64,000 nt of DNA from Rhodobacteraceae bacterium WD3A24 (GTDB taxonomy: Bacteria > Pseudomonadota > Alphaproteobacteria > Rhodobacterales > Rhodobacteraceae), in NCBI GenBank assembly GCA_002967695.1, contig PUHN01000013.1, positions 1 through 64,000 on the forward strand, given 5' to 3'. The position numbers and the translations under genes were made by a program. The first letter of the stretch is position 1. The number at the start of each line of letters is the position of its first letter. A model generated the notes under the pieces. That model was not told where the DNA came from. It worked only from the letters and a program-made list of their open reading frames with translations, and made no database searches. This document shows, piece after piece, positions 1 to 64,000 of the stretch.

Positions 1-347
1 CGGCCGCGCCGGCGGCGTCGGGTCCAGCCCAGCAGCCGCGCGGCAAACGGGCGAGCAAGCCCGCCGGGGGCGTCGGCGCGGCGGCACGGCGCGCGGCATC
101 GGCCGGCCGCGACGGGCTGAGCTTTACCGAGCGTCACCGCCTCGACACCCTTCCCGGCGAGATCGAGCGGCTCGAGCGCGAGATCGCAAGGCTCGAGGAG
201 TTGCTGTCCGACCCCGAGCTTTACAGCCGCGAGCCGGTCAAGTTCGCCAAGGCGACCGAGGCGCTCACCGCGCGGCAGGAGGCGCTCGCGCAGGCCGAGA
301 GCGACTGGCTCGACCTCGCCGAGCGGGCCGAGAAGGCGCAGGGCTGA
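1..347 (+). CDS. ABC-F family ATPase, C-terminal end (partial)
   Basis: The reading frame is open from the window edge (codons in phase with position 3) to a TGA at 345-347. The visible 114 residues are a basic Ala/Pro/Lys/Arg-rich linker, then a helical segment with heptad-like charged pattern (LPGEIERLEREIARLEELL, later ARQEALAQAESDW). A basic linker followed by a C-terminal coiled coil is the usual end of Uup/ABC-F ATPases, soluble ribosome- or DNA-associated ATPases with two nucleotide-binding domains. Both ATPase domains would lie upstream of the window, so the family rests on this tail only. The paralogue (Uup, EttA-like or other) cannot be told from this part. Confidence 0.7.
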   Translation, partial: AAPAASGPAQQPRGKRASKPAGGVGAAARRAASAGRDGLSFTERHRLDTLPGEIERLEREIARLEELLSDPELYSREPVKFAKATEALTARQEALAQAESDWLDLAERAEKAQG

Positions 348-353
348 GCGCGC

Positions 354-383
354 TTGACAGGGGCAGGGCCGGGCGCGCAATCT
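354..383 (+). promoter_or_regulatory. Candidate sigma-70 promoter for the small secreted protein
   Basis: TTGACA at 354-359, an 18-bp spacer and CAATCT at 378-383 begin just after the ABC-F stop. The predicted start of transcription near 390 would give a leader of about 30 nt that includes the GAGGGG ribosome-binding site. The -35 is perfect and the -10 is weak. Confidence 0.4.
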
Positions 384-418
384 GAGCGCGCGCGCGTTTT
401 TTCATGACGAGGGGTTAC

Positions 419-829
419 ATGTTTCGCTTTGCATTTTCGCGCGCCATCGCGGCCGCGCTGCTCCTGGGCTTCGCCACGTTCGCCGCGCAGGCGCAGAAGG
501 ACGACTCCGGGATTCTGGGCGGCTACGATCTCTGGATCGGCCAGCAGGACCTCTACAACTCGCGGGGCGAGCGGCTGACCGAATTCTGGCAAGTGATCCG
601 GCAGGATCGCGCCAATTACCACCGATTCGGCCGGGGCGACCCGCAGGATGACTGGGATCCGTATTTCGCCGACGCCGGGAACCGCGCCTGGCTGGAGCGG
701 TCTTTGCAGGGCATGACGATCAGCGATGCGGCCGAGAGCCGGATTCTGTCCGGCAATGTTCGGGTCCGGCTGGAACTGCGCGGGGTCGGCGACAGGCTGA
801 CCGGCGTCGCTCTGGCCGTCTACGACTAG
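419..829 (+). CDS. Small secreted protein of unknown function
   Basis: 136 residues. The start at 419 is preferred over the in-frame ATG at 404 because GAGGGG lies 6 nt before it. It opens with a typical Sec signal peptide (MFRFAFSRAIAAALLLGF, cleavage likely after AQA), so the mature protein of about 110 residues should be periplasmic or exported. The mature part is rich in Asp, Trp and Arg (GGYDLWIGQQDLYNS) and has no cysteine, so no disulfide or lipid anchor. I recognise no domain and assign no function. It probably has its own promoter at 354-383. Confidence 0.72.
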   Translation: MFRFAFSRAIAAALLLGFATFAAQAQKDDSGILGGYDLWIGQQDLYNSRGERLTEFWQVIRQDRANYHRFGRGDPQDDWDPYFADAGNRAWLERSLQGMTISDAAESRILSGNVRVRLELRGVGDRLTGVALAVYD

Positions 830-1021
830 AGGAATGCGCGCTGCGGCCGGACCAGCGTCCCGAGCCACCCGGCCCGGTCGATGACGCGGGCAGGTGGCGC
901 GGCTCGGCCGGCCCGGAGCGGCACCGGGAATCTTCCGAACCCGCTAGTGATTCAGCCCCGTGTGCCCTAGGTTCGCCGCGGCGCCCCGCCCGGTGGGGCC
1001 GGCAGGCTTTCGAGGGAGCAC

Positions 1022-2032
1022 ATGAGACGGGTTCTGATCACCGGCACGGCCGGTTTCATCGGCTTTCATCTGGCCCGGCACATGCTGGCCGCCGGGGCCG
1101 AGGTGCACGGCTTCGACGGGATGACCGACTATTACGATCCCGTGCTCAAGCGCCGGCGTCACCAGATGCTGCTGCAGTCGCCGGGTTTCACCGCGACCGA
1201 GGCGATGCTGGAGGACAGCGCCGCGCTCGACACGGCCGCCGATGCCTTCGCGCCCGACGTCATCATCCATCTCGCCGCGCAGGCGGGCGTGCGCTACAGC
1301 CTGGAGAATCCGCGCGCCTATATCGACAGCAACGTGGTGGGCAGCTTCAACGTGCTGGAGGCGGCGCGGCGGCTTGGCGTGCGCCATCTTCTGATGGCCT
1401 CGACCAGCTCGGTCTACGGCGCCAATGAGGACATCCCCTTTCGCGAAACCGACAAGGCCGATACCCAGCTTACCATCTACGCCGCCACCAAGAAGGCGGG
1501 CGAGAGCATGGCGCACGCCTATGCCCATCTGCACGCCATCCCCACGACGATGTTCCGTTTCTTCACCGTCTACGGGCCGTGGGGGCGGCCCGACATGGCC
1601 TATTACAAGTTCGCCCGCGCGATCACCGAAGGCCGGCCCATCGACATCTACAATCACGGCGAGATGTATCGCGATTTCACCTATGTCGACGATCTGGTGC
1701 GCGCCATCGGGCTGCTCGTCGAGGCGGTGCCCGAACGCCCCGCCAGCCGCGCCGTGCCCGAAGGCGACAGCCTCAGCCCCGTCGCGCCGTTCCGCGTGGT
1801 CAATATCGGCAACTCGCGCAAGGAGAAGCTGACCGATTTCATCGACGCGCTCGAACAGGCGCTGGGCCGGCGCGCGATCCGCAACTACATGGACATGCAG
1901 CCCGGCGACGTGCCCGCCACATGGGCCGATGCGAGCCTGTTGCAGCGGCTCACCGGCTACCGCACGCAGACCGACATGCATGCCGGCGTGGCCCGTTTCG
2001 TGGAGTGGTTTCGCGATTACCACGGGGCATGA
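1022..2032 (+). CDS. NAD-dependent epimerase, UDP-glucuronate 4-epimerase type
   Basis: 336 residues, extended short-chain dehydrogenase/reductase. The N-terminal Rossmann motif GTAGFIG (residues about 8-14) binds NAD, and STSSVYG plus the catalytic YAATK (Tyr153) form the active site. The closest family pattern is UDP-glucuronate 4-epimerase, which interconverts UDP-glucuronate and UDP-galacturonate for capsule or LPS sugars: [24 protein letters not shown] and the C-terminal GDVPATWAD are characteristic. Start ATG follows GAGGGAG. No glycosyltransferases are adjacent, so the target polysaccharide is unknown. The sugar specificity is inferred from motifs. Confidence 0.88.
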
Positions 2033-2054
2033 GGCGCGTCCGACCGGGGGCAAA

Positions 2055-2085
2055 TGAAAAGGGCCGCGCCCGAAGACGCGGCCCC
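2055..2085 (-). terminator. Intrinsic terminator of rpmG
   Basis: Read on the minus strand, GGGCCGCG, an 8-nt UUCG-containing loop and CGCGGCCC form a perfect 8-bp GC stem (2061-2084) followed at once by TTTTCATTT. It lies 25 bp past the rpmG stop. The other strand has no T-run, so it should act mainly on rpmG transcripts. Confidence 0.8.
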
Positions 2086-2109
2086 CAAGCCCGATCGGGC
2101 GGGCGAAGG

Positions 2110-2277
2110 CTACTTGATCTTGCCTTCCTTGTACTCGACATGCTTGCGCGCGACGGGGTCGTATTTGCGCATGGTCATCTTCTCGGTCATCGTGCGGGCG
2201 TTTTTCTTGGTCACATAGAAGTGCCCGGTGCCCGCCGTCGAGTTCAGTCGGATCTTGATCGTCGTCGGCTTCGCCAT
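2110..2277 (-). CDS. rpmG: 50S ribosomal protein L33
   Basis: 55 residues, too short for many ORF filters but unmistakable: [18 protein letters not shown], then [16 protein letters not shown] and [20 protein letters not shown] at the C-terminus. This is the cysteine-free (C-minus) L33 used by Proteobacteria, lacking the CxxC zinc ribbon. It binds 23S rRNA near the E site. GGAGTGGGA precedes the ATG. It is monocistronic: own promoter at 2339-2366 and an intrinsic terminator at 2055-2085. Confidence 0.97.
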
Positions 2278-2338
2278 GTCTTCCCACTCCTGCAGGCAGG
2301 CAGCGTGCCGGGCCGCCCGCGAAATTCGTCAGGCCCGC

Positions 2339-2366
2339 CTTTTACGCACGGGGCGCGCGGTGTCAA
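2339..2366 (-). promoter_or_regulatory. Promoter of rpmG
   Basis: On the minus strand a perfect TTGACA (2366-2361), a 16-bp spacer and TAAAAG (2344-2339) point to transcription starting about 55 nt before the rpmG ATG. It lies between the RNase P RNA 3' end and rpmG. Confidence 0.6.
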
Positions 2367-2419
2367 CCGCGAAGGCGGCCGCGCGGCCCTTTCGCCGGGC
2401 CGGCTGCGGCGAATGTCGT

Positions 2420-2800
2420 GCGCGGACGGCCTGTAAGCCGGATTCTGTCGAGGGCCGCGATTGCCGCCCCCGGACGGCCATTCATCTTGCCCCGTCATTG
2501 CTGGCGGGGTCGTGCTGCCAACCCGGGCCTCGGGCTGAAGCGTCCCTGCGGGCCGTGACCCGCGTGAGGCCCCTATTCGGCATTGCTCCCGGTGGGGCTT
2601 GCCGTGCCGGTGCTGTTGCCAGCCCCGCGGTGGGCTCTTACTCCACCGTTTCACCCTTGCCCGGCCCGCGGGCCGGGCGGTCTGTTTTCTGCGGCGCTTT
2701 CCCTCGGGTTTCCCCGGCCGGGCGTTACCCGGCACCGTCGCCTCATGGAGTCCGGACTTTCCTCACCCCGCCGGGGTGCGGCCGTCCGGCCATCCGCGCA
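2420..2800 (-). ncRNA. rnpB: RNase P RNA (class A)
   Basis: Catalytic RNA of RNase P, which removes 5' leaders from tRNA precursors with the protein RnpA. On the minus strand the universally conserved GAGGAAAGTCCGGACTCC block lies near 2745-2765, GGGTGAAACGGTGGAGTAAGA near 2640-2660 and the 3' block ACAGAATCCGGCTTACAGG near 2433-2452. Outer helix P1 is visible as TGCGCGGATGGCC (2800-2788) pairing with GGCCGTCCGCGCA at the 3' end. Ends are set from P1 and are good to a few bases. The 5' end abuts the stop codon of the upstream amidase gene, so the promoter must lie inside that gene. Confidence 0.95.
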
Positions 2801-3499
2801 TCACCGCAGGTAGGGTGCGTCCGCGTTCGCGTCAACCGGAAAGCGCCGCGCCAGATCGGCGGCGCGCGCCATGTCGGCGGGCGCCAGCGGCCCACGGCCC
2901 CAGGGACGGAAGCGCGCGCGAAACGCCGCGAGGCGGCGCGCGGCGCCGGCGGGCGGATAGCCGATGCGGGTCAGCGCGTCGGCGAAGGCGGCCGCGTCGG
3001 GGCGCGCGCCGTCTGCGGCGGCGTCGGACCACACGGCAAGATCACGCCGCGCGAGGCGGCGCCAGTCGAAGCGGGGTCCGGGATCGTCCTTGCGTTCGGG
3101 GGCCATGTCGGCATGGCCGATGATGCGCGCGGGCGATATCGCCCAGCGGCGCATGACCGCCTCGAGCAGCCGCTCCAGCGCGGTCATCTGCGGCTCGGGA
3201 AAGGGCGCCGCCCCGGTATTGGCCAGCTCGATGCCCACCGAGCGCGAATTGACATCGCTCACCGCGCCCCAGGCGCCCGCCCCGGCATGCCAGGCGCGGC
3301 GTTCCTCGGCGACAAGGGCCAGCACCCTGCCGTCCTCGGTGATGAGGTAATGCGCCGAGACCTCCGCGGCCGGATCGCACAGCCGCGCCAGCGCGGCGGC
3401 CGCGGTGGCCATGCCGGTGTAGTGGATCACCGCCATGTCGGGCAGGGCACCCCCGCGCCGGTCGGATTGATTGGGCGATGGGTGCGGCGTGATCGCCAT
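2801..3499 (-). CDS. N-acetylmuramoyl-L-alanine amidase, AmpD/Amidase_2 family
   Basis: 232 residues. Amidase_2 zinc hydrolases cut the amide between MurNAc and L-Ala in peptidoglycan or its recycled fragments. Visible features are AVIHYTGM (first zinc His), VSAHYLITEDGRV, RRAWHAGAGAWG, SVGIELAN, and IIGHADMAPERKDDPGPRFDW with the second zinc His and the Asp of the third-ligand region. There is no signal peptide, which fits cytosolic AmpD-type recycling. The C-terminal ~60 residues (GYPPAGAARRLAAFRARFRP) resemble a peptidoglycan-binding helical segment. The start is chosen at 3499 because the ATG overlaps the upstream lipoprotein stop as ATGA, so translation is probably coupled. Confidence 0.88.
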   Translation of the reverse strand: MAITPHPSPNQSDRRGGALPDMAVIHYTGMATAAAALARLCDPAAEVSAHYLITEDGRVLALVAEERRAWHAGAGAWGAVSDVNSRSVGIELANTGAAPFPEPQMTALERLLEAVMRRWAISPARIIGHADMAPERKDDPGPRFDWRRLARRDLAVWSDAAADGARPDAAAFADALTRIGYPPAGAARRLAAFRARFRPWGRGPLAPADMARAADLARRFPVDANADAPYLR

Positions 3500-4149
3500 C
3501 ACTGCGACGTGCGGGCCGCCGCGCGATAGGGGGCGGGATCCCACCAGCAGGCATAGCCGTCGCCGTCGGGGTCGAGATTGCCGGGGTCGCGCTCGGGGCC
3601 GCCGCGGCTCAGGAACGTCTCCTGCGCCTCGTCCTGGCTGCGGAACCCGGCGCAGTTCGACTGCCAGTTGGTCAAGTGGAACGGAAAGCGGCTGTAGCGC
3701 TCCTCGCCGATGGGGTGGGAGGTGCGCAGCGCGAAGGCGACCACGCTGGGCGCGCCGTCCTGCCCGGAATCGGGCAGGTCGGTGGGCTGGACCTCGCGAT
3801 ACTGCGCGCGCTGCTGCTCCAGGCGCTCGCGGTCGCTTTCAAGCGTCTCGCGCTCGGCGACGGCCTCGAAATCCTGACTGTCGGAGACCGCGCCGCCGCC
3901 TGCGGCCCCCTCATCGCCGGGCGTCCCGATCCCGTCGATGGCCGATAACGGCGCGCCGGGCTGTTGCTGGGGCTGCTGCTGCTGGGGCTGCTGCGTCTGC
4001 TGCGCCCCGCGCGCGGCTTCGGACTGTGCCTCGCGCTCGCGCATGTAGCGGCCGTACTCGCCAAAGCCCACACCGGCGCCCGAGTCGGGAATCCGTGGGC
4101 TGCACGCAACGAGCAGGGCCAGCCCGACCAGGGACAGAAGAAACCGCAT
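3499..4149 (-). CDS. Lipoprotein with Gln-rich linker and Excalibur-like C-terminus
   Basis: 216 residues. Start 4149 is chosen because it puts a lipoprotein signal (MRFLLSLVGLALLVAC, lipobox LVAC) at the N-terminus. Then come a charged helix, a Gln/Pro tract (about QQPQQQQPQQQPG), an acidic coiled stretch (ESDRERLEQQRAQYREVQ), and a C-terminal module of about 70 residues with two cysteines ending DPDGDGYACWWDP. DxDGDGxxC is the signature of the Excalibur calcium-binding domain. Likely anchored in the envelope and made with the downstream amidase (ATGA overlap), suggesting a cell-wall role; that role is inference. The CAG-rich tract could slip in replication. Confidence 0.8.
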   Translation of the reverse strand: MRFLLSLVGLALLVACSPRIPDSGAGVGFGEYGRYMREREAQSEAARGAQQTQQPQQQQPQQQPGAPLSAIDGIGTPGDEGAAGGGAVSDSQDFEAVAERETLESDRERLEQQRAQYREVQPTDLPDSGQDGAPSVVAFALRTSHPIGEERYSRFPFHLTNWQSNCAGFRSQDEAQETFLSRGGPERDPGNLDPDGDGYACWWDPAPYRAAARTSQ

Positions 4150-4181
4150 CGAATGCCTCGGATTGTTGCCTGCGCCGGAAG

Positions 4182-5669
4182 CTACCACCATTTTTCGGGC
4201 TTGGAAACAAAGCCCGCCGCGCTTTCCAGCGCATGCGCGGTATTCAGCAGATCGCCCTCTTCCCAGGGGTGACCGATGAGCTGAAGCCCCAGCGGCAGGC
4301 CGCCGGAATCGAGCCCGGCGGGCACCGAGATGCCCGGAAGACCGGCGAGGTTGGTGGGCACGGTGAAGACGTCGTTGAGATACATCTGCACCGGGTCGGC
4401 CTCGGACATCTCGCCCAACGCGAAGGCCGGCGAGGGCGTGGCCGGGGTCAGGATGGCGTCCACGCCGGCCGCGAAGGCCTGTTCGAAATCGCGCTTGATC
4501 AGCGTGCGCACCTTGCGCGCCTTGTTGTAATAGGCGTCGTAGAACCCCGCCGAGAGCACATAGGTGCCGATCATCACGCGGCGCTGGACTTCCTTGCCGA
4601 AGCCCTCGGCGCGGGTCTTCTCGTACATCTCGGTGATGCCGTCGCCCTGGGCGAGCGTGGCGCGGTGGCCGTAGCGGACCCCGTCATAGCGCGCGAGGTT
4701 CGACGATGCCTCGGCGGGGGCGATCACGTAATAGGCGGGCAGGGCGTATTTCGTGTGCGGCAGCGAGATATCGACGATCTCGGCGCCCGCGTCACGCAGC
4801 ATCTCGGCGCCCTTGTGCCAGAGCGTCTCGATCTCGGCGGGCATGCCCTCCATGCGGTATTCGCGCGGCACGCCGATCTTCTTGCCGCGGATGTCGCCGG
4901 TCAGCATGGCCTCGAAATCGGGAACGGGGATGTCGGCCGAGGTCGAATCCTTCGAATCGTGGCCGGCCATCGCGCCCAGCATGATCGCCGCGTCGCGCAC
5001 GCTGCGCGTCATCGGCCCGGCCTGATCGAGCGAGGAGGCAAACGCCACGATCCCCCAGCGCGAGCAGCGGCCATAGGTGGGCTTGAGCCCCACCGTGCCG
5101 GTGAAGGCCGCGGGCTGACGGATCGAGCCGCCGGTGTCGGTGCCGGTGGCCCCTGCGCACAGCCGCGCGGCCACCGCCGCGGCCGAGCCGCCCGACGAGC
5201 CCCCGGGCGTCAGCGGCGTGTTGTCGCCGGTGCGGCGCCACGGATTGACGGCGTCGCCATAGGTGCTGGTCTCGTTCGACGAGCCCATCGCGAACTCGTC
5301 CATGTTCAGCTTGCCCAGCATCACCGCGCCCGCGTCCCACAGGTTCTGCGTCACGGTGGATTCGTATTCGGGGCGGAAGCCGTCGAGGATGAACGAAGCC
5401 GCCTGGCTCTCCACGCCCCGGGTGCAGAACAGATCCTTCACGCCCACCGGGATGCCGCACATCGCCGGGGCGTCGCCCGCCGCGCGCCGTGCGTCGGCGG
5501 CGCGGGCCTGTTCCATCGCGCGCTCGGGCGTGGGGCGGATGAAGACGTTGAGCGCGCCCGCGCCCTCGATCGCACCGAGGCTCGCCTCGGTCAGCTCCGC
5601 CGAGGTCACGTCGCCGCGGGCAAGCGCGTCGCGGGCCTCGGCGATGGTCAGATCGGTCAGTTCGCTCAT
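4182..5669 (-). CDS. gatA: Asp-tRNA(Asn)/Glu-tRNA(Gln) amidotransferase subunit A
   Basis: 495 residues, full length. Amidase-signature enzyme of GatCAB that hydrolyses glutamine and passes ammonia to GatB to amidate misacylated Glu-tRNA(Gln) or Asp-tRNA(Asn). The Ser-cisSer-Lys triad is visible: Lys in IPVGVKDLF, cis-Ser in [15 protein letters not shown] and the nucleophile Ser in [13 protein letters not shown]. Start overlaps the gatC stop as ATGA. gatB is not in this window, which is common because gatB often sits elsewhere. Confidence 0.97.
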
Positions 5670-5956
5670 TCGACCACCTTGGGAACGGCAAAGAAGCCCT
5701 CGCGCGCGTCGGGGGCGTTGGAGAGAATGCGCCCGGCCATCTCGCCCTCGGTGACGACATCCTCGCGGCGCTTGAGCCGCATCGGCGTGACGCTGGTCAT
5801 CGGCGCGACGCCGGTGACATCGACCTCGCCGAGCTGTTCCATGAAGTCGAGAATGCCGGAAAGTTCTCCGGCGAGGGCGGGCAGGTCATCATCGGGCACC
5901 GCGATGCGCGCAAGCTTCGCCACGCGGCGGGCGGTTTCGGTGTCGATCCGGGACAT
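5666..5956 (-). CDS. gatC: Asp-tRNA(Asn)/Glu-tRNA(Gln) amidotransferase subunit C
   Basis: 96 residues, typical size. GatC wraps around GatA and GatB and stabilises the complex. Recognisable by [13 protein letters not shown] at the start, [19 protein letters not shown] in the middle, and REDVVTEGE with the C-terminal [14 protein letters not shown]. First gene of the gatC-gatA operon and translationally coupled to gatA. Confidence 0.96.
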
Positions 5957-6060
5957 GGGCCACTCCGTCTTGCGGTCGGGCGGTGTTTAGCCGCGCGCGG
6001 GCCGGCCTGCAAGCGGGGCGCGCGTCTGCGCGCGGCGGCCGGGGCACGCGCATTGGCGAT

Positions 6061-6088
6061 TTGCCCCGCCGCGTTGGGGCGTTACACT
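6061..6088 (+). promoter_or_regulatory. Candidate promoter of the UPF0173 hydrolase gene
   Basis: TTGCCC (6061-6066), a 16-bp spacer and TACACT (6083-6088) place transcription start near 6095, leaving a short leader with GGGAGAAG ahead of the ATG at 6119. Confidence 0.5.
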
Positions 6089-6118
6089 TTGCCGCGACAC
6101 AAGTTAGGGAGAAGTGCG

Positions 6119-6811
6119 ATGAAAATCACATGGCTGGGCCATTCGGGCTTTCGCATCGAGATCGGCGAGCGGAGGCTGTTGATCGACCCGTGGGTGACGG
6201 GCAACCCCGTCTTCCCCGAGGAGCGGCGCGCGGAAGCGATCGCGGGGGCGACCGACATCCTGCTCAGCCACGGCCATTTCGACCATATCAACGACGCCGG
6301 CGCGATCGCCAAGGAGCTCGACATCGCCGTGCTCGGCAAGCCCGAACTCGCCGGCTGGCTGGAACAACAGCACGGCATTCAGGCCACCGGGTTCAACAAC
6401 GGCGGCACGGTGGCGCTGGGCGATGTCAATGTCACCCTGGTCTCGGCGACGCATTCCTCCTCGGCGCAGAGCGAGGCCGGGCCGGTCTATCTGGGCACCG
6501 AGGCGGGTTTCATGATCGAGCATGATAGCCGGACCATCTATTTCTCGGGCGACACCGACGTGATGGCCGACATGGGTGTGTTCGAGGAGCTCCATCACCC
6601 CGAGATCGGCCTGCTGGCCGCGGGCGGGCATTTCACCATGGACATGAGGCGCGCCGCTTTCGCCGCCAAGCGGTTTTTCAACTTCAAGACGGTGATCCCG
6701 TGCCACTACAAGACCTTCCCGTTGCTGGAGCAGTCGGCCGAGCCGATGCGCGCGGCGCTGCCGGGGGTGGATGTGCGCACGCCCGAGGTGCTGGAGACGA
6801 TCGAACTCTAG
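6119..6811 (+). CDS. Metal-dependent hydrolase, UPF0173 (YtkL-type) metallo-beta-lactamase fold
   Basis: 230 residues. Metallo-beta-lactamase superfamily signature HGHFDHIND binds two metal ions; other metal residues are in SATHSSSA, FSGDTDVM and the C-terminal IPCHYKTFP. The start MKITWLGHSGFRIE and the motif GGHFTMD are typical of the UPF0173 group, whose physiological substrate is unknown. No signal peptide, so cytosolic. Start 6119 follows GGGAGAAG; an upstream in-frame start at 6053 would add unrelated residues and lie inside the candidate promoter. Its stop shares a CTAG with the convergent guanine deaminase gene. Confidence 0.9.
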   Translation: MKITWLGHSGFRIEIGERRLLIDPWVTGNPVFPEERRAEAIAGATDILLSHGHFDHINDAGAIAKELDIAVLGKPELAGWLEQQHGIQATGFNNGGTVALGDVNVTLVSATHSSSAQSEAGPVYLGTEAGFMIEHDSRTIYFSGDTDVMADMGVFEELHHPEIGLLAAGGHFTMDMRRAAFAAKRFFNFKTVIPCHYKTFPLLEQSAEPMRAALPGVDVRTPEVLETIEL

Positions 6812-8100
6812 GCCGGCCGCGCGCCGGGGCGGCCGGCGATCCAGACATCGCGGATGGCGCGGTCGTCGCCCATCATGATGGTGGGAAAGAGCGCCTCCCA
6901 GAAATCCTCGGCGCGCGCGGCACGCTGGGCGATGGCGGGGGTGGAGGCGAGGTCGATGATGGCGAGGTCGGCCTCCATCCCCACGGCCAGATTGCCGATA
7001 TGGGCGTCGAGATGCAGTGCCTTGGCGGCACCTCGGGTGGCCAGCCACCACAGCTGGGCGGGGTGGAGCGCCGTGCCGCGCAGCTGGCCGATCTCGTAGG
7101 CCGCCGCCATCGTGCGCAGCATCGAGAAGGACGAGCCGCCGCCCGTGTCGGTTGCCAGCCCGAGCGTGATGCCCTCGGCCTTGAGCCCGGCCACGTCGCA
7201 CAGCCCCGAGCCGATGAAGGTGTTCGATGTCGGGCAGTGGGCCACCGCCGCGCCCGCCTCGGCCAGCCGCGCGCGCTCGCGGTCGGTCAGGTGGATGGCG
7301 TGGCCGTAGACCGCGCGCGAACCGATCAGGCCAAAGCGCTCATAGACGTCGAGATAGTCGCGCGCCTCGGGAAACAGCTCGGCCACCCAGGCGATCTCGT
7401 CGGGCTGCTCGGACAGGTGGGTCTGCATCAGGCAGTCGGGATGGGCCGCCCACAGCGCGCCCATCGCCGCGAGCTGGTCGCGGCTCGATGTCGGGGCGAA
7501 GCGCGGCGTGACGACATAGGACAGTCGGCCCTGCCCGTGCCAGCGCTCCAGCAGGGCGCGGCTCTTGTCGTAAGCGCTCTGGGCGGTGTCGCACAGCTCT
7601 TCCGGGGCGTTGCGGTCCATCGCCGTGCGCCCGCCCAGCGCGCGCAGGCCGCGCCTGTGGGCCTCGGCGAAATAGGCCTCCACGCTGGCGGGGTGACTTG
7701 TGCAGTAGCTGCAGCTCGTGGTGGTGCCGTGCGAGAGCGCGAGATCGAAATAGGTCCGCGCCGTCGCCGCGGCATGGGCCGGATCGGCAAAGCGTGCCTC
7801 CTCGGGGAAGGTGTAGCTGTCCAGCCAGTCGATCAGCCGCTTGCCCCAGCTCGCCACGATCGCGGTCTGCGGGTAGTGGACATGGGCGTCGATGAAGCCC
7901 GCCGTGATCAGCGCTTCGCCATGGTCGTGAACGCGCGCGCCCGGATGGGCCGCGCGCAGCGCGTCGGCCGGCCCGGTCGCCGCGATCCGCCCGCCACGCA
8001 CGAGCACGCCGCCACGGCTCTCGTGGTGTGCGGCCGTCGGCCCCTCGTCGAAGGGATCGCCGTGGAAGGCAAGGGTCTGCCCCAGGATCAGGTCGGCCAT
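6808..8100 (-). CDS. guaD: Guanine deaminase
   Basis: 430 residues. Zinc amidohydrolase converting guanine to xanthine and ammonia in purine catabolism. Family marks: first metal His pair in GFIDAHVHYPQ, CSYCTS and NAPEEL of the substrate pocket, TPRFAPTSS, the metal His in QTHLSEQPDEI, YGHAIHLT, and the late ATDTGGGSSFSML. Length matches bacterial GuaD. No other purine degradation genes are adjacent. Convergent with the UPF0173 gene, sharing a 4-bp CTAG. Confidence 0.93.
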   Translation of the reverse strand: MADLILGQTLAFHGDPFDEGPTAAHHESRGGVLVRGGRIAATGPADALRAAHPGARVHDHGEALITAGFIDAHVHYPQTAIVASWGKRLIDWLDSYTFPEEARFADPAHAAATARTYFDLALSHGTTTSCSYCTSHPASVEAYFAEAHRRGLRALGGRTAMDRNAPEELCDTAQSAYDKSRALLERWHGQGRLSYVVTPRFAPTSSRDQLAAMGALWAAHPDCLMQTHLSEQPDEIAWVAELFPEARDYLDVYERFGLIGSRAVYGHAIHLTDRERARLAEAGAAVAHCPTSNTFIGSGLCDVAGLKAEGITLGLATDTGGGSSFSMLRTMAAAYEIGQLRGTALHPAQLWWLATRGAAKALHLDAHIGNLAVGMEADLAIIDLASTPAIAQRAARAEDFWEALFPTIMMGDDRAIRDVWIAGRPGARPA

Positions 8101-8159
8101 GCGGGAATCTCCATCGGCGTCGCGGGCCGGGCACCATAATTGCGCCGTGCGGGGAACGA

Positions 8160-8312
8160 AAGTGCCGGCGGTGGGTGCAGGGCCTCTCGCGCAGGAGAAA
8201 GGTCAACCCTTGCGGGTGATGCAGGGCTGTGAAATGGTTTGCGGGCGCGCGAGAGCGGATCGGCGGGTCCGGGCAGGGACGGGCGGCAAAGCGCCCGGAA
8301 TTCAGGATGATC
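8160..8312 (+). ncRNA. ssrS: Probable 6S RNA
   Basis: The 220 bp between guaD and the 5-formyl-THF cyclo-ligase gene has no convincing coding start but is structured: CTCTCGCGC near 8180-8190 pairs perfectly with GCGCGAGAG near 8247-8256, enclosing internal-loop sequence with a smaller hairpin (CCCTTGC and GCAGGG). In Proteobacteria 6S RNA, which binds the sigma-70 holoenzyme in stationary phase, is typically encoded just upstream of this cyclo-ligase gene (ygfA/fau). Identification rests on position plus the stem-bubble-stem shape; exact ends are uncertain. Confidence 0.55.
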
Positions 8313-8320
8313 CGAACACG

Positions 8321-8899
8321 ATGAGGCTTGTCGGGGACAGCGATACCGCCGCCGTGAAAGCCGAACTCAGGCGCGTCGCGCTCGCGCGGCGCAAGGCGGC
8401 CCACGCCGCCGGGCAGGGCAAGGCGGCGGCCTATCTCGCCCAGCAGCTCGCCCGGCATTCGGGGCGGGTATTGTCGGGCTATATGCCGATGAGGCAGGAA
8501 ATCGACCCGCTGCCGGCCATGGCGGTCCATGCCGGCCCGGTCTGCGTGCCGGTGATCGAGGGGCCGCGCCTGCCGCTGCGCTTTCGCCGCTGGACGCCGC
8601 AGGCGCGGATGGTCGAGGGCGAGTTCGGTGCGTTGATTCCCGCCGAGGGCGAGTGGCTCGTTCCCGAGGTGCTGGTCGTGCCGCTGGTGGCCTTCGATTC
8701 GCGCGGCTTCCGGCTGGGCTATGGCGGCGGCTTCTACGACCGCACGCTGGACATGCTGCGCGCCGAGCGGCCCGTGGTGGCGATCGGCTTTGCCTTTTCT
8801 GCGCAGGAGGTCGCGCGGGTGCCGGTGGAGCCGACCGACCAGCGGCTCGACATGGTCGTCACCGAGACGGGCGCGCGGTGCTTCGACCGGCCGGCGTGA
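8321..8899 (+). CDS. ygfA: 5-formyltetrahydrofolate cyclo-ligase
   Basis: 192 residues, usual family length. ATP-dependent conversion of 5-formyl-THF to 5,10-methenyl-THF in one-carbon metabolism. Motifs are AELRRVALARRKA, LSGYMPMRQEIDP, the ATP-binding LVVPLVAFDSRGFRLGYGGG and FYDRTLDML, and the closing EPTDQRLDMVVTE. The frame is open much further upstream, but the ATG at 8321 gives the family-length protein and leaves the upstream 6S-like region non-coding. Confidence 0.94.
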   Translation: MRLVGDSDTAAVKAELRRVALARRKAAHAAGQGKAAAYLAQQLARHSGRVLSGYMPMRQEIDPLPAMAVHAGPVCVPVIEGPRLPLRFRRWTPQARMVEGEFGALIPAEGEWLVPEVLVVPLVAFDSRGFRLGYGGGFYDRTLDMLRAERPVVAIGFAFSAQEVARVPVEPTDQRLDMVVTETGARCFDRPA

Positions 8900-8951
8900 G
8901 ACCATCGGCTTTCGCTTGCCCTCGTCGGGCCGCGCCCGTAAGCCTGCGGCC

Positions 8952-9764
8952 ATGAAGATACTGTTTCTGGGCGATGTGGTGGGCCGCGCGGCCCGCAGGG
9001 CGGTGAGCGACCGCCTGCCGGGGCTGCGGCGGTCCTGGGGGCTCGATTTCGTGGTGGTCAACGGCGAGAACGCCACCGGGGGCATGGGGCTTTCGCCCGA
9101 TCATGCACGGGCGCTGTTCGAGGCGGGCGCCGATTGCGTGACGCTGGGCGATCATGCCTTCGACCAGAAGGAGATGATGGGCCATATCGAGGGCGAGACG
9201 CGCATTATCCGCCCCATCAACTACGCCAAGGCCGCGCCGGGGCGCGGCTGGCGGCTGTTCGAGGCGGCCGGCGGGCGGCGCGTGCTGGTTGCGCAGGTGC
9301 TGGGGCAGGTCTTCATGAAGCGGCCCTTCGACGATCCCTTCTCGGGCGTCGAGCCGGTGCTCAAGGCCCATCCGTTGGGCGGGCAGGCCGATGCGGTGAT
9401 CGTCGAGATGCATTGCGAGGCCACCTCCGAGAAGATGGCGATGGGCCACTGGTGCGACGGGCGCGCGAGCCTTGTCGTGGGCACGCATACCCATATCCCC
9501 ACCGCCGATGCGCAGATCCTGCCCGGCGGGACGGCCTTTCAGGGCGATGCGGGCATGTGTGGCGATTACGATTCCGTCATCGGGATGGACAAGGCCGAGC
9601 CGATGCGCCGATTCATTACCGGCATGGGCAAGGGGCGGTTCGAGCCCGCCGGAGGCGATGTGACGCTCTCGGGGCTCTATGTGGAGACCGACAACGCCAC
9701 GGGGCGCACGACGCGGGTCGAGATGGTGCGCCAGGGCGGGCGGCTGGCCCAGGCCGGGCCCTGA
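8952..9764 (+). CDS. YmdB-type metallophosphoesterase (TIGR00282 family)
   Basis: 270 residues. Calcineurin-like phosphodiesterase of the YmdB family, which hydrolyses 2',3'-cyclic nucleotides in characterised members. Metal-binding signatures in order: FLGDVVGR, NGENATGGMGL, TLGDHAFD, VEMHCEATSEKMA and VGTHTHIPTADAQIL, then GDAGMCGDYDSVIGM. The start is the ATG at 8952, 50 bp after the cyclo-ligase stop, so the two are probably cotranscribed. The common Asn of the GDH/N motif is Asp-His here (LGDHAFD), which also occurs in the family. Confidence 0.9.
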   Translation: MKILFLGDVVGRAARRAVSDRLPGLRRSWGLDFVVVNGENATGGMGLSPDHARALFEAGADCVTLGDHAFDQKEMMGHIEGETRIIRPINYAKAAPGRGWRLFEAAGGRRVLVAQVLGQVFMKRPFDDPFSGVEPVLKAHPLGGQADAVIVEMHCEATSEKMAMGHWCDGRASLVVGTHTHIPTADAQILPGGTAFQGDAGMCGDYDSVIGMDKAEPMRRFITGMGKGRFEPAGGDVTLSGLYVETDNATGRTTRVEMVRQGGRLAQAGP

Positions 9765-9863
9765 CGCCCGCGCACCGACCGCTGCAGGTTTCTTCCGGCG
9801 GGGCCTTGAACCGGCGTGGGGAATGGCCACAGTGTGCGCCGCGCTGCAGGGCCGGGGGCGAGC

Positions 9864-11642
9864 ATGATCGGGATCGAGTTTTCCGCCACGACAGAGGCGA
9901 TCCTCGCGCTCGCGATCCTTGCGGCGATGTTCGCCCTTTTCGTGCGCGAGGTCTTTCCCGTCGAGGTCACCGCGATCGCCGGGGCCGCGGCGATGATCCT
10001 GACGGGTATCCTGCCCTATGACACGGCGCTGGACGTGCTGTCGAACCCCGCGCCCTGGACCATCGCGGCGATGTTCATCGTCGTCGGCGGGCTGGTGCGC
10101 ACCGGCGCGCTGGACTGGGTCAGCGGGATAGCCGCCGCCAATGTCGAGGCTCGCCCGCGGCTGACGCTGGCCGCGCTCGCGGTGACGGTCGTGGCGATGT
10201 CGGCCTTCATGAACAACACCCCCATCGTGGTGGTGATGATCCCGATCTTCATGCAGCTGGCCAGGCAGCTTTCGATCAAGCCGTCCAAGCTGATGATCCC
10301 GCTGAGTTACTTTTCGATCTTCGGGGGGACGATCACGCTGCTGGGCACCTCGACCAACCTGCTGGTCGACGGCGTGGCGCGCGCGCAGGGGCTCGCGCCG
10401 TTCTCGATCTTCGAGATCGCGCCGCTGGGGCTGGTGCTGTCGGCGGTGGGGCTGGGATATCTGGCGCTGTTCGGGCCGCGGCTTCTGCCCGAGCGGACCT
10501 CGATGAGCGGGCTGATCGCCGACCGCACGCGGATGAAGTTCTTCACCGAGGTCGCGGTGCCCGAGGGCTCGGCGCTGGTGGGCCGGCGGATCGACGAGAT
10601 CGACATGTTCCGCCGCGAGGGCGCGCGGGTGATCGACGTGCTGCGCGGCGACGCCTCGCTCAGGCGAGATCTGGCCTCGGTGGTACTGGAGGCGGGTGAC
10701 CGGGTGGTGCTGCGCACGCCGATGTCGGAGGTGCTCGGGCTGCAGGGCCACCGCGATGTGAAGCTGGTCGACAAGCTCTCCTCGGTGCGCACGACGACGG
10801 TGGAGGCGCTGATCACGCCGGGCTGCCGGCTGGTGGGGCGCACGCTGGGCTCGCTGCGGCTGCGTCGGCGCTACGGCGTCTATCCGCTGGCCGTGCACCG
10901 GCGCAATCAGAACATCGGCCGCCAGCTCGACGATCTGATCGTGCGGGTGGGCGACACGCTTCTGCTCGAGGGCGCGCCCGAGGACATCCAGCGTCTGGCC
11001 ACCGAGATGGAGATGGTCGATATCGGCCAGCCCTCGGAGAAGGCGTTTCGCCGCGGTCACGCGCCGGTGGTGATCGGCATTCTCGCCGCCATCGTTGTGC
11101 TCTCGGCGCTGGGCGTGGCGCCGATCGTGGTGCTGGCCTTCCTCGGCGTGGCGGCGGTGCTGGTCACCCGCTGCATCGACGCCGAGGAGGCGTTCGGTTT
11201 CATCGACGGGCGGCTTCTCGCGCTCATCCTGGCGATGCTCGCCGTCGGCGCGGGGCTGCAGGAATCGGGCGCGGCGCAGCTGGTGGTCGAGGCGGCCGCA
11301 CCCGCGCTGGGCGTGATGCCGCCCTATCTGACGATACTGGCGGTCTATCTGCTTACCTGGATTCTCACCGAGCTGGTCACCAACAACGCCATCGCGGTCA
11401 TCCTCACGCCGATCGCCATCGGGCTTGCCCAGACGCTGGGCGTCGATCCGCGTGCGCTGGTCGTCACGGTGATGGTCGCGGCCTCGGCGAGTTTCTCGAC
11501 GCCGATCGGGTATCAGACCAACACGCTTGTCTATGGCCCCGGCGGCTACCGCTTTACCGACTACATGCGCATCGGGGTCCCGCTCAACCTGCTCATGGCG
11601 GCCACGGCGAGCGTCGTGATACCGCTAATCTGGCCGCTTTAG
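9864..11642 (+). CDS. SLC13 family permease with RCK_C (TrkA-C) domains
   Basis: 592 residues. N-terminal half is a DASS/SLC13-type membrane domain (helices from about residue 7; MNNTPIVVVMIPIF with the conserved SNT-like loop, then LLGTSTNLLVDG). Two RCK_C regulatory domains occupy about residues 215-380 (EVAVPEGSALVGRRIDEID; VEALITPGCRLVGRTLGS), followed by the second membrane half with ELVTNNAIAVILTPIA and FSTPIGYQTNTLVYGPGGY. Known members carry sulfate, dicarboxylates or other anions; the substrate here is not evident. Start ATG 9864 chosen as it begins the hydrophobic domain. Ends in a 4-bp convergent overlap with a second permease of the same architecture. Confidence 0.88.
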   Translation: MIGIEFSATTEAILALAILAAMFALFVREVFPVEVTAIAGAAAMILTGILPYDTALDVLSNPAPWTIAAMFIVVGGLVRTGALDWVSGIAAANVEARPRLTLAALAVTVVAMSAFMNNTPIVVVMIPIFMQLARQLSIKPSKLMIPLSYFSIFGGTITLLGTSTNLLVDGVARAQGLAPFSIFEIAPLGLVLSAVGLGYLALFGPRLLPERTSMSGLIADRTRMKFFTEVAVPEGSALVGRRIDEIDMFRREGARVIDVLRGDASLRRDLASVVLEAGDRVVLRTPMSEVLGLQGHRDVKLVDKLSSVRTTTVEALITPGCRLVGRTLGSLRLRRRYGVYPLAVHRRNQNIGRQLDDLIVRVGDTLLLEGAPEDIQRLATEMEMVDIGQPSEKAFRRGHAPVVIGILAAIVVLSALGVAPIVVLAFLGVAAVLVTRCIDAEEAFGFIDGRLLALILAMLAVGAGLQESGAAQLVVEAAAPALGVMPPYLTILAVYLLTWILTELVTNNAIAVILTPIAIGLAQTLGVDPRALVVTVMVAASASFSTPIGYQTNTLVYGPGGYRFTDYMRIGVPLNLLMAATASVVIPLIWPL

Positions 11643-13522
11643 CCCTGCAGCGGCCAGACCAGAAGGATCATCGGCACCGCGACGGCGACGACGATGATCT
11701 CGAGCGGCAGCCCCATCCGCCAGTAATCGCCGAAGCGGTAGCCGCCCGGCCCCATGACGACCGTGTTGTTCTGATGCCCGATCGGGGTGAGAAAGGCGCA
11801 TGATGCTGCCACCGCGACGGCCATCAGGAAAGGGTCGGCGCTGACGCCGAGCTGCTGCGAAAGGTTCAGCGCCACCGGTGCCGCCAGGATCGTCGTGGCG
11901 TTGTTGTTGAGAATGTCCGACAGCGTCATGGTGATCACCATCAGCAGCGCCAGCGCCACCCAGGCCGGCAGCCCGGCGGTGGCCGTCATCAGCCAGCCGG
12001 CGATCAGCCCGCTGCCTCCCGTCGAGTCGAGCGCGAGGCCCAGCGGGATCATCGAGCCCAGCAGCACGATCACCGGCCAGTCCACCTGGGAATAGATCTC
12101 GCGCACCGACAGCACGCCGGTGACGATATAGCCGATCAGCACCAGCCCCAGCGCCACCGGCATGGTGATCAGCCCGCCGCTGGCCGCGATGATGGCAAGC
12201 GCGAACTGCCCCAGCGCGAGCCCCATCTGGCGGCCCTGCACGATCTCGTGGCCCCCGCCGTGCAGCGGCAGGCAGCCAAGCCATTCGGCCACGTCGTCCT
12301 GCGTTTCCTCGGGCACCAGCAGCAGCAGGATGTCGCCGGGCTCGATGCGCGTGCGCCGTACCCGGTCGCGGATCGTGCGCCCCTGCCGCGAGATGCCCAT
12401 GAGCACCGTCTGGTGGCGCCATGACAGGCCCACGCTCTGCGCGGTCTTGCCGACGATTCGCCCCTCCGCCTGCACCACCGCCTCGAGCAGGACCATCCCC
12501 GCGCCGCTGGCCATTTCGGCACGCCGCCGCGTCTTGGCCTTTTCCTCGGCGCTTTGGGCCTCATCGGCCTCGTCGCGGTCCTTGTCCTTTTCGCTTTTGG
12601 TGTGCGTCTCCGCGGTGCTCAGATGGGTGGCCTGGCCGGCGGGAAATTCCAGCTTCATCTCGCTGCGGAATTCCTCCAGCCCCTCGGGCGCGGCCTCGAC
12701 CAGCAGCACGTCGCCGGGGCGCAGGCGCAGGTTGCGCGCCGCGCCGTAGCGGCGCCTGCCCTCGCGCATGACCGACAGGATGGCGAGGTCGGCGGCCTCG
12801 GCCTCGTCCTCGAAATCGCCCACGCGCTTGCCCGACAGGCGCGACTTCTTGCCCACCACGAGTTCGGCGATGAAATCGGACACCGCCTCGCGCCCGCGTT
12901 CGGCCGCCTCGCCGCGCCGGGGCAGCAGCCGCCAGCCGACAAGCGCGACGAAGGCCAGCCCGGCCAGCGCCACCGCCCCGCCCACCGGCGCGAAGTCGAA
13001 CATGGTGAAGGGGGTGCCCAGCTCCTCGGCGCGGAAGGTGGCGATGATGATGTTGGGCGGCGTGCCGATCTGGGTGATCATCCCGCCGAGGATCGTCGCG
13101 AAGGACAGCGGCATGAGCGTGCAGCCCACCGCCCGCTTGGCCCGTCGCGCCGTCTGCAGATCGACCGGCATCAGGAGCGCCAGCGCGGCGATGTTGTTCA
13201 TGAAACCCGACATCACCGCGCCGATCGCGCCCATCACCGCGATGTGCCCGCCCGCCGGCCGGTCCGTGTCGACGAGAAACCGGGTGAGCGCCGCGATCGC
13301 GCCCGAACGCATTAGCCCCGCCGAGACGATCAGGACAAGCGCCACGATGATCGTCGCCGGATGCCCGAAGCCCGAGAACGCCCGATCCGCCGGGACAACG
13401 CCCCAGAGTACCCCGCAAAGCAGCGCCCCGAAGGCGACAATGTCGTAACGGATGCGCCCCCACAGGAAGAGCGCGAAGATCGTCGGGAAGAGGACGAAGA
13501 GAAATATCTGGTCGGGGGTCAC
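11639..13522 (-). CDS. SLC13 family permease with RCK_C domains
   Basis: 627 residues from a GTG at 13522 ([19 protein letters not shown]); the ATG further upstream would add a basic, non-membrane extension. Same layout as the neighbour: first membrane half with [13 protein letters not shown] and IGTPPNIII, two RCK_C modules ([32 protein letters not shown]) separated by an acidic/basic charged linker ([20 protein letters not shown]), and a second half with [15 protein letters not shown] and [19 protein letters not shown]. Substrate unknown, an inorganic or organic anion by family. It is only distantly like the convergent gene, so the pair is not a recent duplication. Confidence 0.87.
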
Positions 13523-13590
13523 GGCGCGCCTGCCTGTTGTTGCCCGCGGAGTCTGCGCCGGTTTGGCGGCGCGTTGCAAGCCGGGCTCCC

Positions 13591-13620
13591 TTGCGCAGCG
13601 CCGCGGCGCTGACATATAGC
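13591..13620 (+). promoter_or_regulatory. Candidate promoter of yebC
   Basis: TTGCGC (13591-13596), an 18-bp spacer that is itself GC-palindromic, and TATAGC (13615-13620). It lies between the divergent permease start and the yebC start at 13654. Confidence 0.45.
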
Positions 13621-13653
13621 AGGCACGAAGCAGTCAGGCGTGACGGAGGCATC

Positions 13654-14394
13654 ATGGCAGGCCATTCGAAATGGGCGAATATCCAGCACCGCAAGGGCCG
13701 GCAGGATGCGGCGCGCTCCAAGCTGTTCTCGAAGCTGTCCAAGGAGATCACGGTCGCCGCCAAGATGGGCGATCCCGACCCCGAGAAGAACCCGCGCCTG
13801 CGCATGGCCATCAAGGAGGCCAAGTCGAACTCGATGCCCAAGGACAACATCGACCGGGCGATCAAGAAGGCGCTGGGCGGTGACGGCGAGGCTTACGAGG
13901 AGGTCCGCTACGAGGGCTACGGCCCCGGCGGCGTTGCGCTGATCGTCGAGGCGATGACCGACAACCGCAACCGCACGGCGTCCAGCGTCCGCTCGACCTT
14001 CGGCAAGCATGGCGGCAACATGGGCGAGTCCGGCTCCGTCGCCTTCATGTTCGAGCGCAAGGGGCAGGTGGTCTATCCGCCCGAGGCCGGCGATCACGAC
14101 GATATCATGATGGCCGCGATCGAGGCCGGTGCCGAGGACGTGGAAAGCGGCGAGGACGGCCACACCATCTGGACCGAGGACACCGAGCTCGCCCATGTCG
14201 CGGCGGCGCTGGAAGAGCAGCTGGGCGAGTCCGAGGCCACGCGGCTGGTCTGGAAGCCCACCACCACCACCGAACTCGATCTCGAGGGCGCGCAGAAGCT
14301 CATGCGTCTGATCGACTCGCTGGAGGACGACGACGACGTCCAGAAGGTTACCTCCAATTTCGAGGTCTCCGACGAGGTCATGGCGCAGCTCTGA
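13654..14394 (+). CDS. yebC: YebC/PmpR family regulator
   Basis: 246 residues, full length. Begins with the family signature [18 protein letters not shown], followed by [32 protein letters not shown] and [18 protein letters not shown]. Family members act as transcriptional regulators or, in recent work, as translation factors at proline-rich stalls, so the molecular role is not settled. RBS is GGAGG. In many alphaproteobacteria yebC neighbours ruvC/ruvA; that is not the case here. Confidence 0.95.
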
Positions 14395-14518
14395 GCCGCC
14401 CGGCCCCGGCGTGGCCGCCACACACATGGCCATTGACAGGTGATCACGGCGGCGCGAGGCTACAGCGGTGCGAAGAGGGGGCATGCACGCCCGCTTGAGC
14501 GAAACTGGAGGTACAGTG

Positions 14519-14794
14519 ATGCGCAAGATGGTTCTCACGACAGCCTGTCTTTCGGTGCTGGCGCTCGCCGGTTGCGAGGGCATGACCAGCAGTCAGCGGA
14601 TGGCCGTGGGCGGGCTTGCCGGGGCGACGGCCGGGCTGATCACCGCCGAGGCGCTGGGCGCCAACGACAACTGGCGGATCATCGCGGCGCTGGGCGGCGC
14701 GGCAGCCGGTTCGGTGGTGGCCCGCAACACCCAGACAAACGAATGCGCCTATGCCCGCGGCGACGGCACCTACTACAAGGCGCCCTGCCCGTAA
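14519..14794 (+). CDS. Small glycine-zipper lipoprotein
   Basis: 91 residues. Start at 14519 follows GGAGGT and gives a lipoprotein signal MRKMVLTTACLSVLALAGC (lipobox LAGC). The mature part has two Gly/Ala-rich helices (AVGGLAGATAGLITAEALGA, IIAALGGAAAGSVVARNT) of the glycine-zipper kind found in outer-membrane lipoproteins, and ends with CAYARGDGTYYKAPCP, whose two cysteines could form a disulfide. A TTGACA at 14433-14438 with GGCTAC near 14458-14463 (19-bp spacer) is a weak candidate promoter. Function unknown. Confidence 0.78.
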   Translation: MRKMVLTTACLSVLALAGCEGMTSSQRMAVGGLAGATAGLITAEALGANDNWRIIAALGGAAAGSVVARNTQTNECAYARGDGTYYKAPCP

Positions 14795-14941
14795 GAACCG
14801 GCGAGGGCACGCCCTTGCCGCTCCACCGCCGGGCAGGGGATGCGATCGGCGGCCCCGACGCGGCGCTGGTCGTGGCGGGGCGCCCCGTTCGCGGCGCCGG
14901 GTCAGCGGGCGCGGCGACGCGAGGTGGGTGAAAGGCGCGGC

Positions 14942-15715
14942 ATGGGATATCCCCCCGGCACAGCCCGCGCGATCGGGCAATCTCTGCGGCTGTATCACGG
15001 TGATGCGGCGCAGGCGCGCCGGATGGATGCGCTCCATGCGCGCCTTGTCCCGCGCGGAGGGATGGCCTTCGATATCGGCGCTCATGTGGGCGACCGGGTG
15101 TCGAGCTTTCGCCGGCTCGGCGCGCGGGTCGTCGCCGTCGAGCCCCAGCCCGCCGCGTTTCGGGCGCTGCGGCTGATCCACGGGCGCGATGGCGGTGTTG
15201 TGCTGATCGAGGCCGCCGCCGGCGCCGCGGCGGGGGTGGTTGCGCTGCATCTCAACACCGCCAACCCGACGGTGGCCACGGCCTCGCCGGATTTCATCGA
15301 CGCCGCGCGCGACGCGCCGGGCTGGGAAGGGCAGGTCTGGGACGATGTCGTCGAGGTCGAGCGGGTCACCCTCGACGCCCTGATCGCCCGGCACGGCACA
15401 CCCGATTTCATCAAGATCGACGTGGAGGGGCTGGAAGACGAAGTGCTCGCCGGTCTGAGCGCGGCGGTTCCGGCCCTGTCTTTCGAGATCACCACGATCC
15501 GGCGCGCGGTGGCGCTGCGGGCGCTGGAGCGCGTGGCGCGGCTGGGAGGGTATCGGTTCAATCTGTCGCTGGGCGAGGCGCACAGATTCGAACACGACCG
15601 CTGGCTGACCGCCGACGCGATGGCCCGTGCGCTCGCGGCTCTGCCCGGTGCGGCTAATTCGGGCGATGTCTATGCCCGGCTGGCGGGCTCGGGTGGAGAG
15701 GAGGGGTTGCAATAA
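14942..15715 (+). CDS. FkbM family methyltransferase
   Basis: 257 residues from the ATG at 14942. SAM-binding Rossmann motif in MAFDIGAHVGDRVSSF (motif I) and VVAVEPQPAAFRAL (motif II), then VERVTLDALIARHG and PDFIKIDVEGLEDEVLAGL, the FkbM motif that carries the catalytic-site acidic residues. FkbM enzymes methylate hydroxyls of sugars and polyketides; a polysaccharide target is plausible given the epimerase at 1022, but the two are 13 kb apart. It stands between a lipoprotein and the convergent curlin cluster, separated from the latter by a GC hairpin. Confidence 0.85.
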   Translation: MGYPPGTARAIGQSLRLYHGDAAQARRMDALHARLVPRGGMAFDIGAHVGDRVSSFRRLGARVVAVEPQPAAFRALRLIHGRDGGVVLIEAAAGAAAGVVALHLNTANPTVATASPDFIDAARDAPGWEGQVWDDVVEVERVTLDALIARHGTPDFIKIDVEGLEDEVLAGLSAAVPALSFEITTIRRAVALRALERVARLGGYRFNLSLGEAHRFEHDRWLTADAMARALAALPGAANSGDVYARLAGSGGEEGLQ

Positions 15716-15719
15716 GGCA

Positions 15720-15749
15720 AGGGGGCGGGCCGTGGCCGGCCTGCCCCCC
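15720..15749. terminator. GC-rich hairpin between convergent genes
   Basis: GGGGGCGGGCC and GGCCTGCCCCC pair over 11 bp with one G-U, between the FkbM methyltransferase stop and the curlin stop. Neither strand has a strong T-run, so it may act as a weak bidirectional terminator or simply a 3'-end stabilising hairpin. Confidence 0.4.
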
Positions 15750-15772
15750 TGGCGGCGCGCGGAGTGCGCGGA

Positions 15773-16195
15773 TCACTTCCAGCCGTACTGGATCAGCATC
15801 CCGGTGCCGCCGTTTCCGCGCTGTGTGGCGTGCCCGCTGGCGCCTTCGCCGAACTGGAAGATGCCATAGGCGTTGTTGTTGCCGCTCTGGCGCAACGAGG
15901 CATCGTGGCCGTCGCCTTCCTGATGGACGGCGCCGTAGTTGCCGTGGCCGCGCTGACCGATGGCCGCGGCGTTGCCGTTGCCGCGCTGTTCGACGTTGGC
16001 GCGCTGGTTGGCGCCCTGCACGAGGGCGTAGATCCCCAGCCCGATGCGCATGGCGCGCTCCTCGTCGGCGTTGCGGGGGTTGAGTTCGACGCTCAGGCTG
16101 CCGCCGGCTTGTGCGGGGGCGGCAGCGAGCCCGCCGCCCAGCCCGAGAGCCGTGGCGAGGGCGAAGGCGGTGAAAGTGCGGTTGATCGGTTTCAT
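15773..16195 (-). CDS. Curlin repeat protein (CsgA/CsgB-like)
   Basis: 140 residues. Sec signal MKPINRTFTAFALATALGLG with cleavage after AQA. A short non-repeat segment (ELNPRNADEERAMRIGLGIY) precedes about six curlin half-repeats of 11 residues with the Q-x-G-x2-N pattern: VEQRGNGN, IGQRGHGN, HQEGDGH, RQSGNNN, FQFGEGA, TQRGNGG, ending IQYGWK. Such repeats stack into the beta-helix of extracellular curli amyloid. Start 16195 is preferred over 16231 because only it gives a signal peptide, with AGGAG upstream. Last gene of a three-gene cluster. Whether it is the major or the nucleating subunit is not evident. Confidence 0.85.
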   Translation of the reverse strand: MKPINRTFTAFALATALGLGGGLAAAPAQAGGSLSVELNPRNADEERAMRIGLGIYALVQGANQRANVEQRGNGNAAAIGQRGHGNYGAVHQEGDGHDASLRQSGNNNAYGIFQFGEGASGHATQRGNGGTGMLIQYGWK

Positions 16196-16227
16196 GGCGT
16201 GATCTCCTGTCGCGTGATCGGTGGGTT

Positions 16228-16650
16228 TCAAAGCTCGGTGCTGCCGCGTGTGTCGCGGCAGGTCAGGGTGCGGCCCTGCCAGTCGATTTCGAGCGTGGCG
16301 CGGTATTGTGCCGGGTCGCCGCCCAGGGTGGCCCGCCCCAACTCCGCCGGGCGGCCCGGCGCGGCCGAGAACCGGCCCGACTGGTTGATGAGCGCCGCGC
16401 CGGAGGCGCCGCTGCGGTGGATGGTCAACCGGTAGCCGCCTTGGGCGGGTTCGTCGGCATGGACGCGGGCCTGATAGGTCAGGCTGCCGCCCGAGCGGGT
16501 GACGGCGATCTCGCAGCGCAGCGGCCCCTCCTCGGCGCTCTGGTGGGCGTTGGCGGCGCCGGTGCCGCAGCCGGCGGCGGCAAGCGCAGTGGCCGAGAGG
16601 CCGAGCGCGAGCGCCGAGGCAAGGGTGGTGCGGCGGTTGAGGGGTTTCAT
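16228..16650 (-). CDS. csgH: CsgH-like curli assembly chaperone
   Basis: 140 residues. N-terminal signal MKPLNRRTTLASALALGLSA, with either Sec cleavage after the Ala-rich region or a weak lipobox (AAGC). The mature ~95 residues form an Ig-like beta sandwich by pattern: LRCEIAVTRSGGSLTYQARV, GGYRLTIHRSG, SGRFSAAPGRP, ATLEIDWQGRTLTC. This matches CsgH, the alphaproteobacterial counterpart of CsgC, a periplasmic protein that stops premature amyloid formation by curlin. The two mature cysteines (in RCEIA and LTCRD) lie where a clamp of the first and last strands could form. Lies between two curlin genes, which supports the call. Confidence 0.82.
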   Translation of the reverse strand: MKPLNRRTTLASALALGLSATALAAAGCGTGAANAHQSAEEGPLRCEIAVTRSGGSLTYQARVHADEPAQGGYRLTIHRSGASGAALINQSGRFSAAPGRPAELGRATLGGDPAQYRATLEIDWQGRTLTCRDTRGSTEL

Positions 16651-16719
16651 GGCATTGCTCCTTTCAAGGGCTGGCGGGCGCGGGCCGGGCGTGATGCACG
16701 ACCCGCGCGCGCTGGCGTG

Positions 16720-17160
16720 TCAGTCCTGGACGATGACGGCGACGTTGCCGTTGCCGTGCTGGCTGGTGCTGGCGCTGTTACCGTGGCCCGACTGGATGAC
16801 GCCCACGGCGTTGCGGCGGCCGCGCTGATCGACCTCGGCCTCGTTGTGGCCGCCGAACTGGGCGACGCCGGCGATGTTGCCGCGGCCGCGCTGGTCGGTG
16901 TCGGCGGTGTTGCGGTGGCCGCGCTGGCCGACCACGGTGCGGTTGCGGTAGCCGTCCTGCGTGTTGATCGAGGTGTTGCTCCACCCGTCCTGATAGACCG
17001 AGAGGCGCTGGCCGTGGCCCGACTGGGCGCCGCCGACGGCGTTGCCCGAGCCCCACTGCTCGATGGTCACCGAGTTGCCGCCGGCAGCGGCCGCTGTGGC
17101 GAGGCCGGCGCCCATCATCAGGGTGAAGGCGGCGGTGCGGATGGTGGTTGCGATGGTCAT
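16720..17160 (-). CDS. Curlin repeat protein (CsgA/CsgB-like), first gene of cluster
   Basis: 146 residues. Signal peptide MTIATTIRTAAFTLMMGAGL, cleavage after the AAA stretch. The rest is repeats with a clear 22-residue period, each holding two Q-x-G-x2-N or close variants: IEQWGSGN, AQSGHGQ, YQDGWSN, TQDGYRN, GQRGHRN, DQRGRGN, AQFGGHN, DQRGRRN, IQSGHGN, SQHGNGN, ending VAVIVQD. Five to six repeats is the size of CsgA. Rich in Gln, Asn, Gly and Arg, secreted amyloid subunit of biofilm matrix. GGGAGA precedes the ATG. Lead gene, so the control region at 17161-17502 presumably drives all three. Confidence 0.87.
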   Translation of the reverse strand: MTIATTIRTAAFTLMMGAGLATAAAAGGNSVTIEQWGSGNAVGGAQSGHGQRLSVYQDGWSNTSINTQDGYRNRTVVGQRGHRNTADTDQRGRGNIAGVAQFGGHNEAEVDQRGRRNAVGVIQSGHGNSASTSQHGNGNVAVIVQD

Positions 17161-17502
17161 TGGTCTGTCTCCCATAGGTCGCAAGGTTTCGGTTTCGTGG
17201 CCGACCCGGCGGCGGGGGATTGCCTGTGGGGCGTGTCGTGGCCCGCGCCGTGTCGATGACCAAGCCTTGCCGCCGAGGGCCGATGACAAACAATATCGCC
17301 GCGCAGCCATCCGATAGCTGCCCGCTGTCATGCGATGACAGCGGTTCGGGCAGGGCGCGTTATCGGATGACAGGGATGGACAAATGCCTGATTTTAAAAT
17401 CTTTATTGTGCCGCCGAACGGCGCGTGGCGCTGTCGCTCGCCCGGTCCGGCCGGCCGGGCCGGCCCTTGCCATCGTCGCGCCGGCGGGCTCAATTGGCGG
17501 CC
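17161..17502. promoter_or_regulatory. Dyad-rich control region between the curlin cluster and a DMT transporter
   Basis: 342 bp without a gene, lower in GC than the flanks (34 of 60 in 17281-17340). It holds a perfect 10-bp-arm dyad with arm CCGCTGTCAT at 17322-17331 and its complement at 17335-17344, flanked by CCGATA (17311-17316) and TATCGG (17361-17366). GATGACA recurs at 17282, 17334 and 17366, spaced 52 and 32 bp, close to whole helical turns. A 12-bp palindrome GATTTTAAAATC lies at 17390-17401 with further AT-rich sequence to 17408. The dyad centre is about equally far from both divergent starts. These look like binding sites of a dimeric regulator, identity unknown. Confidence 0.6.
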
Positions 17503-18420
17503 ATGTCCGGGCACACCTCTCCCGCTGCGGCGAGTCGGCCCCTCGCGGGCCTCCTGTGGATGCTGGTCACGGGGCTGTGCTTCGTGGCCGTGACCGCGAC
17601 GGTCAAGCATCTGGGCGGTGCGATTCCCGCCGCGCAGGCGGGTTTCCTGCGATTCCTGCTCGGGCTGGTTTTCGTGATTCCCATGCTGCCCGGCCTGTGG
17701 CGGGCGCGGCCGGGGCTGCGCGCGCACGGGCTTTTCGCCGCGCGGGGGCTGGTGCATGCGCTGGGGGTGATTCTGTGGTTCTTCGCAATGACCCGAATCC
17801 CGCTCGCCGAGGTGACGGCGATGAACTATCTCTCGCCGGTCTATGTCGCCATAGGCGCGGCGGTGTTTCTGGGCGAGCGGCTCGCCGCCCGGCGCATTGC
17901 GGCGATCGCGGTCGCCCTGCTGGGGGCGCTGGTCATCCTGCGGCCGGGGTTTCGCGAGGTCTCGCCGGGGCATCTGGCGATGATGGGCACCGCGCTGTTG
18001 TTCGCCGGCTCCTATCTGATGGCCAAGCCGCTCTCGGGGCGCGCGGGCGCGGGGACGGTGGTGGCGATGCTCTCGATATGGGTGACGGTGGGTCTGGCGC
18101 CCTTCGCGATCGCGGTCTGGGTGCCGCCAGGCCCGGCCGACCTGGCGTGGCTGTTTCTCGTGGCTCTCTTTGCCACCGCCGGGCATTACAGCATGACGCG
18201 CGCCTTCGCCGCCGCGCCGCTGGCGGTGACGCAGCCGGTCACCTTCCTGCAGCTGCTCTGGGCGACGTTGCTGGGGGCGGCCGTCTTCGGCGAGCCCGTC
18301 GATGTCTGGGTGCTGTCGGGCGGCGGGCTGATCATGGCGGCGGTCAGCTTCATCACCTGGCGCGAGGCCGTGCTGCGCCGGCGAGTGACCACGCCGCCCG
18401 ATCCGGCAACCGGGGTCTAG
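17503..18420 (+). CDS. DMT superfamily transporter (EamA)
   Basis: 305 residues, about ten transmembrane helices in two EamA repeats (first about residues 15-145, second about 158-290). Typical segments are GFLRFLLGLVFVIPM, ILWFFAMTRIPLAEVTAMNY and GHYSMTRAFAAAPLAVTQPV. Drug/metabolite transporters of this group export small metabolites such as amino acids or their precursors; the substrate is not predictable. Start at ATG 17503; the open frame further upstream would add a basic segment before the first helix and run into the regulatory palindromes. No strong ribosome-binding site is seen. Confidence 0.85.
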   Translation: MSGHTSPAAASRPLAGLLWMLVTGLCFVAVTATVKHLGGAIPAAQAGFLRFLLGLVFVIPMLPGLWRARPGLRAHGLFAARGLVHALGVILWFFAMTRIPLAEVTAMNYLSPVYVAIGAAVFLGERLAARRIAAIAVALLGALVILRPGFREVSPGHLAMMGTALLFAGSYLMAKPLSGRAGAGTVVAMLSIWVTVGLAPFAIAVWVPPGPADLAWLFLVALFATAGHYSMTRAFAAAPLAVTQPVTFLQLLWATLLGAAVFGEPVDVWVLSGGGLIMAAVSFITWREAVLRRRVTTPPDPATGV

Positions 18421-19001
18421 GCGGCCGGCGTCCTCTTGAGCAGATCGCCCATGCGGCGGGGCTGTCCGTCGCGCCAGGGCGCGTTGCCCCAGGCGACGAA
18501 GCCGCCGGCGATCAGCCCGGCCACTGCCAGCCCGAGGCCCGGCAGCGCCGCGCCGTCGGCGACGACCGCGCCGCCGGCGGCCGCGGCGACCGCTGCCACC
18601 GCCAGGCCGAGCAGAAAGAGCGTCATCCGCACCCCGGCCCGTTCGCCCTGGCTGTAGGGCAGATCGGGATCATACCGCGCGAGCGCGCCGAGCGTGGCCA
18701 GTACAAAGGCCATGAAATCGTCGAGCGGCGTTCCCGGTGCTCCGGCGGGCTGATTGATTTCCAGCCGGTGCAGATCGCCAGCGCGGGTGGTCAGCTCGAG
18801 CCGGACCATCGCCTGCGCGCCCAGCCCGTGGCGGACATAACGCACCGAGGCCACGTCGGCGAAGGCGACCGACCAGATCGTCGCGCCGGTCTCGTCGCTC
18901 AGGGTCACGCCGCGGGAATCGAGGCGCGCGGTGACCGGCGCGCGCGCCGGCGCGGGGCGCCAGCTGCGGATGATCGGCTCTTGCGCTGCGTGGTCGTCCA
19001 T
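18417..19001 (-). CDS. Conserved-type membrane protein of unknown function
   Basis: 194 residues. The N-terminal ~120 residues are soluble and beta-rich, alternating short strands (VTARLDSRGVTLSDETGATI, MVRLELTTRAGDLHRLEI) in a way that suggests a PH-like or DUF-type membrane-associated fold. Two hydrophobic helices follow (about 125-147 and 150-170: FLLGLAVAAVAAAAGG, GLGLAVAGLIAGGFVAW), then a basic cytoplasmic tail. No function assigned. It lies 26 bp upstream of choV and may be cotranscribed in part. Its stop shares CTAG with the convergent DMT transporter gene. Confidence 0.65.
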   Translation of the reverse strand: MDDHAAQEPIIRSWRPAPARAPVTARLDSRGVTLSDETGATIWSVAFADVASVRYVRHGLGAQAMVRLELTTRAGDLHRLEINQPAGAPGTPLDDFMAFVLATLGALARYDPDLPYSQGERAGVRMTLFLLGLAVAAVAAAAGGAVVADGAALPGLGLAVAGLIAGGFVAWGNAPWRDGQPRRMGDLLKRTPAA

Positions 19002-19027
19002 CGGCTGTCCTAACGGTGGCGGGCGGC

Positions 19028-20056
19028 TCAGGCGCGCGGGTCGAGGAGTTTGGCGAGCACGCCGTCGCGGGTAATGTTGCCGATCAACCGGCCTTCCTCG
19101 GCCACGTCGACACTGCCTTCGCGGCTGTGCAGCCGGGCCATGACCTCCGTGATCGGAGCGTCAGGGGGGACGGGATCGTGCGGCGCTCCGCCCTCGGCGG
19201 GCTGCATCACGTCGCGCGCGCAGAGCACGCCCAGCGGATTCATGTTGTTGACGAAATCGGCGACGTATTCGGAGGCCGGGTCGGAATAGATTTCGCGCGG
19301 TGTGCCGGACTGCACGATCCGTCCGCCCTCCATGATGGCGATGCGGTTGCCCAGCTTGAACGCCTCGTCGAGATCGTGACTGACGAAGATGATCGTGCGC
19401 TGCAGCCGCTGCTGCAGTTCGAGCAGCTCGTCCTGCAGCCGGTTGCGGATCAGCGGGTCGAGGGCGGAGAAGGGCTCGTCCATCAGAAGGATCGGCGCGT
19501 CGGTGGCAAAGGCGCGCGCCAGCCCCACGCGCTGCTGCATCCCGCCCGACAGCTCGGCCACCCTGCGATCGCCCCAGTCGGCCAGCCCAACGAGGTCGAG
19601 CTGGGCATCGACCCGCTCGCGCCGCTCGCGCGCGGGCAGGCCGGCCAGTTCGAGGCCCAGCCCCACATTCTCGCGCACGCTGCGCCAGGGCAGCAGGCCG
19701 AATTGCTGGAACACCATCGCGATCTTGTTGAGCCGCATCCGGCGCAGCGTGGCCGCGTCGGCATTGGTGATGCTGATCATCCTCTCGCCGTCATGGACGC
19801 GGACCTCGCCGCGCGTGACGTGGTTGAGCGCATTGACCGCGCGCAGCAGCGTGGACTTGCCCGAGCCCGACAGCCCCATCAGCACCACGATCTCGCCCTG
19901 CTCGACGCTCAGGGTGCAGTCGTGCACGCCCAGCACCTGGTCCGTTTCGGCCTGGATTTCGCCGCGCTCGCGGCCCGCATCCATCAGCGGCAGCGCGCGC
20001 TCGGGGTGGTCGCCAAAGACGATCGAGACGTTGTCGAATTCCACTGCGGCGCTCAT
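19028..20056 (-). CDS. choV: Choline ABC transporter ATP-binding protein
   Basis: 342 residues. Walker A GLSGSGKST, Q-loop FQQFGLLPW, signature LSGGMQQRVGLARA, Walker B ILLMDEPFSALDP and H-loop FVSHDLDEA are intact. The insertion before Walker A (GRERGEIQAETDQVLGVHDC) and the C-terminal CBS-like domain (DAPITEVMARLHSREGSVDV) are typical of ProV/ChoV proteins. It powers uptake through ChoW with ChoX as periplasmic receptor. Start overlaps the choW stop as ATGA. Specificity for choline rather than betaine is inferred from ChoX and the bet genes next door. Confidence 0.9.
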   Translation of the reverse strand: MSAAVEFDNVSIVFGDHPERALPLMDAGRERGEIQAETDQVLGVHDCTLSVEQGEIVVLMGLSGSGKSTLLRAVNALNHVTRGEVRVHDGERMISITNADAATLRRMRLNKIAMVFQQFGLLPWRSVRENVGLGLELAGLPARERRERVDAQLDLVGLADWGDRRVAELSGGMQQRVGLARAFATDAPILLMDEPFSALDPLIRNRLQDELLELQQRLQRTIIFVSHDLDEAFKLGNRIAIMEGGRIVQSGTPREIYSDPASEYVADFVNNMNPLGVLCARDVMQPAEGGAPHDPVPPDAPITEVMARLHSREGSVDVAEEGRLIGNITRDGVLAKLLDPRA

Positions 20057-20892
20057 CACCGCTTCTCCACGCGCAGCATCCGGTCGAGCATGATGGCAAC
20101 CACCACGATGATGAAGCCCGACTCGAAGCCCAGCGCGGTGTTGACCGTGTTGAGTGCGCGCACCACCGGCACGCCCAGCCCCGACGCACCCACCAGCGCC
20201 GCGATGACGACCATCGAGAGCGCCAGCATGATCGTCTGGTTCAGCCCCGCCATGATCTGGGGCAGGGCAAAGGGCAGCTCGACCTTCCACAGCGTCTGTC
20301 GCCGGGTCGCACCGAAGGCCCGCGCGGCCTCGAGAAGCGGGGTGGGCGTGGAGGAGATGCCCAGATGCGTCAGCCGGATCGGCGCCGGGACGACGAAGAT
20401 CACCGTCGCGATGAGCCCCGGCACCATGCCGATGCCGAAGAACACGATCGCCGGGATCAGATAGACGAAGGGCGGCAGGGTCTGCATCAGGTCGAGCACC
20501 GGCCGTATGGCCGCGTAGAGACGCGGACGGTGGGCCGCGGCGATGCCGATGGGCACGCCCACCCCCATGCAGACCAGACAGGCCGACATGACCAGCGTGA
20601 CGCTTTCGATCGTCTCCTCCCAGTAGCCCTGGTTGAGGATGAAGGCAAAGCCCAGCAGGATCAGCAGTGCCGTCTTCCAGGAGCGTTGCAGAACCCATGT
20701 CAGCGCGACGAAGACCGCCACGATGACCAGCGGATGGGGCTGCTCCAGAAGCCACAGGATGGCATCCACCAGCGTGCGCATGAAGGCTTCGAGATTGTCG
20801 AAGAACCACGCCCCGTTGATTTGCAACCACAGAAAGACGGCAGCGGCCGCGTCGCCCACGGGTATCTTGTTGCCGGTAAGCCAGTCCATCAT
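20056..20892 (-). CDS. choW: Choline ABC transporter permease
   Basis: 278 residues, BPD_transp_1 membrane subunit with six to seven helices. The coupling-loop EAA motif is EAARAFGATRRQTLWKVELPFALPQIM, preceded by MQTLPPFVYLIPAIVFFGIG, a pattern typical of glycine betaine/choline permeases of the ProW/ChoW group. Second of the choX-choW-choV order on the minus strand. There are two adjacent ATG codons at the start; either is possible. Confidence 0.9.
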   Translation of the reverse strand: MMDWLTGNKIPVGDAAAAVFLWLQINGAWFFDNLEAFMRTLVDAILWLLEQPHPLVIVAVFVALTWVLQRSWKTALLILLGFAFILNQGYWEETIESVTLVMSACLVCMGVGVPIGIAAAHRPRLYAAIRPVLDLMQTLPPFVYLIPAIVFFGIGMVPGLIATVIFVVPAPIRLTHLGISSTPTPLLEAARAFGATRRQTLWKVELPFALPQIMAGLNQTIMLALSMVVIAALVGASGLGVPVVRALNTVNTALGFESGFIIVVVAIMLDRMLRVEKR

Positions 20893-21020
20893 GTCCCCGT
20901 GCTCCGATGGTTTCGGCGCCGGCGACGGCGCGCGCGGCGCCCCCTCCGCATGCCGCCGGCCGGCGAAGGGGGATATATGCGGGCGGGCCCGCCCCCGCCG
21001 GGGACGCGCCCTGGGCCCGG

Positions 21021-21956
21021 TTACTCCAGCGCTTCCGTCACTGCCGCCAGGGCGTCACCGCCGTTGCGCGTCTCGACGCCGTCGAGCCACTCTTCGAGAA
21101 TGCCGGGATTGTCCGACAGCCATGCCTCGGCGGCATCGCCGGGATCCATGCCTTCATCGAGGATCATCGCCATGATCTCGTTTTCCATCGCGAGCGTGAA
21201 GGAAAGGTTCTCGAGGAGCCGGCCGACATTGGGGCATTCCTCGACATAGCCGGCGCGGGTATTGGTCAGCACCGTGGCGCCGCCCAGATCGGGGCCGAAC
21301 CAGTCGTCGCCGCCGGTCAGGTAGGTGATGTCGAAATTCGCGTTCATCGGGTGCGGTTCCCAGCCGAGAAACACGATCGGCTCGCCGCGCCTGTCGGCGC
21401 GCTGGACCTGCGCCAGCATCCCCTGCTCGGAGCTTTCGGCGAGGCTGAACTCGCCCAGCCCGAAGGCATCTTCCTCGATCATCTCGAGGATCAGTCGGTT
21501 GCCGTCATTGCCCGGCTCGATGCCGTAGATGGTGTAATCAAGCGCCTCGCCGTGCTCGGCGATGGTGCCGAAGCTCTCGATCCCCAGCGCCGCGCCTTCG
21601 GCATTGGTGGCCAGGGTGTATTTCGCGCCCTCAAGGTTGACGCGAACGGTGTCGACCGTCCCGGCCTCGCGATAGGGGGCGATGTCGGCCTCCATCGTCG
21701 GCATCCAGTTGCCGAGAAAGACGTCGACGTCGCCATTGGCCAGCGAGGTGTAGGTCACCGGAACCGACAGCACCAGCGTGTCGGTCTCGTAGCCCAGTGC
21801 CTCCAGCACCGTGGTCGCCGCGGCGGTCGTCGCGGTGATGTCGGTCCAGCCGACATCCGAGAACACCACCGTCTCGCAGCTGGACTGGGCATGCGCCGGC
21901 GCGGCCAGCGCGGCGGCGGCCGTCGCCGCCGTCAAGGTCGTGCGCAGGATCGTCAT
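21021..21956 (-). CDS. choX: Choline ABC transporter substrate-binding protein
   Basis: 311 residues. Signal peptide MTILRTTLTAATAAAALAA, cleaved after AHA. Type II periplasmic receptor of the OpuAC family. Aromatic residues suitable for a choline box appear in FSDVGWTDI, VFLGNWMPTM and VFLGWEPHPMN, the positions used by rhizobial ChoX. Start at 21956 follows AGGGAGGAA; the upstream in-frame start would overlap the promoter. First gene of choXWV, transcribed away from betI through a shared control region, which fits induction by choline. Confidence 0.92.
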   Translation of the reverse strand: MTILRTTLTAATAAAALAAPAHAQSSCETVVFSDVGWTDITATTAAATTVLEALGYETDTLVLSVPVTYTSLANGDVDVFLGNWMPTMEADIAPYREAGTVDTVRVNLEGAKYTLATNAEGAALGIESFGTIAEHGEALDYTIYGIEPGNDGNRLILEMIEEDAFGLGEFSLAESSEQGMLAQVQRADRRGEPIVFLGWEPHPMNANFDITYLTGGDDWFGPDLGGATVLTNTRAGYVEECPNVGRLLENLSFTLAMENEIMAMILDEGMDPGDAAEAWLSDNPGILEEWLDGVETRNGGDALAAVTEALE

Positions 21957-21976
21957 GTCATTCCTCCCTCGTTTAC

Positions 21977-22020
21977 TTGATTGACTGATCAATAAAAAGC
22001 AAGTTAGCTGAAGATTGCAA
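21977..22020. promoter_or_regulatory. BetI-type operator and divergent choX/betI promoters
   Basis: TTGAT (21977-21981) and ATCAA (21988-21992) form a dyad whose edges also read ATTG and CAAT. For betI, TTGACT (21982-21987), 17 bp and TTAGCT (22005-22010) make a promoter. For choX on the other strand, TTGCAA (22020-22015), 17 bp and TTTTAT (21997-21992) make another. The dyad overlaps one element of each, so one repressor could close both. BetI as that repressor is inferred from gene position. Confidence 0.6.
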
Positions 22021-22042
22021 GCCACTTTCCCGGAGCCCGCCG

Positions 22043-22645
22043 ATGCCCAAGCTTGGAATGGAGCCTATACGACGCGACGCGCTGGTCAAAGCGACCATTG
22101 CCGAGATCGGCACCTCCGGCACGCTGGACGTCACCGTCAGCAAGATCGCGCGCCGGGCGGGGATGTCCTCGGCGCTGGCGCATCATTACTTCGGCTCCAA
22201 GGAATCGATGTTTCTCGCGGCGATGCGCCATGTGCTGGCCGTCTACGCCGCCGAGGTGCGCGGGGCGCTGGCCGCCGCCGAGGGCCCCCGCGGCCGGGCC
22301 CTGGCCATCATCCGGGCGAGCTTTGCCGCGTCGAGCTTCCGGCGCGAGGCGATCGGCGCGTGGCTGAACTTCTATGTCCTCGCCCAGACCGTGCCCGAGG
22401 CGCGGCGGTTGCTGACGCTCTATCAGCGCCGGCTCGATTCGAATCTGTGTCATGCGCTCCGTCCGCTGGCGGGCGGGGCGGCCGATGCCATAGCGGCAGG
22501 CACGGCCGCGATGATCGACGGCGCCTATATCCGCGAGGCGCTGCGTGACGACCAGCCCGACGGCGCGGCCGCCGCTGCGATGGTCGAGGATTATCTCGAC
22601 GCCGCGCTCGCCCGCGCGAGAGAGGCAGAGGAGGAAGACAGGTGA
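22043..22645 (+). CDS. betI: Choline-responsive repressor BetI
   Basis: 200 residues, TetR family. The N-terminal helix-turn-helix is [28 protein letters not shown] (helices 2-3, residues about 31-58); YFGSKE is typical for BetI. The C-terminal ligand domain has [37 protein letters not shown], matching BetI. It represses bet genes until choline is present. Start ATG at 22043. Stop overlaps the betB start as GTGA. Likely self-regulated through the dyad at 21977-21992. Confidence 0.93.
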
Positions 22646-24099
22646 AGGCACAACCCCGGGCCAGCCACTTCATCGACGGCGCCTATGTCGAGGATGCCGA
22701 TGGCGCGGCGATCGACATTCTCTATCCGGCGACGGGCGAGACGATCGCGCGCGTGCACGCGGCCACGCCGGCGATCATGGAACGCGCACTGGAGTCGGCG
22801 CGCGCGGCGCAGGCCGACTGGGCCGCGCGCCGCCCCGTGGAGCGGGGCCGCATCCTGTCCCGCGCCGCGCAGATTTTGCGCGAGCGCAACCGGGAGCTGT
22901 CCGAGCTGGAGACGCTCGACACCGGCAAGCCGCTGCAGGAGACGCTGGTGGCCGACGCCGCCAGCGGGGCCGAGGCGCTCGAATACTTCGCCGGGCTCGC
23001 CCCCGCGATCACCGGCGAGACGATCCCGCTGGGCGGCGATTTCGCCTATACCATCCGCGAGCCCTTGGGCGTCTGCGTCGGCATCGGCGCGTGGAACTAC
23101 CCCACACAGATCGCCTGCTGGAAGGCCGCGCCGGCGCTGGCGACGGGCAATGCGATGGTGTTCAAGCCCTCGGAACTTACCCCGCTATGCACCCTCAGGC
23201 TCGCCGAGTGTCTGGTCGAGGCCGGGCTTCCGGCGGGGCTGTTCAATGTCGTGCAGGGCGCGGGCGCGGTCGGCGGCGCCCTGGTGAGCGACCCGCGCGT
23301 GGCCAAGGTTTCGCTGACCGGATCGGTGCCGACGGGGCAGAAGGTCTATGCCTCTGCGGCCGAGGGCATCCGAGGGGTCACGATGGAGCTGGGCGGCAAG
23401 TCGCCCCTGGTGATATTCGATGATGCCGATCTGGAAGACGCGGTGGGCGGCGCGCTGCTGGGCAATTTCTATTCCGCCGGGCAGGTCTGCACCAACGGCA
23501 CGCGAGTCTTCGTCCAGCGCGGCGTGCTGGAGCGGTTCCTCGATCGCGCGGCCGCGCGTACCGAGGCGATGGTTATGGGCGACCCGATGGACGAGGCCAC
23601 CCATATCGGCCCCGTGATCTCGGCGGAGCAGATGGAAATCGTGCTGGGCTACATCGAAAGCGGACGGGCCGAGGGCGCGCGGCTGGTCACCGGCGGCGGA
23701 CGGGCCGAAGGGTTCGGCGCGGGGTTCTATGTCCGCCCCACGATCTTTGCCGATGTCGCCGACGAGATGACCATCGCGCGCGAGGAAATCTTCGGCCCGG
23801 TGATGTCGGTTCTGGCCTTCGATGACGAGGACGAGGTCGTCGCCCGCGCCAATGCGCTGCCCTACGGGCTGGCCGCCGGGGTGTTCACGCGCGATCTCGC
23901 CCGGGCGCACCGGATGGTGGCGCGGCTGCAGGCGGGAACCTGCTGGATCAACAGTTACAATCTCACGCCGCTTGAGATGCCCTTTGGCGGTGCGAAGCTC
24001 TCGGGCGTGGGGCGCGAGAACGGCCACGCCGCGATCGAGCACTACACACAGATCAAGGCGGTGCATGTCGGGATGGGGCCGGTCGATGCCCCCTATTGA
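22642..24099 (+). CDS. betB: Betaine aldehyde dehydrogenase
   Basis: 485 residues. NAD(P)-dependent oxidation of betaine aldehyde to glycine betaine, the osmoprotectant. Active-site Glu249 lies in MELGGKSPL, the nucleophile Cys283 in [14 protein letters not shown], and the general-site Asn in [10 protein letters not shown]. Cofactor-binding FKPSELTPL and [10 protein letters not shown] are present. GTG start at 22642 overlaps the betI stop (GTGA), indicating coupling. Middle gene of betIBA. Confidence 0.96.
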
Positions 24100-24177
24100 G
24101 CGGCGGGCCGGCGCCGGGCCTTGCCTGAGCCGCCCCGCAGCGGCCGGCGGGGCCGAGACCAGGCGCAAGGGGCGCTG

Positions 24178-25830
24178 ATGGAAGCGGATTACGTGATCGT
24201 TGGCGCGGGCTCGGGCGGCTCGGCGGTGGCCTATCGGCTGGCCGAGGCGGGCCATTCGGTGATCGTGATCGAGCGCGGCGGCTCGGATGGCGGCCCCTTC
24301 ATCGGGATGCCCGGCGCGCTGTCCTATCCGATGAACATGACTCGCTATGACTGGGGCTACGAGAGCGAGCCGGAGCCGCATCTGGGCGGGCGGCGTCTGG
24401 CCACGCCGCGCGGCAAGGTCATCGGCGGGTCGTCCTCGATCAATGGGATGGTCTATGTGCGCGGACATGCCCGCGATTTCGACCACTGGGCCGAGACGGG
24501 CGCGGATGGCTGGGCGTTCGCCGACGTGCTGCCCTATTTCCGGCGCATGGAGTCCTGGCATGGCGCGGCGGGCGAGGCCGACTGGCGCGGCAGCGACGGG
24601 CCGGTCCATGTCAGCCGGGGCCGCTGGGCGACGCCGCTTTTCGCAGCATTCGTCGCGGCGGGCGTCGAGGCGGGCTATCCCCATACCGACGACTACAACG
24701 GCCGTCAGCAGGAGGGCTTCGGTCCGATGGAGGCCACGATCTGGCGCGGGCGGCGCTGGTCGGCGGCGCGGGCATATCTCAAGCCCGCCCTGAAGGGGCC
24801 GAACTGCCGGCTGGTGCGCGGGCTCGCCCGGCGCGTGGTGATCGAGCAGGGGCGGGCCACCGGCGTCGAACTGGCCCGCCGCGGCGGTATCAAGGTCATC
24901 CGCGCGCGCCGCGAGGTCATCCTCGCGGCGTCGTCGATCAACACGCCCAAGCTGCTAATGCTTTCGGGGATCGGGCCGGGGGCGCATCTGGCCGAGCACG
25001 GCATCGAGGTATTGGCCGACCGGCCCGGCGTGGGCGCCAATCTGCAGGATCACCTCGAACTCTACCTGCAATACGCGGCCAGCAAGCCCGTCACGCTCTA
25101 TCGCTACTGGAATCTGCTGGGCAAGGCCTATGTCGGCGCGCGCTGGCTGCTGACGGGCACGGGGCCGGGCGCGTCCAACCAGTTCGAGGCGGGGGGCTTC
25201 ATCCGTTCGGCCGCCGGGGTCGCCTATCCCGACATCCAGTTTCACTTCCTGCCCATCGCGGTACGCTATGACGGCCGCGCGGCGGTCAGGGGGCACGGTT
25301 TTCAGGTGCATACCGGGCCGATGCGCTCGCCCAGCCGGGGGGCGGTGACGCTGCGCTCGCCCGATCCCGAGGCGCCGCCGCGCATCCGCTTCAACTACAT
25401 GAGCCACGAGGCCGACTGGCGCGACTTCCGCGCCTGCATCCGGCTGACGCGCGAGATCATCGGTCAGGACGCGCTCGCGCGCTATACCAGTCACGAAATC
25501 CAGCCCGGACCGGAGGCGCGGGACGCCGCCGCGCTCGACGCCTTCATCCGCGATCATGCCGAGAGCGCCTATCACCCCTGCGGAACGGCCCGGATGGGCC
25601 GGGCGGACGACCCCGGCGCGGTGGTCGACCCGCAGGGCCGGGTGATCGGGGTGCAGGCGCTGCGGGTGGCCGACAGCTCGGTCTTCCCGCGCATCACCAA
25701 CGGCAACATCAACGCCCCCTCGATGCTGGTGGGCGAGAAGATGGCCGACCACATTCTCGGTCGCGCGTCGCTGCCACGCGACGAGCGCAGCCCGTGGAGT
25801 CACCCCCGCTGGAGGACGGCGCAGCGTTAG
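24178..25830 (+). CDS. betA: Choline dehydrogenase
   Basis: 550 residues, GMC oxidoreductase using FAD to oxidise choline to betaine aldehyde. N-terminal dinucleotide fold [21 protein letters not shown] and IERGG; GMC signature 1 around [19 protein letters not shown]; signature 2 [17 protein letters not shown]; the catalytic His in [10 protein letters not shown] and the closing [19 protein letters not shown]. Membrane-associated and electron-chain coupled in known bacteria. The 78-bp gap after betB holds a GC-rich inverted repeat (CCCCGC with GCGGGG), which could lower betA expression. Confidence 0.96.
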
Positions 25831-25899
25831 CCGCCGCTCGCGCCCCGGCCGGCGCCATGGTAGCATCGCCCGCGCGATGACAAGAGAAGGGAAAAGGCG

Positions 25900-26142
25900 A
25901 TGTCACCGATCATGGAGGCCTTCGTGGCGGTTCTGTTTCTGGCCTGGCCGGTGCCCGATGGGCATCCGGCGGCCGCCTATCTCGTCGAGCCGGAGGAGAC
26001 GCAGCTGGCCGTGCAATACATGGGATTCGCCAGCCGCGAGGACTGCGAGGCGTTCCTCGCCCTCGCACAGAATGACCCGCCCGCCGGGATGCTGCCCTAT
26101 GAGGGCGCGCGGGTGATGGGCGGCGAGTGCAACGAGGCCTGA
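25900..26142 (+). CDS. Small hypothetical protein with N-terminal hydrophobic segment
   Basis: 80 residues. AGGGAAAAGG stands 7 nt before the ATG. Residues 5-16 are hydrophobic (MEAFVAVLFLAWPV), like a short signal or anchor segment; the rest (VQYMGFASREDCEAFLALAQ and GARVMGGECNEA) carries two cysteines that could pair in the periplasm. No recognised domain. Follows betA by 70 bp on the same strand but a link to choline metabolism is not shown. Confidence 0.6.
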   Translation: MSPIMEAFVAVLFLAWPVPDGHPAAAYLVEPEETQLAVQYMGFASREDCEAFLALAQNDPPAGMLPYEGARVMGGECNEA

Positions 26143-26416
26143 GGGCCGCCGCGTCCTGCCCCGCGATCGCGGCGCCGGGCCGGGCATGGCCAGCGCCGCG
26201 GCCGGGGGATGTGCGGCCATCGCCCGGCGGCTGTGCGGTAAAGGGCAGCATTTCGCGCCACAGCCGCATTTAACACCTGCCCGGACAGGCCTATTGTCAC
26301 GCCACGCGCATCGCCCGGCAGCGGCCGCGCGCAGGTTTTTGCAGCGAGGCCGCCGCCCGCGTGGTGGCCGGCTGGCGGCGCGCGCGGCGCCGAGGCCGCG
26401 CGGTCAGGGAGAGACA
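26143..26416. other. Intergenic stretch before the hemerythrin gene
   Basis: 274 bp of high-GC sequence. I see no gene, RNA or strong hairpin. A less GC-rich patch around 26270-26300 (CATTTAACACC, CCTATTGTCAC) is the likeliest place for the hemerythrin promoter, but no clear -35/-10 pair can be set. Confidence 0.35.
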
Positions 26417-26974
26417 ATGGACGATCTCGACACCCGCACCGGATTGCCCGAGGCGCTGCGCTATCTCGTGGCGCAGTATCCCCGCGACATCTGGGAAAGC
26501 CACCGCAACTTCGACGAGCTCACCCGGTTCTGGCTCGAGCGGCACGTGATGTTTCGCCAGTTGCTCGACCGGATCAACGCCGGTGCCGAGGCGTTTCTCG
26601 ACGGCAACGCCAATGCGGCCGTCTTCGCGCGCGAGAACGCGCGCTATACCGGCTTTTTCCTCAACCAGCTCCACGGGCACCACCAGATCGAGGACGTGCA
26701 CTACTTTCCCACCCTCTCGGGGCTGGAGCCCGGCCTCAACCGGGGGTTCGAGATTCTCGATCAGGATCACCACGCGCTTGACGGCCACCTCCACGGGCTG
26801 GCCGACGACACCAACGCCATGCTCGAGGCCATCCAGGCCCGGCAGGGCGGCCATGATGCCGCCGGGCGGCTGCACGCGCGGCTCGCCGGCTTCGCCAGTT
26901 TTCTCGACCGCCATCTCGTGGACGAGGAGGAGCTGGTCATCCCCGTCATCCTGCACCACGCGCCGCGACTTTGA
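26417..26974 (+). CDS. Hemerythrin domain protein
   Basis: 185 residues, one four-helix hemerythrin-like domain over nearly the whole length. Candidate di-iron ligands in order: His in ESHRNFDE, HVMFRQLL, the HGHHQIEDVHYFP cluster, DQDHHALDGHLHG and RHLVDEEEL, giving the H...HxxxE...HxxxD pattern. Such proteins bind O2 or NO or sense iron/redox. Cytosolic, no signal. AGGGAGAGA precedes the ATG. Its nearest downstream partner is a DUF465 protein. Confidence 0.85.
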   Translation: MDDLDTRTGLPEALRYLVAQYPRDIWESHRNFDELTRFWLERHVMFRQLLDRINAGAEAFLDGNANAAVFARENARYTGFFLNQLHGHHQIEDVHYFPTLSGLEPGLNRGFEILDQDHHALDGHLHGLADDTNAMLEAIQARQGGHDAAGRLHARLAGFASFLDRHLVDEEELVIPVILHHAPRL

Positions 26975-27060
26975 GCGCGCCGGTTTGCGCCATGTCAAGG
27001 CGCAGGGCCGGCGCCCGATGCAGGGTGGCGCGGCAAACGCTGCAGGACAGGAGACCCGCG

Positions 27061-27303
27061 ATGTCGCATACGCCGCACGAACTCGCCGACGATTTTCCCG
27101 ACGAGATCGACGAAATCCATGCGCTGAAGGAAAAGGACGCGCATTTCGCGCGGCTTGTCGAACGCTATCACGAGGTCAACCGGGCGGTTCATCGCGCCGA
27201 GACGCGCGTCGAACCCGTCAGCGAGGAACGCGAGGAGGCGCTGCGCCACCACCGTGTCCAGCTCAAGGACGAGATCGCGCGCGAGCTGCACGCACGCGGG
27301 TAA
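27061..27303 (+). CDS. YdcH family protein (DUF465)
   Basis: 80 residues, all helical. The pattern HELADDFPDEIDEIHALKEK, then HFARLVERYHEVNRAVHRAE and LRHHRVQLKDEIARELHARG, is that of DUF465/YdcH, small proteins of unknown function built as two antiparallel helices. Start ATG at 27061 follows CAGGAGACCCGCG. An earlier in-frame start at 26971 would overlap the hemerythrin stop and add unrelated residues. Confidence 0.85.
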   Translation: MSHTPHELADDFPDEIDEIHALKEKDAHFARLVERYHEVNRAVHRAETRVEPVSEEREEALRHHRVQLKDEIARELHARG

Positions 27304-27336
27304 CGGGGCGGGCGCGCGCGGCGCCCGGCGGGGCCG

Positions 27337-27795
27337 TCAGGCCCCGCCCTCGCCGGCGCCCTCGACATGGGCCTGGAAGTTCTCGAAGAACTGGTCGGCC
27401 ATTTTCTTGGCGAACCCGTTTATCAGCCGCGAGCCGAGCTGGGCGAGCTTGCCGCCCACCTGCGCCTCGACGTCATAGGTCAGCTCGGTGCCGTCCTCGG
27501 CGTCGGCGAGATGGACCACCGCCGCGCCCTTGGCAAAGCCCGCCACGCCGCCGGAGCCCTCGCCCGCGATGCGGTAGCTTTCATTCTCGACCACGTCGGA
27601 GAGGGTGACCTTGCCCTTGAAGGTGGCCTTGACCGGGCCGACCTTCTGCTTGACCACGGCCTCGAAGCCCTCTTCGGGGTTGCCCGTGAGTTCCTGACAG
27701 CCGGGGATCGACGCCTTGAGCGTCTCGGCGTCGTTGAGGTGGCGCCAGACCGTTTCGCGGTCGGCGGCGATGGTGCGGCTGCCCTTGAGTTCCAT
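27337..27795 (-). CDS. CoxG-like SRPBCC protein (carbon monoxide dehydrogenase subunit G family)
   Basis: 152 residues. START/SRPBCC fold typical of CoxG: begins MELKGSRTIAADRETVWRHL, then LKASIPGCQELTGN, VKQKVGPVKATFKGKVTL and TYDVEAQVGGKLAQLGSRLI, ending with a C-terminal amphipathic helix (FAKKMADQFFENFQAHVEG). CoxG helps mature or anchor molybdenum CO dehydrogenase, but many bacteria keep CoxG paralogues without cox genes, and none are near here. Function in this strain is therefore open. GGAAGGGAGTGAGGG precedes the ATG. Confidence 0.85.
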   Translation of the reverse strand: MELKGSRTIAADRETVWRHLNDAETLKASIPGCQELTGNPEEGFEAVVKQKVGPVKATFKGKVTLSDVVENESYRIAGEGSGGVAGFAKGAAVVHLADAEDGTELTYDVEAQVGGKLAQLGSRLINGFAKKMADQFFENFQAHVEGAGEGGA

Positions 27796-27874
27796 ATGCC
27801 CTCACTCCCTTCCGGTTTTCCGGTGACGGGCAAGCCATAGGCCGGCGGGGCCGGAGGGTAAAGCCCCTGACGGC

Positions 27875-29287
27875 TCAGGAGTCGATCTCGTAGGGCACGA
27901 GCCCGCGCCGCTCGGGCGTGACGGTCAGCCGCCGGCCCAGCGGGGGCACGGCACGCTGATGGCAATCGGCCCGCTCGCAGATGCGGCAGGAGATGCCGAT
28001 GGGCTCGAATGCCTGGGGGCGGGAGAGGTCGAGATCGTCGGCATAGACCAGCGCGCCGGCATGGGCGATCTCGCAGCCCAGCCCGATGGCATAGCGCCGC
28101 ACCGGGGCGGTGAAGGCGCCGCCGGGTTTGGAGACATCGCGCGCCAGGCAGAAATAGCGCACGCCGTCGGGTGTCTCGGCGAGCTGGCGCAGGAATCGCC
28201 CCGGCGTCTCGAAGGCGCGGTGGACGTTCCATAACGGGCAGGCCCCGCCGAAACGGGCGAATTGCAGGCGCGTGGCCGAATGCCGCTTTGTGATCGTGCC
28301 GGCCTGATCGACCCGGACGAAGAAGAACGGCACGCCCTTGGCGCCGGGGCGTTGCAGTGTCGAGAGCCGGTGGGCGACCTGCTCGATCGAGGCGCCGAAA
28401 ATATCGGCGAGGCGTTCGAGGTCGTGGCGGGTCTCGCGCGCGGCGTTGAGAAAGGCGGTGTAGGGCATCAGCGCCGCGCCCGCGAAATAATTGGCCAGGC
28501 CGATCTTGGCGATCGCGCGCGACTCGTCGGACTGGAAGCGGGCGAGGTCCAGCGTGGCCTCCAGCAGATCATCGCGCGTGAGCAGCGCGGCCTGATGGAG
28601 CAGCTGAAAACGCTGGGTCGCCGCCGTGGCCTTGGTCGAGATCACCAGAGTCTTGCGCGCCGGGTCATAGGCGCGGATCTCGGGGATATCGGCGAAATGC
28701 ACGCCGACCCCGTGGGCGGCCAGCGTGTCGATCGCCCTGTCGAGCGGCGCGTCGGGCCGGTCGGCCGCCGCCGTGCCGCCGGCGGCGAAGTGCTCTGCCG
28801 CGCGGTCGACGGCGTCGATGTAGTTGTCGCAGTAATGGAAGAAATCGCGCACCTCCTCCCAGGGGGTGGGGCGCAGCGCGGCGTCCTCGCGGCCCAGGGC
28901 CTCGTCGAGAACGGCGAGCCGCTCATGCGTCTGTCGGTAGGCGCGGTGCAGTTGCAGGAAGGCCCGCGCCAGCGCCGGCGCGCTCGACGCCGCCAGTCGC
29001 AGATCGGCCTGTGGCGGCGGATCGGCAAAGACGGGGTCGGCGAGCGCCTCGCGCATGTCGCTGATCAGCCGTTCGGAATCGCCGGTGGACAACTCGGCCA
29101 CGTCAAAGCCGAATTCCTGCGCCAGCGCCAGCACGACCGTGGCCGAAACGGGCCGGTTGTTGTTTTCCATCTGGTTGAGGTAGGGCAGGGAAACCCCGAG
29201 TTTCGCGGCGAAATCCTTTTGCGTCAGTCCCAGCCGCGTGCGGGTCTCGCGCAGCTTGGCGCCGGCATAGAGCTTGTGTGTGGCCAT
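27875..29287 (-). CDS. pccR: Short-chain fatty acyl-CoA regulator (PccR/ScfR family)
   Basis: 470 residues. N-terminal XRE helix-turn-helix (LRETRTRLGLTQKDFAAKLGVSLPYLNQMENN, residues about 10-45), a helical linker, a central IrrE-like domain with FQLLHQAAL-type helix, and a C-terminal domain with cysteines in FGGACPLWNVHR and ISCRICERADCHQRAVPPLG. This is the ScfR layout; PccR of Rhodobacter sphaeroides activates pccB when propionyl-CoA is present. Start at 29287 is chosen because GGAG lies 6 nt upstream; an ATG at 29299 is possible. Gene lies next to pccB/pccA, and TTTGCAAA palindromes lie 13 bp before its start, so it is likely self-regulated. Confidence 0.92.
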   Translation of the reverse strand: MATHKLYAGAKLRETRTRLGLTQKDFAAKLGVSLPYLNQMENNNRPVSATVVLALAQEFGFDVAELSTGDSERLISDMREALADPVFADPPPQADLRLAASSAPALARAFLQLHRAYRQTHERLAVLDEALGREDAALRPTPWEEVRDFFHYCDNYIDAVDRAAEHFAAGGTAAADRPDAPLDRAIDTLAAHGVGVHFADIPEIRAYDPARKTLVISTKATAATQRFQLLHQAALLTRDDLLEATLDLARFQSDESRAIAKIGLANYFAGAALMPYTAFLNAARETRHDLERLADIFGASIEQVAHRLSTLQRPGAKGVPFFFVRVDQAGTITKRHSATRLQFARFGGACPLWNVHRAFETPGRFLRQLAETPDGVRYFCLARDVSKPGGAFTAPVRRYAIGLGCEIAHAGALVYADDLDLSRPQAFEPIGISCRICERADCHQRAVPPLGRRLTVTPERRGLVPYEIDS

Positions 29288-29299
29288 GTCGTGCTCCAT

Positions 29300-29331
29300 G
29301 TTTGCAAATCCGCTTTAGCAGGATTTGCAAT
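29300..29331. promoter_or_regulatory. Probable PccR operator at its own gene
   Basis: TTTGCAAA at 29301-29308 and ATTTGCAAT at 29323-29331, centres 23 bp apart, about two helical turns. The 61-bp gap between the Bcr-type exporter stop and the pccR start holds little else. The same palindrome occurs before pccB. Confidence 0.7.
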
Positions 29332-29348
29332 CCGTGCGAAGCCTCGGT

Positions 29349-30563
29349 TCAGCGCGTCACGGCCCGCTCGCGGCGGATGACATAGATGATCGAGGTGACC
29401 GATGCCGTCGAGGTGGCGATCATGATGGCCAGCAGCGGCCACGGCCCCGCGCCGGGCACCAGCAGGGCCCCCGCCAGCGCCGACAGCCCCGCGCCGCCGC
29501 CGATCATGATCGCGCCGCCCAGCCCCGAGGCGGTGCCCGCCAGATGCGGGCGCACCGACAGCATGCCCGCCGTGGCGTTGGGCAGCACCATCCCGTTGCC
29601 CAGCCCCACGAAGACGAAAAAGCCGAAAAACACCGGCGCGGGCGCCAGCCCGGCCAGCGCCAGAAGCATCAGCGTCGCTACCCCCGTCGCGGTGATCGAC
29701 GAGCCCCACAGCACCATCCGGTTGACGCCCAGGCGCACCGAAAAGCGCCCCGAGAAGAAGTTGCCAAAGGCATAGCCCGCCGCCGGCGCGCCGAAATAGA
29801 AGCCCAGCACCGAGGGCGAGAGCCCGAAGACCTGCGTGCCGACAAAGGGCGCCCCGCCGAGAAAGGCGAAGAACGACCCCGAGGTGAAGGCCGCCGACAG
29901 GCAGTAGCCCCAGAACCGGCGCGAGGTCAGCAGCTCGGGATACTGCACAACCTGCGCGCGGAAGCTGGTCGACCGGGATCGGGCGGTCTCGCCCAGATCG
30001 GCCCAGGTCAGCGCCATCATCGCCAGCCCGCACAGCAGCATCAGAACGAAGCTCGCCTGCCAGCCGAAAAGCTCCTGCAGCACCCCGCCCAGCATCGGCC
30101 CCAGCATCGGCACCAGCGCCATGCCCATGGTCACATAGCCGATCATCGAGGCGGCGCGCGCCTCGCCGACGATATCGCGCACCACGGCGCGGCTGAGCAC
30201 CATCGTGGCGACCACCACCGCCTGCAGCATGCGAAAGACCAGAAAGATCTCGACCGTGGGCGCGAGCAGCGTGCCGATCGTGGCCAGCACGAAGCCGCCG
30301 ATCGACCACATCAGCACCGGTCGGCGGCCGAAACGGTCGGAGATCGGGCCAATGAAAAGCTGAAGCGCCGCGTTCATGCCCAGATAAAGCGACACGGAAA
30401 GCTGGATCACCGCGTAGTCGGCGTCGAACCACTCGGCCATGCTGGGCAGCGAGGGCAGAAAGACATTCATGGAAAGCGCCTGCAGCCCGGCCAGCAGGAC
30501 CAGCGTCATGATATGCGGCGGGGTGGCGCGGTCGAGAAACCGGCTGGGCGCATGCGTTGTCAT
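29349..30563 (-). CDS. Multidrug effflux MFS transporter, Bcr/CflA subfamily
   Basis: 404 residues, twelve transmembrane helices of the major facilitator superfamily. The Bcr/CflA group motif is [49 protein letters not shown] around helices 1-3, with motif [13 protein letters not shown]. Exports drugs or small metabolites by proton antiport. It lies upstream of pccR in the same direction and could read into it, though the PccR sites in between suggest pccR has its own promoter. A role in propionate metabolism is not indicated. Confidence 0.88.
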
Positions 30564-30624
30564 GCAATCGGTTTAGGACGCGCCCGCGGGGATGTCCATT
30601 GCGTGGCCCGGCGGGGTTTTCTAC

Positions 30625-30665
30625 TTTGCTATTTGCTAGTGCCTTCGTGCCAAGTATTTGCAAAT
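30625..30665 (+). promoter_or_regulatory. Probable PccR operator upstream of pccB
   Basis: Two direct TTTGCTA copies (30625 and 30632, one overlapping the AT-rich CTACTTTG) and, 20 bp on, a perfect 10-bp palindrome ATTTGCAAAT (30656-30665). It lies 72-112 bp before the pccB start. The family regulator PccR is known to act at TTTGCAAA-type sites; binding here is inferred. Confidence 0.7.
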
Positions 30666-30736
30666 TTACCGGAAATCGCTTTCCGCCCCGGACCGGCGCC
30701 GATATGCTGCGCAGCGCGAAGCGAGGAGGAGCCCCG

Positions 30737-32269
30737 ATGAAAGACGTCCTGCAACAGCTCGAGGATCGTCGCGCCTCGGCCCGGCTGGGTGGCGGCGAAC
30801 GCCGGATCGACGCGCAGCACGCCAAGGGCAAGCTGACCGCGCGCGAGCGCGTGACGCTGTTGCTCGACGAGGGCTCCTTCGAGGAGTTCGACATGTTCAT
30901 GGCCCATCGCTGCACCGATTTCGGGATGGAGCGCGACAGGCCCTACGGCGACGGTGTCGTCACCGGGTGGGGGACGATCAACGGGCGCATGGTCTATGTC
31001 TTCAGCCAGGATTTCACCGTCTTTGGCGGCTCGCTGTCGGAAACGCACGCCCAGAAAATATGCAAGATCATGGATATGGCGATGCAGAACGGCGCGCCGG
31101 TGATCGGGCTCAACGACTCCGGCGGCGCGCGCATCCAGGAAGGTGTCGCCAGCCTCGCGGGCTACGCCGAGGTGTTCCAGCGCAACATCATGGCCTCCGG
31201 CGTGATCCCGCAGATCAGCGTCATCATGGGCCCCTGCGCGGGCGGGGCGGTCTATTCCCCGGCGATGACCGATTTCATCTTCATGGTGCGCGACTCCTCG
31301 TACATGTTCGTCACCGGCCCCGACGTGGTCAAGACGGTCACGAACGAGCATGTCACCGCCGAGGAACTGGGCGGCGCGCGCACCCACACCACGAAATCCT
31401 CGGTCGCCGATGCCGCTTTCGACAACGACATGGAGGCGCTCATCGAGGTGCGCCGGCTCGTCGATCTTCTGCCGCTGTCGAACCGCGAGAAGGTGCCGCA
31501 CCGGCCGTTCTTCGACGACCCCAACCGTGTGGAGCCCAGCCTCGCCACGCTGGTGCCGGCCAGCCCCAACCAGCCCTACGACATGAAGGAGCTGATCCTC
31601 AAGACGGCCGACGAGGGCGATTTCTACGAAATACAGGCCGATTACGCCAAGAACATCATCACCGGATTCATCCGGCTGGAGGGGGCGACGGTGGGCGTCG
31701 TGGCCAACCAGCCGATGGTGCTCGCCGGCTGTCTCGACATCGACTCGAGCCGCAAGGCCGCGCGTTTCGTGCGGTTCTGCGACGCCTTCGAGATTCCCAT
31801 CCTGACCTTCGTGGACGTGCCGGGGTTCCTGCCAGGCACCGGGCAGGAGTTCGGCGGCGTCATCAAGCACGGCGCGAAACTGCTTTTCGCCTATGGCGAG
31901 GCGACGGTGCCCAAGGTCACGGTGATCACCCGCAAGGCCTATGGCGGCGCCTATGACGTGATGAGTTCCAAGCACATCCGGGGTGATTTCAACTATGCCT
32001 GGCCCACCGCCGAAATCGCGGTGATGGGCGCAAAGGGGGCGACCGAGATCCTCTATCGCTCCGAGCTGGGCGACGCCGAAAAGATCGCCGCGCGCACGCG
32101 CGACTACGAGGCGCGCTTTGCCAACCCCTTCGTCGCCGCCGAGCGTGGTTTCATCGACGAGGTGATCCAGCCGCAATCCACCCGTCGCCGCGTCTGCCGG
32201 GCCTTCGCCAGCCTGCGCAACAAGCGGCTGTCGAATCCGTGGAAGAAGCACGACAACATTCCGCTGTGA
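30737..32269 (+). CDS. pccB: Propionyl-CoA carboxylase beta subunit
   Basis: 510 residues, full length. Carboxyltransferase that moves CO2 from carboxybiotin on PccA to propionyl-CoA, giving (S)-methylmalonyl-CoA. Oxyanion-hole motifs are [13 protein letters not shown] and [13 protein letters not shown] in the N-domain, [39 protein letters not shown] and [16 protein letters not shown] in the C-domain. The Asp in the specificity pocket region ([10 protein letters not shown]) fits propionyl over acetyl. Start ATG has GAGGAGG 7 nt upstream. First gene of the pccB ... pccA block under the PccR site. Confidence 0.96.
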
Positions 32270-32275
32270 GGACGC

Positions 32276-32716
32276 ATGACGCCGGCGCGCATGACAGCCT
32301 GGGTCGGGGGGGCGCTGGCGCTGGGCGTGGCGGTCTTCCTGCTGGCGGCGCCGGGCTCGCGCACGCCCGAGTCGGGCGCCGATGGCGCGGAGCTGTCCGT
32401 GCCGGCGGTGCCGTCGGGCCAGCCCGTCGCGCTGCAGGACATCCGCCCGGAGGCCGACGGCACGCGGCTGCGCTTTCGCTTCGTCGGCGCGCAGATCGAC
32501 GAGACGGATTTCGAGACCACGGCCGAGGATATGCACCATCTGTGCGAGTTCTACGCCCTGCCATGGATGACGCGCGAGGGGGCGCAGGCCGAGGAGATCG
32601 TCATTTCCCTGGCCGCCCGCGAGGTGCCCTTTGGCGAGGCGGTACCCGAAGTCACCCAGTATTTCGAGGCCTACCGCGTCGAGGACGGCGCCTGTGTCTG
32701 GGAGCTCTTTCAATGA
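32276..32716 (+). CDS. Secreted or membrane-anchored protein, DUF6497-like
   Basis: 146 residues, 6 bp after pccB, so surely cotranscribed. N-terminal helix (TAWVGGALALGVAVFLLAAPG) is an uncleaved anchor or signal. The mature part (VPSGQPVALQDIRPEADGTR, RFRFVGAQIDETDFETTAED, YALPWMTREGAQAEEIVISL, YRVEDGACVWELF) resembles a small family common in Rhodobacterales next to pcc genes (DUF6497). Two cysteines may pair. Function unknown. Confidence 0.72.
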   Translation: MTPARMTAWVGGALALGVAVFLLAAPGSRTPESGADGAELSVPAVPSGQPVALQDIRPEADGTRLRFRFVGAQIDETDFETTAEDMHHLCEFYALPWMTREGAQAEEIVISLAAREVPFGEAVPEVTQYFEAYRVEDGACVWELFQ

Positions 32717-32987
32717 TCGTGAATGCGCAGGGTTGTCCAACCGCCCTGACTTTGGGTAACATTATCCACGGTCCCGGCGCCGGTTGCTCGCGCGTGGTGC
32801 GCTATCGGCAGGGCAGGGCGCCGGCCGCTTGGCGGGGGCAGCCCGCCGATAACCGATCGCCCGCCGAGGCTATGCGCATCGCGGCCGGGCGGACAGGATC
32901 ACGGGATGATCCTGCCCCCCGTTCCAGTACCTCCGGGGGCGGCCGGGGCGCGACGCGCCCCGTAAGCGAACCGAACGGGAGGACGTC
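32717..32987 (+). other. Non-coding leader with two hairpins upstream of a lipoprotein gene
   Basis: 271 bp without a supported gene. CAGGATC pairs with GATCCTG near 32893-32913, and GGGGCGC pairs with GCGCCCC at 32945-32961 with a 3-nt loop, 26 bp before the lipoprotein start. The second could influence translation of the downstream gene or end upstream transcription; neither has a T-run. Upstream TTGTCC and TTTGGGTAACATTATCC near 32730-32766 are the most promoter-like sequences. Confidence 0.35.
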
Positions 32988-33386
32988 ATGCTCACCATCA
33001 TCCGACTTGGGCTCACGGCCATTGGAATCGCGGGGCTCGTTGCCGCCTGCGCCCCTCAGCCGCAGCCCCAGCCGATCCATTCGGAGCCGACCTTCGACAA
33101 ATACGGCAACCCGGAGTGCCGCCCGGCAGACCGGCCGATCAGCGAACAATACCCCGAGCGGCTGCCGCGCTGTGACGTCACCTGCCCCGAGGGCGGCGTC
33201 TATGTCGAGGGCCAGCTCGGCGAACCCGGCCAGTGCCGGCCGCCCAGCGAGGTTTGCGACGGCGAGCCGTTCCAGATCGTGGAGGGCCAGATCATCTGCC
33301 GCCCGGACCACGATGATGACGACGACGATAACGACCGGGACAGGACGCCGAACGACCCGGGCCGCGGCGACTACAACCTCGGCTGA
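32988..33386 (+). CDS. Cys-rich lipoprotein with Asp-rich tail
   Basis: 132 residues. Lipoprotein signal MLTIIRLGLTAIGIAGLVAAC (lipobox VAAC), then a Gln/Pro linker (APQPQPQP). The core has six further cysteines in a spaced pattern (NPECRPAD, PRCDVTCPEGG, GQCRPPSEVCDG, IICRPDH), which suggests disulfides. The C-terminus DHDDDDDDNDRDRTPNDPG is strongly acidic and could bind divalent metals. GGGAGG precedes the ATG. Not recognised as a known family, probably outer-membrane or periplasmic face. Confidence 0.7.
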   Translation: MLTIIRLGLTAIGIAGLVAACAPQPQPQPIHSEPTFDKYGNPECRPADRPISEQYPERLPRCDVTCPEGGVYVEGQLGEPGQCRPPSEVCDGEPFQIVEGQIICRPDHDDDDDDNDRDRTPNDPGRGDYNLG

Positions 33387-33593
33387 CGCCGGTGGCCGCG
33401 CCGTCCGGCACGGGCAGCGCGGCCCCCTTGATGCAGCCGGGCAACAGCACCGCGCGCAGCGCGCGCGCGAGTGGCTTCGTTCCGGCTTCTGCGCTAGGAT
33501 TTCTCGCGGCCGTCCCTCGACGGGCGGCTGCGTCCACTGGTGGCCGGGCTGTGCATGCATCGGCCACGCGGAAACCACGAGCAGGAGACAAAG

Positions 33594-33740
33594 ATGTCCA
33601 GACACGCCAAGACCATCCTCGCCGTCATTGCCCTCTCGGCCGCCGCGGCCTGCGCGCCGCGCGCCGAGGAGGAGGAAGTGGTCTATGTCGAGCCGGTCGA
33701 AGAGCCGGTTCGCGCCGAACCGACCGGCCAGAAATACTGA
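33594..33740 (+). CDS. Small lipoprotein (48 residues)
   Basis: MSRHAKTILAVIALSAAAAC with lipobox AAAC, followed by a short Glu/Val/Pro-rich tail (EEEEVVYVEPVEEPV) ending GQKY. CAGGAGACAA precedes the ATG. Such small acidic lipoproteins are common in Rhodobacterales envelopes; some lie near pcc genes. No domain, role unknown. Confidence 0.65.
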   Translation: MSRHAKTILAVIALSAAAACAPRAEEEEVVYVEPVEEPVRAEPTGQKY

Positions 33741-33806
33741 TACGGCGGCGGGGCGGCCCGGCGCCGCCCCGCGCGTGACGCGCCCCGCGCGAGGCGGAGG
33801 CGCGCC

Positions 33807-34169
33807 ATGCTGAAACATCGCGGATTTCCCTCGCGTCTGGCGGGCACCGATTTCCAGTTCACCATTCGCCGCGCCGCCAAGAGCGGGCGGGCCACGCCCC
33901 TGATCGAACGCAAGCGTCACGCCGACCGCCGGCCGGCCGACCGCCGCGCCGACGCGGCCTTCATGGCCGCGCTGTGGGCACAATTCGGCGACGAGCCCTT
34001 CCCGCGCGGCAATCTCGATGCCGGCCGGCTTTCCTGGCTGTTCGGGCGCGAGGTGGTCGCCGCCGAGGATCCTTTTGATCCTGAAAGCTATGACGCGCTC
34101 CTGCGCATCGACGTGGCCCGCGCCCGCGCGAGCTTTCCCGAGATTTTCGACGGCGGGGGATCGGCATGA
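33807..34169 (+). CDS. Hypothetical protein between pccB and pccA
   Basis: 120 residues, no signal or membrane segment. Basic N-terminal third (RRAAKSGRATPLIERKRHADRRPADRRADA) and an acidic, aromatic C-terminal part (AQFGDEPFPRGNLDAGRLSWLFG, VAAEDPFDPESYDALLRIDVARAR). AGGCGGAGGCGCGCC precedes the ATG. No family recognised. Position inside the pcc block suggests cotranscription with pccA. Confidence 0.6.
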   Translation: MLKHRGFPSRLAGTDFQFTIRRAAKSGRATPLIERKRHADRRPADRRADAAFMAALWAQFGDEPFPRGNLDAGRLSWLFGREVVAAEDPFDPESYDALLRIDVARARASFPEIFDGGGSA

Positions 34170-34398
34170 CCCTGCTCAACCGCGCGCTGAATTGGCAAGG
34201 TTCCGCCCAACCGCGCGGTGGTGCGGTGAAAGCCGTTGCCCGCCAGGGCGTCGGCGCGCATCATCGGGGCGTCGCGGTCACGGTGATCCGTTTCGCGGCA
34301 AAATGTTACCCTTCCCCTGAACTTCGGTCCGGCCCCGCGCGGGTCGGGCCATTTTGTCGTCTTGCCGCGCGCCCGGCCGCGCCGGCGAAGGAGAGAGC

Positions 34399-36399
34399 AT
34401 GTTCAACAAGCTGCTGATCGCCAATCGCGGCGAGATCGCCTGCCGTGTCATAAGGACGGCGCGCCGGATGGGCATCCCCACGGTTGCGGTCTATTCCGAT
34501 GCCGATGCGCGGGCGCTGCATGTCGCCATGGCCGACGAGGCTGTCCATATCGGCCCGGCGCCGGCGAGCCAATCCTATATCGTGATCGACAGGATCATGG
34601 ACGCGATCCGCGAGACCGGCGCCGACGCTGTTCATCCCGGCTATGGCTTCCTGTCGGAAAACCGCCGCTTCGCCGAGGCGCTGGCGACGGAAGGCGTGGC
34701 CTTCATCGGGCCGCCGGCCAGCGCGATCGAGGCGATGGGCGACAAGATCACCTCCAAGAAGCTCGCCCGGGAGGCGGGGGTCAATACCGTGCCCGGCGCG
34801 GGCGGGCTGATCGAGGATGCCGAGGAGGCGGTCAGGATCGCGCGCGAGGTCGGCTATCCGGTGATGCTCAAGGCCAGCGCGGGCGGCGGCGGCAAGGGGA
34901 TGCGCATCGCCTGGAACGACGACGAGGCCCGCGAGGGGTTCCAGAGCTCGAAGAACGAGGCGGCGTCGTCCTTCGGCGATGACCGCATCTTCATCGAGAA
35001 ATTCGTCACCTCGCCCCGGCATATCGAGATCCAGGTCCTCGCCGACGGGCACGGAAACTGCATATATCTGGGCGAGCGCGAATGCTCGATCCAGCGGCGC
35101 AACCAGAAGGTGATCGAGGAGGCGCCCTCGCCCTTCCTCGACGCCGAGACCCGCAGGAAGATGGGCGAACAGGCCTGCGCGCTGGCGCAGGCGGTCGGCT
35201 ACACCAGCGCGGGCACGGTCGAGTTCATCGTCGATGGCGAGCGCAACTTCTACTTCCTGGAGATGAACACCCGCCTGCAGGTGGAACATCCCGTCACCGA
35301 GCTGATCACCGGGGTGGACCTGGTCGAGCAGATGATCCGCGTTGCCGCGGGCGAGCGGCTCGCGCACGCGCAGGAGGCGATCCGTCTCAACGGCTGGGCG
35401 ATCGAGAGCCGTCTCTATGCCGAGGACCCGTATCGCAACTTCCTGCCCTCGATCGGGCGGCTGACGCGGTATCGCCCGCCGGGGGAGCTGTCGAGCGACA
35501 GCGCCGTGGTGCGCAACGACACCGGCGTCTACGAGGGCGGCGAGATCTCTATGTATTACGACCCGATGATCGCCAAGCTCTGCACCTGGGCGCCCGACCG
35601 TGACGGCGCGCTGGCGGCGATGCGCGAGGCGCTGGACGCCTTCGAGGTCGAGGGGATCGGCCACAACCTGCCCTTCCTGTCGGCGGTGATGGATCATCCG
35701 CGTTTCGCCGCCGGCGATATCACCACCGCCTTCATCGCCGAGGAATATCCCGAGGGCTTCGCCGGCGTGGAACTGCCCGAACCGCTGCTGCACCGCGTCG
35801 CCGCGGCCGCCACGGCGATGTACCGGGTGGCCGAAATCCGACGCGCGCGCATCTCGGGGCGGATGGACCATCACGAGCGCAAGGTCGGCGATGAATGGGT
35901 CGTCCGCCTGCAGGGCAAGACGTGGCCCGTGACGGTGCAGGCCGACCGCGAGGGCGCGACGGTGCGCATCAACGACCACACCGCGCATCGCGTGACCTCG
36001 GACTGGGTGCCGGGCCGCCCGCTCGCCCGGCTGGAGGTGGACGGCACGCCGCTGGTGATGAAGGTCGGCCGGATCACCGGCGGCTATCGCCTGCGGCTGC
36101 GCGGCGCCGATCTGCGCGTGCAGATTCTCACGCCCCTGCAGGCGGAAATGGCCGCCCATCTGCCGGAGAAACAGCCGCCCGACACCTCGCGCCAGCTTCT
36201 GTGCCCGATGCCGGGGCTCGTCGTGGGGCTGCATGTGGGCGAGGGCGACGAGGTCCATGAGGGCCAGCCGCTGGCCACGGTCGAGGCCATGAAGATGGAA
36301 AACATCCTGCGCGCCGAGCGCAAGGGCCGCGTCGCCGCGATACGGGCCGAGCCGGGGGCGAGCCTCGCGGTGGACGACGTGATCATGGAGTTCGAATGA
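34399..36399 (+). CDS. pccA: Propionyl-CoA carboxylase biotin-containing alpha subunit
   Basis: 666 residues. Biotin carboxylase domain about 1-450: LLIANRGEIACRVI, the ATP loop KASAGGGGKGMR, ECSIQRRNQKVIEE and FLEMNTRLQVEHPVTE. A central BT-type linker follows (about 480-590), then the biotinyl domain with GLVVGLHVGEGDEVHEGQPL and EAMKMEN, whose biotin-bearing lysine is Lys632, 35 residues from the end as usual. Uses ATP and bicarbonate and hands CO2 to PccB. GGAGAGAG precedes the ATG. Confidence 0.96.
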   Translation: MFNKLLIANRGEIACRVIRTARRMGIPTVAVYSDADARALHVAMADEAVHIGPAPASQSYIVIDRIMDAIRETGADAVHPGYGFLSENRRFAEALATEGVAFIGPPASAIEAMGDKITSKKLAREAGVNTVPGAGGLIEDAEEAVRIAREVGYPVMLKASAGGGGKGMRIAWNDDEAREGFQSSKNEAASSFGDDRIFIEKFVTSPRHIEIQVLADGHGNCIYLGERECSIQRRNQKVIEEAPSPFLDAETRRKMGEQACALAQAVGYTSAGTVEFIVDGERNFYFLEMNTRLQVEHPVTELITGVDLVEQMIRVAAGERLAHAQEAIRLNGWAIESRLYAEDPYRNFLPSIGRLTRYRPPGELSSDSAVVRNDTGVYEGGEISMYYDPMIAKLCTWAPDRDGALAAMREALDAFEVEGIGHNLPFLSAVMDHPRFAAGDITTAFIAEEYPEGFAGVELPEPLLHRVAAAATAMYRVAEIRRARISGRMDHHERKVGDEWVVRLQGKTWPVTVQADREGATVRINDHTAHRVTSDWVPGRPLARLEVDGTPLVMKVGRITGGYRLRLRGADLRVQILTPLQAEMAAHLPEKQPPDTSRQLLCPMPGLVVGLHVGEGDEVHEGQPLATVEAMKMENILRAERKGRVAAIRAEPGASLAVDDVIMEFE

Positions 36400-36409
36400 G
36401 CGCGCCGGC

Positions 36410-36973
36410 TCACTCCCGCCCCGAGGGCCGTTCCTCATGCATTTCCTGCCGGCGCAGGGGCAGCCGGTCGATGGCATGGGCGACCTCGCGCGCGTCCCAC
36501 GGGCTTGGCTTGCGCTGGACCACCTCGCCCTCCTTGGTGATGAGCACCAGCGAAAAACCCCGCGGGCGCAGCTCCAGCCGCGGCTGGCTGCGCGCATCCG
36601 GGTCGGTATCGGTGATGACGATCACGTCGCGATCGATCATCATCTCGGCCCCGTCGCGCAGATACTCCATCTGCTGGCGGAATTCGGGTTGCAGCGGGCT
36701 GTCGGCGAACACCACGATCAGCCGGTTGGTCCAGCGGAATTCGGCCAGATCGACGTCACGCGCGTCGAGCACCCGCAGCCCCTGCTGCTGCACCTCCTCG
36801 GCGCCCTCTGGCGCGGGCTCGTCCTCGGGAATGACGGACGGGTCGTCGGCGGCGCTCTCCTGCTGCGCCGCCTCGGGCGGCACCGCGCCGTCCTCGTTGG
36901 CGGGCGCGCCGGACTGGGCCAGCGCCGCCAGCGGCATGGAGAGTATCAAGACAAGGGTAGACAGCGATTTCAT
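36410..36973 (-). CDS. Secreted DUF4174 protein
   Basis: 187 residues. Start 36973 has AGGAGGTCGC just upstream and begins a signal peptide MKSLSTLVLILSMPLAALA, cleaved before QSG. An acidic, Ala/Pro/Glu-rich linker follows, then a thioredoxin-like DUF4174 domain: LAEFRWTNRLIVVFADSPLQPEFRQQME, DRDVIVITDT, PRGFSLVLITKEGEVVQRKPSPWDAREVAHAIDRLPLRRQEM. No CxxC is present, so not a disulfide enzyme. Periplasmic, function unknown. Sits between pccA and mcm on the opposite strand. Confidence 0.85.
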   Translation of the reverse strand: MKSLSTLVLILSMPLAALAQSGAPANEDGAVPPEAAQQESAADDPSVIPEDEPAPEGAEEVQQQGLRVLDARDVDLAEFRWTNRLIVVFADSPLQPEFRQQMEYLRDGAEMMIDRDVIVITDTDPDARSQPRLELRPRGFSLVLITKEGEVVQRKPSPWDAREVAHAIDRLPLRRQEMHEERPSGRE

Positions 36974-37090
36974 GCGACCTCCTGCAGGGCGTGATATAGG
37001 CCGTTTTTCCAAGAGAACACAGGGTCATTCTGTTCGCCGCGCCGCCCGACGGGGCGCGGGGCGATGCAACCAGCCGCGGAGAGCGAGACG

Positions 37091-39226
37091 ATGAGCGAGC
37101 GAAAGGACGACTGGCGCGCACTGGCCGAGAAGGAGTTGCGCGGCCGCGACCCCGACACGCTGACCTGGCAGACGCTTGAAGGGATCGCGGTGCGCCCGCT
37201 CTATACCGCCGACGACACCGTCGGGCTGGGCCATCTCGGCTCGGTGCCCGGTCAGCCGCCCTTCGTGCGCGGCCCGCGCGCGACGATGTATGCCGGCCGG
37301 CCCTGGACGATCCGGCAATATGCGGGCTTTTCGACGGCCGAGGAATCCAACGCCTTCTATCGCCGCGCGCTGGCGGCGGGGCAGCAGGGCGTCAGCGTGG
37401 CCTTCGATCTGGCCACCCATCGCGGCTATGACAGCGACCACCCGCGTGTCGAGGGCGATGTGGGCAAGGCGGGCGTCGCCATCGACTCGGTCGAGGACAT
37501 GAAAATCCTGTTCGACGGCATCCCGCTCGACAAGGTCAGCGTGTCGATGACGATGAACGGCGCCGTGATCCCGGTGCTGGCCAGCTTCATCGTCACGGGT
37601 GAGGAGCAGGGCGTCGACCGCGGCCAGCTTTCGGGGACCATCCAGAACGACATCCTCAAGGAGTTCATGGTCCGCAACACCTACATCTATCCGCCCGAGC
37701 CCTCGATGCGGATCGTCGCCGACATCATCGAGTATACCGCCGGCGAGATGCCGCGCTTCAACTCCGTCTCGATCTCAGGCTACCACATGCAGGAGGCGGG
37801 CGCGAACCTCGTGCAGGAGCTTGCCTTCACACTGGCCGACGGCAAGGAATACGTGCGCGCGGCGATGGCGCGGGGAATGGATATCGACAGCTTCGCGCCG
37901 CGTCTTTCGTTCTTCTTCGCCATCGGGATGAACTTCTTCATGGAGGCGGCGAAGCTGCGCGCCGCCCGCCTGCTGTGGCACCGGATCATGGAGGAGCTGG
38001 GCGCGCACGACCCGCGCTCGAAGATGCTGCGCACCCATTGCCAGACCAGCGGCGTCAGCCTTACCGAGCAGGATCCCTACAACAACGTCGTGCGCACCGC
38101 CTACGAGGCGCTTTCGGCCGTCCTTGGCGGCACGCAGTCGCTGCACACCAACGCGCTGGACGAGGCGATCGCGCTGCCCACCGACTTCTCGGCGCGCATC
38201 GCGCGCAACACCCAGCTCATCCTGCAGGAGGAGACGGGCGTCACCAATGTCGTCGACCCATTGGCGGGATCCTACTACGTCGAGAGCCTGACCAGCGAAC
38301 TCGCCGAAAAGGCGTGGGCTCTGATCGGCGAGGTCGAGGAGATGGGCGGCATGACCAAGGCCGTGGCCTCGGGCATGCCCAAGCTGCGCATCGAGGAGAC
38401 CGCCGCGCGCCGGCAGGCCATGATCGACCGGGGCGAGCAGGTCTTCGTGGGCGTCAACAAGTATCGCAAGGAGCACGAGGATCCCATCGAGACCCTCGAC
38501 ATCGACAACGAGAAGGTCCGCCAGGGCCAGATCGCCGCGCTGGAGCGCATCCGCGCGGGCCGCGATCAGGGCGCCTGCGACACGGCCCTCGACGAGCTGT
38601 CGCGCCGCGCCGCCGAGGGCGGCAACCTTCTGGAAGCGGCCGTGGAGGCCGCGCGCGCCCGCGCCACGGTGGGGGAGATCAGCGCGGCGATGGAAAAGGT
38701 GTTCGGCCGCCACCAGAGCGAGGTCAGGACGCTCGCCGGCGTCTATGGCGCGGCCTATGAGGGTGATGCGGATTTCGCCGCCATCCAGAAAGAGGTCGAG
38801 GCCTTCGCCGAGGAAGAGGGCCGCCGGCCGCGCCTGCTGGTCGTCAAGATGGGCCAGGACGGCCATGACCGCGGCGCCAAGGTGATCGCCACCGCCTTCG
38901 CCGATATCGGCTTCGACGTCGATGTCGGCCCGCTGTTCCAGACGCCCGAGGAAGCCGCGCAGGACGCCGTTGACAACGACGTGCACGTCGTCGGCATCTC
39001 CAGCCAGGCGGCCGGGCACCGCACGCTGGCGCCCCGGCTGGTCGAGGCGCTGCGCGCGGCCGGGGCTGGCGATATTCTGGTGATCTGCGGCGGCGTGATT
39101 CCCCAGCCCGACTACGCCTTTCTCAGGCAGGCAGGGGTCAGTGCCGTCTTCGGCCCCGGCACGAACATCCCCCTCGCGGCGCGGGAGGTGCTCGATCTCA
39201 TCCGCGCGGCGCGCAGCGGGGGCTGA
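37091..39226 (+). CDS. scpA: Methylmalonyl-CoA mutase
   Basis: 711 residues, single-chain type carrying both substrate and cobalamin domains. Converts (R)-methylmalonyl-CoA to succinyl-CoA using adenosylcobalamin. Substrate barrel motifs are [49 protein letters not shown] and [12 protein letters not shown]. The C-terminal cobalamin domain has [30 protein letters not shown], with His592 of DxHxxG as lower cobalt ligand, then [12 protein letters not shown] and ICGGVIP. Start at 37091 has GGAGAGCGAGACG; the ATG at 37064 is less likely. The epimerase (mce) is not in the window. Completes the propionyl-CoA route started by PccAB. Confidence 0.96.
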
Positions 39227-39230
39227 GCGA

Positions 39231-39258
39231 ACGGGCCGGCGCGGCCGCGCCGGCCCGT
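39231..39258. terminator. Perfect 28-bp palindrome after methylmalonyl-CoA mutase
   Basis: Arm ACGGGCCGGCGCGG (39231-39244) and its exact complement (39245-39258) begin 4 bp after the mutase stop. In RNA it would fold to a stem of up to 12 bp with a 4-nt loop. No T-run follows, but a rho-independent or 3'-protecting role is likely. Confidence 0.55.
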
Positions 39259-39295
39259 GCCTCCGGCGGGGATATTTGGACGAAGGTGACGGGCG

Positions 39296-39874
39296 ATGAC
39301 GCAGCAGGACGGGTCAGGGCAGGCCGGGGGCGCGGCGCTGCGCATCCGGCCGGCCGGGCCGGGGGACGCGCCCGCCGTCGCCGCCCTCTGGAACCCGGTC
39401 ATCGCAGAGACGCTGGTGACCTTCGAGAGCGCGCGCAAGAGTGTGGAGGAGATCGCCGCGCTGATCCGCGCGCGCGAGGCGGCGGGGCACGGCTTTTTCG
39501 TGGCCGAGGCGGCGGCCGGGGCGCTGGCGGGATTCGCCCATTACGGCCAGTTCCGCGCCGGGCGGGGGTATCGCCGCACGATGGAACACAGCATCATCCT
39601 GGGCGAGGCGGCGCGCGGCGGCGGGATCGGCCGGGCGATGATGGACGCGCTGGAGGCCCATGCCCGCGCAGGCGGCGCGCATTCGTTGATCGCCGGTGTC
39701 AGTTCGGGCAACCCCGCGGGCCGGGCGTTTCACGCCGCGATCGGATATGGCGAGATCGCGGTGCTTCCCGAGGTGGGCCGGAAATTCGGGCGATGGCTCG
39801 ACCTGATCGTGATGCAGAAATTCCTTGGTGAAACCCCGGCGGGGGCCGCTGACAGTGCCGGGCGGAATCGCTAG
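39296..39874 (+). CDS. GNAT family N-acetyltransferase (phosphinothricin acetyltransferase-like)
   Basis: 192 residues. The pattern IRPAGPGDAPAVAALWNPVI, TLVTFESARKSVEEI, FFVAEAAAGALAGFAHYGQFRAGRGYRRTMEHSIILGEAARGGGIGRAMMDAL (acetyl-CoA loop RGGGIG) and VLPEVGRKFGRWLDLIVMQ is typical of the PAT/YncA group of GNAT enzymes, which acetylate small amines such as phosphinothricin or methionine sulfoximine. True substrate unknown. GAAGGTGACGGGCG precedes the ATG. Confidence 0.86.
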   Translation: MTQQDGSGQAGGAALRIRPAGPGDAPAVAALWNPVIAETLVTFESARKSVEEIAALIRAREAAGHGFFVAEAAAGALAGFAHYGQFRAGRGYRRTMEHSIILGEAARGGGIGRAMMDALEAHARAGGAHSLIAGVSSGNPAGRAFHAAIGYGEIAVLPEVGRKFGRWLDLIVMQKFLGETPAGAADSAGRNR

Positions 39875-39877
39875 GCT
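39849..39877 (+). promoter_or_regulatory. Candidate promoter of the DjlA-like gene
   Basis: CTGACA (39849-39854), exactly 17 bp, TAGGCT (39872-39877). The ATG of the next gene is at 39884, only 6 nt beyond the -10, so a transcript from here would be leaderless or nearly so. Confidence 0.45.
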
Positions 39878-39883
39878 CGCGCC

Positions 39884-40567
39884 ATGTCGATCTGGTCGCG
39901 CATATCGGAGGCCGTCGCGGCGCTGGCCAAGGGCGAGGGGCTCGCGGCGGTGTTCGACCGGCTGCGGGGCACGCCGGAGCGCAGTGTGGCCTTCACCATC
40001 GCGGTGATCGCGCTGGGCGCGAAGATGGCCAAGGCCGACGGGCAGGTGACCCGCGGCGAGGTCTCGGCCTTTCGCGAGGTCTTTACCATCCCGCCCGGCG
40101 AGGAGGACAACGCCGCGCGGGTCTTCAATCTCGCCCGGCAGGACGTGGCCGGCTTCGAGACCTATGCGCGCAAGATCGCGCGTATGTTTCCGCCGCAGGA
40201 TCCGGTGCTGATCGATCTCGTCGAAGGGCTGTTTCACATCGCCATGGCCGACGGGCGCTATCACCCGCGCGAGGCGGGATTCATCGAGGAGGTCGCGCGC
40301 ATCTTCGGGCTCGACGATCGCTGCCTCAACAGCCTGCGCGCGCGATTCGTCGGCGATGTCGCGCGCGACCCCTATGATGTGCTCGGCGTGTCCCGCGACG
40401 CGCCGATGGAGGAAATCCGCGCCGCCTGGCGCCAGGCCGTGCGCGACACCCACCCCGACCGCATGATCGCCCGCGGCGTGCCTGAGGAGGCGGTGAAGAT
40501 GGCCGTGCGCCGGTTGCAGGACGTCAACCGCGCCTGGGAGGAGATCGGGCGGGATCGCGCCGCGTGA
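39884..40567 (+). CDS. DjlA/TerB-type J-domain protein
   Basis: 227 residues. N-terminal TerB-like helical domain (about 35-135: FTIAVIALGAKMAKADGQVTRGEVSAFREVF, and a second copy of the ADG motif in IAMADGRYHPREAGFIEEVARIFG). C-terminal J-domain about 163-225 with YDVLGVSRDAPMEEIRAAWR and the DnaK-stimulating HPD in RDTHPDRM. Same order as DjlA, but the N-terminal membrane helix of DjlA is missing, as in most alphaproteobacterial forms. Likely a soluble DnaK co-chaperone. Stop overlaps the next start as GTGA. Confidence 0.87.
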   Translation: MSIWSRISEAVAALAKGEGLAAVFDRLRGTPERSVAFTIAVIALGAKMAKADGQVTRGEVSAFREVFTIPPGEEDNAARVFNLARQDVAGFETYARKIARMFPPQDPVLIDLVEGLFHIAMADGRYHPREAGFIEEVARIFGLDDRCLNSLRARFVGDVARDPYDVLGVSRDAPMEEIRAAWRQAVRDTHPDRMIARGVPEEAVKMAVRRLQDVNRAWEEIGRDRAA

Positions 40568-41601
40568 GACTGGCAACCTACAATGTCGAATGGTTCGATG
40601 CCCTGTTCGACGAGGCCGATCAACTCATAGAGGATGACGGCCCGTCGGGGCGGCAGGGCGTCAGCCGGGTCGATCAGATCGCCTCGATCGCGATCGTTCT
40701 CACCGCGCTCGATGCCGATGCGGTGCTGATTGTCGAGGCGCCCGATCATGGTGGGGCCCGCTCCACGGTGGCCGCGCTCGAAGGGTTTGCGGCACGATTC
40801 GATCTGCGCACCAGCCGCGCGGTGGCAGGCTATGCCAGCGACAGCCAGCAGGAGATCGCGCTGCTCTATGACCCCGCGCGCCTGCAGGCGCGTCACGACC
40901 CGCGCGGCCAGCCCACCGGCAAGCGCGGCAGCGCACAGGCGCCGCGCTTCGACAGCGCCTTTCGCTGGGTGCCGCCCGGAGAAGAGACGCCGCTGATCGT
41001 GCCCTTCGCGCGCCCGCCGCTGGAGCTCGATCTGCTTACCGTCGGCGGCACGCGGCTGCGCATGATCGGGGTTCATATCAAGTCGATGGCGCCCCACGGC
41101 GCCCATGACGCCGGGCAGATTCCGCGCCTTCTGGCCGAGAACCGGCGCAAGCAGCAGGCCCAGAGCCTGTGGCTGCGCCAGCGCATCGACGCGCATCTCG
41201 ACGAGGGGATGCCGCTGATCGTGCTGGGCGATCTCAATGACGGGCCGCGCAACGGCCGTCTTGCCGGCCACGCCCAGCCCGGCCCCACCGCGCTGGAAAT
41301 CGTCATGGGCGCGGGCCGCCCGGGGCATGAGCGGCTCCACGACCGTCACGCCGTGCAGGCGCTGCGCGGCCCGCCCACCGCGGCGCCGTCTTCGGCGCGC
41401 TTTCTGGTGGCCGACGAGGCGCATTACTTCTCGGCGCTGCTGGACTATGTGCTGATCTCGCCCGACCTGATGGCGCGCGAGCCGCGCTGGCGGATCTGGC
41501 ATCCCTTCGACGATCCGGCCTGCTATCACGCGCCCGAGCTGCGCGAGGCACTGCTGACGGCGTCGGACCATTTTCCCGTCAGCCTCGACATCGCGATCTG
41601 A
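40564..41601 (+). CDS. Endonuclease/exonuclease/phosphatase family protein
   Basis: 345 residues. EEP (DNase I-like) fold: MRLATYNVEWF at the start (conserved Asn), VLIVEAPDH (in place of the usual Glu-bearing QE motif), a middle HIKSMAPHGAHDAG segment, LIVLGDLNDGPRNGRLA (catalytic GDxN) and TASDHFPVSLDI at the end (SDH). These are the metal-dependent phosphoesterase residues. No signal peptide. Substrate may be nucleic acid, phosphoinositide-like lipid or another phosphodiester; it cannot be chosen. GTG start overlapping the DjlA-like stop. Confidence 0.83.
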   Translation: MRLATYNVEWFDALFDEADQLIEDDGPSGRQGVSRVDQIASIAIVLTALDADAVLIVEAPDHGGARSTVAALEGFAARFDLRTSRAVAGYASDSQQEIALLYDPARLQARHDPRGQPTGKRGSAQAPRFDSAFRWVPPGEETPLIVPFARPPLELDLLTVGGTRLRMIGVHIKSMAPHGAHDAGQIPRLLAENRRKQQAQSLWLRQRIDAHLDEGMPLIVLGDLNDGPRNGRLAGHAQPGPTALEIVMGAGRPGHERLHDRHAVQALRGPPTAAPSSARFLVADEAHYFSALLDYVLISPDLMAREPRWRIWHPFDDPACYHAPELREALLTASDHFPVSLDIAI

Positions 41602-41607
41602 GCGCGA

Positions 41608-43158
41608 TCAGGTGCCGCGGCCCACGCGCACCCGTGTCGTCACGCCGAGCGCCTTGGCGAGGCTTGCGAAGCGCTGCTCGGCGACCTCGCTGAACAGCCC
41701 CTGCGCGCGCCGGGTGAGCACGAGTTCGAGCACCTCTTTCTTGGGGTAGTATCGCAGACTGCCCGCCGTGTCCGGCCCCGCGATGGAGAACATCGCCCCA
41801 AAGCGCATCGCACGGCCGAGCACCTCGGCATCGTTGCGCTCGCGCTCGCTGAGCAGGCTCATGAGGTCCGACATCCGGCCGCTGGTGCCGTTGTTCTTGT
41901 AGCGATGCATCAGCGCGACGCCCAGAAAGACCCGGCCGCGATGGTCGAGCGCGCCCAGATTGGCCCGCGTGATGGCGTCGAAACAGGCCTCGGAGCGGTA
42001 GTCGGGATGGGCACGCCAGTTGACATCGTGCAGCAGGCAGGCCGCCTTGACCAGCCGCAGCCGCGCGGGGCTGGCCGACTTGTAGAGCGGCTGGAGGAAG
42101 GCGAAGAGCTTGCGCCCGAAACCGGGCATGCGCGCGCCGGTGTTCTCGGAGAAACGGCACGCCTCGATCAGCGGGTCGCGCCGGCGCAGCTGTTCGGGCA
42201 TCTGTTCATACAGCATGCCCTCGCGGATGCCATAGGCGGAAACGCGCACCTCCTGCGGGCCGAAGACCTGCAGCAGCCGGCGCAGAACCTGCCCCGCCAG
42301 CGGCACCAGCGCCATGCGCTCGGCCGATATGCCGACGCTCTTGCGCAGCGGCTTGGTGCTGCAATCATCGATCCACTCCAGCGTCTTTCGGATGGATTTG
42401 GGTGTCATCGCATATTCGTGGAGCACCGTGAGCGGATAGCCCCGCCGCAGCATGTCGAGCCGGGCGATGGCGCGCCACGAGCCGCCGACGAGGTAGAGCC
42501 GCTCATGATGGTCGCCGACCTCGCTGCGCAGCGCCTCGAGCGTGTCGCGGATATGGGCCTTGAGGCCCTTCTTGCCGCCGGGGATGCGCTGCAGGCGAAA
42601 GGGGCCCAGCGCCGTCGTCGCCCGGCCGTGGACCCGGCCGTCGCCGATCGTAGCGAGTTCCATCGACGAGCCGCCGATGTCGCAGACAAGCCCGCTGGCC
42701 TCGGGCCAGCCCAGCAGAACGCCCTGGGCCGAAAGCCGCGCCTCCTCGGTGCCGTCGATCACCCGGGGCGTCAGGCCCGTTTCGGCCTCGATCAGCCGGC
42801 CGAAATCCGGGCCGTCCTCGGCGTCGCGCATCGCCGCGGTGGCGACGGTGATCAGGCTCGAAAGGTCCATGCCCTCGGCCAGCAGCGCGAAGCGGCGCAG
42901 CGCGGCCAGCGCCCGCTCGCGGCCGGTCGGATCGAGCCGGCCGGTCTCGGCCATGCCGCGCCCCAGCCCGCACAGAACCTTTTCATTGAAGAAATAGGCC
43001 GGCGAGCGCGCCGCCCCGTCGAACACCACCAGCCGCACCGAGTTCGACCCGATGTCGATCACGCCGACGCGCGACAGCGCCCGGGCGGACGGATCCTCGA
43101 ACAGCGGTTGAGCGAACAGCGATCCGCCGTCATCGCGTGACGCGGTCATGCCATCCAT
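41608..43158 (-). CDS. ppx: Exopolyphosphatase (Ppx/GppA family)
   Basis: 516 residues. ASKHA-fold phosphatase removing terminal phosphates from polyphosphate, or pppGpp. Phosphate loops are GVIDIGSNSVRLVVFDG and CDIGGSSMELATIG; the catalytic Glu region is EEARLSAQGVLLGWPE. The C-terminal HD-like domain has ACLLHDVNWRAHPDYRSEACFDAI and FLGVALMHRYKNNGT. Start 43158 has GGGGGAA 6-7 nt upstream; an ATG at 43191 is less likely. Lies downstream of ppk, 80 bp apart, in one unit. Confidence 0.93.
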   Translation of the reverse strand: MDGMTASRDDGGSLFAQPLFEDPSARALSRVGVIDIGSNSVRLVVFDGAARSPAYFFNEKVLCGLGRGMAETGRLDPTGRERALAALRRFALLAEGMDLSSLITVATAAMRDAEDGPDFGRLIEAETGLTPRVIDGTEEARLSAQGVLLGWPEASGLVCDIGGSSMELATIGDGRVHGRATTALGPFRLQRIPGGKKGLKAHIRDTLEALRSEVGDHHERLYLVGGSWRAIARLDMLRRGYPLTVLHEYAMTPKSIRKTLEWIDDCSTKPLRKSVGISAERMALVPLAGQVLRRLLQVFGPQEVRVSAYGIREGMLYEQMPEQLRRRDPLIEACRFSENTGARMPGFGRKLFAFLQPLYKSASPARLRLVKAACLLHDVNWRAHPDYRSEACFDAITRANLGALDHRGRVFLGVALMHRYKNNGTSGRMSDLMSLLSERERNDAEVLGRAMRFGAMFSIAGPDTAGSLRYYPKKEVLELVLTRRAQGLFSEVAEQRFASLAKALGVTTRVRVGRGT

Positions 43159-43238
43159 CCGGTTTCCCCCGTGCGTGACGCGACCACTCATACCCCCCGA
43201 TGCCGCACCGCGTCAATCGCGCATGCGGCGCGGCGGCG

Positions 43239-45413
43239 TCAGTCATGGCTGTGGGTCAGCCGCGGCACATCGCCCGCCCCGGCGGTGCCGCGGCCCGAAA
43301 GCGACGGGTTTTCCATGAAGAAACGGTGGCAGTTGAACAGGTCGCCGCGGCACTCGGGCAATTCGCGGCTGAAACTGCCATCGGGGGCGAGAACCCAGCT
43401 CTGTGCCTCGTCGGCGAGGTTGGCGGCCATGATCTGGCTGACGATCTGCGCCTTGACGGTGTCGTTGCAGATCTCGACCAGCGTTTCCACCCGGCGGTCG
43501 AGATTGCGCCCCATCCAGTCGGCCGAACTGATGAACACCCGCGCCTGATCGGAGGGCAGATCGCGCCCGTTGCCGAAACACACGATGCGGCTGTGTTCGA
43601 GAAAGCGCCCGACGATGGATTTCACCCGGATGTTCTCGGACAGCCCCGCCACGCCCGGCCGGAGCCCGCAGACCCCGCGGATCACCAGGCTGATGCGCAC
43701 GCCGTCGCGGCTGGCGGCATAGAGCGCGTCGATCACCTCGGGCTCGATCAGGGCGTTCATCTTGGCCCAAAGCCGGCCCGGCCGGCCGGCGCGGGCATGG
43801 GCGGCCTCGGCGGCAATCAGCTCCAGCAGGCGCTCCTTGAGCCCGTTGGGCGAGATCGAGAGGTTTTCGAGATACTCGGGCTCGGCATAGCCCGAGACAT
43901 AGTTGAACACGCGTGTCGCGTCGCGGCCCAGCGCCGCGTCGCACGTAAACAGCGACAGGTCGGTGTAGATGCGCGCCGTGATGGGGTGGTAGTTGCCCGT
44001 GCCGTAATGCGTGTAGGTGACCAGCCGGTCGCCCTCGCGCCGGACCACGGCCGAAATCTTGGCGTGGGTCTTGTAGTTGAGAAAGCCGTAGACGACATGC
44101 GCGCCCGCCCGCTCGAGCCGGCGCGACTGGCGGATATTGGCGGCCTCGTCGAAGCGCGCCTTCAGCTCGACCAGCGCGGTGACGGACTTGCCCGCCTCGG
44201 CGGCCTCGCACAACGCGCTCACGATCGGGCTGTCGCGCGAGGTCCGGTAGAGCGTCTGCTTGATCGCCAGGACGTCGGGGTCGCGCGCGGCCTGTTCGAG
44301 AAAGCGCACCACCATGTCGAAGGTCTCGTAGGGGTGGTGCAGCAGCATGTCCTTCTGCCGGATGGCGGCGAACATGTCGCCGTCATGGTCCTGCACGCGT
44401 TCGGGCACCCGCGGCGTGAAGGACGGCCAGAGAAGATCGCGCCGGTCGTCGAGCACAAGCTCCTTGACCGCGGCCATGCCCAGCAGCCCGCGAACCGCGA
44501 CGACCTCGTCGGGCGTGACGTGCAGCTCGCGCATCACCAGCTCGCGCAGGGCGTCGGGGGCGTTCTCGGTGATCTTGAGGCGCACCACCTCGCCGCGCCG
44601 GCGACGCTTGAGCGCGATCTCGAACTCGCGGACGAGATCCTCGGCCTCTTCCTCCAGCTCCAGATCGCTGTCGCGCAGGACGCGAAAGGCGCAGTGTCCC
44701 TCCACCGCGTATCCCGGAAACAGCGCCTGGAGATTGCCCATCAGAAGCTCTTCGAGCGGCACAAAGCGCGCCTTTCCCGCCTCGGAGGGCAGGGCGACGA
44801 AACGGTCGATCTGGTGCGGCACCGGCAGCAGCGCGAGAAGCTCGCGCCCCGTCTCCACATGACCGAGCTGCAGCGCGAGGCAGAACCCGGCATTGGGAAT
44901 GAAGGGGAAGGGGTGCGCCGGGTCGATCGCCAGCGGCGAGAGCACCGGAAAGACATTGGCCAGGAAATAGTCGCGCAGATAGACCTCGTCGGAGGTTGTC
45001 AGATCGCCGCGCCCCATCAGACTGATCCCCTGCGCCTCCATCGCCTCGGTCAGTGTCTCCCAGGCTTCCTGCTGGGCGGCCATCAGCCGGCGCGCTTCCT
45101 CGTTGATGAGCACGAGCTGCTCGGCCGGGCTGCGCCCGTCGGCCGCCGGCGTGGTGTTGCCGGCGCGGGCGAGTTCGCGCAGGCCGGCCACCCGAACGGT
45201 ATAGAATTCGTCGAGATTGGCCGCCGAGATCGAGAGAAACCGCACGCGCTCCAGCAGCGGCACGCGCGGGTTGCACGCCTCGTCGAGCACGCGCCAGTTG
45301 AAGGCCAGCCAGGACAGCTCGCGGTTGAAGAACCGCGCCGGGCCGGAAAGATCCAGCTCCGGCAGGTCCACGGGCGTCTCGAAAGGCTCGGAAAGGAAAT
45401 CGGATCGGGTCAT
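43239..45413 (-). CDS. ppk: Polyphosphate kinase 1
   Basis: 724 residues from the ATG at 45413 (a GTG at 45428 is also possible). Makes polyphosphate from ATP, reversibly. Domains: N (RFFNRELSWLAFNWRVLDEA), head (around FPVLSPLAIDPAHPFPF), and two PLD-like catalytic domains. The autophosphorylated His is in LNYKTHAKISAVV, with NYHPITARIYTDLSLFT and GLKERLLELI following; the second PLD-type motif is RPGRLWAKMNALIE. Also SSADWMGRNLDRRVETLVEI. Upstream of ppx as in many bacteria. hdaA and the AI-2E permease gene lie upstream of it. Confidence 0.96.
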   Translation of the reverse strand: MTRSDFLSEPFETPVDLPELDLSGPARFFNRELSWLAFNWRVLDEACNPRVPLLERVRFLSISAANLDEFYTVRVAGLRELARAGNTTPAADGRSPAEQLVLINEEARRLMAAQQEAWETLTEAMEAQGISLMGRGDLTTSDEVYLRDYFLANVFPVLSPLAIDPAHPFPFIPNAGFCLALQLGHVETGRELLALLPVPHQIDRFVALPSEAGKARFVPLEELLMGNLQALFPGYAVEGHCAFRVLRDSDLELEEEAEDLVREFEIALKRRRRGEVVRLKITENAPDALRELVMRELHVTPDEVVAVRGLLGMAAVKELVLDDRRDLLWPSFTPRVPERVQDHDGDMFAAIRQKDMLLHHPYETFDMVVRFLEQAARDPDVLAIKQTLYRTSRDSPIVSALCEAAEAGKSVTALVELKARFDEAANIRQSRRLERAGAHVVYGFLNYKTHAKISAVVRREGDRLVTYTHYGTGNYHPITARIYTDLSLFTCDAALGRDATRVFNYVSGYAEPEYLENLSISPNGLKERLLELIAAEAAHARAGRPGRLWAKMNALIEPEVIDALYAASRDGVRISLVIRGVCGLRPGVAGLSENIRVKSIVGRFLEHSRIVCFGNGRDLPSDQARVFISSADWMGRNLDRRVETLVEICNDTVKAQIVSQIMAANLADEAQSWVLAPDGSFSRELPECRGDLFNCHRFFMENPSLSGRGTAGAGDVPRLTHSHD

Positions 45414-45453
45414 GAAACGGATGTGCACCTGCCTCGAAACAAAGTGATGACGA

Positions 45454-46182
45454 TCATTGCGCCTCGCCGGCCCCGCTGTCCAGCGGGGCCGGCCCGGCTT
45501 CGCCCCCCGCGGCGATCCGCGCCAGGATCTCGGCGGCCAGCCGGCGGCTTACCGGCCGGCCCTGCGCCAGCGCGGCCGCATCGAGTGCGTCCACCACCCG
45601 CGCCGCCGTAGCCAGCGAGCGCTCCATCCGCCGGGCCAGATAGGTGATGACTGCCGGTGTCACCGCGATCTGCCGATCGGCGAAGAGCTTGAGCAGGACC
45701 GCCGAGAGCAGCGCATCGTCGGGCGGCGCGATGCGCGCGATCTGGGTGGCCTCCAGCCGGCTGGCGAGGTCGGGCAGGGCCAGCTCCCAGCGCGACGGCG
45801 CCGCGCGTGCGGTCAGCAGGAGCCGCCCGCCTTCGGTCAGCACCATGTTGTGCAGGTGAAACAGCGCCGCCTCACCGGCCCGGTCGCCGGCGATCACCTG
45901 CGCGTCCTCGATGGCGACATGCGCGCCGCCGGCCAGCCTCTCGGGGCCCAGCGCGGCGAGGTCGCGCGCGGCGACGATCCGCGCCCCGCTCTCCGTCGCC
46001 CAGACATGGGCCAGATGCGTCTTGCCCGCCCCCGCCGGGCCGGTGAGCACCAGCTTGCCCGCCGGCCAGTCGCGCCACCCGTCGATCTGCGCGAGCGCCA
46101 GCGCATTGGCGCTCGAGACGAAGAAGTCCGCGCGCCCCAGCGCCGCGCGCACCGGCAGATCGAGGGTCAGCTGCTCGGCCAT
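45454..46182 (-). CDS. hdaA: DnaA-inactivating protein HdaA
   Basis: 242 residues, DnaA-like AAA+ domain without the DNA-binding domain IV. The N-terminal MAEQLTLDLPVR contains the QxxLxLP clamp-binding motif, by which Hda contacts the beta clamp to stimulate DnaA-ATP hydrolysis after replication starts. Walker A is LTGPAGAGKTHLAHVW; Walker B is degenerate (HVAIEDAQ), and the sensor region is LLTARAAPSRWELALPDLASRLEA. Starts 3 bp after the AI-2E permease stop, so cotranscribed; the same order AI-2E, hdaA, ppk, ppx recurs in Rhodobacterales. Confidence 0.92.
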   Translation of the reverse strand: MAEQLTLDLPVRAALGRADFFVSSANALALAQIDGWRDWPAGKLVLTGPAGAGKTHLAHVWATESGARIVAARDLAALGPERLAGGAHVAIEDAQVIAGDRAGEAALFHLHNMVLTEGGRLLLTARAAPSRWELALPDLASRLEATQIARIAPPDDALLSAVLLKLFADRQIAVTPAVITYLARRMERSLATAARVVDALDAAALAQGRPVSRRLAAEILARIAAGGEAGPAPLDSGAGEAQ

Positions 46183-46185
46183 TGC

Positions 46186-47253
46186 TCAGTCGTCGCCTTC
46201 TGCGCCGGGGCCGCGATACAGGCGGCTGATCCTGTATTGCTGGGCGGCAAAGCGCACCAGCACCCCGATCGCGGCGGCCAGCGGAACCGCCACCAGCATG
46301 CCGACGAAGCCGAACAGCGCCCCGAACACCGACAGCGCCAGCAGCAGCCAGACCGGGTGCAGCCCGACCGAGCTGCCCACCAGCTTGGGCGTGAGCAGAT
46401 TGCCCTCGATGAACTGGCCGGCCTGGAAGACCGCCCAGACCGCGATGATCCACAGCCAGTCGCCCCAGAACTGGAACAGCGCCAGCCCGATGGCCAGCGC
46501 CCCGCCGACGATGGCGCCGACATAGGGGATGAAGGTCAGGATGCCGGCGACGAAGCCGACGACCAGCCCGAACTGCAGCTCCAGCAGCATCAGCGCCACC
46601 GCGTAATAGGTGCCCAGGATCAGGCAGACCGTGCCCATCCCGCGCACGAAGCCCGCCAGCGAGGCGTCGATCTCGCTCGCCAGCTGGCGGATCACGGGCG
46701 CATGTTCGCGCGGGAGCAACTCGTCGATCCGCGCGATCATGTTGTCCCAGTCCACCAGCAGATACACCGCCACGACGGGCGTGATGATGAACAGCAGCGC
46801 GACGTCGATCAGCGACGACAGCGACGCCAGCGCGGTGTTGAGCACCTGCAGCCCGCGCGACTGGATGGTCTGCCCGATCTGGTCGAGCGAGCGGCGCAGC
46901 ACCGAGTCCGGCTCGACCAGATCGGGAAAGCGCTCGGTCAGAAAAGCGTGCAGATTCCGGAAGATATCGGGCGCGACATTGATAAGCTCGGCGGTCTGCT
47001 GGACCAGCGTCGGGATCACCAGCAACGCCAGCACGACGAAGATCAGCCCCGCGCCCACGGCGATGATGGCGGTGGCCACGGCCCGGCTGGTGCCCAGCCG
47101 CTCCAGCCGGTCGGCGACGGGGTCGAGCAGATAGGCGATCGCCCCGCCCAGCACGAAGGGCAGGATCACGTCGCCCAGATACCACAGCAGCAGCATCGCC
47201 ACCGCCGCGGCGACGCCCCAGTATTTCGCCTGATCCCTGACCGGCAGGCTCAT
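46186..47253 (-). CDS. AI-2E family transporter
   Basis: 355 residues from the ATG at 47253. About eight helices: a first pair (YWGVAAAVAMLLLWYLGDVILPFVLGGAIAYLLDPV), VATAIIAVGAGLIFVVLALLVIP, then a large loop (about 80-150) and FIITPVVAVYLLVDWDNMI, GFVRGMGTVCLILGTYYAVAL, LVVGFVAGILTFIPYVGAIVGG, and a C-terminal pair. PxxxL/GxxxxIPYxG is the family signature. Despite the name many members export ions or small molecules other than AI-2, so the substrate is open. Heads the hdaA-ppk-ppx group. Confidence 0.9.
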   Translation of the reverse strand: MSLPVRDQAKYWGVAAAVAMLLLWYLGDVILPFVLGGAIAYLLDPVADRLERLGTSRAVATAIIAVGAGLIFVVLALLVIPTLVQQTAELINVAPDIFRNLHAFLTERFPDLVEPDSVLRRSLDQIGQTIQSRGLQVLNTALASLSSLIDVALLFIITPVVAVYLLVDWDNMIARIDELLPREHAPVIRQLASEIDASLAGFVRGMGTVCLILGTYYAVALMLLELQFGLVVGFVAGILTFIPYVGAIVGGALAIGLALFQFWGDWLWIIAVWAVFQAGQFIEGNLLTPKLVGSSVGLHPVWLLLALSVFGALFGFVGMLVAVPLAAAIGVLVRFAAQQYRISRLYRGPGAEGDD

Positions 47254-47351
47254 GATGCCCCCTCGACGCCCTTTCACCCCGTATCGCCGCTGCGGGGGCG
47301 TCATGCAAGCGGGGCGTGGGGCCGGCGGGCGTCTGGCTTGGCGCCAGCATC

Positions 47352-47383
47352 CGTATGGCATGCGTATGGCACGCGATGGCACG
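47352..47383 (+). repeat. Short tandem repeat, CGTATGGCATG type
   Basis: Three adjacent near-copies: CGTATGGCATG (47352-47362), CGTATGGCACG (47363-47373) and CGATGGCACG (47374-47383). They lie in the 243-bp gap between the AI-2E permease start and the pentapeptide-repeat stop. A perfect 8-bp hairpin (CCCGTCGC with GCGACGGG, 47460-47479) also lies there, downstream of the pentapeptide gene, and may end its transcript. No gene is seen in the gap. Confidence 0.55.
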
Positions 47384-47496
47384 CGGCGGCGGGGCGGGGA
47401 GCGTCGCCGTCACCCACGCTCGGGTGGCGGGACGCGGCCGCCCGGGTGGGCGGGCGCGTCCCGTCGCTCGCGCGACGGGCAGGGCGGGCTGGCTGG

Positions 47497-49362
47497 CTAT
47501 TCGCCGTCCGGGGGCGGCGGCATCGGGTAGTTGTCACGATCGTCCCGCCACTTGCGCCACTCGTCCGTGAAAGTCCGGCCGCCCTTGGGGGCGAAAACGG
47601 GCAGTTCCCACTCCGGCCAGTGCCTCGGGCGGGGAATGTCGGCGGGCAGAATCACGCTGGCGTCACCGAACATCGAATTGATTTGGTCGGGAAAGATTTC
47701 GACGGATGACCAATCCACATCCCTCGCGGCAGCGCAGTCAAGGGTGGCTGAGCCCAGAAATGTGTGCTCATCCATCCGTGTCAGCGCAAGGTTTGCACCG
47801 TCCATTCGCGCCTGTTGCAGTCGCGCGCTTTCCAGTCGTGCCCCGCCCAGGTCGGCATCGTCCATACGTGTGCCCGTGAGGTTCGCCCCTTGCATGTCCG
47901 CTTCCCCGAGGCGTGCCGTTTCCAGATGTGCGCCTTTAAGCTGCGCGCCAACGAGGCGTGCGAACTGAAGGTGCACTCCCTCCATCAACGCCCTGAATAT
48001 GACTGCCTGCTCCATTCCCGCGTTCAAAATGGATCCTCCGCACATCTGCGCGTCTTCGAGGCGTATCCCTTGCATCTTGGCCCAGTCGAGTTCTGTCCCT
48101 TCCATCTGTGTTTCGCCGAGGTTTGCGCCCGCCATCCGTGCCGCGAAGAGTTCGGCCCCATTCAGGAACGCCCGGTGCAGGATCGCGCTCTCCAGCCGCG
48201 TTCTGCGGAGCTTTGCGCCGTCCATCCGCGCACCATTGAACCGTGCACCCGAAAAGCAGCCGCCCGACAGATCGGCGCCTTGCAGATTGGTCTCGCGCAG
48301 GTCCAAGCGGTAACCCCGATAGGTGCCCAGTCGATTCATCCACGTCTGCAGTTCCTTGCGGTAGGCGTTGAGAATCGCCGGGCCGAGGGGCGCCTCACCG
48401 GGATCGTCGGGCAACTCGGGGCAGGGGATGTCAAAGGGCCATTCGGTGGCCGTGTCGGGCGGGTCGGGCCAGGCGGCCTCGACACGGCGTTGCTGCGGCG
48501 TGCGCCGCCCCAGCACGTCGAGCGCCATGGCGATGTCGGCGCGTGGCGGGTCGAGGGTTCGGGCCCATTCGCGCACCTTCTGGCCGCCCAGCCGTGTCTT
48601 GCGCCGTGCGATGTGTTTGGCGCGTTCCTCTTCGGTCGCGTCGTCCTTCAGCGGCTCCCATTCGCCATAAGGGTGGTCCTTGGCGTCGTCGGCGGGGGCG
48701 TTGTTGCGGATATAGGCGCAGAGGATTTCCATCACCCGCACATGGTCGCGGCCCTGGTCATGCGTGGTTGAGTCCTGCGCGATGCGCTCCAGCGACAGGA
48801 TGGCGCCGATGCGCACCTCGATGTTGGGGACGGTTTCGGAGAAAACCTGCCATTTGTCATATTCGAATTCCGGGTCGTGAATTCGATCAACACTTTCGGT
48901 TTGCGCATTGATGCGTTGCAGCCGGTCAACAAATTCGTGTTGCCTATCTCCTTCGGTTTCCTCTGGCGGCCTGGCAGGGTGCGTCACGTTTCGTGCCACA
49001 TACGAAATGGTTTTCTCCGCGCCGAGCTGCTCCACCGCCTTGTTGATGCGGTCGGTGATGTGGCCTTCCTTCTGGTAGCCTAGCGTCTGATGGGCGATGA
49101 CCGTCCGCCAGATCAGGAAGGGCGCGCCCAGAAGCGCGACGATCAGCGCGCCGGTGCCGAGGCCCATGGTGCCGGAGGGGGCGACGGTGCGCCACAACAC
49201 GACGCCCGCGGCGACGAGGGCGCCGAGGGACAGGAGGGCGGCCACCGCGCCGAGACCGACGCCGATGAACCGGCCCAGCGGCCGCGCGCGCGACCAGTCG
49301 GGGTCGGGCCGGTAGCCGAGCCATTCGATCAGGCTGGCGGGGTGCTGGGGGTCCTTGGCCAT
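47497..49362 (-). CDS. Membrane-anchored pentapeptide-repeat protein
   Basis: 621 residues. Two helices near the N-terminus (about 34-58 VGLGAVAALLSLGALVAAGVV and 68-86 GALIVALLGAPFLIW), a cytosolic segment with INKAVEQLGAEK and the HEAT-like VRIGAILSLERIAQDS...VMEILCAYIRNN common in this protein class, a charged linker, then about 35 pentapeptide repeats (about 375-560: LQGADLSGGCFSGARFNGAR, GANLGETQME). A right-handed quadrilateral beta-helix is expected. Start ATG at 49362 has GGCGGAA upstream. Base composition is mosaic: 26 of 60 G+C in 48841-48900, about 35 of 60 in 47761-47820, against much higher flanks, which suggests transfer or recombination. Function not known; some pentapeptide proteins bind gyrase, others are signalling or effector scaffolds. 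Confidence 0.85.
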   Translation of the reverse strand: MAKDPQHPASLIEWLGYRPDPDWSRARPLGRFIGVGLGAVAALLSLGALVAAGVVLWRTVAPSGTMGLGTGALIVALLGAPFLIWRTVIAHQTLGYQKEGHITDRINKAVEQLGAEKTISYVARNVTHPARPPEETEGDRQHEFVDRLQRINAQTESVDRIHDPEFEYDKWQVFSETVPNIEVRIGAILSLERIAQDSTTHDQGRDHVRVMEILCAYIRNNAPADDAKDHPYGEWEPLKDDATEEERAKHIARRKTRLGGQKVREWARTLDPPRADIAMALDVLGRRTPQQRRVEAAWPDPPDTATEWPFDIPCPELPDDPGEAPLGPAILNAYRKELQTWMNRLGTYRGYRLDLRETNLQGADLSGGCFSGARFNGARMDGAKLRRTRLESAILHRAFLNGAELFAARMAGANLGETQMEGTELDWAKMQGIRLEDAQMCGGSILNAGMEQAVIFRALMEGVHLQFARLVGAQLKGAHLETARLGEADMQGANLTGTRMDDADLGGARLESARLQQARMDGANLALTRMDEHTFLGSATLDCAAARDVDWSSVEIFPDQINSMFGDASVILPADIPRPRHWPEWELPVFAPKGGRTFTDEWRKWRDDRDNYPMPPPPDGE

Positions 49363-49752
49363 CGAAATTCCGCCTGCAAATGACGGCCAGCCTAGGCGGC
49401 GGCGGGGCGATGGGGCAAGCGTTGCCGTCCGCGCCCCGCCCATGCCGCCCGTTTCCCCGCGATGCCGGGGCAAGGCTTGCGCGCGGCCCGGATTTCATAC
49501 CGGGGCGAAGCCCCGGATCGCGCCCGACCCGCCCCCCCAGGGCGGGCGCCGCGTCTGGTTCCCCCGCCCATGCCGTGCCCGATGCGCGACACGTCCGCGA
49601 TATCGCGCCCACCCTCGGGCCGGGCGCGATCCTTCGTGCGGGGCGGCGGCGCAGGGGCGTGTCGCCGGGCGCGCCGCCCGCGGCCTTGCCTGCCCGCGCG
49701 CTCTCGCCTAAACCCCGCGGGGAAAGCCATTTCTGCCCGAGGGGTCTCTCCC
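49363..49752. other. 390-bp structured intergenic region before proS
   Basis: No supported gene. Rich in inverted repeats: CCGGGGC-gaa-GCCCCGG (49500-49516), CCCGCCC with GGGCGGG (around 49528-49546), and a long-range pair GGATCGCGCCCG (49515-49526) with its exact complement at 49621-49632. ATCGCGCCC recurs directly at 49602. A CCCCGCGGGG palindrome lies near 49716-49725, close to the proS start. Could be a dispersed repeat element or a structured RNA; no T-run or promoter stands out. Confidence 0.5.
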
Positions 49753-51090
49753 ATGCGCCTGTCCCGCTATTTCCTGCCCGTGCTCAAGGAGACGCCCGCC
49801 GAGGCGCAGATCGTCAGCCACCGGCTGATGCTGCGCGCCGGCATGATCCGCCAGCAGGCGGCGGGCATCTATTCGTGGCTGCCGCTGGGCTACCGGGTGC
49901 TGCGCCGGATCGAGGAGATCGTCCACGACGAACAGCAGCGCGCGGGCCATATCCCCATGCTGATGCCCACGCTGCAGCCCGCCGACCTGTGGCGCGAGAG
50001 CGGCCGCTACGACGATTACGGCGAGGAGATGCTGCGCATCACCGACCGCCACGGGCGCGACCTGCTCTACGGCCCCACCAACGAGGAGATGATCACCGAC
50101 ATCTTCCGCGCCCATGTCGCCAGCTACAAGGACCTGCCGCTGACGCTCTATCACATCCAGTGGAAGTTCCGCGACGAGATCCGCCCGCGCTTCGGCGTGA
50201 TGCGCGGGCGCGAGTTCTACATGAAGGACGGCTACACCTTCGACATCGACAAGGACGCCGCCGTTCACGCCTATAACCGCCACATGGTCAGCTACCTGCG
50301 CACCTACGAGCGGATGGGCCTGCAGGCCATCCCGATGCGCGCCGATACCGGCCCCATCGGCGGGGATCTCAGCCACGAGTTCCTGGTGCTGGCCGACACC
50401 GGCGAGTCCGAGGTGTTCTACGACAACGCCATCGCGGGGCTAACCCTGGGCGGGCGGCAGGTAAACTACGACGACCGCGACGAATGCGCCGCCATCGTGC
50501 ACGAATGGACCACCCCTTATGCCCGCACCGACGAGACCCATGACGAGGCCGTCTTTGCCGAGGTGCCCGAGGCGCGGCGCGAAAGCTCGCGCGGGATCGA
50601 GGTCGGCCAGATCTTCTATTTCGGGACCAAGTACTCCGAGCCGATGGGCGCGGTGGTGAGCAACGACAGGGGCGAGCGCGTGCCGGTGCATATGGGCAGC
50701 CACGGCATCGGCGTCAGCCGGCTGGTGGGCGCGATCATCGAGGCCAGCCATGACGAGAAGGGCATCATCTGGCCCGAGGGCGTCACGCCCTTCCATTGCG
50801 GCATCGTCAATCTCAAGCAGGGCGACTCGGGCGCCGACACGGCCTGCGAGGCGCTGTATGCCGCGCTGACCGCCCGCGGGCTGGAGCCGCTGTATGATGA
50901 CACCGACGAGCGCGCGGGCGCCAAGTTCGCCACGCAGGATCTCATCGGCCTGCCCTGGCGCATCACCGTGGGCCCGCGCGGGCTGGCCAAGGGCGTGGTG
51001 GAGCTGACCAGCCGGCGCAGCGGCGAGTCCGAGGAGCTCTCGCCCGAGGCGGCGGTCGAGCGACTGGCGGAAATCTATGCCGGGCGGTAG
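49753..51090 (+). CDS. proS: Proline--tRNA ligase
   Basis: 445 residues, the short alphaproteobacterial class II ProRS lacking the ~180-residue editing insertion. Motif 1 region [20 protein letters not shown], motif 2 [26 protein letters not shown], motif 3 [17 protein letters not shown], and a C-terminal anticodon domain ([30 protein letters not shown]). Charges tRNA(Pro). Without INS editing, Ala-tRNA(Pro) clearance needs a separate ProXp enzyme, not seen here. Start ATG at 49753 matches the family N-terminus [19 protein letters not shown]. Confidence 0.96.
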
Positions 51091-51165
51091 GGCGCCGCGC
51101 CCGGCCTTGACCCGGTGCGGGATAGGCCGCACTGTCTGCCGCGAGCAGAGCCGGAGGTAGACAAC

Positions 51166-52452
51166 GTGGCCAAGACCCCGGCCGCCTTCGCGGGCTTCGA
51201 ATGGATGATCGCCTGGCGCTATCTGCGCGCGCGCCGCGCCGAGGGCGGGGTCAGCGTGATGACCTGGATCAGCCTGCTGGGCATCACGCTGGCGGTCTTC
51301 GCGCTGATCGCGACGCTGGCGGTGCGCTCGGGCTTTCGGGCCGAGTTCGTCGACACGATCCTCGGCGCGAACGCCCATGCGACAATCTACGCCTCGACCC
51401 ATGTCACCGAGACGGGCCAGACCACCCGGACCATCGACAATTACGACGAGATGGCCGCGCGTCTTGCCACGGTGGCCGGGGTCACCCGCGTCGCGCCGCT
51501 GGTCAAGGGGCAGGTGATGGCCAGCCGCGAGGGCCGCGCCACCGGCGTGCAGGTCTTCGGCATCCGCGCCGGGGATCTGCGCACGATCCCCCGCATCGCC
51601 GACCCCGAAAGCGCCAGCGGCGCCATCGAGCGTTTCGGCGAGGGCATCGCGATCGGCTCAGGCGTGGCGCGCGAGCTGGGTGTGGGCGTGGGCGATCGTA
51701 TCCGCCTGATCTCGCCCGACGGGGTGCAGACGGCCTTCGGCACCAGCCCGCGCATCAACGCCTATGAGGTGGTCTATATCTTCACCGCGGGGCGGTATGA
51801 CATCGACCGCACCCGCATCTACATGCCCTTCGCGGAGGCGCAGAGCTATTTCAACCGCGACGGGGTGGCCGACGAGCTGGAGGTCATGGTCGAACGGCCG
51901 GAGCGGATCGAGCGGATGGTCCCCGACCTGCTGCGCGCGGGCGGCGAGCGCGCGATGGTCTGGACGTGGCGCGACAGCGCCGGCAGTTTCCTGCGCGCGC
52001 TCGACGTCGAGGACAACGTGATGTTCGTCATCCTGTCGATCCTCGTGCTGATCGCGGCGATGAACATCGTCTCGGGGCTGATCATGCTGGTCAAGAACAA
52101 GGGCCGCGACATCGGCATCCTGCGCACGATGGGGCTGACCGAGGGCTCGGTGCTGCGGGTCTTTTTCATCTGCGGGGCGTCGGTGGGGGTGCTGGGCACC
52201 GCCTTCGGCGTGATCCTCGGCAGCCTGTTCGCGATCTATATCGACCCGATCTTTGCGGCGGTGAACTACCTCGCCGGCGGCGGGGTGTGGGATCCGTCGA
52301 TCCGCGGCATCTACGCGCTGCCGGCCGAGCTGCATCTGGGCGACGTGCTAAAGGCGGTGGGGCTGTCGCTGGGGCTGTCCTTTGTCGTCACCCTCTTTCC
52401 CGCCCGCCGCGCGGCGCGGATGAATCCGGTCGAGGCGCTGCGTTATGAGTGA
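51166..52452 (+). CDS. lolC: Lipoprotein-releasing ABC transporter permease LolC/E
   Basis: 428 residues from a GTG at 51166 with GGAGG 8 nt upstream. FtsX/MacB-type permease: first helix after WMIAWRYLRARRAEGGVSVMTWISLLGITLAVFALI, a large periplasmic domain (about 45-265), then three helices (VMFVILSILVLIAAMNIVSGLIMLVKNKGRDIGILRTMG; VFFICGASVGVLGTAFGVIL; VLKAVGLSLGLSFVVTLFPA) and the closing [14 protein letters not shown]. With LolD it detaches outer-membrane lipoproteins from the inner membrane for LolA. Many alphaproteobacteria have one permease serving as both LolC and LolE, and only one is here. TTGACC with CACTGT (17-bp spacer, 51107-51135) is a weak promoter candidate. Overlaps lolD by 8 bp. 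Confidence 0.93.
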   Translation: MAKTPAAFAGFEWMIAWRYLRARRAEGGVSVMTWISLLGITLAVFALIATLAVRSGFRAEFVDTILGANAHATIYASTHVTETGQTTRTIDNYDEMAARLATVAGVTRVAPLVKGQVMASREGRATGVQVFGIRAGDLRTIPRIADPESASGAIERFGEGIAIGSGVARELGVGVGDRIRLISPDGVQTAFGTSPRINAYEVVYIFTAGRYDIDRTRIYMPFAEAQSYFNRDGVADELEVMVERPERIERMVPDLLRAGGERAMVWTWRDSAGSFLRALDVEDNVMFVILSILVLIAAMNIVSGLIMLVKNKGRDIGILRTMGLTEGSVLRVFFICGASVGVLGTAFGVILGSLFAIYIDPIFAAVNYLAGGGVWDPSIRGIYALPAELHLGDVLKAVGLSLGLSFVVTLFPARRAARMNPVEALRYE

Positions 52453-53128
52453 GGCCGTCCTCGAACTCGACGGAATCGAGAAGACCTATAACAAGGGCCG
52501 CCGCAACGCAGTGACGGTGTTGCGCGGGGCCAGCCTGGCTCTGGCGCGCGGCGAGGTGGCCGCGCTGGTCGCGCCGTCGGGGGCGGGCAAGTCCACGCTG
52601 CTGCACATCGCGGGGCTGCTGGATACGCCCGATGCCGGCCGCGTACTGATCGACGAGATGGAGATGACACGGCTCTCCGACGATCTGCGCACCCGCGCGC
52701 GGCGCGACGAGGTGGGGTTCATCTATCAGTTCCACCATCTGTTGCCCGAATTCTCCGCGCGCGAGAATGTCGTGCTGCCGCAGCTTGCCAATGCTGTGCC
52801 CAAGGCCGCAGCGACGGCCCGCGCCGACATGCTGCTCGACCGTGTGGGCCTGCTGCCGCGGGCCGAGCACCGCCCCGCCGCCCTGTCGGGAGGCGAGCAG
52901 CAGCGCGTGGCCTTCTGCCGGGCGCTGGCGAACACGCCGCGGCTGCTGCTTGCCGACGAGCCCACCGGCAATCTCGACCCCGAGACATCCGATCAGGTCT
53001 TTTCCGTGCTCATGGATCTGGTGCGCGAGACCGGCCTGTCGGCGCTGATCGCCACGCACAACATGGCGCTGGCCGCGCGGCTCGACCGGGTGCTGCGGCT
53101 CGACGGCGGGCGCGTCATGCCGGGATGA
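52445..53128 (+). CDS. lolD: Lipoprotein-releasing system ATP-binding protein LolD
   Basis: 227 residues. MacB/LolD-type ATPase: Walker [11 protein letters not shown] (Ala where Gly is usual at the first position), Q-loop [13 protein letters not shown], typical of LolD, signature [15 protein letters not shown], Walker [16 protein letters not shown]-loop ATHNMALA. Supplies energy for lipoprotein release through LolC/E. Overlaps the permease gene by 8 bp, so the two are coupled. Confidence 0.94.
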
Positions 53129-53155
53129 CGGCCGCGATGCGGCGCGGCGCGCGGC

Positions 53156-53184
53156 TTTGCCAGCGTGGCGGGTCGTGATAGGCT
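53156..53184 (+). promoter_or_regulatory. Candidate promoter of the cytochrome c lipoprotein gene
   Basis: TTTGCC (53156-53161), 17 bp, TAGGCT (53179-53184). The -10 is the same TAGGCT seen before the DjlA-like gene. Leader to the ATG at 53226 is about 35 nt and carries GGAGAGG. Confidence 0.45.
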
Positions 53185-53225
53185 GCGCCGAAACACCAAA
53201 AAGACAAGACAGATGGAGAGGCACG

Positions 53226-53630
53226 ATGCGGGCAGTGACGATCCTGGGTGCGATGGCGCTGACGGCTGCGGCGGTGGCCTGCGCGCCGCGCGCCGATCCG
53301 GTAAGGGAAGGACGCGCCCTTTATCAGGAGTATTGCGCGGGATGCCACGGCACGCAGGGGCGCGGCGACGGACCCGCGGCCGAAGGGCTCGACCCGGCGC
53401 CCGCCGATCTGACCGCCATCGCCGCGCGAAACGGGGGCACATTTCCCGCTGTGGAGGTGATGGCGACGATCGACGGCTACGGGCTGCGCGGGCATGCCGA
53501 TGTCATGCCGGTTTTCGACCCGCTCCTGCAGGGGCCGCGGGTGATGTTCGAGACCGACGAGGGGGTGATGACCCCCACGCCCCGGCGGCTGGTCGCGCTG
53601 GCCGCCTATCTCGAGACGCTGCAGGGCTGA
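53226..53630 (+). CDS. Monoheme c-type cytochrome, probably lipid-anchored
   Basis: 134 residues. Signal MRAVTILGAMALTAAAVAC fits a lipobox (AVAC), so membrane-tethered in the periplasm. Class I fold: heme motif YCAGCHGTQGRGDGPAAEG (CxxCH at about residues 40-44), then DLTAIAARNGG and a distal Met in GHADVMPVFDPLL, ending RLVALAAYLETLQG. Electron transfer role; the partner is not in the window. Start chosen at 53226 by ribosome site and signal. Confidence 0.87.
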   Translation: MRAVTILGAMALTAAAVACAPRADPVREGRALYQEYCAGCHGTQGRGDGPAAEGLDPAPADLTAIAARNGGTFPAVEVMATIDGYGLRGHADVMPVFDPLLQGPRVMFETDEGVMTPTPRRLVALAAYLETLQG

Positions 53631-53638
53631 AGCGGGCG

Positions 53639-54037
53639 TCAGCCCGTCTCGCGGGCCGCGAGGTCGGCGTGGATGGTGTTGTAGCGCTGTTCCCTGAACT
53701 CGGGGTCGATCTCGCGCAGTTCGAGGCTGACCGCCACGGGCGTGTCGCCGAGGCGCGCCTTCAGCCAGCTCTCGGCCGCGGCGTAGACCGTCTCGACCGC
53801 GTCCTTGCGCGCGGCTTCGCTGCGGCCCTTGGCGATACGAAGCCCCATATCCACGAACAGCCGGCCCGGCGCGCCATCGGCGACGGTCGCGCAGTCGGCG
53901 CCGTGGCCGCGCACCCGGATGCCGCCCACCGGGAACAGGCCCGTCCGGACGAGCGCCGCGCGCAGGACTTCGCAAAAGGCGGACATCTCGATCTTCTCTT
54001 CGAGCCCGCGCGAATAGTCGAATGCCAGATGCGGCAT
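53639..54037 (-). CDS. 5-carboxymethyl-2-hydroxymuconate delta-isomerase family protein
   Basis: 132 residues, CHMI family of the tautomerase superfamily. Begins MPHLAFDYSRGLEEK, where Pro after the removed Met is the catalytic base; then SAFCEVLRAALVRTGLFPVGGIRVRG, LFVDMGLRIAKGRSEAARK and VAVSLELREIDPEFREQRYNTIH. In homoprotocatechuate degradation this isomerises CHM, but no other hpc/hpa genes are adjacent, so a stand-alone or different tautomerase role is possible. AGGAGGGATC precedes the ATG. Convergent with the cytochrome gene. Confidence 0.85.
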   Translation of the reverse strand: MPHLAFDYSRGLEEKIEMSAFCEVLRAALVRTGLFPVGGIRVRGHGADCATVADGAPGRLFVDMGLRIAKGRSEAARKDAVETVYAAAESWLKARLGDTPVAVSLELREIDPEFREQRYNTIHADLAARETG

Positions 54038-54141
54038 GATCCCTCCTCGCCTGGGGTTGTCGAGGCCGCCCGGCGCCGTGCCGCAGCCCACATCCTGCGA
54101 TAGCAGGAATATGCGCGTTGGCAAAGCGCCGGCGGCGGCGC

Positions 54142-54972
54142 TCAGCCTTCCTTGGCGATGGCATCGATCCGGCGCAGGGTGGCGATCAGGCCGGCGAGAT
54201 CGTCGAGCGGCAGCATGCTGGGGCCGTCGCTGGGGGCGTTGTCGGGGTCCTGATGGGTCTCGATGAACACCCCTGCCACCCCCGCCGCGCAGGCCGCCCG
54301 CGCCAGAAGCGGGACATGGCGGCGCTCGCCGCCCGAGCTGGCGCCGCGCCCGCCGGGCGTCTGGACGGAATGCGTCGCGTCGAAAACGACCGGATAGCCC
54401 GTCTCGGCCATGATGGCGAGGCCGCGGAAATCGCTGACCAGCGTGTTGTAGCCGAAACTCGTGCCCCGCTCGCACAGCAGGATGCGCCTGTTGCCGGTGC
54501 TGGCGATCTTCCCGGCCACGGCGGCCATGTCCCACGGGGCGAGGAACTGCCCCTTCTTGACATGGATCGCGCGGCCGGTCTCGCCCGCGGCCAGCAGCAG
54601 ATCGGTCTGCCGGCACAGAAATGCGGGGATCTGCAGCGCATCGGCCACCTCCGCCACGGGGGCGCACTGGCCGGGCGTGTGCACATCGGTCAGCACCGGA
54701 CAGCCGAACTCGGCGCGGATCCTCGACAGGATCGCCAATCCCGCCTCCAGCCCCGGCCCGCGCGCGGCGCCCAGCGAGGTGCGGTTTGCCTTGTCGAAAC
54801 TCGCCTTGAAGACGAAGCCCGTCCCCGTCGCTGCGCAGGCCGCCGCGATGCGCTCGGCCATCATCCGCGCATGGTCGAGCGACTCGAGCTGGCACGGCCC
54901 CGCGATCAGCGCCACGGGCCTGTCGCCGCCAAAGGCGACCTCTCCCACCCGAATGATTCCGCCGCCGGTCAT
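54142..54972 (-). CDS. kdsA: 3-deoxy-8-phosphooctulonate synthase (Kdo8P synthase)
   Basis: 276 residues. Condenses phosphoenolpyruvate with arabinose 5-phosphate to Kdo-8-phosphate for LPS inner core. Recognised by IAGPCQLESLDHARMMAE, FKASFDKANRTS, PVLTDVHTPGQ, IPAFLCRQTDLL, KKGQFLAPWDM, FDATHSVQTPGG and GVFIETHQDPDNAPSDGP. The Cys in GPCQ suggests the metal-dependent class. ATG overlaps the kdsB stop as ATGA. Confidence 0.96.
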   Translation of the reverse strand: MTGGGIIRVGEVAFGGDRPVALIAGPCQLESLDHARMMAERIAAACAATGTGFVFKASFDKANRTSLGAARGPGLEAGLAILSRIRAEFGCPVLTDVHTPGQCAPVAEVADALQIPAFLCRQTDLLLAAGETGRAIHVKKGQFLAPWDMAAVAGKIASTGNRRILLCERGTSFGYNTLVSDFRGLAIMAETGYPVVFDATHSVQTPGGRGASSGGERRHVPLLARAACAAGVAGVFIETHQDPDNAPSDGPSMLPLDDLAGLIATLRRIDAIAKEG

Positions 54973-55763
54973 CCCTCCTCCAGCGCGGCCTCGATGCGCG
55001 CCACGTCGCCGGGGTTGTTGACCTCCCAAAAGGGGCGTCCGCGCGCCTCGACGGGCACGCAGCGCACCGGCACGCCGTTTTCGAGAAAGCGCAGCTGCTC
55101 CAGCCCCTCCAGCGTCTCCAGCCGCCCCGGCGGCCAGCCGGCATAGGCCGCCAGCGCCTCGGGGCGGAAGGCATAGACGCCCACATGATGATGGATCGCC
55201 GGCGGCGTGTCCTGTGCCAGCGCCCCGGGCGGCAGATGCGGCAGGATTTCCTTGGAGAAATAGAGCGCGTCGCCGCGCCGGTCGAAAACGGCGGTGGTCG
55301 CCCCCGTCATCCCGGCGCGGCGATCCTCGATCATGCGGCTCAGACCGGCACGGTCGCAGCGCATCACCGGGGTGGCCACCCGGGCAGTGCCGTCCGCGCG
55401 CAGGGTGTCGATGAGCGCCTCGACGAACCAGGGCGGGGTCAGCGGCGCGTCGCCCTGAAAATTGACGACGAGATCGGCGGCGAGCCCGCTGGCTTCCAGC
55501 GCCTCGGCGCAGCGCTCGGTTCCGTTGGCGCGCTCGGGGGCGGTCATCACCACCTCCGCGCCGGCCTCCCGCGCCGAGGCCGCGATACGTGCGTCGTCGG
55601 TGGCCACGATCACCGCCGAGACGCCGTCGATCGCGCAGGCGGCGTGCCATGTCATCTGGATCAGCGTGCGCGTGCCGCCGCCGGGTTGGCGAATGGCGGC
55701 CAGCGGTTTGCCCGGAAACCGGTTCGAGCCGTAGCGCGCCGGTATCACGACGACCGTTCTCAT
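54969..55763 (-). CDS. kdsB: 3-deoxy-manno-octulosonate cytidylyltransferase
   Basis: 264 residues. Activates Kdo as CMP-Kdo. Motifs VIPARYGSNRFPGKPLA, VATDDARIA, NGTERCAEA, VVNFQGDAPL (metal Asp) and HHHVGVYAFRPEAL are family-typical. GDAPL replaces the usual GDEPL, as in other alphaproteobacteria. Start ATG at 55763; the frame extends 45 nt further without a better start. Upstream gene of the kdsB-kdsA pair, coupled by ATGA. Confidence 0.94.
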   Translation of the reverse strand: MRTVVVIPARYGSNRFPGKPLAAIRQPGGGTRTLIQMTWHAACAIDGVSAVIVATDDARIAASAREAGAEVVMTAPERANGTERCAEALEASGLAADLVVNFQGDAPLTPPWFVEALIDTLRADGTARVATPVMRCDRAGLSRMIEDRRAGMTGATTAVFDRRGDALYFSKEILPHLPPGALAQDTPPAIHHHVGVYAFRPEALAAYAGWPPGRLETLEGLEQLRFLENGVPVRCVPVEARGRPFWEVNNPGDVARIEAALEEG

Positions 55764-55946
55764 CGCTGCCGTCCCCGTGCCTGCATGGCCGCGCCGGCCG
55801 GGCGGCAACTCGGGCCTGGCGGGGTGGCTTTCATCGGTGGTGTTCCCTTTTCTCTCGCGATCCGGCGCGCCGCGCCGCGCGCATCATTGCAGAGTGCGGC
55901 GACCATTTCCATGGAGCGATCGAAGCCGTTCGCGGCCAAGGGCGGA

Positions 55947-56675
55947 TCAGGCGGGCGTGGCGGCGGGTTTGGTTGCATCGAGCACAAGGAACGCGGCGCC
56001 GATGGTGGTCACCGCTCCGATCGCAGGGTCGAGCGGCGCCATAAGCCGGGCCGCAAGCCCCAGGGGCGGATAAAAGACCGCGCCTGTCACCGAGGCGCCG
56101 CCAAGCCCGGCATCCCCGGCCAATCCCAGCAGATCGCCACGGCTGCGGAAGCGGGCCGTCCGCCACACGGGCGAGCCGAGCCAGCCCTTGATGCGCCGCT
56201 GCGCGGCCCAGAGGCTCCAGCGGCCAAGCTCGCCCAGAACCACCCGCCCGCCGGGCGCGGCAACGCGGACCATTTCGGCGAACGGTTTGCGCGGGGCATC
56301 GCTGAAACACAGCGTGGCCACCGAAAGCACGACGTCGAAGCCCGCGTCATCAAAGGGCAGGGCGGCGGCATCGCCATGCACCAGCTTCAGCTCGACCTCC
56401 GCCGCGTCGGCCCGGCGCCGGGCGGCGGCGAGCATCTTTGTCGAGGCGTCGAGCCCCGTCACCCGCGCCCCGGCCGCGGCGAGCCGGGTCGCCAAGACCC
56501 CGTCGCCGCAGCCCACGTCGAGTATGCGCAGACCGCGCGCCGGCCCGATCCGGTCGAGAAGCAGCCGCTCCTCCAGCGCGTCGGTGATCCGGCCGAGGGC
56601 GCTGTTGCGCCAGTCGGCATAGGCCGCCGGAAGCGCCGCGCGGGCGATGTCGGGGTCGGGGGGCGCGCCGCTCAC
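55947..56675 (-). CDS. Class I SAM-dependent methyltransferase
   Basis: 242 residues. SAM-binding motif I LRILDVGCGDGVLATRL, motif II VTGLDASTKMLA, motif post-I LVHGDAAALPFDDAGFDVVLSVATLCF, and RVAAPGGRVVLGELG, like UbiE/Methyltransf_11 enzymes. Small-molecule acceptor unknown. The C-terminal third has hydrophobic stretches, which may aid membrane lipid access. It lies upstream of the kds genes, but a 180-bp gap without genes or strong signals separates them. Downstream on the same strand of the MFS gene. Confidence 0.85.
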   Translation of the reverse strand: MSGAPPDPDIARAALPAAYADWRNSALGRITDALEERLLLDRIGPARGLRILDVGCGDGVLATRLAAAGARVTGLDASTKMLAAARRRADAAEVELKLVHGDAAALPFDDAGFDVVLSVATLCFSDAPRKPFAEMVRVAAPGGRVVLGELGRWSLWAAQRRIKGWLGSPVWRTARFRSRGDLLGLAGDAGLGGASVTGAVFYPPLGLAARLMAPLDPAIGAVTTIGAAFLVLDATKPAATPA

Positions 56676-56789
56676 GCGCGCCGCCTCACAGGGCCGGCAG
56701 GCATGGCGCGCGCCCGGCCGCCACCGGCGCCGATGTCGTTGCGATCTGGCGGGACATTCCCCGGCATGGATGCCTCATCTTGCTGGCGC

Positions 56790-58136
56790 TCAGGCGTCGG
56801 GCGGGGTCGCGGCCTCGTCGGCGGGGTTGAGCCGGGGATGTGTCTCCTCGCTCCACCAGGCGAGAAGCGCGCCCGACAGCAGCATGGAGACCGCGACGAA
56901 CCAGAACGCCGCCTCGGTCGTGCCGGTGAAATGGGCGGCCAGCCCGAGCCCCAGCGCGCCGATGCCATAGCCCAGATCGCGCCAGAAGCGGTAGATGCCG
57001 ATGGCCGAGCCGCGCCAGTCGGGCGGCGTGATGTCGGCCACCGCCGCCGAGAGGTTGGGGTAGAGCAGCGCCATGCCGAAGCCCGCAATGGCCGCCGACA
57101 GCGACCACCAGACCACACCGTCACCCAGCATGACCATGGCGACGCCGGCGCCGCAGATCCACATGCCCAGCACGTTGGGCCAGTAACGGCCGACATGATC
57201 CGACAGACGGCCGGTGAAGAGCTGCGAGCCGCCCCAGACAAAGCCGTAGACCCCCACGATCCAGCCGATATTGGGCAGGCTCACATCCTGCGAATAGAGA
57301 AAGACGGGAAACATCACCCAGACCAGCGCATCGACGAATTTCTCCACCAGCCCCGCCTGGCTGACCGCGGCCAGCCGCCGGTCGCGCCAGGACATGATCG
57401 CGAAGACCTCCCATGTGCCGGGCGCCTCGGCGGCGTGGGCGTAGCGCGGGCGAAAGGCCCCCGCCGCCCGGGGCTTGCGGTAATTGGCCGCTTCGAGCTT
57501 CGCCCAGGGCAGCGTGTCGCGCACCCAGACCCGGGTGAGCACCAGCGCCACGGCGACCACCGCGACGCCGAAGAGAAGCAGCCCCAGCCGCGGGCCGAGG
57601 GCGGCCGCGGCATAGCCGGTCACGATCCCCGCGATCGCCACGCCGACATAGCCCGAGAACTCGTTGAGCCCCAGCGTGAGCCCGCGCTGGTCGGGGCGGG
57701 TGATGTCGAGCTTGGCGGTCTGGGTCATCGACCAGGCCAGCCCCTGATTGACGCCCAGCAGCACCGTGGCGGCGACGATCCAGCCCCAGTTGGGCGCGAA
57801 GTAGATCATGAACGGGATCGGGATCGCCGCGATCCAGCCCCAGAGCAACACGCGCTGGCGCCCGATCCGCTCCGACAGCCGGCCGGCGACGAAGTTGAGC
57901 ACCCCCTTGACCACGCCGAAGGCCACGACGAAGGCCGAGAGCATCAGAAACGAGCCCCGCGCCACGCCGAATTCGCTTTCGGCCAGCGCGGGCACCACGG
58001 TGCGCATCATACCGATGGCAAAGCCCACCAGCAGCACCTGAATGAGCTGGTGGACGAACTGGTCGAGATTCTCCCGAATACCGTGGGTCAGATGGCCGAG
58101 GTCATCGCCCGTGAAGTCGTCGTTTTTCTGCGGCAT
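56790..58136 (-). CDS. MFS transporter next to an ArsR-rhodanese regulator
   Basis: 448 residues, twelve helices. Start MPQKNDDFTGDDLGHLTHGIRENL, motif A-like VAGRLSERIGRQRVLLWGW, and second-half FTGRLSDHVGRYW. The large charged central loop is typical of MFS_1. Substrate unknown; the divergent regulator with a rhodanese domain suggests a link to sulfur compounds or metal oxyanions. Start 58136 is preferred over 58226, since the upstream extension is Pro-rich and overlaps the operator. GGCGG then ATG, with no strong RBS. Confidence 0.85.
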   Translation of the reverse strand: MPQKNDDFTGDDLGHLTHGIRENLDQFVHQLIQVLLVGFAIGMMRTVVPALAESEFGVARGSFLMLSAFVVAFGVVKGVLNFVAGRLSERIGRQRVLLWGWIAAIPIPFMIYFAPNWGWIVAATVLLGVNQGLAWSMTQTAKLDITRPDQRGLTLGLNEFSGYVGVAIAGIVTGYAAAALGPRLGLLLFGVAVVAVALVLTRVWVRDTLPWAKLEAANYRKPRAAGAFRPRYAHAAEAPGTWEVFAIMSWRDRRLAAVSQAGLVEKFVDALVWVMFPVFLYSQDVSLPNIGWIVGVYGFVWGGSQLFTGRLSDHVGRYWPNVLGMWICGAGVAMVMLGDGVVWWSLSAAIAGFGMALLYPNLSAAVADITPPDWRGSAIGIYRFWRDLGYGIGALGLGLAAHFTGTTEAAFWFVAVSMLLSGALLAWWSEETHPRLNPADEAATPPDA

Positions 58137-58202
58137 GATGCGTCGTGTCCCGAACTGGTGCGGCGGTGGCGGCGTGCTTGACTTCGCGGCTCCCGCATGA
58201 CA

Positions 58203-58220
58203 ATCAAAACTTGATTTGAT
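58203..58220. promoter_or_regulatory. Probable operator of the ArsR-rhodanese regulator
   Basis: ATCAA (58203-58207), 3 bp, TTGAT (58211-58215), then a second TTGAT (58216-58220). The dyad lies in the 108-bp divergent gap between the MFS gene and the regulator, in an AT-rich patch. ArsR proteins often bind imperfect dyads of this length; binding is inferred. Confidence 0.55.
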
Positions 58221-58244
58221 CGACATAGTGCCGGAGCGCCTCGA

Positions 58245-58916
58245 ATGTCAACCAATAGCCCCAAGCACGCCCTGCTCGCGCAGTTCGCGCTGGTGGCCAA
58301 GACGCTCAGCCATCCCGACCGGCTGGAAATCCTCGAACATCTCGCCCAGGGCGAGCGCAGCGTGGAGGCGCTGGCGCGGCGGGTCGGCCTGCCGATGGCC
58401 AATGCCTCACATCACCTGCAGCAGTTGCGCCGGGCCGGGCTGGTGCGCACGCGCCGCGAGGGCAAGTTCATCTTCTACGCGATTGCCGACGATTCGGTGC
58501 TGGCGCTGATGTCGGCGCTGCGCCGGGTCGCCGAGAGCGGGCTGGCCGAGGTCGACCGGATCCTCGGCGCCTGGTTCGCCGACCGCGACAGTCTGGAGCC
58601 GGTCTCGCGCGAGGAGCTGATGGCGCGGATGCGCGAGGGGGGTGTGACGGTCCTTGACGTGCGGCCCGAGGACGAATACGCCGCCGGCCATGTTCCCGGC
58701 GCGCTGAACGTGCCGATCGAGGCGCTCGAGTCGCGCCTTGCCGATCTCGACCCGCACCACGAGATCGTCGCCTATTGCCGCGGGCCGTATTGCGTCTTTT
58801 CCTTCGAGGCCGTCGCGGCGCTTCGCGCGCGCGGCTTTCAGGTCCGCCGTCTGGAAGACGGGCTGCCGGAATGGAAGGCCGCGGGCCTGCCGGTCGAGGC
58901 CGACACCGGAAACTGA
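58245..58916 (+). CDS. ArsR-type regulator fused to a rhodanese domain
   Basis: 223 residues. N-terminal ArsR winged helix about 8-95 (LSHPDRLEILEHLAQGERSVEALARRVGLPMANASHHLQQLRRAGLVRTRREGKFIFYAI). It has no cysteine, so none of the usual metal or persulfide ligands of ArsR, CzrA or SqrR. C-terminal rhodanese domain about 125-218 (VTVLDVRPEDEYAAGHVPGALNVP) with active-site loop CRGPYC, both cysteines kept. Sensing through the rhodanese Cys, for example of persulfide or oxyanions, is plausible but unproven. Divergent from the MFS gene across a 108-bp operator region. Confidence 0.9.
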   Translation: MSTNSPKHALLAQFALVAKTLSHPDRLEILEHLAQGERSVEALARRVGLPMANASHHLQQLRRAGLVRTRREGKFIFYAIADDSVLALMSALRRVAESGLAEVDRILGAWFADRDSLEPVSREELMARMREGGVTVLDVRPEDEYAAGHVPGALNVPIEALESRLADLDPHHEIVAYCRGPYCVFSFEAVAALRARGFQVRRLEDGLPEWKAAGLPVEADTGN

Positions 58917-58936
58917 ACCGGGCCCCAAGGCGGGGA

Positions 58937-59245
58937 TCAGCCCTCGCGGGCGCGTTCCAGCCAGCCGTTGGTGCCTCCGCACAGCCAGACGGCGTCGTCA
59001 TGGCCGGCCTTGCGCAAGGCATCGACGGCTTCTGCCGAACGCCCGCCGCCCTTGCCGCAGACCGTCACAGGCGTGCGGCCCTCCGGCACATCCACCCCCT
59101 CTTCGAGCAGGCGCGCCAGCGGCAGGTTCACCGCGCCGTCCACATGGCCGGCGGCATGATCCTGCGGGTCTCGCACGTCGATGACGAAGTAGCGCGCGCG
59201 GTCGGTCTTGAGCGCCTCGATGGGCAGGCAGTCTTGATCGGTCAT
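58937..59245 (-). CDS. Single-domain rhodanese-like protein
   Basis: 102 residues, start MTDQDCLPIEAL at 59245. Rhodanese fold: YFVIDVRDPQDHAAGHVDGAVNLPLARL and the active loop VTVCGKGGGRSAEAVDALRKAG (Cys in CGKGGGR), ending WLCGGTNGWLE. Transfers sulfane sulfur from thiosulfate or persulfide. Convergent with the ArsR-rhodanese gene and divergent from lipA. GGAGGACATCGG lies before the start. Confidence 0.88.
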   Translation of the reverse strand: MTDQDCLPIEALKTDRARYFVIDVRDPQDHAAGHVDGAVNLPLARLLEEGVDVPEGRTPVTVCGKGGGRSAEAVDALRKAGHDDAVWLCGGTNGWLERAREG

Positions 59246-59551
59246 CCGATGTCCTCCGGTCCGGCGTCGGAAAACGCGCATCTTTCGCGCGGCCGCGATG
59301 GCTCCGGCGCGCGCCCATGCATGCGCCCCATTCACGGCATTCTTCACGGGCATGTCGGCCAGCCGACGCTGCACACCCTGTAACAATAAAAAGATCGTAT
59401 GAATGTATATTCGATCGGCCACGCTCCGTCAATGCGGCTGGCCGACATCGCCGGGGTGCGCACGGAAACCGTCGCGCGCGCCCCGACTTGCCTTTGGACA
59501 AATCGGCCGAACCGGATTATGTCGGGAGGTCAGAGCAGAAGGAGCCCGCAC
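59246..59551. promoter_or_regulatory. Divergent control region between rhodanese and lipA
   Basis: 306 bp. A perfect 14-bp inverted repeat, ATGTCGGCCAGCCG (59352-59365) and CGGCTGGCCGACAT (59435-59448), flanks a 69-bp AT-rich core. The core holds TGTAACAATAAAAAG, and GATCG (59393-59397) and CGATC (59412-59416) around GAATGTATATTC (59401-59412). Candidate divergent promoters and an operator, regulator unknown. lipA's AAGGAG site lies near 59539-59544. Confidence 0.5.
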
Positions 59552-60511
59552 ATGTCGCCGCGCGATCTGACCATCCCTGACCAGCGCCACCCGGAAAAGG
59601 CCCATCGCCCCGACACGGGGGTCTTGCGCAAGCCCGACTGGATCCGTGTCAAGGCGCCCACCAGCAAGGGCTACAAACAGACCCGCGACATCATCAAGGA
59701 AAACCGTCTGGTCACCGTGTGCGAGGAGGCCGGATGCCCCAATGTGGGCGAGTGCTGGAGCGCCGGCCACGCCACCATGATGATCATGGGCGAGATATGC
59801 ACCCGCGGCTGCACCTTCTGCAATGTCGCCACCGGCCGGCCCGACTCGCTCGATACCTTCGAGCCGGGCCGGGTGGCCGATGCCGTCGAGAAGCTCGGGC
59901 TCAACCATGTCGTCGTCACCAGCGTGGACCGCGACGACATTGAGGATGGCGGGGCCGAGCATTTCGCCCAGACCATCCGCGCCATCCGCCACTGCAGCCC
60001 CGGCACCACGATCGAGATTCTCACGCCCGATTTCCTCAGATGCGCGCCGGAGGCGCTGGAAGTCGTCGTCGCGGCCAGGCCGGACGTGTTCAATCACAAT
60101 CTGGAGACGGTGCCGGGCCTCTATCCCGAGGTGCGCCCGGGCGCGCGCTATTTCCATTCGCTGCGCCTGCTCCAGCGCGTCAAGGAACTCGACCCCACGA
60201 TGTTCACCAAGTCGGGGATCATGGTCGGGCTGGGCGAGAGCCGCGCGCAGGTCCATCAGGTGATGGACGACATGCGTTCGGCCGATGTCGATTTCCTCAC
60301 CATCGGGCAGTATCTGCAACCGACCGCGAAGCATCACGCGGTCGACCGCTTCGTCACCCCCGACGAGTTCCGGGCCTATGAGAAGGCCGCCTGGGGCAAG
60401 GGCTTCCTGATGGTCTCGGCCACGCCGCTGACGCGGTCGAGCTATCACGCCGGCGAGGATTTCGAAAAGCTGCGCGCCGCGCGGCTGGAGCGGCTGGCCG
60501 CCGCGAGCTGA
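59552..60511 (+). CDS. lipA: Lipoyl synthase
   Basis: 319 residues. Radical SAM enzyme inserting two sulfurs into octanoyl groups to make lipoate for pyruvate and 2-oxoglutarate dehydrogenases. Auxiliary cluster [13 protein letters not shown], radical [16 protein letters not shown], then [37 protein letters not shown] and the C-terminal [10 protein letters not shown] (auxiliary cluster Ser). Start at 59552 has AAGGAGC 7 nt upstream; an open frame goes further up but is preceded by the control region. lipB is not in the window. Confidence 0.96.
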
Positions 60512-60531
60512 CGCCAGGCGTCCCCCGTGCC

Positions 60532-61416
60532 CTATTCGGGCAGGGCGGTCAGATAGGCGGCGATCGCGGCGAGATCGGCCTCGGGCAGATTGGCGAGGCT
60601 GTCGATGACCTCGCCCATGGCTCCCCCGGCCACGTCGAACTCGGGTGTGAACCCGCTGGAGAGATAATCGGCGATCTCGTCGGCGCTCCAGCCCAGCTCC
60701 GACGGCGTGATGTCGGGCACGCGGCCGTCGCCGGCCGGGTTCGGCGCGCCGGTCAGCCAGCGGTCGGTGTCCAGCCCACCCATGGCGTTGCGCGGGGTAT
60801 GACATTCGGCGCAGTGGCCCAGCGCCTCGACCAGATAGCGCCCGCGCGCCGCCTGCTCGCTCAGCGGGCCCTCGATCACCCAGCCCTCGCGCAGGAAAAG
60901 GGTCTTCCAGAGGCCGAGATTGCGCCGGATACCGAACGGAAAACCGACATCATGGGCCTCATTGGGCCGGTCGGAGGCGGGCAGCGTGCGCATGAAGGCC
61001 CACAGATCGGCGATGTCGCGCGGCTCGGCGCGGGCGTAGCTGGTATAGGGGAAGGCGGGGAAATAATGTGTGCCCTGCGGGCCGACCCCGCGCATCACGG
61101 CGCTGGCGAACTCCGCCCGGCTCCAGCCGCCGATCCCGTGGTCGTCGTCGGGCGAGATGTTGGGCGCGACGAAGGTGCCGAAGGGGGACGGAAACCGCCG
61201 CCCGCCGGCCAGCACCAGAAACGCGTCGCCCTCGGCCTCTTCGGCGGCGTGGCAGCCGGCGCATCCGGCGGCCCAGAAAACCCGCTCGCCGCGCTCGGCA
61301 TCGCCCTCGATTCCCGCGAGCGCGGCGTCGGGCAGCGGCGCGGGGCGGGTCAGCCACCAGTAGCCACCTGCGCCGGCAAGCGCCAGCACGGCCAGGCTGA
61401 GAAGAATGCGGCGCAT
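60532..61416 (-). CDS. Diheme c-type cytochrome, membrane-anchored
   Basis: 294 residues. N-terminal anchor or signal MRRILLSLAVLALAGAGGYWWL. Two cytochrome c domains: heme 1 in FWAAGCAGCHAAEEAEGDAF, with NISPDDDHGIGGWSRAEFASAVMRG, and heme 2 in LVEALGHCAECHTPRNAMGG, with ITPSELGWSADEIADYLSSGFTPEFDVAGG. Resembles the cytochrome subunit of alcohol/aldehyde dehydrogenase-type and similar periplasmic electron carriers. No dehydrogenase is adjacent. Partner with the cytochrome c' gene upstream on the same strand is possible. Confidence 0.86.
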   Translation of the reverse strand: MRRILLSLAVLALAGAGGYWWLTRPAPLPDAALAGIEGDAERGERVFWAAGCAGCHAAEEAEGDAFLVLAGGRRFPSPFGTFVAPNISPDDDHGIGGWSRAEFASAVMRGVGPQGTHYFPAFPYTSYARAEPRDIADLWAFMRTLPASDRPNEAHDVGFPFGIRRNLGLWKTLFLREGWVIEGPLSEQAARGRYLVEALGHCAECHTPRNAMGGLDTDRWLTGAPNPAGDGRVPDITPSELGWSADEIADYLSSGFTPEFDVAGGAMGEVIDSLANLPEADLAAIAAYLTALPE

Positions 61417-61482
61417 GGATGTCCCCCCGCCGGCCGGCGCGCCGCGCGGGGGGCGTCTCCCCGGCGCGGCGGCGGCGGCGCG

Positions 61483-61953
61483 TCAGTCGTCGGAGACGCG
61501 GTAATTGTCGTGGCAGGCGCCGCAGCTGCCGCCGAGATTGCGCAGCTCGCCCTGCAGCGCCGCGAGCCCGTCGCCCGCGACCTCCTGCATGGCCCCGGCC
61601 GCGTCGCGCAGATCGGCGAGCTTGCTGGCGAAATCCTCGGGGTCCTCCCAGATTGCGGGCAGCGCCTCGGTATCGTCGCGGTTCTCGATATGCGTGCCTT
61701 CCACCCAGAAGCGGCCGTGATCGATCATCGAGACATGCACAAGGCTGTCGGCCGCGGCCTGGGCGAGCTCGGCGTCATACTCGATGTCGCCGCGGGCCAT
61801 GCCCACCAGCGGGCCGATATTGAACGCCATCAGCGTCATCGCCGACTGGCGCGCCTCCACGGCGGAGTCGGCGTCCTGGGCGGCGGCCGGCAGCGCCGCG
61901 CCGAGTGTCAGTGTGGCGGCGGCGAGTGCAAGAGTGGACAAACGTATCTTCAC
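61483..61953 (-). CDS. Cytochrome c' (class II)
   Basis: 156 residues. Signal peptide MKIRLSTLALAAATLTLGA, cleaved after AAA. Four-helix bundle starting AVEARQSAMTLMAFNIGPLVGMARGDIEYD, with EGTHIENRDDTEALPAIWEDPEDFASKLADL, and heme motif near the C-terminus GSCGACHDNYRV. Cytochrome c' binds NO and CO and can protect from nitrosative stress. The GMARGDIEYD and EALPAIWED patterns are family marks. Upstream of the diheme cytochrome gene by 66 bp, probably one unit. Confidence 0.92.
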   Translation of the reverse strand: MKIRLSTLALAAATLTLGAALPAAAQDADSAVEARQSAMTLMAFNIGPLVGMARGDIEYDAELAQAAADSLVHVSMIDHGRFWVEGTHIENRDDTEALPAIWEDPEDFASKLADLRDAAGAMQEVAGDGLAALQGELRNLGGSCGACHDNYRVSDD

Positions 61954-62058
61954 GGTAAAACTCCCTGGCAGGCTGGCAGAAATCTGTTCGCAGGCGCGAG
62001 GCTAGCACGGCGTCGCGTCGCTGCGTAAGCCCCTTCGTGGCGACCGGAGCCGGCAGCC

Positions 62059-62535
62059 TCAGCCACCACGCCCGGCGCCGGTGGCGAGCCGGTAGAACAC
62101 GGCCGCCACGGTCAGCGAATAGGCCGCATGAACGGCGAGCGAGGCCCAGGTATAGGGGATGAAGCCCAGCATGAACGGCCGGCCGACCATCGGCGCGAGC
62201 AGCCCCTGCGCGATCACCCACAGGATGAGCGCCCAGACCAGACCGGGCAGAACCCAGCTCCGCGCGCCCATCGCGCGGCACAGCGCGAGATAGCCCAGCG
62301 GAAACACCACCGCCCCGGCCAGCAGATGCAGCGCCCAGGCCAGCGGCATCGGCACCGTGGCGCCGAAGATGCTGCCGCCCAGCCCCGCCACCAGCATCGC
62401 CGGCATCATCGGCGTGCCCAGCACTGCGGGCGCGACGATCAGCGCGAGGATCTCGAACACCGCCTCGCCGGCCAAGCCGGCGGCAAAAAGCGGCAACAGG
62501 GCGGATCGGGGGGAGGGGGCCGTTGTGTCGGTCAT
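62059..62535 (-). CDS. Small integral membrane protein of unknown function
   Basis: 158 residues, about four helices (LLPLFAAGLAGEAVFEILAL; ALHLLAGAVVFPLGYLAL; WVLPGLVWALILWVIAQGLLAPMV; AVHAAYSLTVAAVFYRLATG). Start 62535 has AGGAAAACCC upstream; the 62610 start would add a non-membrane stretch. Not a recognised family to me. Lies 105 bp upstream of the cytochrome c' gene on the same strand, so a link to electron transfer is possible but not shown. Confidence 0.7.
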   Translation of the reverse strand: MTDTTAPSPRSALLPLFAAGLAGEAVFEILALIVAPAVLGTPMMPAMLVAGLGGSIFGATVPMPLAWALHLLAGAVVFPLGYLALCRAMGARSWVLPGLVWALILWVIAQGLLAPMVGRPFMLGFIPYTWASLAVHAAYSLTVAAVFYRLATGAGRGG

Positions 62536-62640
62536 GGGTTTTCCTTGGGCCGAGGCTGTTGTTGCTGTGATGGCAGCGCTACAGCCTTGCGCCGGCCGAT
62601 GGCCAGTCACGTCCGATCACCCGCCGGTGACCCGGCCGGC

Positions 62641-62829
62641 TCAGAACCGCGGGCCCCAGCGTCCGCCGCCCAGCCCGTTGGTCGTCAGCCAGTCGGGCCA
62701 GCCCCACCAGAATTCGACCGCGGCCAGTGCGAGGCAGGCGGCAACAATGAGCAGCACGCCGATGACGACGCGCAGCGATGGCGGATTCTGCGCCCACCGC
62801 CGGGCGCGCAACAGCCAGAAGATGTTCAT
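62641..62829 (-). CDS. Small single-helix membrane protein coupled to hpt
   Basis: 62 residues. [20 protein letters not shown], then one helix [20 protein letters not shown], then [18 protein letters not shown]. The ATG at 62829 overlaps the hpt stop as ATGA, and that coupling is the main reason to accept so short a frame. Trp-rich amphipathic ends. No family recognised; function unknown. Confidence 0.68.
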
Positions 62830-63365
62830 TCGAGAAACCTGACCTTGCCGATATAGGGCAGGTTGCGGTCGCGCTGGGCATAGTCGATGCCGTAGCCGAC
62901 GACGAATTCGTCGGGAATCTCGAAACCCGTCCAGGTCGCGCGGATATCGACCTCGCGCCGCGACGGCTTGTCGAGCAGCGCGCAGACCTCCAGCCGGGCG
63001 GGATGGCGCGACTTGAGCAGCTGGACGACATGGTGGAGCGTGTAGCCGGTATCGACGATATCCTCGACCACCAGCACGTCGCGCCCGGCGATCTCGCCGC
63101 GCAGATCCTTGAGGATGCGCACCTCGCGCGAACTCGTGGTGTTGTTGCCGTAGCTCGACGCCTCGAGGAAATCGACCTCCACGGGCAGCTCGATCTCGCG
63201 CACCAGATCGGCGATGAACACGAAGGACCCGCGCAGCAGCCCCACCACCACCAGCTTGTCGGTGCCCCGGAAATGCTCGGTTATGGCGTGTGACAGGGCC
63301 TCGACCCGCGCCGCGATGCTCTTGGCCGATATCATCCTGTCGATGACGTATTCGGGTTGCGTCAT
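62826..63365 (-). CDS. hpt: Hypoxanthine phosphoribosyltransferase
   Basis: 179 residues. Purine salvage: hypoxanthine or guanine plus PRPP to IMP or GMP. PRPP-binding loop [17 protein letters not shown] (residues about 99-115), an early [21 protein letters not shown] and a late [25 protein letters not shown]. Typical length. First gene of a pair with the small membrane protein. Divergent from the COQ10-like gene. Confidence 0.95.
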
Positions 63366-63468
63366 CCTCGCCCCTTGATTTCGCCGGCCCGCTCAATGAA
63401 ATGTCGGCCCCGCCGCGCGCGCCTGCATAGCGCGCCGCGGCCGACCTGTCACCACCTCGGGGGCCCTG

Positions 63469-63930
63469 ATGCCGACCCATTCGGAAAACCGCGCGCTTCC
63501 CTATACCGCTCAGCAGATGTTCGACCTCGTCGCCGATGTCGGCCGCTATCCCGAGTTCCTGCCCTGGACGGCGGCCGCGCGCATCCGCTCGCGCACGCCA
63601 TTCGAGGAGGGCGAGGTGATGGAGGCGGATCTGGTGATCTCGTTCAAGGTCTTCCGCGAGCGCTTCGGCAGCCGGGTGGTCCTGTGGCGCGATGATGGGG
63701 TCATCGACACCGAATATATCGACGGCCCCTTCAGATACATGAAATCGCGCTGGAGCTTTCGCGATTTGCCCGAGGGCGGCTGTGAGGTGCGCTTCTTCGT
63801 CGATTTCGAGTTCCGCAGCGCGATGCTGCAGCGTCTGATCGGCGTGGTGTTCAACGAGGCGATGCAGCGGATCGTGCGCGCCTTCGAGGCTCGCGCGGCG
63901 GCGCTCTACGGCTCCGCCGGAGTGTCTTGA
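63469..63930 (+). CDS. COQ10/RatA-family START-domain protein
   Basis: 153 residues. Begins MPTHSENRALPYTAQQMFDLVADVGRYPEFLPW, the hallmark of the COQ10/RatA SRPBCC group, followed by VLWRDDGVIDTEYIDGPFRYM, FRDLPEGGCEVRFFVDFEF and a C-terminal helix IGVVFNEAMQRIVRAFEARA. In alphaproteobacteria and mitochondria the homologue binds ubiquinone for respiration; RatA of E. coli was described as a ribosome association toxin. COQ10-like function is the likelier here. Confidence 0.9.
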   Translation: MPTHSENRALPYTAQQMFDLVADVGRYPEFLPWTAAARIRSRTPFEEGEVMEADLVISFKVFRERFGSRVVLWRDDGVIDTEYIDGPFRYMKSRWSFRDLPEGGCEVRFFVDFEFRSAMLQRLIGVVFNEAMQRIVRAFEARAAALYGSAGVS

Positions 63931-63961
63931 CCGATCGTTCCATACATGCCAGCCTGCTGCC

Positions 63962-64000
63962 ATGCCGTGGGAGAAACAGTATGACAGCGATACGGTGATC
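63962..64000 (+). CDS. Start of a probable TetR family regulator (partial)
   Basis: Only 13 codons are inside the window, MPWEKQYDSDTVI. This N-terminus (MPWEK-FD) is common among one group of TetR/AcrR regulators in Rhodobacterales, but with so little sequence the call is a guess. A short gap of 31 bp follows the COQ10-like gene. Confidence 0.4.
   Translation, partial: MPWEKQYDSDTVI

Follow-up and report, generated by a model that had tools for sequence, protein, structure and literature searches.

The 64,000-nucleotide stretch of DNA analysed here (hereafter the window), from the marine-type bacterium Rhodobacteraceae bacterium WD3A24, carries a tight cluster of three genes on its minus strand (17160-15773), transcribed in the order curlin A, CsgH and curlin B. 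The intergenic gaps are short (69 bases between curlin A and CsgH, and 32 bases between CsgH and curlin B), and a Shine-Dalgarno-like GGAG or GGAGA precedes each of the three starts. The first-pass annotation of this DNA had described a curlin-CsgH-curlin cluster, and this description is confirmed, the three open reading frames being real and their families supported by Pfam and NF profiles; the protein it referred to as the first is the first by transcription, at the high-coordinate end (curlin A). The cluster is surrounded in the window by genes for an FkbM methyltransferase, a small glycine-zipper protein, YebC, an EamA transporter and an ABC ATPase, none of which is related to curli.

The presumed promoter region of the operon (17161..17424, minus strand) is divergent from the EamA gene and contains the block TATCGGATGGC-N-GATATTG, which is kept upstream of curlin A in the nearest relatives (alignment with loci L126, L127 and L128); no sigma-70 consensus was found when one was sought in this region. 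The same region contains a strong hairpin-forming palindrome, CATCCGATA...TATCGGATG (17306-17371, z-score −3.5). As TATCGGATGGC and GATATTG are kept in the relatives and the full hairpin is not, the palindrome more likely marks a promoter or the site of a regulator than a structured RNA.

Curlin A (16720..17160, minus strand, 146 residues) is made up of a Sec-type signal, five 22-residue repeats and a C-terminus that reads GNVAVIVQD, and is the putative major fibre subunit. It is a curlin by its match to Curlin_rpt (PF07012; 2.1e-20, 72.8 bits against a cut-off of 20.7, in 5 stretches), and its Q-x-G units, located at residues 35, 46, 57 and so on to 134, follow a strict 11-residue spacing with two units in each of the five repeats, which bears out the 22-residue period noted earlier. 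A profile of curlin A matches the solved curlins 8c50 (1.7e-47) and 8enq (3.4e-11) in the PDB, and AlphaFold2 predicts a structure that is beta throughout (pLDDT 74.9).

CsgH (16228..16650, minus strand, 140 residues) belongs by family to the CsgC-like anti-nucleation chaperones and has a conserved pair of cysteines (C46 and C131). Its assignment is based on matches to PF21112 (1.3e-19, 70.4 bits) and NF041112 (1.3e-30, 105.3 bits), both of which exceed the curated cut-offs, and on the curlins that lie on both sides of it in the window. The family profile also matches the solved CsgH of Rhodopseudomonas palustris (2n59, 4.4e-13), which inhibits CsgA amyloid (PMC4838910) and is the only CsgH for which substoichiometric inhibition of curlin fibrillation is known (PMC4838910). 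The two proteins share a profile family and adjacent curlin genes, but they are divergent in sequence and differ in that the window protein has a lipobox-like N-terminus (AAGC, a heuristic call); a chaperone role for CsgH in the window organism would follow from its homologues. Among 59 CsgH orthologues (the window and loci L077-L154), a cysteine directly after the hydrophobic N-terminus is found in a lipobox-like setting in 28 by a crude pattern and in 14 by a stricter one, and CsgH may often be a lipoprotein.

Curlin B (15773..16195, minus strand, 140 residues) is a minor-type curlin consisting of a non-repeat N-terminal segment, six Q-x-G units (residues 70-125), and thus fewer repeats than curlin A, and a C-terminal QYGW(K). 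It likewise matches Curlin_rpt as a curlin (5e-10, 39.6 bits against a cut-off of 20.7, in 2 stretches). The non-repeat segment that had been noticed in this protein is real, spans residues about 31-65 after the signal, and is conserved in 20 or more relatives. An AlphaFold2 prediction from 25 sequences places a strand at residues 32-38 and an 18-residue helix at residues 43-60, both at a pLDDT of roughly 90 or higher, ahead of a beta-solenoid; the five models span mean pLDDT values from 71.6 to 85.7, the best being 85.7. In this prediction the helix is robust, but its exact packing is not; Foldseek relates the model to the CsgA fibril only weakly (E 0.07, TM 0.25), and the handedness of the solenoid, which comes from a shallow alignment here, is uncertain, since the handedness of curlins is unreliable when predicted from such alignments (PMC10192328).

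The conserved strand-helix segment is predicted to cap one end of the curlin B beta-solenoid. A profile of the cap segment matches csgH-linked curlins only, with zero matches among the CsgG-linked loci examined. Open-ended solenoids without caps polymerise (PMC10192328), and curlin B, with one end capped, would therefore be an end subunit; the modelled helical cap fits a protein of the fibre end. E. coli CsgB, in contrast, is predicted to form a solenoid highly similar to that of CsgA (PMC10192328), whereas curlin B of the window has a non-repeat, helical N-terminus. The division of labour proposed in the first-pass annotation, between a subunit with regular repeats and one with a special N-terminus, is supported by the repeat pattern and the conserved N-terminal segment, and the assignment of curlin A as the major subunit and curlin B as the nucleator is plausible. 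The C-terminus of curlin B is W or F in 37 of 42 cases, some with one further residue, and was considered as a BAM-type signal; this reading was set aside because minor curlins in CsgG-linked operons likewise end in W, Y or F.

To our knowledge, every characterised curli system needs the CsgG pore. The first-pass annotation had found no csgE, csgF or csgG near the cluster, and this absence extends to the whole window genome (3.36 Mb in 129 contigs, 99.8% complete), apart from one weak HfaB-like member of the CsgG family: profile searches for CsgE and CsgF gave no match in the genome even at E<=1, and the search with PF03783 gave a single match, so that no csgEFG set lies just outside the window or further away. 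The suggestion that the secretion genes lie elsewhere is thereby excluded for csgEFG proper. These searches are sensitive, as they recover the E. coli csg genes and also full CsgG (1e-48 or better) with CsgF alongside in five members of the family (G012, G013, G029, G030 and G134); CsgE above cut-off was found in none of the alphaproteobacterial genomes searched. CsgD, the remaining curli gene that had been reported as missing nearby, belongs to a regulator family with very many members.

The single CsgG-family match is a 297-residue protein on contig C62 (40 bits to PF03783) that is nearer to HfaB, with 75.9 bits to NF037935, below the equivalog cut-off of 300. Its gene lies within an hfaABD-like cluster (L001:305-3165), flanked by ORFs placed where hfaA and hfaD would be expected, whose products are secreted and gave no family match in Pfam and NF profile searches, on a separate contig and unlinked to csgH. 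In the holdfast anchor HfaABD of Caulobacter, a curlin-like protein works with the translocon HfaB, which resembles CsgG and is required for HfaA and HfaD to reach the surface (PMC6707917).

By gene content, with csgE, csgF and csgG sought genome-wide, the cluster is a csgH-type, CsgG-less curlin operon, and its genome lacks the CsgG pore with CsgF and CsgE of canonical curli (type VIII secretion). It has in common with E. coli curli (CsgBAC/CsgDEFG) two curlin-repeat subunits and a CsgC-fold chaperone per operon, but its genome lacks CsgE, CsgF and a curli CsgG, and CsgH stands in the place of CsgC. Operons of this type are already recognised and are widespread in alphaproteobacteria: Dueholm et al. 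(2012) named csgH, described many Alphaproteobacteria with curlins and csgH only, noted that CsgE is missing from alphaproteobacteria, and concluded that alternative proteins must replace the missing csg genes (PMC3521004). The window cluster belongs to this type, as csgH lies beside csgA/B-type genes and its genome has no csgE, csgF or curli csgG, but the lineage of the window has a fixed A-csgH-B order and a curlin B with a predicted cap, which the part of that paper drawn on here does not describe (PMC3521004). In a 2023 survey, CsgG was absent from 1033 of 43279 CsgA-bearing genomes (PMC10192328).

The same pattern recurs in relatives. Of the 298 genomes of the family, 33 have CsgH in a profile search, nearly always with adjoining curlins. 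Bona fide CsgG is absent from 31 of the 33, and in 28, including the near-closed G017 and G213 (2 contigs each), no CsgG-family match was found at E<=0.001; the latter two also lack csgEFG. In G134 a CsgG adjoins csgH together with csgF, and in G029 it lies on another contig with large curlins of its own. A second set of 23 named genomes, obtained by a curlin A scan of a genome collection with a four-sequence query (6 of the 23 duplicate genomes of the first set), contains 20 without CsgG, including Sediminimonas qiaohouensis DSM 21189, the nearest named relative (curlin A 90% identical), in which no CsgG-family match was found at E<=1. Elsewhere in the class CsgH is rare, being present in 5 of about 380 genomes from beyond the family, and the order curlin A-csgH-curlin B is also found in Methyloligella halotolerans (L151). 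When conserved neighbours were compared across 33 loci, the lineage of the window showed housekeeping synteny only (pncA, rhodanese-like, gyrB, nadK, glyA, acs and maeB). An export gene in the neighbourhood was thus rejected, as the linked genes that recur in this lineage beyond the curlins and CsgH are all housekeeping.

The genes of the cassette are under purifying selection. For curlin A, dN/dS among three genomes (the window genome, S. qiaohouensis and one other) is 0.10-0.14, and the window protein itself gives 0.12-0.14 against two relatives; curlin B has values of 0.16-0.32, and CsgH of 0.31-0.46. In more than 20 genera the curlins keep their repeat register, and their N- and C-termini are likewise conserved.

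A second type of csgH cassette, in the order curlin-curlin-csgH, is present in four genomes (G017, G075, G085 and G113), and its CsgH proteins form a clade with 99/99 support from a bootstrap that is not fully settled. In three of the four genomes, csgH is adjoined by a LuxR-type regulator and a beta-rich, signal-bearing protein of 424-450 residues that ends in Phe (family F23); in G085 the regulator-barrel pair lies on a different contig from csgH (the four pairs are at L079:6273-8921, with the barrel gene at 7641-8921, L080:9274-11768, L081:9819-12466 and L125:1498-4133). The F23 protein is a probable outer-membrane barrel, with a weak Pfam match to an outer-membrane protein, and nothing was found when its sequence was searched against the PDB. 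An F23 profile matches exactly these four genomes among the 298 of the family; since it was built from three of them, G085 is the only independent datum, and the chance that a single further match among 295 genomes would land on the remaining genome of this lineage is about 0.003. The pair may offer a lead on how csgG-less curlins are handled in the sister lineage, rather than in the window; as an exporter for the window curlins the F23 barrel was rejected, the window genome having none. The conserved segment of the predicted cap in curlin B, and this sister lineage with its regulator and probable barrel, are new here.

We infer from these observations that the cluster is a complete csgH-type operon that lacks CsgG and is maintained by selection, and whose curlins would form an amyloid exported to the surface by a route other than CsgG, a reading that we hold at about even chances. 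Curlin A would be the major fibre subunit, with stacking beta-solenoid repeats, and curlin B the minor subunit, whose capped solenoid end would restrict it to the end of the fibre, where it probably sets the site and direction of curlin A stacking. CsgH would hold both curlins unfolded in the periplasm, and these would then cross the outer membrane without CsgG, CsgE or CsgF and polymerise at the surface. A more specific proposal, in which the capped minor curlin sets the fibre end and display at the surface makes use of a general or undiscovered outer-membrane route, with the sister lineage using a dedicated barrel under its own LuxR-type regulator, is tentative and somewhat more likely to be wrong than right.

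The main rival to surface export is that the curlins stay inside the cell, where they would build an amyloid or scaffold in the periplasm or at the inner leaflet, or be kept by CsgH from building one. The lack of an exporter in about 30 genomes would be expected if this were so, and CsgH is a periplasmic-type protein, whose lipobox-like cysteine in about half of the orthologues (a heuristic call) could tether it to the membrane. CsgC and CsgH proteins are, however, known to hold subunits in a secretion-competent state (PMC4838910), and in the sister lineage the cassette goes together with a probable outer-membrane barrel. Intracellular amyloid is, moreover, usually costly, and we consider retention in the cell a serious but improbable explanation. 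Export by the HfaB-like protein on contig C62 is less probable still: it draws on the role of HfaB in Caulobacter and on the hfaABD-like arrangement in the window genome, but S. qiaohouensis and nearly all other carriers of the cassette have no CsgG-family match, and a genome of the same genus as the window (G003) has such a match yet no CsgH. As a general exporter of CsgG-less curlins HfaB was rejected on the ground that the closest relative has none, and the protein, missing from that relative, is not an obligate partner of the cassette.

Two further explanations are both very improbable. Loss of csgEFG from a former curli system would leave behind the same gene pattern as a relic, and the fast evolution of CsgH (see above) could be read in that way, but the reading frames are intact, the repeat register is kept across dozens of genera, and the dN/dS of curlin A is low. 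The 129 contigs of the assembly leave gaps in which a csgEFG set might lie, which we regard as the least probable case of all, given the completeness of the genome and the absence of csgEFG from G017 and G213 and of CsgG from S. qiaohouensis.

The retention under selection, without CsgG and in dozens of genera, of the subunits and their chaperone implies that curlins either have a second route of amyloid export or act in the periplasm. How CsgG-less curlins are exported has been asked since 2012 (PMC3521004), and no paper on this route was found in the open-access literature searched. The question is now directly testable, given cultivable named strains (S. qiaohouensis DSM 21189, for example), the cap segment defined here and the candidate barrel of the sister lineage. 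Some genomes carry more than one cassette: G250 has a pair of similar curlin cassettes, one on contig C1 (L109) and the other on C19 (L092), G113 has one cassette of each lineage (L080 and L108), and G236 has two copies of csgH within one cluster (L083).
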